Assembly: GCA_947504275.1 (NCBI GenBank)
Contig: CANNHA010000011.1
Span: 1-35,590 of the forward strand
Direction of reading: 5' to 3'
DNA from: Flavobacteriales bacterium
Lineage (GTDB): Bacteria; Bacteroidota; Bacteroidia; Flavobacteriales_D; Sanyastnellaceae
Length of the DNA stretch: 35,590 bases
Part shown: positions 1 through 35,590 of the stretch, in pieces
Layout: each line of letters begins with the position of its first letter
Numbering within the stretch: the stretch's first letter is position 1
Program-made: the position numbers and the translations under genes
Notes under the pieces: generated by a model
What the model was told of the DNA's origin: nothing
Database searches by the model: none
What the model saw: only the letters and a program-made list of their open reading frames with translations

Positions 1-1440
1 GAAAAAATAGACCACATTGTGGTTGGAGATTCCAAGATAGTTCCAGACAGTGGCAAAGTGGTGATTGAGAAATATGCCAACATGCGCAAGTTGCTGAGGG
101 CCTCTTTGGTAACCAATATCGTTACACAGTATCACAGCCTATTCAATGCTGAATTGAAAATTGAAGGCCGATTAAAATTCAATGGATTTGCGGATATGAA
201 TTATGTCGATGAGAATGGTCAAAAGCAATCGATTCATTTTGAAACCGTAAAACTAGACACGGCCTATCGCACCATTGCCAAGGGTGAAATAGCTGAAGAT
301 GCCGGATTCCATTTATCTCCTCAGTTTGCTTATTACGGAAAGCTTTCTCTGTTGTCCACGGATAAACTCATGAACTTTGATGGCGGTGTAAAAATTGAGC
401 ATCCATGTGAAGACTTGGCCAAATCTTATTTCAAATTCAACTCCCCAATTGACCCTTTGGACATATACATTCCAGTAGATACCTTGATCAAAGATGTTAG
501 CTCTGTAAAATTGGGAGTCGGTATGATGGTCAAAACCGCTAGCCCCATGCAGATTTATCCTGCATTCTTGAGTCCAAAAATGGGTACTTATGATACCCCA
601 CTTATTGAGGCCAGTGGATATCTGCACTATGATAAAAATTCAAAGAAATTTTTAATCGGAAGCAAAGCCAAAATCATTCAACCCAAAATGCCGGGTAATC
701 TGATTGAGCTTAATGCGCAAAGTTGCGATGTGGCAGGTGACGGAAAAATTGACTTCAAGGCCCGATATGGATTAATACAATTGGACAATTTTGGAAAGGG
801 GACGCTTAAACAAAGCGATAAAGCATTGAACATTCAAACTGCATCCGTATTGCATTTTCCATTTGATGAGAGCGCGCTTAAAAAGATTTCAGAGGCATTG
901 GAAAAAAACACAGAACTGCCCCCTGTAGACATCAACAACACTCCATTTGAGAAAGCCATCGCTGAAATAATGGGAACTGAAAAGTCTGATCGCTTGATTA
1001 CCGAAATCAGCTTATCCGGGCAGTTCAAAAAAGTTCCTGAGGAATTGCAAAAGAATTTTGTTTTTGCTGACCTCAAATGGGTTTGGAATCCCAACTCCGA
1101 AACTTTTCATACGACAGGTCCTATCGGCATTGCAACCATGGATAAAAAGCAAATCTTTAAATATGTAACTGGTAAAATTGAAATTGAAAAACGAAAGACC
1201 GCCGATATCATGCGCTTTTATTTGGAAATCGATCGTGGTCTGTGGTACTACTTTGAATACAAATTGGGCCAACTAACAGTCATCAGCGGTGATGCCGATT
1301 TTAATAAAGTCATTACAGATTTGAAAGACGACAAGAAACAATTTGAAGAAAATAAAGTGAAATTCAGCTTTCAGCTTTTACTAACCAAGAAAAAGAGAGA
1401 TGATTTCAAATCAAGGTTTCCGGAAGATTTTCCTCAATGA
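1..1440 (+). CDS. Uncharacterised large protein, C-terminal part (5' truncated by window edge)
   Basis: The frame is open from base 1 (EKIDHIVVGDSK...) through the listed 473-aa ORF, and the stop TGA is at 1438-1440. No family recognised. Confidence 0.8.
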   Translation, partial: EKIDHIVVGDSKIVPDSGKVVIEKYANMRKLLRASLVTNIVTQYHSLFNAELKIEGRLKFNGFADMNYVDENGQKQSIHFETVKLDTAYRTIAKGEIAEDAGFHLSPQFAYYGKLSLLSTDKLMNFDGGVKIEHPCEDLAKSYFKFNSPIDPLDIYIPVDTLIKDVSSVKLGVGMMVKTASPMQIYPAFLSPKMGTYDTPLIEASGYLHYDKNSKKFLIGSKAKIIQPKMPGNLIELNAQSCDVAGDGKIDFKARYGLIQLDNFGKGTLKQSDKALNIQTASVLHFPFDESALKKISEALEKNTELPPVDINNTPFEKAIAEIMGTEKSDRLITEISLSGQFKKVPEELQKNFVFADLKWVWNPNSETFHTTGPIGIATMDKKQIFKYVTGKIEIEKRKTADIMRFYLEIDRGLWYYFEYKLGQLTVISGDADFNKVITDLKDDKKQFEENKVKFSFQLLLTKKKRDDFKSRFPEDFPQ

Positions 1441-4400
1441 TGTTTGGTTCTTTTGAACCATGAATGGAGTAGGTCCTTGAGATGATCAAAGTCCTGCTGG
1501 TAAACCAGTCCTAAACCTTGGGTGAAGGGAGATTGTTGAGTAGTAATGTTTCGATAGTTGTTGCTTTCATTGTATGCCATCAGTTTAAGCTTGCCATCCT
1601 TTGTCAAAAAGTATTCTACCTTAACGTCACCGATGTAATTGCTGGGCTGTTGATTGCTGGCATTGCCCTTGGACACACCAAAATTTCCGCTCAACAGTAC
1701 CCTATTGTCAAAAAATTGAGTATTCAGCGCCAAAGCTATTTCTTCATTGGAGATTTGGTCTCCTGAACGATAGTTAAAGCCCAAATTAAAATCATCACTG
1801 ATTTGACTGAGCCAATTGGAAATTTGACTTGACAACAATTCCGTAGTATTGGCGGCCACCCCATAATTGGTTGAGGCATCAGCCGATTTAACGATATTGG
1901 GGGGGCTCATAAACTGACGCAAAACCAACAAAGAAAACGCTTGTCGATTCTTTTCTTGCTCATTGGAGACAACGGCCTCAAATCGACTTTTGGTCATGGG
2001 GTCAACGGTTGGCAATTTGATATCAAACGCTACATTGGGGTTAAGCATTTTTCCTGTTAAATTCATGAGTAAGTCCACAGGCACACGTTGACCAGATTGG
2101 TTGGCATCTACCAGAATATCCGACAAAGAAGCATTCACTTTATAAACAGCGGACAACTTCAATTCAGCATTGTAGGGACTGCCATACCAAGAAATAGTAC
2201 CGCCTGGTTGTACTGTAAAATCTTTGTTGATCAAATTGGCCAAAGTAAACAGGTAGTTACCCGACACAATTTCAATCTGACCATACATGTCAAAGGTGGA
2301 CAGTTTACTGATTCCCATAGTAAGATGACCCTGCCCCCTACCCTTCATGACATCACCTACTGCCTCGTCAAAGATGATGCTCAACTCTGCATCTGGTGTA
2401 ACGTCAATCTGAATATTGAGCGAAATGCCAGACAAATCCAATGGAGCATCTTCTTTGATTTGATTGGGTTTTACAAACTGAATAAACTGTCCCATTTCCT
2501 CTTCGCCTGAGGATGCCATAGGCATAATCAGTTTGGTTCCACTTTGGGTCCTTAATGCAATGTCAAAATTAAGTTTATCCAAATAGCCATTGATCTTGAA
2601 ATTACCTGTTGCATAGGCCTTCCCAAAATAATCTTCATTCTGTTCTTCTGTTGTATTTAAAACCAAAAGTGGTTCTTTCTCCAAATCTCCAAGCAAATTA
2701 AATGACCAATCTCCAAAAGCTTTGTGGCCAATGTAGCCCTTGATTTGACCTTCGTTCCCTTTGTGGTCCGTTAATTTCAATTCATCAAAAACAAACCGAT
2801 CAGGCTCAATCCAAATTCTGTCCTTTAACTGATACTGTGTCCCCAAATAATCCACAAAAAGGCCGCCATTAACAACATCTGCATAACCTGAAAGTTGGGG
2901 CTCAGAAGGCCTACCGCTCAGATGAACCAAGCCGTTCAATTGACCACTAGCTACAATTACTCCAGTATCAATGAACGCTCTCAAAAACTGCAGATCCAAA
3001 TCGTGAATTTCAGCATCCAAGTCCAAGGGCGAAAGTGAATCGTACGGAAAATACATTCCTTCAAAACTCAAATTCTTTTGATCTTCATGCTCTATTCCTC
3101 CCGCTAGTTCAAAACCAGACAAATACTCCACCCATTGACTTTTCAGACAAATATCGCCATAGACAACATCATTGATGCCAAAATCTGCAATGCTCAAGTC
3201 GCCCATTAAATCAGGGTTATCTAGTAACTTATCAATTTCCACAGTCCCATCCAACACACCCTCCATTTTTAAATCCTCGGGTAGAAATGCGTTGATTTGT
3301 TGGAAATTAACATGAGAAAAAGCGATCATCAAAGGCGCTTTAGCTGTCTTACCAATGGTACCATATAGAGCAATACTCTGAAGCTCTGAAGCAAAAGTGA
3401 GTGATTTAATTTGCCAATCGTCCCCATTTTTGAGAATGTATGCTCCCGGATAAAGGGCCCATTGGTCATTGATGAGACGGATATCCCCTCTGTAAAAATC
3501 AATCGCAATTTCATCCGATGAAGGGAATGAAAACTGGGCACCGACATCTCCCCTGTGCAGGGTTTTATCATTTCCCCAAACAAAATCAGAATAAATGACA
3601 TCTCCTTCAGATCGGGCGTCCAGTGAAACATTGGGCACCGAACCCCATGCACCAGTAATACTATCCATCATAGCCGATGCATAAACATAGGCATCCGGTT
3701 TCTTAAAATCAATCAACAACTCATGAAAGGTATTTCCATTCCATGCAACAACCTTTGCACTAAACAGTCCTTCAAAATAGTCCTTATTCTCATCAACACG
3801 CAATTGCAAAATGGCGTTCTGTGATATGGAAAGGTTTCCAAGAATAGCCTCCCCTATTTGCGAAAAGTCAAGTATTTCCAATTTCAATTCAAAATCCTGA
3901 GGCTGGTGCTTGGACAAACTCCATTGATAATTGGGAACTACTTCAGACATGATATTATTGAGTGCAGGCCATAAGCCCTCCGGATTGAATGATCCGGTGA
4001 GCTCTCCCATGGCGATGTCTGAGTTCAACACCACTCTCAACTCCGGATGACGCTCCACATTCAATGACAAATAATCCAAAACATAATCTTTGGAATTGGC
4101 GCAATAAACTACATGATTCAACTCTATGCCACCTTCAATCTCATTCCACCCAAACCCTTCTATATCAATGCGCGCCTCTCCGCTCATTGCGCTATAGGGC
4201 AACTCAGGAAACAACCCGATGGTTTTAAAATTGAGGTTATCTACAAATAGATCGCAGGAGATCTTGGGCCTGTGTGCGTTGAAATCCACCAGTCCATTAA
4301 AACTAAGTTGCGCATTGGGGTCCGAGACATTTACTGAACCTTTAAAAAAACCATTGGACATAGATCCCTCTAATTCTATTGGACGATAAGTATAACCGCG

Positions 4401-5756
4401 ATAATTCAACGCATCTATTTCCCCGATGGCATCCAACTGCATGGTTTTCAGTTCCAGTCCCTTTCCCACAACATCCAACTGTGCCGTCATCTCACCCCAG
4501 TCTGTTGTCTGATAATAGGCTCCCAAATCAAAGTTCTCCGTTACCAGAAAACCCGTATACGCCATTTCCTCCGTATCAATATCGATATCGCCTTTGACAG
4601 CGCCAATATCGGTATACAAATCTCCATAGGCTCTCCACTTGTTTCTCTCACCCGTCAGCACACCATTGAACTGCAAGACACCCAATGCGGATAGATTATT
4701 AGGCAATTTCACCTCTGGATCAAATCGCGTGACCAAGTCGTTCAAATCTGATCGATTGGTGGTAATGTTATTCACCAACAAATTCAAACCCCGCAGCTCC
4801 TTATCCATAATATGCGTCAATTCTCCGCTTAAACTCAAACGTGTCATGGCGCCATAACCCAAATCCAACTGTCTGATTTGAATGTCTTCCCAATTACCTG
4901 ATGCTTGAATATTGACCCATGCTGACTCTTTCCAATACCCCAAATCAGGCACAATGGCTTCAAACTCTGACAAATTCAATGGAAACCCCTGAATATCCAA
5001 CTCTACTTGGAGAGGTTTATCGTCGCCGAAATTAAATTTGACATCACCTGAAAGCTCATTTAGTGTTGTCTTTAAATTCAATCCTGAAAATTGGATATTA
5101 CCTTCACTCCAATATAAATTAACCTTGGCATCATGGCAAGCCAGTTGCCCAAGGGTTTCAAACTGAATTTCATCCAAACTGACACTACCTTCTCCCGGTA
5201 AAATCTGCATATCCCGCATAGTGACAAACAAATTGCTGACATTCAAATCATGATGATGGGCAAGAATGGGGTCTAATCCATGGTAGTGCAAATCGGCATT
5301 CTCAATTTTAAAAGAGGATAGATTGACTGAGAAATCTCCGGATTTAGTAGTATCTGTTTGCTTAAAATACTCAGAAAGAAAATCATAGTTCCAAGTGCTG
5401 TCTTGTCTTTGTTGAACATGGATACTGCCCTCCTTGAGCACCACTCCATTCACTTGCAATTTACCGTTGAATATCCCTGAATAATCTTCTATAACCAAGG
5501 ATTTTACATGAATCAAACTGTCATTGTTTTGGTCCCAAATATCCAATTCCTCGAGGTAAAAATGCAATCCCCAATCAAAGCCGACTGATTTCACCGCTAC
5601 TTGGGTGTTTAACTCATAGGACAACCAGCCCGCAACCTTATGCGCCAACCATGATTGCACCGCTGAAAACTGCAAAGCCAAACCCAAGTAAAACAGCGGC
5701 ACCATTATCATGATGACCACGTTCCTTACTACGTATTTTGGCCGCTTTATTTTCAT
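1434..5756 (-). CDS. TamB-like translocation/assembly module protein (DUF490 C-terminal domain)
   Basis: 1440 aa with an N-terminal TM/signal anchor and AsmA/TamB-like beta-rich repeats. The C-terminal region (GGTISWYGSPYNAELKLSAVYKV...LVLRQFM...GVAANTTELLSSQISNWLSQIS...) is typical of Bacteroidota TamB. Confidence 0.88.
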   Translation of the reverse strand: MKIKRPKYVVRNVVIMIMVPLFYLGLALQFSAVQSWLAHKVAGWLSYELNTQVAVKSVGFDWGLHFYLEELDIWDQNNDSLIHVKSLVIEDYSGIFNGKLQVNGVVLKEGSIHVQQRQDSTWNYDFLSEYFKQTDTTKSGDFSVNLSSFKIENADLHYHGLDPILAHHHDLNVSNLFVTMRDMQILPGEGSVSLDEIQFETLGQLACHDAKVNLYWSEGNIQFSGLNLKTTLNELSGDVKFNFGDDKPLQVELDIQGFPLNLSEFEAIVPDLGYWKESAWVNIQASGNWEDIQIRQLDLGYGAMTRLSLSGELTHIMDKELRGLNLLVNNITTNRSDLNDLVTRFDPEVKLPNNLSALGVLQFNGVLTGERNKWRAYGDLYTDIGAVKGDIDIDTEEMAYTGFLVTENFDLGAYYQTTDWGEMTAQLDVVGKGLELKTMQLDAIGEIDALNYRGYTYRPIELEGSMSNGFFKGSVNVSDPNAQLSFNGLVDFNAHRPKISCDLFVDNLNFKTIGLFPELPYSAMSGEARIDIEGFGWNEIEGGIELNHVVYCANSKDYVLDYLSLNVERHPELRVVLNSDIAMGELTGSFNPEGLWPALNNIMSEVVPNYQWSLSKHQPQDFELKLEILDFSQIGEAILGNLSISQNAILQLRVDENKDYFEGLFSAKVVAWNGNTFHELLIDFKKPDAYVYASAMMDSITGAWGSVPNVSLDARSEGDVIYSDFVWGNDKTLHRGDVGAQFSFPSSDEIAIDFYRGDIRLINDQWALYPGAYILKNGDDWQIKSLTFASELQSIALYGTIGKTAKAPLMIAFSHVNFQQINAFLPEDLKMEGVLDGTVEIDKLLDNPDLMGDLSIADFGINDVVYGDICLKSQWVEYLSGFELAGGIEHEDQKNLSFEGMYFPYDSLSPLDLDAEIHDLDLQFLRAFIDTGVIVASGQLNGLVHLSGRPSEPQLSGYADVVNGGLFVDYLGTQYQLKDRIWIEPDRFVFDELKLTDHKGNEGQIKGYIGHKAFGDWSFNLLGDLEKEPLLVLNTTEEQNEDYFGKAYATGNFKINGYLDKLNFDIALRTQSGTKLIMPMASSGEEEMGQFIQFVKPNQIKEDAPLDLSGISLNIQIDVTPDAELSIIFDEAVGDVMKGRGQGHLTMGISKLSTFDMYGQIEIVSGNYLFTLANLINKDFTVQPGGTISWYGSPYNAELKLSAVYKVNASLSDILVDANQSGQRVPVDLLMNLTGKMLNPNVAFDIKLPTVDPMTKSRFEAVVSNEQEKNRQAFSLLVLRQFMSPPNIVKSADASTNYGVAANTTELLSSQISNWLSQISDDFNLGFNYRSGDQISNEEIALALNTQFFDNRVLLSGNFGVSKGNASNQQPSNYIGDVKVEYFLTKDGKLKLMAYNESNNYRNITTQQSPFTQGLGLVYQQDFDHLKDLLHSWFKRTKHH

Positions 5757-6691
5757 CTGCGTTGCAATCGTTGCATTACCCCTTCTTTCAACGCATAGGG
5801 AGAGCGATATATTTGACTAAACGGTTGTAAATCCAAAACCAATTTCATCAGATAAATGGCGATGGGCATAAACTGGACACGCAAATTGGGAATAGCAGGA
5901 TGCTTCAGACGATCCTCATAACTGGACCCCATCATGAACATGTAAATAGAAGCAAAGGAATCTACAGGAATTTCTTGGGCCTCATGGCTTAACCAAATCT
6001 TGTCCTTTTTATTTGTGTAATAATACAACTCCAATAAAGTATCGAATGAGCCACTTGCCCCCACCAATCGTTCACAAGGATATTGAGCCAACGCTTTCTT
6101 GAGCTCTTGGGTGTTAGCATCAAAAATTTGTTTGATTAGATTCAATTGATTCTTTTGTGCGCGATCCATCATGGGAACTTGCTCAAAAATCCTGCTGATT
6201 CCTAATTGGGTGCTCTGTTTATAAACAATTCCTTCAGCAGTAGTGATGATAAATTCAGTGCTACCTCCGCCAATGTCCATGAGTAAAGTAGGCACTTCAT
6301 GCAAATCCATGGTTTGCTGAACGCCCTCGTAAATGAGTTGCGCCTCCTCATCACCATCAATGACAGAAATATCCCAATTGGTCAAAGACTTCACGTGTGC
6401 TTTAAACACATCAGTATTATGGGCATCACGCAAAGCCGAAGTTGCAAAGACATGGACTTTCTCCACCTGATAAGCCTGAACAATAGAATAATAATAATGT
6501 AATGTATCTAATCCCTTGGCCATGCGAGAATCCGTAATTTGACGATCCTCAAATCCCCCCTCACCTATTTTCACCGGCCACTTATTGGAAAATAAAGTCT
6601 CCCAATCCCCCTTATCAGACTGCTCTGCAATCAAAATATTGAAGGTGTTGGTCCCGCAATCCACAATGGCCATTCTTTTACCCATGCTCAT
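5753..6691 (-). CDS. Ppx/GppA family phosphatase (exopolyphosphatase-like)
   Basis: Motifs MAIVDCGTNTFNILIAE, KIGEGGF, ATSALRDAHN and LLMDIGGGSTEFI. Overlaps the TamB start by 4 nt. Confidence 0.92.
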   Translation of the reverse strand: MSMGKRMAIVDCGTNTFNILIAEQSDKGDWETLFSNKWPVKIGEGGFEDRQITDSRMAKGLDTLHYYYSIVQAYQVEKVHVFATSALRDAHNTDVFKAHVKSLTNWDISVIDGDEEAQLIYEGVQQTMDLHEVPTLLMDIGGGSTEFIITTAEGIVYKQSTQLGISRIFEQVPMMDRAQKNQLNLIKQIFDANTQELKKALAQYPCERLVGASGSFDTLLELYYYTNKKDKIWLSHEAQEIPVDSFASIYMFMMGSSYEDRLKHPAIPNLRVQFMPIAIYLMKLVLDLQPFSQIYRSPYALKEGVMQRLQRR

Positions 6692-8040
6692 GGATTGTAT
6701 TTAATCCATTTCCAAATTTCTTTGTAACTGGCCTTTTTACCATACATCAATATTCCTACTCGATAAATTCGGCCAGCCAGCGCGATGAACGCAATAAAGG
6801 TGATGACCAAAATCACCATAGACAACACAATCATTCCCACTGATGTGGATGAAACGGTAGCCTTAACCATCATCACTACAGGGGATGTCAATGGAAAGAC
6901 CGAGAAAAAGTTACCAGCCCAACTTTCTGGATTATCAATCATCATAGCTGAAATGATATAACCAAATACCAATGGCAATGAAACCGGAGCCATGAACTGC
7001 TGGGTATCTGTTTCACTGTCCACCGCAGCTCCAATGGCAGCAAACAAACTGGCATACAGAAAATATCCTCCAATGAAATAAAACAAGAACAATCCAATCA
7101 TCAATGTCCAATTGATTTGAAAAAACCAATTGATGGCTTGGTTATTCATCAATTCATTCATCATCACCGCTTGATCCATGCCTGTTTGCATTACTTGCGC
7201 ATTTTCTACCACCGCAGCGCCACTGGCAATGTTAGATGCAAAGAATGACAAGCCCACAGAGGATACAACAAACGACAACAATACCCACATCAAAAATTGC
7301 GTCAAACCCACCAATCCTATCCCAATCACTTTCCCCATCATCAACTGAAATGGTTTGACAGAACTGACAATAACCTCAACAATGCGGTTGGTCTTTTCTT
7401 CGATAACTCCACGCATCACTTGTACGCCGTACATGAAAATAAACATATAAATCAAAATGGCAAAAATGAAACCTATGAAAGCCTTCTCTTGCGTTCTGTC
7501 CTCTTGACCAAGATTATCGACGTTGATATCGGCAAATGAAACGGACACCTTAGCCCTTTTGTATTTTTCGTAATCCAACTGCAAACTATCAATCACACGA
7601 TGCTTTTCCAATGAGTTTTCCAAATCATCCCCCATCTTTCGTTGGACAAACTCTCCTGGGAATTTTTTGTAAAAGAAATTGCATTTGCCATCATTGATGG
7701 TAGCCTCATCCACCTCCAACATCACTTGATACTGACTCTCTTTGAAAGCATCGGGCGGAACTGCAGTTCTGGAGAATGAATACATCACTTTCTCGGAATC
7801 CTTGAAATGATTGGTAAATCTTGGATATACAGTTCCTGTGGTCGAATCCTTTTGGGTAATAACCTCATAAGGATCCACAATCAAAACTTGGTACACCGAG
7901 TTATCGTTCATGGTAACCGCAATGGCACCAAACATCAAAGCTGCAAACAGAATCGGACCCAAGAATGTCATGATGATAAAGCTCTTCTTTTTAACTCGGC
8001 TTAAATACTCACGTTTGATGATCAATAGTATCTTATTCAT
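6688..8040 (-). CDS. ABC-2 type transporter permease (NatB-like)
   Basis: MNKILLIIKREYLSRVKKKSFIIMTFLGPI..., YGVQVMRGVIEEKTNRIVEVIVSSVKPFQLMMGKVIGI and multiple TMs. The listed ORF starts at 8082, but ATG at 8038-8040 fits the family start better. Confidence 0.92.
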   Translation of the reverse strand: MNKILLIIKREYLSRVKKKSFIIMTFLGPILFAALMFGAIAVTMNDNSVYQVLIVDPYEVITQKDSTTGTVYPRFTNHFKDSEKVMYSFSRTAVPPDAFKESQYQVMLEVDEATINDGKCNFFYKKFPGEFVQRKMGDDLENSLEKHRVIDSLQLDYEKYKRAKVSVSFADINVDNLGQEDRTQEKAFIGFIFAILIYMFIFMYGVQVMRGVIEEKTNRIVEVIVSSVKPFQLMMGKVIGIGLVGLTQFLMWVLLSFVVSSVGLSFFASNIASGAAVVENAQVMQTGMDQAVMMNELMNNQAINWFFQINWTLMIGLFLFYFIGGYFLYASLFAAIGAAVDSETDTQQFMAPVSLPLVFGYIISAMMIDNPESWAGNFFSVFPLTSPVVMMVKATVSSTSVGMIVLSMVILVITFIAFIALAGRIYRVGILMYGKKASYKEIWKWIKYNP

Positions 8041-8965
8041 GGGTCTTTTGATTTTGAGTAACGGCTTTGATAAAAATCTCATTCATGTTGGGGATAATTT
8101 CTCGTGCAGATACAATTTCCAATTTCTGCATCATGGCACCGAGCAAATTGTTTAGATTGTGACCTGGAGAAATTCTAATTTTTGCAATATTGTATTCTGA
8201 TGCAACATCATTTTGAACCAATTCAAATTGATGCCCCATCAAAATTCCCAATTCCATGGCTGTGCCTTTGTAGGCAACTTCAAACAAATTCTCCTTGAAC
8301 TTGGCTTTCACCTCAGCTACGGGGCCACTCAGAACAAGATGTGATTGATCTATCAATCCAATATCATCGCACAATTCTTCTACACTTCCCATATCATGGG
8401 TGGATAAAATGATGGTAGCGCCCTTTGACTTTAAACGCAACATTTCTTCTTGAATCAACTTGGCATTGATGGGATCAAATCCACTAAAGGGCTCATCTAA
8501 AATCAATAGCTCAGGCTCGTGCAAAATAGTAGTAATGAATTGCACCTTTTGGGCCATACCTTTAGACAAATCCTCAATGGTCTTGTTCCACCAAGCCATA
8601 ATATCAAATCGTTCAAACCAATAGGTTAATCGCTTTACGGCTTCTTGCTTTGACAATCCCTTCAACTGAGCCAGATAAATACATTGCTCACCAACTTTCA
8701 TTTTTTTGTACAAACCGCGCTCCTCGGGCAGATAACCAATGTGTTCAATGTGATCCGGACGCAGGGACTCACCTTTGAAAAGCACCGTTCCTTCATCAGG
8801 TGCTGTAATTTGATTAATGATACGAATTAAACTGGTTTTTCCAGCACCATTGGGCCCCAACAATCCATAAACAGAACCCGATCTAACCGCCAAACTAACA
8901 GAAGATAGCGCTTTGTGTTTACCATAAGATTTCGAAACGCCTTGAATTTTCAATATTTCAGACAT
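8033..8965 (-). CDS. ABC transporter ATP-binding protein (NatA-like)
   Basis: Walker A GPNGAGKTS, signature-like DLSKGMAQK, Walker B LLILDEPFSGFD. Confidence 0.96.
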   Translation of the reverse strand: MSEILKIQGVSKSYGKHKALSSVSLAVRSGSVYGLLGPNGAGKTSLIRIINQITAPDEGTVLFKGESLRPDHIEHIGYLPEERGLYKKMKVGEQCIYLAQLKGLSKQEAVKRLTYWFERFDIMAWWNKTIEDLSKGMAQKVQFITTILHEPELLILDEPFSGFDPINAKLIQEEMLRLKSKGATIILSTHDMGSVEELCDDIGLIDQSHLVLSGPVAEVKAKFKENLFEVAYKGTAMELGILMGHQFELVQNDVASEYNIAKIRISPGHNLNNLLGAMMQKLEIVSAREIIPNMNEIFIKAVTQNQKTHE

Positions 8966-8969
8966 AAAG

Positions 8970-8977
8970 CAAAGCTA
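8970..8977 (-). promoter_or_regulatory. Bacteroidota-type -7 element (TAGCTTTG) before the ABC ATPase gene
   Basis: Minus-strand TAGCTTTG matches TAnnTTTG and lies 4 nt upstream of the ATG. A TTG lies 24 nt further upstream, slightly outside the usual 17-23 spacing. Confidence 0.4.
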
Positions 8978-9041
8978 AAATGAATCCCATTTTAGACACC
9001 ACAAAAACTCATAAAATTCTAACAAAATCAAATGTTCAAAA

Positions 9042-9075
9042 TTGCCTGCAGAACGCAAGGCTATGATTATATTTG
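9042..9075 (+). promoter_or_regulatory. Putative Bacteroidota sigma-A promoter for the nucleotide-sugar block (TTG-N23-TATATTTG)
   Basis: TTG at 9042-9044 and TATATTTG at 9068-9075, 24 nt before the UDP-glucose dehydrogenase ATG. Confidence 0.5.
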
Positions 9076-9099
9076 TAGCTTACATAAAAAAGAAAGATT

Positions 9100-10413
9100 A
9101 TGAATATTGCGGTGGTGGGAACAGGTTATGTCGGTTTGGTAACCGGAACGTGTTTTGCTGAAACAGGAAATAAAGTCATTTGCGTGGACATCAATGAGGA
9201 AAAGGTAAATGCCATGAAGGCTGGCAAGATTCCCATCTATGAGCCGCATTTGGATGTTTTGTTTGAGAGAAACATAAGAGAAGGACGATTGAAGTTCACC
9301 ACCAATTTGCAAGAGGCCATTGAAATGGCTCAAATTATCTTTTTGGCTTTGCCTACCCCTCCAGGAGAGGACGGCAGCGCTGATTTGAGCTATGTCTTGA
9401 AAGTGGCTGATGATTTGGGATGGCTCATTAAAGATTACAAAGTTATCGTAGACAAATCAACTGTTCCTGTGGGTACAGCAGAGAAGGTTAGAGAAGCCGT
9501 GGCTCGCAAAGCCCAGGTTCCTTTTGACATCGTCAGCAACCCTGAATTCTTGCGTGAAGGATTTGCAGTGGATGATTTCATGAAGCCTGACCGTGTTGTG
9601 GTGGGCACCTCAAGTGACCGCGCCAAAAAAGTTATGGAAGAGTTGTACAAGCCATTTATTCGTCAAGGAAATCCTTTGATTTTTATGGATGAGCGCAGCG
9701 CTGAATTGACCAAATACGCCGCCAATGCCTTTTTGGCCACAAAAATCTCATTCATGAATGAAATTGCCAATTTCTGTGAGAAAGTAGGTGCCGATGTGGA
9801 TATGGTTCGCCTAGGAATTGGAACAGATGAGCGCATTGGAAAAAGATTCTTATTTCCTGGTATCGGTTACGGTGGTTCTTGTTTTCCCAAAGACGTGCAG
9901 GCTTTGGCCAAGAGCGGTGTAGAAAACGGCTATGAATTCAGAATTTTAAAAAGTGTTATGAAAGTCAACGATCGTCAAAAGACAACGCTGCTTACGCCCA
10001 TCATGGAACATTTCAATCAGCAATTGACCAAAAAGAAAATTGCCATCTGGGGATTGGCTTTCAAACCGGACACTGATGATATCAGAGAAGCACCTGCCTT
10101 GTATATGATTGAGCACTTGCTAGAGGCCGGAGCAGACATTATAACCTATGATCCTGAGGCGATGGAGAACGTTCAAAAGCAAAAAAACTATCCCATTCAG
10201 TACTCACAAGATCAGTATTCACTTCTAGAAGATGCTGATGCATTGCTAATTTGCACGGAATGGGGAATGTTTAGAAATCCCGACTTTGAATTGATGAAAA
10301 ACGCCATGAAAACACCTGTTATTTTTGATGGTCGAAATCTGTATGAAGTAGGCAGAATGAAAGAGATGGGATGGAATTATTACAGCATCGGAAGACAAGC
10401 AATTACCCAATAA
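9100..10413 (+). CDS. ugd: UDP-glucose 6-dehydrogenase
   Basis: [65 protein letters not shown]. Confidence 0.95.
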
Positions 10414-10414
10414 C

Positions 10415-11401
10415 ATGGCAAGAGTATTAATAACCGGTGCTGCAGGATTTTTGGGTTCACACTTGTGCGACCGATTTATCAAAGAAGGATTTGATGTGGT
10501 AGGAATGGACAACTTGATTACCGGTGATCTCAAAAATATTGAACATCTTTTTCCTCTGCCGAAGTTTGAATTTTACAATCATGATGTGTCCAAATACATT
10601 CATGTTCCAGGTGAAATCGACTACATTTTACATTTCGCCTCTCCTGCCTCTCCCATTGATTATCTTAAAATTCCTATTCAAACATTGAAAGTTGGTTCAC
10701 TAGGAACACACAACTGTCTTGGGTTGGCCAAGGAAAAAGGTGCACGAATCATTGTTGCCAGTACCAGTGAAGTATACGGTGACCCCCACGTCCACCCGCA
10801 AATAGAAAGCTATTGGGGAAATGTTAATCCCGTTGGACCTCGTGGTGTTTATGATGAAGCCAAGCGCTTCCAAGAAGCCATTACTATGGCTTATCATACC
10901 TTTCATGGCTTAGAGACTAGAATTGTCCGGATTTTCAATACTTACGGACCGAGAATGCGACTCAATGATGGTCGCGTTTTGCCAGCGTTCATTGGTCAAG
11001 CCTTACGAGGTGAGGATTTGACCATATTTGGTGACGGATCACAAACGAGAAGTTTCTGTTATGTAGATGATTTGGTGGAGGGAATTTATCGTCTATTGAT
11101 GAGTGATTACGCCCAACCTGTTAACATTGGAAACCCTGATGAAATCACCATCAAAGACTTTGCTGAGGAGATCATCAAGTTGACACAAACCAATCAGAAA
11201 GTCGTGTACAAAGAACTGCCCACAGACGATCCCAAGCAGCGCAGACCAGATATTACATTGGCCAGAGAAATCCTTGGTTGGGAACCAAAAGTACACCGTA
11301 GCGAAGGTTTAAAAATCACCTATGATTATTTCAAAACACTCTCATTGGATGATTTGAATAAAATAGAGCACAAAAACTTTGAATCGTACAACAAAAAGTA
11401 A
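10415..11401 (+). CDS. UDP-glucuronate decarboxylase (UDP-xylose synthase-like extended SDR)
   Basis: [57 protein letters not shown]: strong UXS pattern. Confidence 0.92.
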
Positions 11402-11973
11402 TGGGATATTTCGCACATGAAACGGCTGTTATCGATGCAGGTTGCGACATAGGTGAGGGTACCAAAATCTGGCATTTCTCTCACATCATGTCCAATTGCA
11501 GGATAGGAGAGCGTTGTAATATTGGACAAAATGTTGTCATTAGTCCTGATGTGATTTTGGGAAACAATGTCAAGGTACAAAACAATGTTAGCCTTTATAC
11601 TGGAGTAATCTGTGAGGATGATGTCTTTTTGGGACCTTCATGTGTTTTCACCAATGTGATTAATCCCCGAAGCGCTGTGACTCGCAAAGATGAATACCGC
11701 CAATCCATTATACGGAAGGGTGTCTCCATAGGGGCCAACGCAACCATCGTTTGTGGATATGAAATTGGAGAGTATGCATTTATTGGCGCTGGAGCTGTCA
11801 TTACCAAACCAGTAAAAGCTTTTGCACTGATGGTGGGCAACCCTGCAAGACACAAAGGTTGGATGTCTAAAGCTGGATATAAATTGACTTTTGATCAAGA
11901 TGGCATTGCAATGTGCCCTGAGACAAAAGAAAAATATAAATTAGAAAACGAAAACGTAACTTTTTTAGGATAA
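11401..11973 (+). CDS. Left-handed beta-helix (hexapeptide) N-acetyltransferase, WbpD-like
   Basis: Hexapeptide repeats: DIGEGTKIWHFSHIMSNCRIGERCNIGQNVVISPDVILGNNVKVQNNVSLYTGV, and GNPARHKGWMSKAG. Confidence 0.88.
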   Translation: MGYFAHETAVIDAGCDIGEGTKIWHFSHIMSNCRIGERCNIGQNVVISPDVILGNNVKVQNNVSLYTGVICEDDVFLGPSCVFTNVINPRSAVTRKDEYRQSIIRKGVSIGANATIVCGYEIGEYAFIGAGAVITKPVKAFALMVGNPARHKGWMSKAGYKLTFDQDGIAMCPETKEKYKLENENVTFLG

Positions 11974-11979
11974 AAGAAG

Positions 11980-13278
11980 ATGATTTACCAAGATTTGATT
12001 GAAAAGAAAAAGAGCCTTTGTGTAGTTGGACTAGGCTATGTAGGCCTTCCGATTGCTTTAGAATTCGCCAAAAACCTTAAGGTTGTAGGTTTTGATATCA
12101 ATCCAGAGCGGGTTGCTATGATGCAAAACAATGTCGACCCATCCAATGAATTGCCTAGCAGCGCTTTTGATGGGTGTGACATTACTTTTACCCACAAAGT
12201 AGAAGATCTCACCGAAGTAGGGTTCTTTATTGTGGCCGTCCCAACGCCCATCAACAACATGAATCTACCTGATCTTGGCCCTGTCATCAGCGCCTCTAGA
12301 ACAGTAGGAAAAGTATTGAAGAAAGGTGACTATGTTGTTTATGAAAGTACCGTCTATCCTGGTTGCACAGAAGACGACTGCGTGCCCGTCCTTGAAGAAA
12401 TCAGCGGTCTCAAAATGGGGATTGATTTCAAAGTAGGATACTCTCCAGAGCGCATCAATCCTGGTGACAAAGTGAACACTTTGCGCAGCATCATCAAGAT
12501 TGTGTCTGGTTGCGACGAGGAAAGTTTGAATGAAATTGATAAGGTTTATTCTGTGGTCATTGATGCAGGTTTGCACAGAGCCGCTAGCATCAAAGTAGCA
12601 GAAGCGGCCAAAATCATTGAGAATACCCAACGTGATGTGAACATTGCCTTGATTAACGAATTGTCTTTGATTTTTAATAAAATGGGATTGAACACTTATG
12701 ATGTACTTGAAGCTGCAGGAACCAAATGGAATTTCCTAAAATTTCAACCCGGTTTAGTAGGCGGACATTGCATCGGTGTTGACCCCTATTACTTGGTTTA
12801 CAAAGCCAAGAAGATGGGTTACTTCTCCAAAGTGATTTCATCAGCGCGTTATGTCAATGATTCCATGGGAGCATACGTAGGTAAACAAACGGTCAAGAAG
12901 ATCATGGAAATGGGGAAAAATGCTTTGGAATCAAAAGTATTGGTGATGGGGGCTACTTTCAAAGAGAATGTCAGCGACATTAGAAATTCCAAAGTCATTG
13001 ACATCATCCGCGAATTAGAAAGCTTCTCCGTTCAAGTGGACATCGTTGACCCACATGCGGACAGCGAAGAATTACACCACGAGTACGGTTGTACTTTGGT
13101 ACCACAACCTTCTCCCCATACGTATGAAGCCATTATCATTGCCGTTGCCCACAATGAATACCTAAATATGGATGAACAATACTTGACTTCATTGCTAAAA
13201 AATGGTCAGGGGGTTTTGGTGGACATCAAAGGCTCATATCGCTCTAAAATCAAAAACTTGCATTATTGGAGTTTGTAA
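11980..13278 (+). CDS. Nucleotide sugar dehydrogenase (UDP-HexNAc 6-dehydrogenase, WbpA/TviB/WecC type)
   Basis: CVVGLGYVGLPIALEF, STVYPGCTEDDCVPVLE, GYSPERINPGDK, LVGGHCIGVDPYYL, ATFKENVSDIRNSK. Confidence 0.93.
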   Translation: MIYQDLIEKKKSLCVVGLGYVGLPIALEFAKNLKVVGFDINPERVAMMQNNVDPSNELPSSAFDGCDITFTHKVEDLTEVGFFIVAVPTPINNMNLPDLGPVISASRTVGKVLKKGDYVVYESTVYPGCTEDDCVPVLEEISGLKMGIDFKVGYSPERINPGDKVNTLRSIIKIVSGCDEESLNEIDKVYSVVIDAGLHRAASIKVAEAAKIIENTQRDVNIALINELSLIFNKMGLNTYDVLEAAGTKWNFLKFQPGLVGGHCIGVDPYYLVYKAKKMGYFSKVISSARYVNDSMGAYVGKQTVKKIMEMGKNALESKVLVMGATFKENVSDIRNSKVIDIIRELESFSVQVDIVDPHADSEELHHEYGCTLVPQPSPHTYEAIIIAVAHNEYLNMDEQYLTSLLKNGQGVLVDIKGSYRSKIKNLHYWSL

Positions 13279-13310
13279 AAAGTTTCCTGACGTATTTTTA
13301 ATTTCATCTT

Positions 13311-15212
13311 ATGAAAAAATCTATCTTAGCCCTGTTCACATGTTGTCTTCAGGGCTTTTTGACATCAGCGCAACCCGTGCAGCACAATTATGTAATCGAA
13401 CAAGAGCTCAATGGTCTTGACATTATTGAAGACAAAAGATCTCCTCAACTCCCATTGGCGAATTACGGTGTGCAAATCATTACCGCCAAAGACATTCAAA
13501 AACTCCCTGTTAGAAATGTAAGTGAGGCTTTGCTTTTTGTAAACGGTGTTGATGTTCGAAGTCGCAACACTTTTGCGCAGAGCGATGTCAGCTTGATGGG
13601 CTCATCTTATGATCAAATCCTCATTCTGATTGATGGAATCCCCATGCGTGACCCGCAAACAGGTCACCACCAAATGAACCTGCCAGTTGATCTTAGTCAA
13701 GTTGAGCGTATCGAGGTTTTCAAAGGATCTGCAGCAAGAATGTTCGGCGCAGGTGCATTAGCCGGAGCCATCAATGTTGTGACCAAAGCACCTGGCAGTC
13801 AAAAGCTCAATGTGCTTTCTTATTGGGGAACCAATGGAGAGAAAGACACCGCAACCGGTGAGGCATATACCCAAAATGTTCAGCAAGTATCCTTGGGGTT
13901 TGTCAAAGAAAGATCTGGTCACACCATACAATTGAGACGTTTGTTCACCAATGGATACCAATACAATTCGGGTGTCGAGCAACAGAATATTTTTACAAAC
14001 AGTAGCTTTGTACTAAAGAACAACCATAAAATTCAATGGATCAATGGTCTGTTCAACAATAGTTTCGGCGCCAAAGATTTTTACGCTTCACCATATGATA
14101 CCGATGCCTTTGAGCAGGTGAAAACCATGTTCTCAGGCGTGAACGGAGATTTCAATTGGAAAAGATGGCGTGTTGTGCCCAGACTATACCACCGTTACAA
14201 TGAGGATCATTATGTATTCATCAGGAGTAAACCAGAGGTGTACGAAAATTTTCATTATGGCACAACTACAGGTGCTGAGTTACACGCTTCCCGTGCCAAT
14301 GTTTGGGGTTTAGTGGCTTTGGGTGGCGAAACCCGATGGGATTGGTTGCGCAGCAACAACTTGGGCAAGCATGAGCGTCAATTTTACAGTGGTTATTTGG
14401 AGCAACGTTTCAATCCATGGGGGAAACTCAACGTGATTATCGGTAGCAATTTTCAATACACATTGTTAAGCGATGAATTGCAACAAAACAACCAAGGATG
14501 GAAAGCCTATCCTGCAATGGACATTGCTTACAAAACTGAAAATGGTCAAGTTTATGTGCACACAGGCAAAGGCTCTCGCCTGCCCACCTATACCGACTGG
14601 TATTATAAAGATTCGCGCAACCAAGGGAATCCATTGTTGGTAGCTGAAGAAGGCTTTAATGCGGAAACAGGATTTCTTTACAAGCAAAACGCATTCAACA
14701 TTCAAGGTTGCTATTATTTCAGAAGAGTGAACAATCAAATTGATTACGTTCTAACGTCGCTTCCGGATTTCACTCAAAAATGGACACCTTTGAACATCGG
14801 TATTTCAACTTTCACTGGATTTGATTTTGTAGCACAATGGAACAACAACCCGAACACCGATCAATGGTTCTATTTTCTAAACGCAGGTGTAAAAGCGACG
14901 CTCTTAAGTTCCATGATGGATTCTCAAGATCTGCCCTCTCGTTATGCCGCTGAACATTTGACCCAACAATTCATTGGGCAATTGGCCATAGGACAAAAAG
15001 GAAAATTACAACATCAATTGATGGCCCGTCACTTTCAACGAATGGGACAAAACAACTACACCACCATTCTTGACTGGCGCTCACAATTGAATCTAGAAAA
15101 GGTTAATGTATTCATAGATATCAACAATCTCAACAACCAACAGTACATCTTAAATGGTTTTGTTCAAATGCCAAGAAGATGGTTCAATGTTGGTGTTCAA
15201 TTTCAAATATAA
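13311..15212 (+). CDS. TonB-dependent outer-membrane receptor
   Basis: Signal peptide; plug domain VQIITAKDIQKLPVRNVSEALLFVNGVDVRSR...ILILIDGIPM...VERIEVFKGSAARMFGAGALAGAINVVTK; beta-barrel with C-terminal aromatic residue. Confidence 0.92.
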   Translation: MKKSILALFTCCLQGFLTSAQPVQHNYVIEQELNGLDIIEDKRSPQLPLANYGVQIITAKDIQKLPVRNVSEALLFVNGVDVRSRNTFAQSDVSLMGSSYDQILILIDGIPMRDPQTGHHQMNLPVDLSQVERIEVFKGSAARMFGAGALAGAINVVTKAPGSQKLNVLSYWGTNGEKDTATGEAYTQNVQQVSLGFVKERSGHTIQLRRLFTNGYQYNSGVEQQNIFTNSSFVLKNNHKIQWINGLFNNSFGAKDFYASPYDTDAFEQVKTMFSGVNGDFNWKRWRVVPRLYHRYNEDHYVFIRSKPEVYENFHYGTTTGAELHASRANVWGLVALGGETRWDWLRSNNLGKHERQFYSGYLEQRFNPWGKLNVIIGSNFQYTLLSDELQQNNQGWKAYPAMDIAYKTENGQVYVHTGKGSRLPTYTDWYYKDSRNQGNPLLVAEEGFNAETGFLYKQNAFNIQGCYYFRRVNNQIDYVLTSLPDFTQKWTPLNIGISTFTGFDFVAQWNNNPNTDQWFYFLNAGVKATLLSSMMDSQDLPSRYAAEHLTQQFIGQLAIGQKGKLQHQLMARHFQRMGQNNYTTILDWRSQLNLEKVNVFIDINNLNNQQYILNGFVQMPRRWFNVGVQFQI

Positions 15213-15215
15213 ACG

Positions 15216-16274
15216 ATGGCTAGAAGAATTTTAATTACGGGAGGTGCTGGTTTCATTGGATCACATGTCGTTAGACGCATGGTAAACAATCATCCTCAAG
15301 ACACCATCATCAATTTTGACGCTTTGACTTATGCTGGTAACTTGATGTCATTGTCAGACATTCAAGATGCCCCAAATTATCGATTCATCAAAGGAGACAT
15401 TTGTGATGAGGCGTTTGTCTTAAAGACAGTCCTGGAAAACAACATCACCCACATCATTCATTTGGCTGCCGAGAGTCATGTAGATCGCTCGATACATGAT
15501 CCATTGGCATTTATCAAAACCAACGTTTTGGGAACGGCCAACATGCTCAATGCAGCGCGCGTTGCATGGAAAGACAACATGGATGGAAAATTGTTTTACC
15601 ACGTCTCAACAGATGAGGTCTTTGGAACCTTGGGCGAAGAAGGCAAATTTTCTGAGGCCACACCGTATGATCCCCACAGTCCATATTCGGCGTCCAAAGC
15701 ATCAAGTGACCATTTGGTCAGGGCCTACCACGATACGTATGCAATGCCCATTGTTATCAGCAACTGCTCCAACAATTACGGAACGCATCAATTCCCTGAA
15801 AAATTGATACCGTTGGTCATCAATAATATTCTGAACAAAAAACCATTGCCCATATACGGAAAAGGCGAAAATGTGCGTGATTGGTTGTGGGTTGAAGACC
15901 ATGCCCGAGCCATCGAAATCATATTAGAAAAAGGGAAACACGGACACACCTATTGCGTCGGTGGAAACAATGAATGGAAAAACATTGACTTGGTAAAGTT
16001 GATTTGTAAGACAACAGATGAATTATTGGGCAGACCTGAAGGAGACGCTGATCAGTTAATTACCTATGTAACAGATCGTCTGGGACATGATCATCGCTAT
16101 GCCATTGATGCTTCCAAATTAGAAACAGAATTGGATTGGCATCCCACACAGGATTTTGGTCAGGCCCTGAAAAAAACCATTCAATGGTACCTCACCCAAA
16201 GAGAATGGGTTGATGCTGTCACCAGCGGGGAGTATCAGCGGTTTTATGCTCAGAATTATGTAAGCGGTGTTTAG
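15216..16274 (+). CDS. rfbB: dTDP-glucose 4,6-dehydratase
   Basis: ILITGGAGFIGSHVVRRM, LAAESHVDRSIHDPLAFIKTNVLGT, STDEVFG, YSASKASSDHLVRAYHDTY, NCSNNYG. Confidence 0.95.
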   Translation: MARRILITGGAGFIGSHVVRRMVNNHPQDTIINFDALTYAGNLMSLSDIQDAPNYRFIKGDICDEAFVLKTVLENNITHIIHLAAESHVDRSIHDPLAFIKTNVLGTANMLNAARVAWKDNMDGKLFYHVSTDEVFGTLGEEGKFSEATPYDPHSPYSASKASSDHLVRAYHDTYAMPIVISNCSNNYGTHQFPEKLIPLVINNILNKKPLPIYGKGENVRDWLWVEDHARAIEIILEKGKHGHTYCVGGNNEWKNIDLVKLICKTTDELLGRPEGDADQLITYVTDRLGHDHRYAIDASKLETELDWHPTQDFGQALKKTIQWYLTQREWVDAVTSGEYQRFYAQNYVSGV

Positions 16275-16316
16275 TGAAGAGGGAAGCGGAAAAGGTATTC
16301 AGCCATTCAGCATCAA

Positions 16317-16406
16317 CTTTGCGAGCTTTGCGCAATCTTTGCGAACGTTGCGTTTTTGTATTTTATTATAACGCAATGAACGCAAAGCACTCGCAATGGA
16401 CGCCAA
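16317..16406. repeat. Imperfect palindrome built from four TTGCG units facing four CGCAA/CGCCA units
   Basis: TTGCG at 16319, 16328, 16339 and 16348; CGCAA at 16372, 16381 and 16392; CGCCA at 16401. Mirrored 9/11/9 spacing, 36-nt arms (about 25/36 complementary), 19-nt AT-rich loop. Lies between convergent genes. Confidence 0.8.
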
Positions 16407-16417
16407 GAATTAACCAC

Positions 16418-19400
16418 TTATCTTACCACCTGCAACCTAATCCTTTCGCCACCAAAATCAATCAAATAAAGCCCCGATTCCAAATCTCCAAAATTGATTT
16501 CTGCGACATTACCATTCAACACCACGTTGGTTTTAAACACAACCTTACCTGTGACATCTCTCATGACCAATTCCTGGACGGATTCATTTTCCGTTGCAGA
16601 TTCCAGGGCGAATATCAATTCGCCCCTACGATGACCGTTGTACTCTAAAACAAAACTACCTGTTGATGTAGGATTAGGATAAATTGAAATACTGGATACT
16701 CGTGACTCTGCACTCCAATTACTCCCGCTCTCATTCTCGCTCTGTAGAACCATTCCCGCCGTTCCCACTCTCAAACAATAAGCCGTACCCCACTGTCCCG
16801 CTGACCCGCTGCTGTGAACCGCACGGACCCTCACGCTGTAGGTTTTTCCGGTTGTGATGCTGGGTACATTGCTCAAGAAAAATACCGAGGCATTGGAGCC
16901 GCCTGGAATGATTTGAGTAGTTCCCTCTACTGGTAACACTTCCGTAAACTCCCACTCGTAGCGCACCGCTCCGCAAACGGTTCTATCCGGTGCAATGGTG
17001 GAGGTAAGAGATTTGATTTTTGGACAGCGGTCACTTAGCCTCAATGATATTGTATTTTCAGACAACAACGTTGCTGATCCTAAAACCGTTGGTTGAGCGA
17101 CAATCGTTTCCATGTTATTGGCAGCATCTGCAACCTGATAAATCACCGGGACTCGCATGCCATAAACAATTGAGGCACCCGATTGATTCACTGGAAGAAT
17201 ACTACCCAACCTACCCACTAAGGAACTTGCACCTGAAGTAGTGTAGCTCCAAGGCTCGATCAATAAAGCAACTCCATTTTGCTGAGCAGACAAAACTTCA
17301 AACTGATAATGAGATGCATTGGCCTTAAATGAGGCCTTAAAGCTGTTGCATACGTTGGTGTAAATTCCTGTGTTATTGCTGTAATAATGATCCACTGAGG
17401 ACCCTACAAAGTGATTAAAACAAATCTTGGCACTGGGATTCATAACTCCTGAAATGTTTTGAACCGCCACCCAATATTCAACACCAACTTGCAAGTCATC
17501 ACTCAACAATACTTGATTACCTGAAGTGTTCTCGTGTTCAATTAATTTCAATTCCATGCATTCTCCTTCCACTCTTTCAAACAACAACAAACGATTGTTT
17601 CCTGTTGCCGCTGACAAACCGACACGAATATTATTGTAATTGGAGACAAATGAAAACCAGATTGACCTTCCTTGAATTCCTTCCAAATTCACTATGGCAC
17701 CGGTATTCAAATTGGCGCTCTTAACTGCATTTCCTGTGCATGAAGGATACAGCGATGATGAAACCAAAACAGGATTAACTCCAGGAAAATAACTCCCTGC
17801 AATGGCAAAACCATCGCAATCCTCATCCCATTCATTGCCACAAATCTCAGACATAGATGGATTGATACTTGCCCACTCATCATCACAATCTGAATTGTCC
17901 AAAACAAACCCCTCTTGTATCAAACAAGAAACAAATCCTACACTATTGGTTCCATATCCATCACCGTCAAAGTCAGCATAGTAATAAAATTGGGCCAAAT
18001 TCTCATCCGTCACTCCATCACAGTTATCATCCAAATCATTACAAACTTCAGTAGCAGCTGGATTCACCAGAGGATTGTCATCATTGCAATCCACCAAATT
18101 GGTGTAACCATCATCATCCAAATCCACTTCACAACCCTCGTCAATAAAACCATTGCAATTGTCATCAATGCCATTTCCACATTGTTCATTTGCATTGGGA
18201 TTGACATTGGGATTGCTGTCCTGACAATCACCATGCTGTGCAACGTAACCAAATGGCAAAATACATTTGATCAACACCACTTCGGCATTACCTGCTCCAT
18301 CATTGTCCAAATCCTCGTAGTAAGTTTCAAACACCAATCCTTCATCAATCACTGCATTACAGTTGTCATCAAGATCATTGCAAATCTCCACAGCTGATGG
18401 ATTAATCATGAATACCCAATCATTACAATCACCTTCTTGGGGAACAAAACCAAAAGGTTGGTTGCACGCATTAATTGCATTCTCACTCTGTCCAAATCCA
18501 TCTTCATCGATATCTTGATAATACGATTCATAAATCAATCCATCATCGACTAAAGCATTACAATCATTATCAAGGCTATCGCAAAATTCAATGTTGTTGG
18601 GATGCACGACCGTATTGGCATCATCACAATCCTCTTCATTGTTGACATAACCCTCCAGGGCTTCACAGGCCATTTGAACCATCATCCCATTGCCATATCC
18701 GTCTTGATCTTGATCTTCAAATTGAGCATAAACAAGCCCTTCATCTACAAGCCCATTGTTGTTGTCATCCAAACCATTGCACACTTCGGTGCCTTGCACA
18801 TATTGGAAATGACAAAAACGGGTTTCACCAAAATTGACAAGCAATGACTCTGCTACCATTTCTTGACCTGACCCATCAAAGAAACGGACAGCATCTAACG
18901 TAGCCACATTATCAATAACCAAACTCAATGAAGAGGCTGCATTAAAACTCACCCATGTCACGTACAATGTATCATTTGAAGTCTCTGTCTCGATATGTGC
19001 GGCAATTCGCTCTCTCCAAAAGTCTCCAAAATCATCCAAGAACATGTATTTCAAATCATTACCAAGTCCATTGACATACTGCTGTTCAGCCAATAATTTG
19101 TAACCTCGATTGGGGTGTATCAATAAGACCGTTGGTGCATTATTGGCCAAGTTCTTTTGCGTAATATTCATCCAATTCTGCGCGTATGAACTATAGTTTT
19201 CCTGACTGAATGGAATGGATGCTGAGGCATCTGAAATGGTCATTGGGATTTCGAGAACATTGGTTTGCGTCCCGGAAAATTTCAGTTCGTCAATATCAAA
19301 AAACGGGAAATTGGTTAGGACATCGTTCGCAGAAAAAGTAGAATTATACAGATATCCCAAATCTTGCAAGGCTTTGGGCAGTCTAGGATTAAAAGCCAAG

Positions 19401-20602
19401 TGGCCAGCCCTAAAAGACTTCACCTGAACATTGTGGTTGGTTTCTAAAAGGTATTTAGACACCTCCACCTCTCCATAAACATTTCCACCTGTGGTAACCC
19501 CATTGTAGTACCTCGGTTGATAATCTAGTTGAGTGTTTCCAGGGGATGACAAGGGAAATGTAGTGGCGTTATAATAATCTGGGAAATGCCCAACCGAGTG
19601 TGAAGCAATTTTTTGTCCTTTGCTCTTAACATACTCTACTTTATCCAATGAAATGGGATAAAAAGCGGTCATCCAAGAATCAGCAAAATACCTTGTTGTA
19701 ACATTGTACGTACTGTTTATGCCATGCGTTTGCTCATAATCCGCAAAAATGGCCATGCTATCCATGGCAGTTCTGCTATCGATATCGTGCGTAACCATTA
19801 CTACACCCGATTCACAATCCGGACAAGTATGCACGCGCACCGCATGATCAGTATGCTCCCGTATAATGTTGGTGACAAAAAAAACAAAAGTGTCTGTGGT
19901 AGGTTCAAAACCATTAGAATAGGTTCTATGTGCATTCAAATCGCTATTGATTAAATTGCGCATGACAACATCACGCAAATCTATACCTATCAAAAATGCA
20001 TGGCCCTCTCCATACTCATGGTGTATCACCGCAGCCAAGTTGTTCTCGTAATGGGCAAGTGTTTCCGAATTTCCAGATGGAGTATAAGATCTAATATTGA
20101 AGGCTGACGAAAAGGTATCTGAACTATCTGCTAAAGAAATCATTTGCTCCATGGGGTCATCTATTCGGTCAAAATACCCAAGCTCCTGATCAGTATGCCA
20201 ATACATCCGTTTCAAATCAGTATGAGTAGTATAGCTCGACACCCCAAACAAAGCATATAAATCAGGATCGCGCATCGATGATGCAATGAGCACCCCGCCG
20301 CCATTGACATATTGTATCAATTGATTCTTCTCAGCCGATGTAAAAGTTCCTGGTATAATCACAGGAGACAATAAGACAATGGGATATTGCAAAACAGAAT
20401 CAAGGACATTGCTCTCACGATAAGAAACACCCCCAACCTGCAACAAATGCCTGCATGAGCGAATTCTCGAAAGATTGGTCTCACTGTTCTTTATGGTCAA
20501 ATCCAATAGTCCGACTTGAACCTGTTGACCGAGAAGGGATGAAACATTGGTTGCAAATAGCAAGACGAATAAGACCCAACTAAGCTTCATTTTTAACTTC
20601 AT
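16418..20602 (-). CDS. Secreted multidomain protein: N-terminal GATase1/ThuA-like region, CE4 (NodB-like) polysaccharide deacetylase, MopE-type metal-binding repeats, Fn3-like region, T9SS C-terminal sorting domain
   Basis: Signal peptide; VVMVTHDIDSR, SHSVGHF, RAGHLAFN and HPNRG (CE4-like motif order); repeated EVCNDLDDNCNxxxDEG...DxDxDGxG...DCDD units; tail SISIYPNPTSTGSFVLEY...LESGLYLIDFGGERIRLQVVR. Confidence 0.85.
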   Translation of the reverse strand: MKLKMKLSWVLFVLLFATNVSSLLGQQVQVGLLDLTIKNSETNLSRIRSCRHLLQVGGVSYRESNVLDSVLQYPIVLLSPVIIPGTFTSAEKNQLIQYVNGGGVLIASSMRDPDLYALFGVSSYTTHTDLKRMYWHTDQELGYFDRIDDPMEQMISLADSSDTFSSAFNIRSYTPSGNSETLAHYENNLAAVIHHEYGEGHAFLIGIDLRDVVMRNLINSDLNAHRTYSNGFEPTTDTFVFFVTNIIREHTDHAVRVHTCPDCESGVVMVTHDIDSRTAMDSMAIFADYEQTHGINSTYNVTTRYFADSWMTAFYPISLDKVEYVKSKGQKIASHSVGHFPDYYNATTFPLSSPGNTQLDYQPRYYNGVTTGGNVYGEVEVSKYLLETNHNVQVKSFRAGHLAFNPRLPKALQDLGYLYNSTFSANDVLTNFPFFDIDELKFSGTQTNVLEIPMTISDASASIPFSQENYSSYAQNWMNITQKNLANNAPTVLLIHPNRGYKLLAEQQYVNGLGNDLKYMFLDDFGDFWRERIAAHIETETSNDTLYVTWVSFNAASSLSLVIDNVATLDAVRFFDGSGQEMVAESLLVNFGETRFCHFQYVQGTEVCNGLDDNNNGLVDEGLVYAQFEDQDQDGYGNGMMVQMACEALEGYVNNEEDCDDANTVVHPNNIEFCDSLDNDCNALVDDGLIYESYYQDIDEDGFGQSENAINACNQPFGFVPQEGDCNDWVFMINPSAVEICNDLDDNCNAVIDEGLVFETYYEDLDNDGAGNAEVVLIKCILPFGYVAQHGDCQDSNPNVNPNANEQCGNGIDDNCNGFIDEGCEVDLDDDGYTNLVDCNDDNPLVNPAATEVCNDLDDNCDGVTDENLAQFYYYADFDGDGYGTNSVGFVSCLIQEGFVLDNSDCDDEWASINPSMSEICGNEWDEDCDGFAIAGSYFPGVNPVLVSSSLYPSCTGNAVKSANLNTGAIVNLEGIQGRSIWFSFVSNYNNIRVGLSAATGNNRLLLFERVEGECMELKLIEHENTSGNQVLLSDDLQVGVEYWVAVQNISGVMNPSAKICFNHFVGSSVDHYYSNNTGIYTNVCNSFKASFKANASHYQFEVLSAQQNGVALLIEPWSYTTSGASSLVGRLGSILPVNQSGASIVYGMRVPVIYQVADAANNMETIVAQPTVLGSATLLSENTISLRLSDRCPKIKSLTSTIAPDRTVCGAVRYEWEFTEVLPVEGTTQIIPGGSNASVFFLSNVPSITTGKTYSVRVRAVHSSGSAGQWGTAYCLRVGTAGMVLQSENESGSNWSAESRVSSISIYPNPTSTGSFVLEYNGHRRGELIFALESATENESVQELVMRDVTGKVVFKTNVVLNGNVAEINFGDLESGLYLIDFGGERIRLQVVR

Positions 20603-20653
20603 GACATTCCCTTTTAGGTAATCCTTCTACGACAAACTAATCCAACATGTTTC

Positions 20654-21961
20654 TTACAAATGCATTTTCTTTGCAAATGCCGATGATTTGGGAGGATTCC
20701 ATGGATCATTGTATGACTCTTTAAATATTAGTTCTTGTAGATAAGCCTTTGTTCTTACAAAACGAAGAAAGTAGCCAAAGTAAAGCACCATACCTGGCAA
20801 GTATGGCAAGAAATAGGCAATGGGTTCCTTTTGTGACAGGCGGAACGCAGAGAATATGATAAACTTCAAAAAATAATTAGCTGTGTAAAGCGCAAGGTTG
20901 GTCAGCAATATAAATGGCAATAAGGACGTGAAGTTTAATAAGATGTCAGCGATGTAGAAATACCATTTGAAGTTTAAAACCAAATTGTAAAAAATGTTCT
21001 CGATAAATGAAATAAAATTCAACCATGAAAAGTTTTTAGATGGCAAGAGAACATCAATGTGCTTGCGCAAGCGAAAGCGCACCAAACTCTTATCCCAACG
21101 CAGCCTTTGTTTGGCCAATTTGCGAAAAGTGTCGGGAGCTGATGTTTTACATACCGCTGTGGGTTCATATTTAACCTTGTAACCCATTTTCCTCAACTTT
21201 ACAGTAATATCACCATCCAATCCAGGCCCTACATCCCATCCACTTATTTTATCCAAGGCATCTCTTCTAAAAGCGCCAAAAGCACCGCTAATTACCCTGT
21301 AAATACCCAACTCACTGCTGGAAATACGACCTATGGAAATACTATCAAAATACTCGATGGCTTGAAAAGTAGCCACCAGTGAATCCTTGTAATTTCTTAC
21401 TTGAACATTTCCACCAACTCCACCTATCAAAGGATCCGTATAAAACAACTTAACAATGTTCTCCATCGCATCAGGACTATAAGAACAGTCCGCATCTAAA
21501 TGAACCACAAACTCACCCTTAGACAATCGCAAAGCTAAATTGGCAGCAGATGCCTTTCCTCCCCTCACTTCATTGCGCACAAACAGATCAATCATACCGT
21601 TCTTTTCCAAACTTCTGCAAATGCGCTCCGTATCGTCATCACTGCCATCATCAATAATGATCAATTCAAAGTTTTGATAGGTCTGCTGTTTCAGTGACTG
21701 AACCAATTTATAGATATGCTTGCCCTCATTTTTCCCGGGCACAATTATGGAAATCAATGGCATCCGTGTCCAAAACTCATAATGCGCTTTGGTAATCTTG
21801 TCCTTTCTAAATCTGTGCGTGAATCGCCACAATATGAGGACAAACAACTCGAATATGAAGAATCTTAAAAACTCAAATATTACAAAAAAATAGAAATAGC
21901 GAAAGAATTTACCTAAAGTGATAAACTGAACAAAATTGATAAAGTCATCAATGAAATTCAT
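20654..21961 (-). CDS. Processive-type family 2 glycosyltransferase (membrane polysaccharide synthase, HAS/NodC/PgaC-like)
   Basis: N-terminal TM, SIIVPGKNEGKHI, DDGSDDDT, HLDADCS (DxD), GLDGDIT, QRLRW (QxxRW), then several C-terminal TM segments. Confidence 0.9.
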   Translation of the reverse strand: MNFIDDFINFVQFITLGKFFRYFYFFVIFEFLRFFIFELFVLILWRFTHRFRKDKITKAHYEFWTRMPLISIIVPGKNEGKHIYKLVQSLKQQTYQNFELIIIDDGSDDDTERICRSLEKNGMIDLFVRNEVRGGKASAANLALRLSKGEFVVHLDADCSYSPDAMENIVKLFYTDPLIGGVGGNVQVRNYKDSLVATFQAIEYFDSISIGRISSSELGIYRVISGAFGAFRRDALDKISGWDVGPGLDGDITVKLRKMGYKVKYEPTAVCKTSAPDTFRKLAKQRLRWDKSLVRFRLRKHIDVLLPSKNFSWLNFISFIENIFYNLVLNFKWYFYIADILLNFTSLLPFILLTNLALYTANYFLKFIIFSAFRLSQKEPIAYFLPYLPGMVLYFGYFLRFVRTKAYLQELIFKESYNDPWNPPKSSAFAKKMHL

Positions 21962-23367
21962 TCACGATTCAATTTTTTGCGCATGTCTTTCATCAATTCA
22001 CCACTGCTCTTGCATTCGTTGTAATTGATAACAACCTGCTTCAAATCCATTTTAAAAGAATTATAGTTCTCAGAAATCAATTTCTGAATGAGTTTTGAAA
22101 CTGGCTCTGACTTCTCACCATCGATGACAACTTCGTTGGAATAGCGTTTTGTCCAGATAAAGTGGCCTTGATTATTGATGGTAACAAAATCCTTTAGTGT
22201 CATTTCACCTTTAATAATATCAGCCAATTCCCTGATTAAACTTTGTTTTTTAAACCCTCCAAAATGTGCACTGAACTCATTGATATTACCTATCGACAAA
22301 CCATTCAATACATGCTGCCAATCCGGTTGACTATTGGCATGAATAAAATCAAAATGCAATAAGATCTCAAATGTTTTCTCATCTTGAATTTCCTCCAATG
22401 CCAAATGTGGTTTCTCATCCAAGTCCGAGAGGCCTTCTGTAATGGCCAACCTACCTTTCTTGGTCAGTTTGTATGCGCTAATATTTCGAGCTTGCAAGTA
22501 CTGAACATCCGTATCGTGGGAGCAGTGCATGCACTTGGCCTTAACAAAAATATCTTGAAAGCGACTGTCGCATGAATTGCAATGATTCAAAACAGCGGGC
22601 TTGTCATAATCTACGCCCACGTGGTGCAAACTCTTGTTGCACTTGGGACAACTCAGGGCATCGGTATCTGCCTTTTGAAAATCAGAAATGGGTCCAATAT
22701 AGGCACAAGGAAAATGATGTATCAAATCCTCTCCATAAGTATTGGAAGAACTGCAATGCGGACAAACTTCTCTAAACAACAATAAACCAGCACTGCACTG
22801 ATTGCACAGATAAATTTTCTCGACAAAATCTGGCCAGATGTATCCGTTGAACTCTGCCCAATCCAATGCAGCCAATACCTCCGTCTCCTCATGCGGTTCA
22901 AAGGACATTGACACCGTGGGATAGGCATAACCGATAATGGAATATGGATCCAACACAGGTTCGATCACTTTGGTCTGTCTCGTATACATCAAATCCAACG
23001 CCTTCTTCATCACTATGCCATACTGGCCTGCTGGCACCTTGGATGTCAAATCCAATGAACGAACAAATATATCATTGGTCTTCAACTGCAATTGATCTTC
23101 ATCCACTGATCCATCAACAAAACCATCAATCAACATACCCAATACAGCAGGTGATTTAGAGGAATAACGCTGAATAAAAATAGGCTTTAAATACACCTCA
23201 GGTTGGTGATGCCGTCGGATAGCATATACCGTACTCCGGACAAAATCGACATTGGGAGAATCAACAATAACGGCATCATGACCCATCAAAAAAGGAAACG
23301 AATATCCGCTATCGGAAGTGATTTTCAAAACCAAGGTTTGGCCAATTTTAAAACTTTGGTAACTCAT
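21958..23367 (-). CDS. Cys-rich zinc-ribbon cytosolic protein, possibly TackOD1-domain containing
   Basis: 469 aa with no signal peptide; paired motifs CNQC...CPHC, CPKC...CNSC, CMHC; degenerate receiver-like N-terminus (AVIVDSPNVDFVRSTVYAIRRH). The TackOD1 name is from memory and was not searched. Confidence 0.6.
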   Translation of the reverse strand: MSYQSFKIGQTLVLKITSDSGYSFPFLMGHDAVIVDSPNVDFVRSTVYAIRRHHQPEVYLKPIFIQRYSSKSPAVLGMLIDGFVDGSVDEDQLQLKTNDIFVRSLDLTSKVPAGQYGIVMKKALDLMYTRQTKVIEPVLDPYSIIGYAYPTVSMSFEPHEETEVLAALDWAEFNGYIWPDFVEKIYLCNQCSAGLLLFREVCPHCSSSNTYGEDLIHHFPCAYIGPISDFQKADTDALSCPKCNKSLHHVGVDYDKPAVLNHCNSCDSRFQDIFVKAKCMHCSHDTDVQYLQARNISAYKLTKKGRLAITEGLSDLDEKPHLALEEIQDEKTFEILLHFDFIHANSQPDWQHVLNGLSIGNINEFSAHFGGFKKQSLIRELADIIKGEMTLKDFVTINNQGHFIWTKRYSNEVVIDGEKSEPVSKLIQKLISENYNSFKMDLKQVVINYNECKSSGELMKDMRKKLNRE

Positions 23368-23370
23368 TTC

Positions 23371-24456
23371 TCAGTACTTGAATTTTTTGACCTGAACCCC
23401 CATCTTGTAAAAGTTCTTCCACTTAACGCCTTCAATTGAATCACTTGGGTAAATATCTCCCGCGACAGATCTGGTTGTTGGTTCAAATCGTTTCTGATAC
23501 TCCTCTGGCAATGGAATTGTCGAATAGTAAAAACGTTGCACGATGCCTTCCGATATCTCCCCATTTGGAAAAATCACTTCAAAGCGATCACCAACTTGAA
23601 AATGATCAATATCGGCCTGCTCAAAATATGCCCGCACAAACACAGGAGAGGTTCTGTGAATGGACATGGAAATTTCTGACTTCAAACAGGTCTCAAATGG
23701 ACGCGTATAGATCCTATTCACGCTTCCTTCAAATGGCGAAATATAAAATTTCAGTTTATTATCATCGCCACTACTGCGTCCTTCCGCTTCTGCAAGCATA
23801 GGTCGCTCCAAAGGAATGTCCACTCGCATGCTGTTCAACTTTGAAATGGTCAATTGATACTCCAAAATTTCACCTTCCAAGCGACTTTGCTCGGCGTCGA
23901 GTTTGGTAATATCGTTCAATTTATTTTGTAAATGTGATTGAGGAATTACCCCCAACTGAACTTGAGATTTGATGGTGGTTAGCTCACGCTGATAGGTCGT
24001 CATCAATTGCTGATTCTCAGCCACTTTCACCTTGTTCAAATTGATTTTTTGTTCCACCGAGATGAGCTCACGTTCAATCCAATCATTGTTGTTCTGCACT
24101 CTTCCTGTTGTGCTTACGCCCGACATACGCAGTTTCACATCACTATCACTTTCATCAGACGACTCAACATAACTGAACAAAGTATCTCCAATTTTTATAG
24201 TATCATCAACATTGACAAAATAATCAATGATTCGGCTGTCCTCTAATAAACGCACATTGACATTCTCGTAAAGAATGTGGCCATCTGCCTTAACATAAAA
24301 CAATCTGGAAAAGATGAAATATGCGATACTTCCCAATAGAATAAAAAACACAATGAAATAAATCATTCTATCCCATTGTCGTTTATTCTTAACCAATGTT
24401 TTCTCATTGATCACTCGAATATCAGAGCCTTGTCGTTTAAAATTTACACTTTTCAA
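23371..24456 (-). CDS. HlyD-family periplasmic adaptor / membrane fusion protein
   Basis: One N-terminal TM, ADGHILYENVNVRLLEDSRIIDYFVNVDDTIKIGDTLFSY (lipoyl half), central coiled coil, VFVRAYFEQADIDHFQVGDRFEVIFPNGE. Confidence 0.85.
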   Translation of the reverse strand: MKSVNFKRQGSDIRVINEKTLVKNKRQWDRMIYFIVFFILLGSIAYFIFSRLFYVKADGHILYENVNVRLLEDSRIIDYFVNVDDTIKIGDTLFSYVESSDESDSDVKLRMSGVSTTGRVQNNNDWIERELISVEQKINLNKVKVAENQQLMTTYQRELTTIKSQVQLGVIPQSHLQNKLNDITKLDAEQSRLEGEILEYQLTISKLNSMRVDIPLERPMLAEAEGRSSGDDNKLKFYISPFEGSVNRIYTRPFETCLKSEISMSIHRTSPVFVRAYFEQADIDHFQVGDRFEVIFPNGEISEGIVQRFYYSTIPLPEEYQKRFEPTTRSVAGDIYPSDSIEGVKWKNFYKMGVQVKKFKY

Positions 24457-24459
24457 AGC

Positions 24460-26538
24460 TTATGGATTTATTTGTAAATAGGATTCAAAATCATGGATTG
24501 CAAATCGTTTGCTCTTCAGCCAAGGAGCCATTGCTTGCATATCCTTTTCCATGTCCTGACGCAATTTGTAATCTTTGGCGCTTAAAGCTATCGTGGCTTT
24601 ATCTCCAAAAACATTGAGTTCCTCTTCAGACCTTCTTTGTATGGCTTCCACCCCTGTTGTCTCGTAAGCCATCACCACAATTTCATCACTATTGTCTTTT
24701 AACACATTTAACACCTTTGTATCATAATACAACGGGATCGCAAAGCCCAATGAAACAGCTTTGGAATCTGCCCAATTGTGCAATTGAACAACCATCTGGG
24801 AATACCGTGACATCAAACTGTCTTTGTCCAGCTTGTAGGCTTCCATTGTATGCGGTTCGATGTCAATATGCACACCTGCCAACAATACTCCATTCAACTT
24901 TTTCCATACACTGTCCATTTTGGCTACAGCATCACCTTCCAACCATTGATTATGACCTATCAAGAGATGAACGGAGATATCCTTCTTTTGCAATTCATTG
25001 CACAGGGTTTTAAACCGTTGTACCTGCTCTGCTCCATTTCCTGCAGAAAGATATACCTCTTGTATACCCCACTGCAACAATTTTTCAGTAATGAACTCTG
25101 GCTCACGCTGAGCGATGGACTTGGACCACATGTACATATTCCGACTTCCTGTCAGCACCTTTTCCTCTGATTGAAATGAAATGGGTTCCTCATAAGGAGA
25201 CCATGATCGGATGTATTGCAGGACATTCTCCTCTGGCAACAGCCCATGAATATCACCCAACTTCAAATACAATTGCTGCTGAGCATCTAACTTTTCAATC
25301 TCTAAATTCCAAAGGTTTAACAGTACATTCAAAGCTTCCAGGGGCTGGAAATATTCAGTATTCACTTTGGCCTGCTCGCCAAAAGTCTCCAATTGTTGAC
25401 GCAATAAATCCTGCCTTCCCACAGCCACCGCATACTGCTTCAACTTGTATCTGTACTCATAAACAAGAGCAGAAACCTGTGTCCATTTCAACTCGGTTTG
25501 AACCTGCAATTGAGACTTGGCCTTCTGAAGTTTCAAAGAACTCAATGATTGATAATCCTTATTGAAAATCCTCAAAGGCACATTGGCGTTGAGTCCCATT
25601 GAAATGAATGCCCTATCCCTCATATTGTCTTGTAAGTCAAAATAGTTGTACTTAAAGCTGTAAGATAGCCCTACCTCATTGATCCAATGTTTTCGCCAAG
25701 CATCATTCTCCTCTTGCAGCATCAATTGGCGATCTTGCACCGGATGATTGTTGCAAAGCATTCTAAGGGCCTTGACATTGATATCAAACAAGGGCCAAGA
25801 ATTAGAAATATTTACAGAAGACGACTGTACCAATCCTTCCATGCCATCATTAAATCCGCGGTAGGTCTGAATTTGTCCATTGGTCTCCATCAATTGCTCG
25901 TAGACTTTATAGAGTTCATCATTCAATGCAGGATAAAGGGAAACAGCTTGCTTCAGTATGACAATCTCATCTTGTAAGACTTTCTTTTTCTTCTCCAAAA
26001 CCTGCACTTTTTGGGCATTGAACAAAAAGAGTACATTGTTTTTGCTCCAATAAGAAATACTCTGGTTGCGATTCTCCGTAGCAGTGAGCAATTCAATGTT
26101 CTTCTCATTAACCAGCGCCTTGGATTCAAAGCCATTGGCAACAAGCCCTCCAGCTAAGATGTCCCAATTGAAACCTGTAGTGGTCTTGGCCTTGTAAAAA
26201 AGATTTTCTTCTGATGGTTGTGGATCAAAGTTCTGTATAATATTTGTATTCCACGATAAACCATAATCAGCCCTAACAGCTTTGGATTTCTGGTTGTAAT
26301 ACTGTTCTATTTGCTGCAATATTTCAGGAGACTTGGCTGAATTCACGTCCGGCCACAGGGATGGAACAACTTCTAAATTCAAGACACTTAATTTAGGAAA
26401 TGGATTTGACGCATGTTGCAACCAAAGATTGCTCAATTGGTCAACGGCTGAGTTGGATGACCCAGGTTGCGCCAATGCAAAAAGAACTGACAAACAAGCC
26501 ATAAGACCCATTAAAACACTTTTCAAATTCCTTTTCAT
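24460..26538 (-). CDS. TolC-like outer-membrane protein with C-terminal GH18-like TIM-barrel domain
   Basis: Signal peptide MKRNLKSVLMGLMACLSVLFALAQ (ATG at 26538; listed ORF starts at 26646). TolC-type coiled-coil/barrel repeats to about aa 460 of the mature protein; C-terminal part has GVHIDIEPHT and EIVVMAYETTG, resembling GH18 DxxDxDxE and MxYD motifs. Confidence 0.72.
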   Translation of the reverse strand: MKRNLKSVLMGLMACLSVLFALAQPGSSNSAVDQLSNLWLQHASNPFPKLSVLNLEVVPSLWPDVNSAKSPEILQQIEQYYNQKSKAVRADYGLSWNTNIIQNFDPQPSEENLFYKAKTTTGFNWDILAGGLVANGFESKALVNEKNIELLTATENRNQSISYWSKNNVLFLFNAQKVQVLEKKKKVLQDEIVILKQAVSLYPALNDELYKVYEQLMETNGQIQTYRGFNDGMEGLVQSSSVNISNSWPLFDINVKALRMLCNNHPVQDRQLMLQEENDAWRKHWINEVGLSYSFKYNYFDLQDNMRDRAFISMGLNANVPLRIFNKDYQSLSSLKLQKAKSQLQVQTELKWTQVSALVYEYRYKLKQYAVAVGRQDLLRQQLETFGEQAKVNTEYFQPLEALNVLLNLWNLEIEKLDAQQQLYLKLGDIHGLLPEENVLQYIRSWSPYEEPISFQSEEKVLTGSRNMYMWSKSIAQREPEFITEKLLQWGIQEVYLSAGNGAEQVQRFKTLCNELQKKDISVHLLIGHNQWLEGDAVAKMDSVWKKLNGVLLAGVHIDIEPHTMEAYKLDKDSLMSRYSQMVVQLHNWADSKAVSLGFAIPLYYDTKVLNVLKDNSDEIVVMAYETTGVEAIQRRSEEELNVFGDKATIALSAKDYKLRQDMEKDMQAMAPWLKSKRFAIHDFESYLQINP

Positions 26539-26947
26539 TCCATGTTTACCAAAAGGTTTGCAAATAAAGGTGACAATTCTCATTTTTATGTCATCAAAAC
26601 GTACATTTCTTCTTAATTTTTCGTTAATAATAATATTGTCTAACATAATCGTGTTCTCAACCTAGGGAAAGGTGATGGAGAAAGCGGAAAAGAGAAGAGT
26701 TGGTTTTCGCTTTGCGCACTGATCGGATTGTTGAAGAGCTTTGCATTTTTGTTGTATAAAGCAAAGCGCGGAAAGGTTTCCCACCAATCTGCCTTCCACC
26801 ACAGCACGGTCATTAACAAGCAAAACCTTTTTGAGCCGAAAACTGAAAACGAAATTGAACATGTCAATGAGCCGATCTACTGCGGTGTCTTGGAAGATGG
26901 TCAATGATACCCCTCACCTGTGTAAGAATTACACATTTTAGCAAGAA

Positions 26948-28303
26948 TCAGAGAGAAATTCCCTTATTTTCCCGCTTTATCTCTGAATTTAAATACAGTT
27001 TCTTGACCCTTCGATCAGATTCCAACCTTTTTTCCAGAAAAACCTCCTCAACAGATATCCCAGTAATCAAAGATAATTTCTTCTTCAAGTCTCGCATCTT
27101 GATGTCCTTCCTCTTCTTCAATGTGTCAAAATTGGGATCACCGTGATCAAAGAACCGATTCAAGTCAGACGACTCAAATCCCGCTTCTCCGACTTCAAAA
27201 AAGAATAACACCATTTGCCTCTCGATTTCTGTCAGAGGTTCTAGCACTTTAACTTCTACCTTTTCCGGTATCTCAAACTTCTTACCCCAACCATTAAACT
27301 TCCAACTATACCAACCAATCAAAACAATGACCATCAATATCAACAAAACTGAAATCACAATCCAATTGGGTGATACTCTATAAACAAAAATCTCTTGCGC
27401 CAAAGGGGCTCCTAAGTAATCTTTCCGCTTCACCAACTCCACAAGAAAACTGCCTTGGTCATGATTAATTCGGGACAAAAGCAAATGCTCTCCTTGTTCT
27501 ATCAACTCATATAAACTTGTAAACTTGTCTGAAGAATAAATGGTGATCTGATTCAAATCCACATCCACTTCCAACAATCTATTTCCCAATCGTGCCAAAC
27601 TTCCTTCATTCTTCCAAAACTTCAATAAGTACTCATTTTCCGGATTCCAAGTCACTTCTATTGGTCCAAGATTACGCCATTCCCAAGTTCTGGTATTTAA
27701 AACACGCACTTCATCCAAATCTTGACTGCCATTAATACCCTCCGATTTACCCTTGAAAAAATATTTTTCCTCTTTGCCTCTAAAAGAAAAACCTCCTGAA
27801 AAATCGGGAGGTTCCACCCCTCGACAACTGCGATGGTACCATCCATGCGTATCCCAATCAAAATAGGTGGTGATATTGGTGGATTCAAAGAAACCATAAC
27901 CTCCCGTCATAAAAATGGTATCGTTCTGGGTCCATATTACACAAGAATGTTGATTCTTATGCCGAAAAGAATGATCAATTCGGAAAATAGAATCCCCTTT
28001 CAACTGGTAAACCAATCCACAACCTGAAACCACAAAAAAATCTCCTCTTGAATTGGAAATGGGAATAAAATCTGAACGCAATGTATTGTAATCAATCCCC
28101 TCTTGGTAGTGAATCATATCTATTCTCCAGGGATGACCCCATCCATCAGAACTGAATAAGGTATCATTGCTGATGACATGGAATTTATTTGTCGAATTAC
28201 TAAAAAACACTACCGGTGTTCTTTTAAATACCAAGGTCTGCGCCTCACCGGTAAGGGTAATAACAAATAATATCAAAAAAGTAAAGACACTTAAACTGCG
28301 CAT
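26948..28303 (-). CDS. Putative membrane-spanning one-component regulator: extracytoplasmic Kelch-like region, single TM, cytosolic winged-HTH-like tail
   Basis: ATG at 28303 gives signal peptide MRSLSVFTFLILFVITLTGEAQ (listed ORF begins with TTG). TM is WIVISVLLILMVIVLIGWYSW. Tail LTEIERQMVLFFFEVGEAGFESSDLNRFFDHGDPNFDTLKKRKDIKMRDLKKKLSLITG resembles Bacteroidota wHTH tails. Confidence 0.6.
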   Translation of the reverse strand: MRSLSVFTFLILFVITLTGEAQTLVFKRTPVVFFSNSTNKFHVISNDTLFSSDGWGHPWRIDMIHYQEGIDYNTLRSDFIPISNSRGDFFVVSGCGLVYQLKGDSIFRIDHSFRHKNQHSCVIWTQNDTIFMTGGYGFFESTNITTYFDWDTHGWYHRSCRGVEPPDFSGGFSFRGKEEKYFFKGKSEGINGSQDLDEVRVLNTRTWEWRNLGPIEVTWNPENEYLLKFWKNEGSLARLGNRLLEVDVDLNQITIYSSDKFTSLYELIEQGEHLLLSRINHDQGSFLVELVKRKDYLGAPLAQEIFVYRVSPNWIVISVLLILMVIVLIGWYSWKFNGWGKKFEIPEKVEVKVLEPLTEIERQMVLFFFEVGEAGFESSDLNRFFDHGDPNFDTLKKRKDIKMRDLKKKLSLITGISVEEVFLEKRLESDRRVKKLYLNSEIKRENKGISL

Positions 28304-28321
28304 CCACCAATTCTTTGGTGG

Positions 28322-28355
28322 CAAAAGTACAGCTTTACAACTATTTTATGACAAA
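28322..28355 (-). promoter_or_regulatory. Putative promoter TTTG-N22-TACTTTTG for the Kelch/wHTH gene
   Basis: Minus-strand TTTG (28352-28355) and TACTTTTG (28322-28329), 18 nt before ATG 28303. The upstream element lies inside the 3' end of the M36 gene. Confidence 0.5.
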
Positions 28356-31283
28356 TGGCTTACGGATATTGTCACAAATCACAAAATAATATCCTGCATT
28401 TAACATGGAGCAATTCAACTGCACTTGTCCTGAAGCCCCGTTATTATTGACATGCATTACTTCTCTTCCGCAAACATCCACCACAATAATTTCATTCAAT
28501 TTAAATACATTTCTGTTACTAACAATGTTTAGAATCTCATCTATTAGTGGATTAGGATACAAAGTGAAGTCCAATTGTTCTTCCTTATCAATGCTGTTTA
28601 CAGTTTCATACTCATCATAAACAATAAAATCGTCCATTGCAGCTTCCACCAATGATCCTCCACTCAAATTCACTTCAGGACGCAAGCTATCTGATGCAAT
28701 AAAACGAATCTTCATTTGCGCTGTTGGCGTCAAGATGTCCTCCACTCGATAGGCTGCCATGCGCCATCGGGCGTCTGAAGTCATGGTGTTCTCCAAATAG
28801 GTCCACGTCGCTCCATTATCATTGGACAATTGCACCTGAAACCAATCAGCTCCGGGATTGGCCCCTCCGGGAGGACTATTGGTGTACCATCGGTTGTATG
28901 CAATGATGGGATGGGCATATGAGGTAAAATCCATGGCGGGTGATTGCAGTGAGGTGTGACCACCATCGACATCATTTGCACCAATGCCTTCATTGGGCAA
29001 GGCATTCCCCGTCACAAAACAATATTCACCACTCTCTGTGGTCTGTGTACCTGTCTGCACAATGGTTCCAGGTGCAGCGTCCACTGTCAAACTACTGATT
29101 GGCTGGGCCAATTCCCAAATCCCTGTGGTGGCATTGTCTCCCGCCACTCCTGTTGACCAAGCACCCCAAGGCTCATTGTTGTCACAGTCTTGAATAGCAA
29201 CAGGACTAACTCCGATCAAGGTTACGTATGGCAAATTGGGATAAATTTCCAAATGAGCACCGGCAGGATCCGCAGCGCCAATGTTGTTGTTGATGTCTGT
29301 AACGGTCATGTAATATTTCAAAATGGTCGCCAATGGGTGTGAACCCACACTCGCCGTGTATTGACCACCACCTTGATCAGCCATTGGGATTTCCTGCCAA
29401 ATGCTGTTGTTGATTTGATAATGCAAAGCGACATCGCCGATATAATTGATGTACGGGAAATCCAAATTCAAACCGCTTTCTAACAAAACATCTGAATTCT
29501 CCTGCAAGAATGGCTCATTCAAGTGAACCAACTCTGCACTAGAAATCAAAGAGATTCCGTGCATGTAAAACCCTTGAACAATAGCATTGCCATTGGGCGT
29601 CCCGTTGGTGATGTCGCCATCATTATCATCAGCCAATAAAGCATCAATCAATACATCTGTATAAGCTTGCCCTTCATTTCCATCTTGGGTCATGGCCTGC
29701 ATACCCGCATAGGCCTCCACGAACAAAGGAATCGTGATGTTCCAATTTGCACCCATCAATAAATGGGTATCCCACCACGCGCCCATAAGGATTTCACCAT
29801 CTTGGTGCACCTCCCCTACCAAATCCATGGGATACACTTTTGGATCTGCATCGTAACGGCGAATAGGATCTGTATTGTCTACATAAAATCCGCTTCCCAA
29901 TATGGGATTGTTGCTCAAGGAAATAGCCCAAAAATCTGCATAAGCCTCTCCAATGGCGCCATTCATAAAGAAACCGCCCATAGATTGGTAATAATTGTCA
30001 TTGATGCCATGACCATATTCATGGTATGCCACATCAGGAATATTGGAAGTTGCATTACACCCGTTGGCCATATCGTAGAAATTGATGGATGTTCCATCAT
30101 AAAACGCGTTGCAATCCCCTCCTGTCACATCAATGTTGGCGGGCAGTTGAAAATCCATTCCTGTAAAATCAGGCATCCAAAACTTCATGTGGTCATGAAT
30201 ATCCTGAACACTGCGATAAGCAGTTCTTTCCTTGATATTGGCGTCGTTGTCAAAAGAGACAACATTGCTTCCTTCTTGCAATGTTGCGGTAAATGAAGGC
30301 GTTGTGGTCCCAGTGTAGACTCTAGCCCAAGGACCTTCTAAACTGAAAGTAGCATTGAACGGACCTGTCTGCGGGATGTTTACATTGCCATTGTCATCTG
30401 TGTAATAGGCATTACCATTGGCCACAATTTTCAAATTGGGTAAAACACCCTGAACAGGAGCATCCCAAGGTGAGGTCAAATAATAACTTGAACCGACATT
30501 CACATCCACCGCCAACATGGCGTTGCACGATTGGTTGCAAGGTTGACCTTTTCCATGGGCATGGGCAACCATGTTCTTGCGCATCAAAACAAATCCTGTT
30601 TGCGCATCAACATAGGTCAAATAATGTTGTGGAATTTTGGCTGCGTTGTGCGCGTGAATCAATACTTCGTATACCAAATGCAATTGTTGATCACCGTTAT
30701 TGACGACCGGCAAGAACTTTAATGGTTCACTCACCCATGCGGTATCCAATACCGTGGGAAGCATAAACAAGGCGTTGGACAAAGCTGTCTCACGGCTGAT
30801 TTGCGGTTGTGCATTCAAGTCTTTGGTAGAATACAAATCTGTTGTAAATGAAACGATGCCTTGCTCGACCCTTTCCCATTTGAATTGAGAAAATAGAATC
30901 TCAATGCCGTTGTATTCTTGTACAAAACGATGAATGGTCTTTTTTCCAGTTCTGATGACGGGTTGCTCCATCAATTGAACTTCTTGCCAACCAAACTGAT
31001 CCAACACCTCATCTCTAAAAGCATCATCTGATAATGGAATGGACTTTCCCCAAGCCTTGTGCAAGGTTTGGTTCTGCTCATTGAACTGCGCTGACCATCC
31101 TGGATACTGGGCTGCAAATTGTTTCCAACTTTCTTGACTGCGCAATGCTTGTTGATGTTGGTGCGACACGGGAGTAACCTTAGCCAAACGAACTTCAAAA
31201 GGATCATGGCTCATCTCTAGGTTGCCCTGTGAAAAAGCAACACCACTTACTAGAAATAAAAAGAGGGATAAAAGTTTTTTCAT
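28341..31283 (-). CDS. M36 (fungalysin-like) metallopeptidase with T9SS sorting domain
   Basis: FTP-like propeptide region; zinc motif VAYHEYGHGINDNYYQ with downstream GAIGEAYADFWA; C-terminal DFTLYPNPLIDEILNIVS...MLNAGYYFVICDNIRKPFVIK. Confidence 0.88.
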   Translation of the reverse strand: MKKLLSLFLFLVSGVAFSQGNLEMSHDPFEVRLAKVTPVSHQHQQALRSQESWKQFAAQYPGWSAQFNEQNQTLHKAWGKSIPLSDDAFRDEVLDQFGWQEVQLMEQPVIRTGKKTIHRFVQEYNGIEILFSQFKWERVEQGIVSFTTDLYSTKDLNAQPQISRETALSNALFMLPTVLDTAWVSEPLKFLPVVNNGDQQLHLVYEVLIHAHNAAKIPQHYLTYVDAQTGFVLMRKNMVAHAHGKGQPCNQSCNAMLAVDVNVGSSYYLTSPWDAPVQGVLPNLKIVANGNAYYTDDNGNVNIPQTGPFNATFSLEGPWARVYTGTTTPSFTATLQEGSNVVSFDNDANIKERTAYRSVQDIHDHMKFWMPDFTGMDFQLPANIDVTGGDCNAFYDGTSINFYDMANGCNATSNIPDVAYHEYGHGINDNYYQSMGGFFMNGAIGEAYADFWAISLSNNPILGSGFYVDNTDPIRRYDADPKVYPMDLVGEVHQDGEILMGAWWDTHLLMGANWNITIPLFVEAYAGMQAMTQDGNEGQAYTDVLIDALLADDNDGDITNGTPNGNAIVQGFYMHGISLISSAELVHLNEPFLQENSDVLLESGLNLDFPYINYIGDVALHYQINNSIWQEIPMADQGGGQYTASVGSHPLATILKYYMTVTDINNNIGAADPAGAHLEIYPNLPYVTLIGVSPVAIQDCDNNEPWGAWSTGVAGDNATTGIWELAQPISSLTVDAAPGTIVQTGTQTTESGEYCFVTGNALPNEGIGANDVDGGHTSLQSPAMDFTSYAHPIIAYNRWYTNSPPGGANPGADWFQVQLSNDNGATWTYLENTMTSDARWRMAAYRVEDILTPTAQMKIRFIASDSLRPEVNLSGGSLVEAAMDDFIVYDEYETVNSIDKEEQLDFTLYPNPLIDEILNIVSNRNVFKLNEIIVVDVCGREVMHVNNNGASGQVQLNCSMLNAGYYFVICDNIRKPFVIK

Positions 31284-31289
31284 CCCTCT
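31262..31289 (-). terminator. Terminator-like hairpin overlapping the M36 gene start codon
   Basis: Minus-strand AGAGGGAT-GAAAAAACTTTT-ATCCCTCT followed by TTTTTATTT. 8-bp stem plus inner A/U pairing; the stem contains the ATG. Confidence 0.5.
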
Positions 31290-31322
31290 AACATATCGTT
31301 TATTTTGGAAAACGACAAAGAT

Positions 31323-31511
31323 TTAACGATTTTCTTTCTCGGATTTCTCTTTTTTATCGTCTTTGCTTGTTGTAAAATAAGAAAACAAACTTTGCATCAC
31401 TTCTTCGCGGGCTTCCAATTCACGCTGCAACTTGGCATTTTGTTCAGCCAAGACTTCATTGTCTCTTTTCAAAGCTTCCATTTCTTCTGGTGTTTGCTTC
31501 TTGTTTTCCAT
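31323..31511 (-). CDS. Small hypothetical coiled-coil protein
   Basis: MENKKQTPEEMEALKRDNEVLAEQNAKLQRELEAREEVMQSLFSYF; ATG at 31509-31511; sits directly behind the bifunctional nuclease gene. Confidence 0.6.
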   Translation of the reverse strand: MENKKQTPEEMEALKRDNEVLAEQNAKLQRELEAREEVMQSLFSYFTTSKDDKKEKSEKENR

Positions 31512-31529
31512 GAGGGTAAAGATAATCAA

Positions 31530-32114
31530 TTAATCTGTTTTTCGCTTCGCGATTTCATCTCTGATTTGACTGGCGCGCTCGTAGTCCTCTTCGGCCAGAG
31601 CCTCTTGCAATGCCTCTTCCAATTCAGCCATACTTAATTCATGCGCATCCTCTGTACCATCCATATCTGGGAGGTTCCCGTAATGCCCCAAAGCTTTCTC
31701 ATCTTGGTGGGTGATGGCATTTTCCTTTAGAATAAACTCCTGACAGAAAATGGGACAATCAAACCTTAGAGCAATGGCCACGGCATCGCTGGTGCGGGAA
31801 TCAATCTCGACCTGTCTGCTGTCCATGATGGCAATCAATTTGGCGTGAAACACTCCCTCTTTGAAATTGTATATTTCCACTTCCAATACCTCAATACCAA
31901 AGGAAGTCGCAAGTGTTTTAATCAGGTCATGCGTAAGGGGACGCAGGGGTTCAATACGTTCCATAGCAATGGCAATGGCTTGAGCCTCTCCACCACCAAT
32001 GATGATAGGCAAACGCCAAATACCCTCCATATCCATCAACACCATTTGGTAGGCACCTGAGGTGGTCCCACTGGGGCTGATGTCAGCAACGTGCAATTGA
32101 ATTCTTTTGGCCAC
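31530..32114 (-). CDS. Bifunctional nuclease family protein (DUF151) with UvrB/UvrC motif
   Basis: YQMVLMDMEGIWRLPIIIGGGEAQAIAIAME, SRTSDAVAIALRFDCPIF, C-terminal ELEEALQEALAEEDYERASQIRDEI. Confidence 0.93.
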   Translation of the reverse strand: MAKRIQLHVADISPSGTTSGAYQMVLMDMEGIWRLPIIIGGGEAQAIAIAMERIEPLRPLTHDLIKTLATSFGIEVLEVEIYNFKEGVFHAKLIAIMDSRQVEIDSRTSDAVAIALRFDCPIFCQEFILKENAITHQDEKALGHYGNLPDMDGTEDAHELSMAELEEALQEALAEEDYERASQIRDEIAKRKTD

Positions 32115-32117
32115 CGC

Positions 32118-33071
32118 TTACTTGTTAGCGTTAAATGTTTTTGCAGCTGCAATGATTTGAGGCAATACTTCAAATGCATCGCCAACAATTCCGTAATCAG
32201 CGGCTTTGAAGAAAGGTGCCTCTGCATCTTTGTTGATGACGACAATCACCTTGCTACCGTTTACTCCTGCCAAATGTTGAATGGCTCCACTTATACCCAC
32301 TGCAATATACAAGTTGGGACGAATGGCAATTCCTGTCTGTCCTACGTGCTCATGATGAGGTCTCCAACCAATATCTGAAACAGGACGAGAACAAGCGGTT
32401 GCTGCTCCCAATTCCTTAGCCAACTCTTCAATAGGACTCCAATGTTCTGGTCCTTTCATTCCTCTTCCACCGCTTACTACGATGTCCGCCTCTGGCAATG
32501 GAATACCTGCATCATCGTGGTTTCCTTTCACCTCCACCAACTTCACTTGATCATTTCCTGCAGCACTATCGGCACTCATGGCACATGAACCACCTATCTT
32601 TTTCACACCAAATGAATTGGGCAATACGGTTAAAACCACTTTGTTGTTTTTTGAAGCAACTTCAGCTATGGCTTTACCGGAAAATACGTTGCGCTTTACA
32701 ACAACACCATTTCCGACACTAGCCATTTGCGTTGCGCCAGAAATCAAAGAAGCACCGCTGCGGATTGCGATGCGTGGAGCGATTTCTTTCCCTGCATTGT
32801 CATGACTGCACACCAACAATTGGATGTTGTGTTGATCAACCAATGACTGTATTTTATCTGTAATGGATTGGCTGTTGTGTTGCCCTGTAACGTTTATAGC
32901 GTTGCTTACGCCCACCTCACCCAATCCGGCATCACCTTGAATCTCTCCGAAAATAACAGCCGTAATATCAGCTGGATTTCCCGCATGCATGGCAATGGCA
33001 TAAGATGCCGCTTCCAATCCAGCCTTGGTGGCCTTACCATTGTGGTTTTCTACAAATACTAATGTTTTCAT
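32118..33071 (-). CDS. etfA: Electron transfer flavoprotein subunit alpha
   Basis: VVSGGRGMKGPEHWSPIEELAKELGAATACSRPVSDIGWRPHHEHVGQTGIAIRPNLYIAVGISGAIQHLAG. Confidence 0.96.
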   Translation of the reverse strand: MKTLVFVENHNGKATKAGLEAASYAIAMHAGNPADITAVIFGEIQGDAGLGEVGVSNAINVTGQHNSQSITDKIQSLVDQHNIQLLVCSHDNAGKEIAPRIAIRSGASLISGATQMASVGNGVVVKRNVFSGKAIAEVASKNNKVVLTVLPNSFGVKKIGGSCAMSADSAAGNDQVKLVEVKGNHDDAGIPLPEADIVVSGGRGMKGPEHWSPIEELAKELGAATACSRPVSDIGWRPHHEHVGQTGIAIRPNLYIAVGISGAIQHLAGVNGSKVIVVINKDAEAPFFKAADYGIVGDAFEVLPQIIAAAKTFNANK

Positions 33072-33083
33072 GTCTTTGCTGGA

Positions 33084-33821
33084 TTAGATGACTTTGGCTT
33101 CTTCGTGTAACAATTGAATCAAGCTGCCCGCTTGATCTGCAGGAATCATTTTGCATCCGCTCTTAGCAGGAGGCATTTCAAACTGCTGCACTGCTGTGGC
33201 AGCAGCTGCACCGCAAGATGGCACTAAAGCCAAAGGTTTGGTTCTTGCCGCCATAATACCGCGCATATTGGGAATGCGTTGTTCTGCCATTCCTTTGGCA
33301 GCGGACACCACCATGGGCAAAGAAGATTCAAACACTTCAATCCCTGTTGCTATTTCTCTTTCTAAAACAACCTTGTTGTCTTTTAATTCCAATTTCGAAG
33401 CGCCAAAAACATAGGGCAATCCCAACATTTCAGCCATCATTCCGGGAACAACACCGCCATTGTATTGGATGGTCTCTTTTCCGCACAAAATCAAATCAAA
33501 ATCGTTAACCTTGGCGTATTGAGCCAATTCTGTCGCAACAGCAAAGGCATCACTTTCAGGGGCATCAATTCTAACACCTTCATCGGCACCGATAGCCAAT
33601 GCCTTGCGGATAATGGGCTCATAATCTGCACCGCCCACAGACGCTGCAACAACGGTTCCTCCAAGTGTTTCTTTTAATTCTAAGGCTCTTACCAACGCAT
33701 ACCATTCATCATACGGATTGATGATAAACGTGACGCCATTTTCGTCATAGGTGGTTGGATTTGAAAATGCGATTTTCGCAGTGGTATCAGGAACTTTGCT
33801 GATACAAACGAGGATCTTCAT
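33084..33821 (-). CDS. etfB: Electron transfer flavoprotein subunit beta
   Basis: MKILVCISKVPDTTAKIAF, INPYDEWYALVRALELKE, ILCGKETIQYNGGVVPGMMAEMLGLPY. Confidence 0.95.
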   Translation of the reverse strand: MKILVCISKVPDTTAKIAFSNPTTYDENGVTFIINPYDEWYALVRALELKETLGGTVVAASVGGADYEPIIRKALAIGADEGVRIDAPESDAFAVATELAQYAKVNDFDLILCGKETIQYNGGVVPGMMAEMLGLPYVFGASKLELKDNKVVLEREIATGIEVFESSLPMVVSAAKGMAEQRIPNMRGIMAARTKPLALVPSCGAAAATAVQQFEMPPAKSGCKMIPADQAGSLIQLLHEEAKVI

Positions 33822-33841
33822 CAGTCTTTATTTTGTGGAGG

Positions 33842-33849
33842 CAAAGGTA
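33842..33849 (-). promoter_or_regulatory. -7 element TACCTTTG upstream of etfB
   Basis: Matches TAnnTTTG, 20 nt upstream of the etfB ATG. No well-spaced TTG upstream was found. Confidence 0.4.
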
Positions 33850-33861
33850 GTCATGGAAAAC

Positions 33862-33890
33862 AAAAAAGCCATCGAATCGATGGCTTTTTT
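33862..33890. terminator. Bidirectional-type intrinsic terminator after rplQ
   Basis: Perfect inverted repeat AAAAAAGCCATCGA-A-TCGATGGCTTTTTT, 20 nt downstream of the rplQ stop. Confidence 0.88.
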
Positions 33891-33909
33891 CAATGATATT
33901 TTTTCAAGA

Positions 33910-34455
33910 TTATTCAGCAGCTGAATCGTCCTTCTTTTTGCGAGGAGCGCGTTTTGCTTTTGGCTTCTCTTCAGCTGCTCCCTCTGCACCTTCTGTTGCA
34001 GAAGCTTCCACTGATCCCTCATCTTCCTTCTTCTTAGCACCACCACGACGTGTGCGCTTTTTAGCAGCAGCCATATCCGCTTCTTTGCCATAGATTTCGT
34101 TGAAATCAACCAACTCGATCATAGCCATTTCAGCGTTGTCTCCTTGACGGAATCCCAAACGGATGATGCGTGTATAACCTCCTGGACGATCTGCGATCTT
34201 TGGAGATACCTCACGGAACAATTCCGTTACAGCCTCTTTGTTTTTCAAATAACTGAAAACAATACGGCGAGAGTGGGTGCTGTCCGTTTTTGATTTGGTC
34301 AACAAAGGCTCAACATACTTTTTCAAAGCTTTAGCCTTGGCTACAGTGGTATTGATACGCTTGTGCTCGATCAAGGAGTTAGCCATGTTCATTAACAAAG
34401 CTTCGCGGTGCTCTGCCTTTCTTCCTAAATGATTTACTGTTTTTCCGTGTCTCAT
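33910..34455 (-). CDS. rplQ: 50S ribosomal protein L17 with charged C-terminal extension
   Basis: [82 protein letters not shown]. Confidence 0.97.
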
Positions 34456-34477
34456 TTCTTTACGCTATTTTGATCGA

Positions 34478-35470
34478 TTAATCGCGATCCAATTTGTATT
34501 TTGATACGTTCATTCCGAACTGTAATCCTTTGTTCTCCACCAACTCTTCCAACTCGGTCAAGGACTTCTTACCGAAGTTTCTAAACTTCAACAAGTCGTT
34601 TTTATTGAATGAAACCAAGTCTCCCAAAGTATCGATATCAGCAGCTTTCAAGCAATTCAATGCGCGCACGCTCAAATCCATATCAACCAATTTGGTCTTC
34701 AACAATTGACGCATGTGCAAGCTGCTCTCATCAAACTCTTCAGACTCACGCTTGATTTCGGTTTCCAATGTAATGCGCTCATCACTGAACAACATAAAGT
34801 GGTGAATCAAAATCTTAGCGGCTTCTTGTAAAGCGTTCTTTGGCGTGATAGATCCATCACCTTGGATTTCAAGAATCAACTTCTCATAGTCAGTCTTTTG
34901 CTCCACGCGGAAATTCTCAATACTGAATTTCACATTACGCATTGGGGTAAAGATGCTGTCGATGAAAATGGTTCCAACAGGAGCACTGCTGGTTTTGTTC
35001 TCTTCAGCTGGACGGTATCCACGACCCTTTTGAATAACCAAATCCATTTTGATTTTCACCTTTGGGTCCATGTTGCAAACCACTAAATCAGGGTTCAAAA
35101 CTTGGAATGCCGTGGTAAAGTTACCGATTTCACCGGCTTTGAATTGATCTTGACCACCAACAGTGATGGAGAACTTTTCGTAGTCAGTACCATCAATTTG
35201 ACACTTAAAACGAACTTGCTTTAAATTCAAAATGATTTCCGTGATATCTTCAACAACGCCTTTGATGGTTGAGAATTCGTGGTCAACACCTTCAATTTTG
35301 ATGGAGGTGATGGCAAAGCCTTCCAAAGAGGAAAGCAAAATGCGGCGCAACGCGTTTCCGATGGTAATTCCGAATCCGGGTTCCAACGGACGGAATTCGA
35401 ATGAACCAGTGAAATCATTGCTTTCAAGCATGATTACTTTATCTGGTTTTACGAAATCAATAATGGCCAT
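34478..35470 (-). CDS. rpoA: DNA-directed RNA polymerase subunit alpha
   Basis: [61 protein letters not shown] and alpha-[41 protein letters not shown]. Confidence 0.98.
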
Positions 35471-35493
35471 TCTTAAATGTTTTAGTTTATAGA

Positions 35494-35590
35494 TTACTTA
35501 GAATACAATTCGACGATCAACTGCTCTCTGATGTTCTCAGGGATTTGAACGCGCTCTGGATGCTTGATATACACACCTGCTTTGTCAGCA
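35494..35590 (-). CDS. rpsD: 30S ribosomal protein S4, C-terminal fragment (5' end outside window)
   Basis: Minus-strand translation [31 protein letters not shown], upstream of rpoA as in the alpha operon. Confidence 0.9.

Follow-up and report, generated by a model that had tools for sequence, protein, structure and literature searches.

The question raised by this locus is what five minus-strand genes, read in an earlier note as a candidate undescribed operon for exopolysaccharide synthesis, modification and export, do together, and whether all five belong to the same machine. In the window, by which is meant the whole 35,590-nucleotide stretch of DNA analysed, the ORF list reproduces the five reading frames with the coordinates and spacings that had been given for them: gaps at 24457-24459 and 23368-23370, an overlap at 21958-21961, and a 51-nt gap at 20603-20653. 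The domain identities proposed for the five proteins also hold, some of them by structure or motif alone. For TolC-GH (24460..26538, minus strand), the reading frame is open to 26646; a signal-peptide-like stretch starts from an in-frame ATG at 26538, which makes 26538 the better start. In the AlphaFold model of this protein (pLDDT 83.6), the duct part matches Klebsiella TolC (7ng9, E 3.2e-12, Foldseek), and a C-terminal barrel, residues about 499-728 of the 728-aa ORF (24463..25152, minus strand), lies close to GH18 structures (7z65, E 4.5e-5, and 4wiw, 5.2e-5, Foldseek). No Pfam match was obtained for this window protein, either to OEP or to GH18, and its profile run against solved structures gave one weak glycosidase row. 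The full GH18 motif is DxxDxDxE; across an alignment of 35 proteins, D595 and E597 are invariant in an HxDxE context, and M659, Y661, E662, H718 and D719 are invariant as well. The fold and the D-x-E pair thus suggest GH18-type chemistry for the barrel. That a hydrolase is fused to the exit duct, as had been claimed, is borne out, and TolC-GH is present at all 72 assessable loci. A plasmid TolC of Aeromonas caviae likewise ends in a GH domain (E 1.1e-5), and in Methylocystis the GH is a separate gene beside TolC (E 1.7e-7).

The next three genes supply a periplasmic adaptor, a zinc protein and a synthase. The HlyD/EmrA-like adaptor (23371..24456, minus strand, TTG start) is a weak match, its EmrA model TIGR00998 reaching 1.1e-5, below cut-off. 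The Cys-rich zinc protein (21958..23367, minus strand) is a TackOD1 protein (PF18551, E 2.4e-48, 164.6 bits against a cut-off of 32), composed of a receiver-like N-domain, the TackOD1 zinc ribbons and a degenerate GGDEF domain. The membrane GT2 synthase (20654..21961, minus strand) matches PF00535 (E 2e-29) and carries the motifs DDGS, DADC, LDGD and QRLRW, the last seen both in the window sequence and in the alignment. In a tree, the GT2s that adjoin bacterial TackOD1 genes cluster separately (94/92) from PgaC, from BgsA and from the GT2 of the haloarchaeon Halorussus. With the adaptor match weak as noted, the set of GT2, HlyD adaptor and TolC duct is complete.

TolC-GH, HlyD, TackOD1 and GT2 form a strongly conserved four-gene cassette, carried by many bacteria of water and soil. 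Among 80 genome loci, the best-scoring ones and hence biased towards the window's version, GT2 was present at 78 of 78, HlyD at 75 of 75 and TolC-GH at 72 of 72 assessable loci, a locus being assessable where the contig reaches the neighbor's place. In a phylum sample picked regardless of neighbors, 13 of 13 TackOD1 genes adjoin a GT2, although at four of these loci (L116-L119) no HlyD match was found in the short flank available; order-level relatives agree in seven of seven cases, the window not counted. Proteobacteria were surveyed through plasmid records, and the Nitrospirota sample gave a single carrier over cut-off in 148, a genome already known. Culturable carriers include Crocinitomix catalasitica and Brumimicrobium glaciale. 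On bacterial plasmids, for which all 19 matching records were viewed and unannotated places were read with our own profiles, TackOD1 is directly followed by GT2 at 16 of 16 places in 15 records; these 15 proteobacterial records almost always keep HlyD too, and plasmid searches with other TackOD1 queries gave no additional records. On a mobilizable plasmid of A. caviae the order is TackOD1-GT2-TolC-HlyD. In the haloarchaeon Halorussus, which has no outer membrane, TackOD1, a DUF2334 protein that we take to be CE4-like, and GT2 stand together, and HlyD and TolC are absent. Because the order recurs across phyla, it is beyond chance. Four of the five genes of the earlier note thus travel together, contrary to the outcome named there as refuting; the exception is the deacetylase, which is in the cassette at 10 of 80 loci.

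An adaptor whose top curated model is the drug-pump adaptor EmrA, and a duct whose top structural matches are TolC-type efflux channels, could belong to a common drug exporter or type I protein exporter beside which a GT2 happens to lie. We regard this as highly improbable. Across the 80 loci, no unassigned ORF of at least 150 aa lies inside the cassette, so there is no ABC, RND or MFS pump there, and a standard efflux or type I exporter was rejected on this ground. Moreover, the HlyD/TolC pair accompanies the same GT2 in Bacteroidota, in Proteobacteria and in one Nitrospirota MAG, and the duct itself carries a glycoside-hydrolase domain.

The fifth gene, encoding a secreted CE4-like deacetylase (16418..20602, minus strand) that carries six metal-binding repeats of the MopE type and, at its C-terminus, a T9SS tail, behaves differently. 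Its CE4 Pfam model PF01522 is below cut-off (12.9 against 23.1 bits, E 0.11), and its alignment profile against solved structures gave only rows in the T9SS-tail region and a weak beta-galactosidase row. The motifs of the CE4 metal triad are D and HxxxH; they are present in the family, where THDxD, HSxGH and IHPxR are invariant across 11 aligned members. For the tail, PF18962 scores 28.3 against a cut-off of 27 and TIGR04183 17.2, below its cut-off of 23, and the same genome encodes the T9SS component SprA (2430 bits). The slot after GT2 holds a CotH-like T9SS protein in 15 of the 80 loci. Genome-wide, however, the deacetylase family tracks the cassette: it occurs in five of eight cassette carriers against 0 of 52 non-carriers among order-level relatives (Fisher 1e-5; by genus 0.008), and in 3 of 12 carriers against 1 of 383 non-carriers in the phylum sample. 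In three of the five carrier relatives having both, the two are unlinked, and the family is found in 25 of 61 carriers and absent from 36 (about 60%). The deacetylase is therefore a facultative partner and not a fixed cassette member, and the earlier idea of a surface deacetylase belonging to the locus survives as genome-wide co-occurrence of the family.

The reading that we favor, and consider probable, is that the locus encodes a dedicated synthase-dependent machine for exopolysaccharide assembly and export. As judged from sequence, the GT2, in the inner membrane, would build a chain from a nucleotide sugar and deliver it to the periplasm, where the HlyD adaptor would connect the GT2 to a TolC-like trimer, through which the chain would exit across the outer membrane. 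The duct-fused GH18-like barrel may trim or clear polymer at the exit, and the T9SS-exported CE4-like deacetylase, from its dedicated family, may modify polymer at the surface. The TackOD1 protein would serve the synthase from the cytosol, as a subunit for its regulation or assembly, presumably in contact with the GT2. The gene set proposed at the outset holds together, on this evidence, for the four conserved genes, and not for the deacetylase as a fixed part.

The TackOD1 domain is defined in the literature as an output domain of response regulators, and its function was called obscure in 2018 (PMC5847659). In the window, the zinc domain spans residues 121-301 (22465..23007, minus strand) with 11 Cys, all 11 retained in 118 of 118 aligned rows, which are partly redundant; the TackOD1 domain with 11 Cys is also what the archaeal TackOD1 response regulators have in common with it, and those occur in thaumarchaeal type IV pilus loci, with no GT2 partnership mentioned in the available part of that source (PMC5847659). 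The protein model (pLDDT 86) ends in a degenerate GGDEF-fold domain, residues about 319-469 (21961..22413, minus strand), with a VIA Z of 14.8 to 3icl_A/4yme and a profile match to 3ign at 2.4e-7; in two gammaproteobacterial members PF00990 is over cut-off. The earlier note placed this protein in the slot of a c-di-GMP-type regulator. The GGDEF fold agrees with that, but no GGDEF protein was found in 63 of 66 carrier genomes examined. A c-di-GMP reading by the window's own TackOD1 was not upheld: its I-site position has TLKD instead of RxxD, so the arginine is lost, and a GGDEF enzyme was looked for in its genome and not found. RxxD appears in 41 of the 118 partly redundant rows and is retained even in genomes of the Crocinitomix type, which show no GGDEF proteins, and so does not track c-di-GMP enzymes. 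Input modules vary, with a true receiver domain in some Alphaproteobacteria and a GGDEF with RxxD in Gammaproteobacteria, such as RDTD in Plesiomonas; in Bacteroidota both the receiver and the GGDEF are eroded, and the zinc core is constant.

Could TackOD1 instead be a general signaling or DNA-binding output, and the GT2 an enzyme of glycolipid or protein-glycan synthesis, such that the locus is a regulated envelope-glycan pathway with no polymer exporter? The definition of the domain and its presence in type IV pilus loci (PMC5847659) would fit, as would three haloarchaeal copies that stand alone; GT2 is not near the TackOD1 gene in three of four archaeal plasmid cases, and a synthase role therefore does not go with every TackOD1. 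This pathway is nevertheless quite unlikely, given that TackOD1 constantly adjoins the same GT2 in Bacteroidota and Proteobacteria and is accompanied by a complete export duct in 72 of 72 assessable loci. In the haloarchaeon Halorussus, which has no outer membrane, TackOD1, a DUF2334 protein that we take to be CE4-like, and GT2 stand together, and HlyD and TolC are absent.

Among known systems, the exporter reading lies close to the XcsAB-TolC cellulose scheme proposed in cyanobacteria, for which validation is reported to be lacking (PMC12430437). In common are a QxxRW GT2, an HlyD-like adaptor, a TolC-like exit and an associated glycoside hydrolase; the cyanobacterial XcsA (with PilZ in some variants), XcsB and TolC are reported without a shared operon (PMC12430437), and here the corresponding genes are in one. 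The earlier note called it non-canonical that TolC/HlyD, in place of AlgE/PgaA-type barrels, should release the product of a GT2; the cyanobacterial scheme is a proposed precedent. Distinct here are the fusion of a GH18-like hydrolase to TolC, the TackOD1 regulator and the co-occurring deacetylase family. The logic of GT2 plus HlyD is shared as well with BgsB-BgsA, the mixed-linkage beta-glucan system of Sinorhizobium and Rhizobium, in which c-di-GMP binds the BgsA C-terminus (PMC9495663). That our locus is itself a Bgs- or Xcs-type beta-glucan system, making cellulose or a mixed-linkage glucan, is unlikely, if somewhat less so than the other alternatives. Bgs was rejected on sequence distance: with profiles of the cassette family BgsA scores 52 bits and BgsB 22 bits, against 208 bits for E. 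coli PgaC. The window GT2 has 435 aa and the BgsA ORF 669. The pSymB stretch examined around BgsBA gave no match to TackOD1, TolC-GH or GH. PilZ, carried by the synthase in one reported Xcs variant (PMC12430437), has no Pfam match in the window GT2; in addition, the hydrolase resembles GH18, and what co-occurs with the cassette is a deacetylase.

Pga of E. coli (pgaABCD) offers the nearest curated synthase model, PgaC/IcaA, and shares deacetylase and hydrolase activities. The porin PgaA and PgaD have no counterpart in the cassette, however, and PgaB unites in one protein the two activities that are here divided between TolC and a separate deacetylase. A plain PNAG system was rejected, as the window GT2 reaches 174 bits, below the equivalog cut-off of 422. 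GH18 enzymes commonly use the N-acetyl group of their substrate, and CE4 enzymes remove it. For this reason, and with PgaC as the closest of the curated synthase models, we tentatively guess, with slightly less than even confidence, that the polymer is N-acetylhexosamine-based. Pel, in which the degenerate-GGDEF cytosolic protein PelD controls the synthase, likewise has deacetylase and hydrolase parts (PMC7112168). Pel genes were not recognized at the window locus, and zinc ribbons and a receiver-like domain replace the GAF of PelD; streptococcal PelD has no GGDEF domain in the absence of c-di-GMP (PMC7112168), but the cassette's TackOD1 protein retains the fold in genomes without GGDEF enzymes. 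A literature search covering few subscription journals returned, for polymer export by TolC, HlyD and GT2, the scheme of PMC12430437 and one genome analysis, and as far as that search reaches the cassette variant is undescribed.

A broader view, to which we give an even chance, is that TackOD1 defines a separate, previously unnamed class of polysaccharide synthase complexes, present in at least one haloarchaeon as well as in Bacteroidota and Proteobacteria. The zinc-ribbon/pseudo-GGDEF subunit would be the obligatory partner of the GT2, with phosphorylation or c-di-GMP inputs swapped or lost and the zinc core kept; in bacteria with an outer membrane, an HlyD/TolC exit duct with a built-in hydrolase would be added. 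The presence of GT2, HlyD adaptor and TolC duct in one operon is the piece listed as missing for the cyanobacterial scheme (PMC12430437). A conserved zinc domain of obscure function gains a testable job, and the question is raised of why bacteria apparently without GGDEF enzymes should retain a domain of the GGDEF fold.

The five minus-strand genes proposed in the earlier note are borne out as open reading frames of the window at the positions it gave: a TolC-GH gene (gene 1, 24460-26538), an HlyD adaptor (gene 2, 23371-24456), a TackOD1 protein (gene 3, 21958-23367), a GT2 synthase (gene 4, 20654-21961) and a secreted CE4-like deacetylase (gene 5, 16418-20602), separated as described by two 3-nt gaps, a 4-nt overlap and a 51-nt gap. 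The gene 1 frame is open up to 26646 and has an in-frame ATG at 26538; because a signal-peptide-like stretch begins at that ATG, 26538, also the note's choice, is preferred as the start. Gene 2 starts with TTG. A converging block of nucleotide-sugar genes at 9100-16274 (+), encoding two nucleotide-sugar dehydrogenases, an NAD-dependent sugar epimerase/dehydratase-like protein, a hexapeptide acetyltransferase, a TonB receptor and a dTDP-glucose 4,6-dehydratase, is possibly a separate polysaccharide pathway.

Genes 1 to 4 recur together as a cassette. When a TackOD1 alignment was run against genome contigs, at least 591 places matched the pattern, 587 of which were confirmed, and the best 80 loci were taken; these are the top scorers and thus biased towards the window. 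Wherever the contig reaches, GT2 follows TackOD1 (78/78 of these loci), HlyD precedes it (75/75, with a CE4 gene intervening in L093, so that HlyD lies one gene apart) and TolC-GH precedes as well (72/72). Every missing neighbour among the 80 goes with a start or end no more than 250 nt from a contig end, and the cassette itself contains no unassigned ORF of 150 aa or more. Two samples chosen blind to neighbours agree on GT2 adjacency: among 60 order-level relatives, 8 genomes exceed the TackOD1 cut-off and GT2 adjoins in all 7 carriers besides the window, and in the phylum sample GT2 adjoins all 13 TackOD1 genes over the cut-off (12 of 395 genomes), the window's own counted. At loci L116-L119, no HlyD match was found beside TackOD1-GT2 within the short flanking stretch searched. 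All 19 matching plasmid records were inspected; TackOD1 is followed by GT2 at 16 of 16 bacterial places (15 records), with HlyD in view at each except one, where the record ends. Three of the four archaeal plasmid records carry TackOD1 alone, and the Halorussus record carries TackOD1, DUF2334 and GT2. The 29-kb Aeromonas caviae plasmids (L105 / L013), small and mobilizable, hold the entire TackOD1-GT2-TolC-HlyD cassette; one Photobacterium replicon bears two TackOD1-GT2 cassettes (L010 and L139), and Bacteroidota genome G412 has two of different subtypes about 15 kb apart (L116, L134). A Bacteroidota-type cassette (L096) in a Nitrospirota MAG with 11 GGDEF matches, the only carrier over the cut-off among 148 Nitrospirota genomes, looks like the result of lateral transfer.

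The predicted structure of the gene 1 product (pLDDT 83.6) combines a TolC fold (Foldseek to 7ng9, E 3.2e-12) with a C-terminal barrel resembling GH18 chitinases (7z65, E 4.5e-5). Sixteen columns are invariant across 35 relatives, those in the barrel including D595, E597, M659, Y661, E662, H718 and D719. The fusion extends beyond Bacteroidota, since an Aeromonas plasmid carries TolC-GH and in Methylocystis the GH is a separate gene adjoining TolC. The HlyD/EmrA match of gene 2 is weak. For gene 4 the top curated model is PgaC/IcaA, at 174 bits far under the 422-bit cut-off. The GT2 family retains its acidic motifs and QxxRW; the ED pair of PgaC, BgsA and proteobacterial members is LD in most Bacteroidota GT2s (GLDGD, window 21209-21223). 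In a tree that took in 54 of the GT2s collected, those beside bacterial TackOD1 form a group distinct from PgaC, BgsA and the Halorussus GT2 (94/92), references whose long branches make their placement unsure.

Gene 3 encodes TackOD1 (E 2.4e-48), a domain whose function is termed obscure in an excerpt of PMC5847659. The model of the protein has three parts (pLDDT 86). Residues 319-469 adopt a GGDEF fold (VIA Z 14.8, rmsd 3.0-3.2, 140-142 residues), found also by Foldseek (1.4e-6) and by sequence profile (3ign, 2.4e-7); the Plesiomonas (41.6 bits) and Photobacterium (32.3 bits) members exceed the Pfam GGDEF cut-off of 23.8, as does one from Bacteroidota (L074, genome G635). The N-terminal part is, as modelled, receiver-like. 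Full-length REC-GGDEF proteins PleD, WspR and DgcR align with the model from residue 8-11 on, with a large rmsd due to domain arrangement, Palleronia and Roseibium members have a true receiver domain at the N-terminus, and at six phylum-sample loci (L120-L122, L124, L125, L134) an independent ORF of 106-119 aa, a homologue of the N-domain, lies between HlyD and TackOD1. The I-site RxxD occurs in 41 of 118 aligned rows, some redundant; the window reads TLKD there. A role for the Bacteroidota GGDEF fold in reading c-di-GMP is unlikely, because 63 of 66 carrier genomes, several of them incomplete MAGs, gave no GGDEF protein in a search that works, as matches in 8 of 14 control genomes indicate. 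In G635 the sole match lies inside the TackOD1 gene itself, and further GGDEF proteins occur in G615 (2 matches) and Nitrospirota genome G060 (11 matches). The fold may instead be a scaffold or bind something else. Unlike streptococcal PelD, which, according to a portion of PMC7112168, lacks its GGDEF domain where c-di-GMP is absent, carriers without GGDEF proteins keep the fold in TackOD1.

The deacetylase is less tightly linked. The gene 5 protein combines CE4-type motifs, unchanged across 11 proteins, with six MopE metal-binding repeats and a T9SS tail, and SprA is found in the window's genome. Only 10 of the best 80 loci have a deacetylase gene close to the cassette. In 15 of the 80 (L025, L029, L033, L035, L036, L042, L044, L054, L063, L064, L067, L086, L089, L090, L091) a CotH-like gene comes next after GT2; the one member checked against Pfam (L067) has CotH kinase, LTD and a T9SS tail. 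There is good evidence that the deacetylase acts on the cassette's product, since the family co-occurs with the cassette even when unlinked. Among the relatives it occurs in 5 of 60 genomes, all among the 8 carriers (Fisher 1e-5; by genus 0.008; shared ancestry not fully corrected), and in G001, G006 and G038 it is either on a different contig or some 0.8 Mb from the cassette. In the phylum sample it occurs in 3 of 12 carriers versus 1 of 383 others (p 8e-5; 0.002 when the window's genome is excluded; again with shared ancestry not fully corrected), and a family profile search found it in 25 of 61 carriers.

The overall logic has already been proposed: it matches XcsAB-TolC, described in the relevant part of a review (PMC12430437) as lacking both validation and a shared operon, and it matches BgsBA in part, as far as an extract of PMC9495663 goes. 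No account of the TackOD1 partner, the TolC-GH18 fusion or the dedicated deacetylase appears in the literature found, and all three are apparently new. In the proposed working, GT2 would synthesise a sugar chain and thread it, HlyD would couple GT2 to TolC, the barrel on TolC would trim the chain, the T9SS-exported deacetylase would modify the polymer outside the cell, and TackOD1 would gate or hold the synthase. HlyD and TolC as the outer-membrane part fits with an archaeon, having no outer membrane, whose gene set is reduced to TackOD1, GT2 and a DUF2334 protein. With PgaC as the nearest synthase model, a GH18-like hydrolase and a CE4 enzyme, the polymer is probably N-acetylated.

Follow-up and report, generated by a model that had tools for sequence, protein, structure and literature searches.

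The DNA analyzed here, referred to as the window, is a stretch of 35,590 nucleotides from a member of the Flavobacteriales. On its minus strand, four compactly arranged genes follow one another in the order OEP-TIM fusion, HlyD-like adaptor, TackOD1 protein and GT2. The adaptor gene starts 3 bp after the stop of the fusion gene, the TackOD1 gene follows after another 3 bp, and the GT2 gene overlaps the TackOD1 gene by 4 bp. The features of this locus are listed below.

24460..26538, minus strand: OEP (TolC-like)-TIM fusion gene, 692 aa, an intact ORF with full-length homologues
26467..26538, minus strand: signal peptide, residues 1-24 (MKRNLKSVLMGLMACLSVLFALAQ), read from the sequence and its hydrophobic segment
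25141..26466, minus strand: OEP/TolC-like part, residues 25-466, assigned from PF02321 in three homologues and from alignment
24463..25140, minus strand: (beta/alpha)8 TIM-barrel domain, residues 467-692, GH18-related according to AF2, Foldseek and hhalign with controls
24847..24876, minus strand: beta-4 motif GVHIDIEPHT, residues 555-564, aligned with DGIDIDxE
24661..24672, minus strand: beta-6 motif MAYE, residues 623-626, aligned with MxYD
23371..24456, minus strand: HlyD/EmrA-like periplasmic adaptor with one N-terminal TM helix
21958..23367, minus strand: TackOD1 (PF18551) protein with a C-terminal degenerate GGDEF-like domain, a probable regulator, from Pfam and a structure match
20654..21961, minus strand: processive membrane GT2, PgaC/IcaA-like, with DAD, DGD and QRLRW motifs
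16418..20602, minus strand: type-IX-secreted accessory protein, 1394 aa, 51 bp after the GT2 gene

The minus-strand open frame that holds the fusion gene spans 24460-26646 and opens at 26646. The credible start, MKRNLKSV, lies at 26538 with 36 aa of open frame upstream of it, and the protein read from there begins with the signal peptide given above. An earlier note on this DNA had placed the gene at 24460-26538, with an N-terminal signal peptide and a junction between its two parts near 25150. All of this was confirmed: the coordinates are those of the minus-strand ORF with its start at 26538, the signal peptide is evident from the sequence, and the duct passes into the TIM domain at about residue 466/467 (nt 25140).

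The same note had considered that a frameshift or an assembly error might have joined two separate genes. A chimera at the junction was ruled out by a close relative (G002), which carries the same fusion with about 80% identity along its whole length, and by 43 full-length fusion ORFs that were aligned. Thus, gene 24460-26538 is a single unbroken fusion of an outer-membrane-factor protein and a GH18-related barrel. Counting a few split or partial cases, we found the family in 29 of 295 genomes of the order and in 22 of 389 genomes of the class. Outside the class, the domain occurs in seven genomes of one family, six of which have fusion-length open frames. The earlier note's question of whether the same fusion occurs elsewhere is therefore answered: more than 40 genomes, some of them outside the class, carry full-length copies. 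When the TIM domain alone was used for a class-wide search, it was fused in 20 of 20 carriers, with two short frames that run into contig ends. No relatives of the fusion were found on viral contigs. In one locus (L097), the duct and TIM halves lie in adjacent frames, possibly as the result of a frameshift.

The window protein matches no named family in Pfam or NCBIfam, OEP included. Low-scoring matches to tRNA-synt_1, OxoTetrIsom, ACD11 and a staphylococcal complement inhibitor were judged spurious. PF02321 (OEP), with a Pfam gathering score of 22 bits, is reached in three full-length relatives (L062, 28.1 bits; L043, 26.0 bits; L082, 22.0 bits) and nearly reached in several others. A 24-member alignment spans the duct part end to end, and the window copy aligns over its full length with the PF02321-matching relatives. 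Because these relatives reach the cut-off, we assign the first two thirds of the protein to the outer-membrane-factor (TolC-type) proteins, in agreement with the TolC-like reading proposed earlier. As to the trimeric 12-strand beta-barrel with alpha-tunnel that characterizes TolC, a sequence-based comparison of the OEP profile with the PDB gave no TolC match, and an AF2 model of the full-length fusion, built from the single sequence only, had a pLDDT of 35. In some fusions of about 885-900 aa, the duct is preceded by roughly 200 additional residues at the N-terminus; those of L092 (7080-9737) gave a Pfam match to a YCF48/BNR beta-propeller.

The C-terminal barrel and its relation to GH18

Residues 467-692 were modeled by AF2 from the single sequence as eight alternating beta/alpha units (pLDDT 76, pTM 0.75), which corresponds to the complete (beta/alpha)8 barrel that the earlier note had expected for the C-terminal part. 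A Foldseek search of the PDB with this model returned TIM barrels. Endo-beta-N-acetylglucosaminidase F3 (GH18; TM 0.63) is among them, as are class V chitinases, GH84 O-GlcNAcases and a GH18-like protein from Bacteroides, interspersed with tryptophan synthase alpha and designed barrels.

We then compared profiles using hhalign. A profile of 26 domain copies matched one of 21 Bacteroidota GH18 sequences with a score of 61.6 (probability 95, E 4e-8). The alignment covers beta-3 to beta-6 and pairs GxHLDxE with the GH18 DGIDIDxE and MxYE with MxYD, so that both motifs named in the earlier note are aligned. Single GH18 sequences scored near background against the TIM profile. Because only the GH18 profile, and no single sequence, matched clearly, control profiles were run. 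These scored 14.6 for the TrpA TIM barrel, 11.8 for the reversed GH18 profile, at most 17 for the three cassette partners and at most 17.6 for 100 column shuffles. PF00704 (GH18) gave no match in the window protein and was weakly matched by two of 20 relatives (best 2.5e-5). A Spherulin4 search gave no match to the domain and none in the controls either. On the strength of the profile comparison, the C-terminal domain is remotely but clearly related to GH18.

Ten residues are invariant in all 47 aligned copies (W471, G528, N530, H557, D559, E561, P602, M623, Y625 and D683), and most of them lie at predicted strand ends. Position 653 is Arg in 44 of the 47 copies and Ser in the window copy. D559, E561 and Y625 correspond to the Asp, Glu and Tyr with which GH18 enzymes carry out substrate-assisted catalysis. 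The proposal that EIVVMAYETTG corresponds to the beta-6 MxYD motif is upheld by the alignment and by the invariance of M623 and Y625. At beta-4, the proposed resemblance to DxxDxDxE holds in part: the segment aligns with DGIDIDxE, but two of the three signature Asp are missing. All 47 copies have GxHxDxE, which retains just the third Asp and the Glu of DxxDxDxE. Since it lacks the other two Asp of the signature, we refer to the domain as GH18-related rather than GH18; the GH18-like barrel of the earlier note thus stands in its fold and remote relationship, but not as a member of the family.

In three genomes of the phylum (L083, L084 and L085), distant relatives of the TIM domain with an HLDxEP motif stand alone, without the cassette, and one of them has a Por secretion tail. 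They indicate a wider, uncharacterized glycosidase-like family, to which the structure of a C. fimi protein (10yv, labelled GH97) is a further weak match.

The four-gene cassette and its neighbors

The order and orientation of the four genes are identical in 23 of 23 single-contig loci examined, three of which come from another class, and the genes flanking the cassette vary on both sides. The fusion is therefore no isolated case but one of the constant members of a four-gene cassette that is distributed across the phylum. In L090, the duct is kept and the TIM domain is reduced to its last ~45 residues, with the other three genes intact; as most of the domain is lost there, it is dispensable at least in this locus. 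The conserved cassette of the 23 loci contains no ABC, MFS or RND transporter.

Compared with solved adaptors, the profile of the second protein matched HlyD-type adaptors (2e-10), EmrA (8e-9) and also MacA. In the third protein, PF18551 was found with 164.6 bits (2.4e-48; cut-off 32) and conserved Cys pairs, and the region behind it matches diguanylate-cyclase (GGDEF) structures (1.1e-6). Despite this fold match, the GGDEF motif of an active diguanylate cyclase is absent in all TackOD1-cassette proteins checked. An RxxD at the I-site position is present in some lineages but absent in the window, so that we consider c-di-GMP binding no more than a possibility. Outside the class, the third protein has a receiver-TackOD1-GGDEF-like architecture, which supports a signaling role. 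TackOD1 has been described as a metal-binding domain of obscure function, an archaeal output domain that was also noted in some bacteria (PMC5847659). Its fixed partnership here with a putative exopolysaccharide synthase is a possible lead to its function. For the GT2, the best NCBIfam model is PgaC_IcaA, with 174 bits against an equivalog cut-off of 422. As this is far under the cut-off, the sugar of the polymer can be named only putatively.

The product of 16418-20602 combines a NodB-like polysaccharide deacetylase region, six MopE metal-binding repeats and a Por sorting tail. Such a type-IX-secreted deacetylase adjoins the cassette in the window and in G002, L092 and L093 (three lineages), which suggests an N-acetylated polymer. 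L011 and L013 likewise have MopE-repeat proteins close to the cassette, and a type-IX-secreted CotH-kinase protein lies directly downstream of it in L015, L089, L096 and L097 (several families). Both kinds of neighbor, deacetylase and CotH kinase, would suit a surface polymer that is modified or anchored. In the window, the gene at 26948-28324, immediately upstream of the cassette, encodes a Kelch-like protein that has a single C-terminal TM helix plus a cytoplasmic tail and is a possible sensor-regulator; among the compared loci, this gene recurs only in G002.

Proposed export machine and rival explanations

We favor, with moderate confidence, the interpretation that the cassette is a dedicated synthase-dependent exopolysaccharide machine of Bacteroidota whose duct has its own periplasmic GH18-related hydrolase. 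In favor of it are the constant gene order, the invariable fusion of the TIM domain in the class-wide search, the barrel fold with its GH18 profile match and invariant triad, the PgaC/IcaA-like GT2, the HlyD/EmrA match and the neighboring deacetylases; against it count the remoteness of the GH18 relationship with its two missing Asp, the loss in L090, the low PgaC score of the GT2 and the Ser at position 653 of the window copy. The proposal of an undescribed Bacteroidota-wide secretion machine that joins a duct-borne hydrolase to a PgaC-like synthase via HlyD under TackOD1/degenerate-GGDEF control has in our estimate a slightly better than even chance of being correct. In the order of events that we infer, the GT2 would polymerize a beta-linked amino-sugar polymer and extrude it through the inner membrane, and the HlyD-like adaptor would connect the GT2 with a trimeric duct of the TolC type for its export. 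Regulation of the synthase, from the cytoplasmic side, would fall to the TackOD1/degenerate-GGDEF protein. The GH18-related barrel, placed at the C-terminus of each duct protomer in the periplasmic equatorial belt, would hydrolyze the polymer; given its GH18-like Asp-Glu-Tyr triad, it would probably act on N-acetylated sugars, and it might either remove chains that stray into the periplasm or set chain length and release.

The C-termini of outer membrane factors and their C-terminal elongations are part of the periplasmic equatorial domain (PMC8277102), and three TIM barrels would accordingly be predicted to ring the duct waist on its outer face. From this position, polymer that has escaped into the periplasm would be within reach of the barrels, and so would the space between synthase and duct, whereas the lumen would not. 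An equatorial position outside the lumen argues against trimming inside the duct, and because the barrels would be unable to reach the lumen, we prefer clean-up or length control to trimming at the exit. An extracellular exit position of the glycosidase is likewise unlikely from the topology of OEP proteins. The earlier note had suggested that the hydrolase trims or releases nascent polymer like that of PgaB. The context supports such a role (PgaC/IcaA-like GT2, HlyD adaptor and often a deacetylase), but by OEP topology the domain would lie in the periplasm at the equator of the duct rather than at its exit. In our analysis, clean-up, length control or the opening of peptidoglycan would each be as plausible as trimming of the outgoing polymer.

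The opening of peptidoglycan is the main rival explanation. Here the TIM barrel would act as a glycosidase on peptidoglycan and locally open the murein mesh for passage of the duct; we consider this unlikely. The barrel would sit in the periplasm at about the level of the murein, and GH18-type folds are known to act on N-acetylglucosamine backbones. In addition, a congener (G006), whose duct and TIM halves are located on two contigs (L012 1-2840 and L013 11535-12992), has an apparent insert of more than 700 residues, long and of low complexity, that ends in a SPOR match below threshold (19.7 bits, cut-off 21). However, the join in G006 spans the contig break, other TolC-type ducts do not need a comparable domain, and the neighboring deacetylase and synthase indicate an exported polymer instead.

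Quite unlikely, in our view, is a catalytically inactive barrel that serves as a glycan-binding guide or as a docking ring for the HlyD adaptor. The loss of two of the three GH18 signature Asp would agree with it, as would the contacts of OEP equatorial domains and C-terminal tails with the adaptor (PMC8277102), but the active-site-like set of D559, E561, Y625, D683, W471 and H557 at the strand ends, invariant in 47 of 47 copies, speaks for catalysis, and the intact partner genes of L090 speak against a structural role. Although efflux and type I secretion are the usual tasks of HlyD and TolC, export of a protein or small molecule, with the GT2 glycosylating the cargo or a lipid, is very unlikely, since the conserved cassette lacks ABC, MFS and RND transporters and the GT2 has processive QxxRW and PgaC-like features.

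Comparison with known systems

With GH18 enzymes such as endo F3 and the class V chitinases, the barrel shares the TIM fold, the DxE at beta-4 and the Tyr at beta-6. It differs from them in having (A/G)xHxDxE in place of DxxDxDxE, in its shorter length (~226 aa) and in an identity of 11-16%.

The Pga/Ica system for PNAG (PgaA-D) resembles the cassette in its PgaC/IcaA-like GT2 and, likely, in N-acetyl-sugar chemistry. PgaB consists of a deacetylase and a TIM hydrolase (GHL13) and likewise places a TIM-type hydrolase domain in the periplasm near the outer membrane. In contrast, the hydrolase described here is GH18-related and fused to a TolC-type duct, and the cassette has an HlyD adaptor and is without the PgaA porin, PgaB and PgaD. 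A Pga PNAG operon was therefore rejected as the identity of the locus: the likeness lies only in the PgaC-like GT2 (174 bits), pgaA and pgaD do not belong to the cassette, and GHL13 is absent from the genome of the window.

In the open-access literature, which was the scope of our search (subscription papers lay outside it), we found no description of an OEP-TIM/HlyD/TackOD1/GT2 cassette. All parts of a tripartite system and a duct-bound hydrolase are present here in one compact operon that is conserved across the phylum, and its carriers probably include cultivable Flavobacteriaceae. This makes the tripartite export model, the role of a hydrolase in secretion and the function of TackOD1 directly testable.

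The same tripartite logic of polysaccharide export has been proposed for cyanobacterial cellulose in the XcsAB-TolC model (Maeda 2018), in which a GT2, an HlyD-like adaptor and a TolC-like duct cooperate; a 2025 review describes this model as unvalidated and the xcs genes as not co-located (PMC12430437). While the Xcs genes are not in one operon and their synthase carries PilZ, the complex proposed here would be encoded by co-conserved genes of one operon, and the cassette adds a TackOD1/GGDEF-like regulator as well as a hydrolase that is part of the duct protein itself.

The idea of fusing a hydrolase to a pore is itself already known, with other folds and from one genus. In bacterial cellulose export, BcsZ is the cellulase, and BcsC is the porin, with TPR and 16 strands. 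A BcsZ-BcsC fusion was reported from Zymomonas cellulose operons in a survey of exopolysaccharide operons (PMC7112194), and it shares with the fusion described here the principle of a periplasmic hydrolase attached to the outer-membrane pore of an exopolysaccharide operon. Whereas that fusion is found in a single genus and uses different folds, the present one joins an OEP/TolC duct to a GH18-like barrel and is conserved across a phylum.
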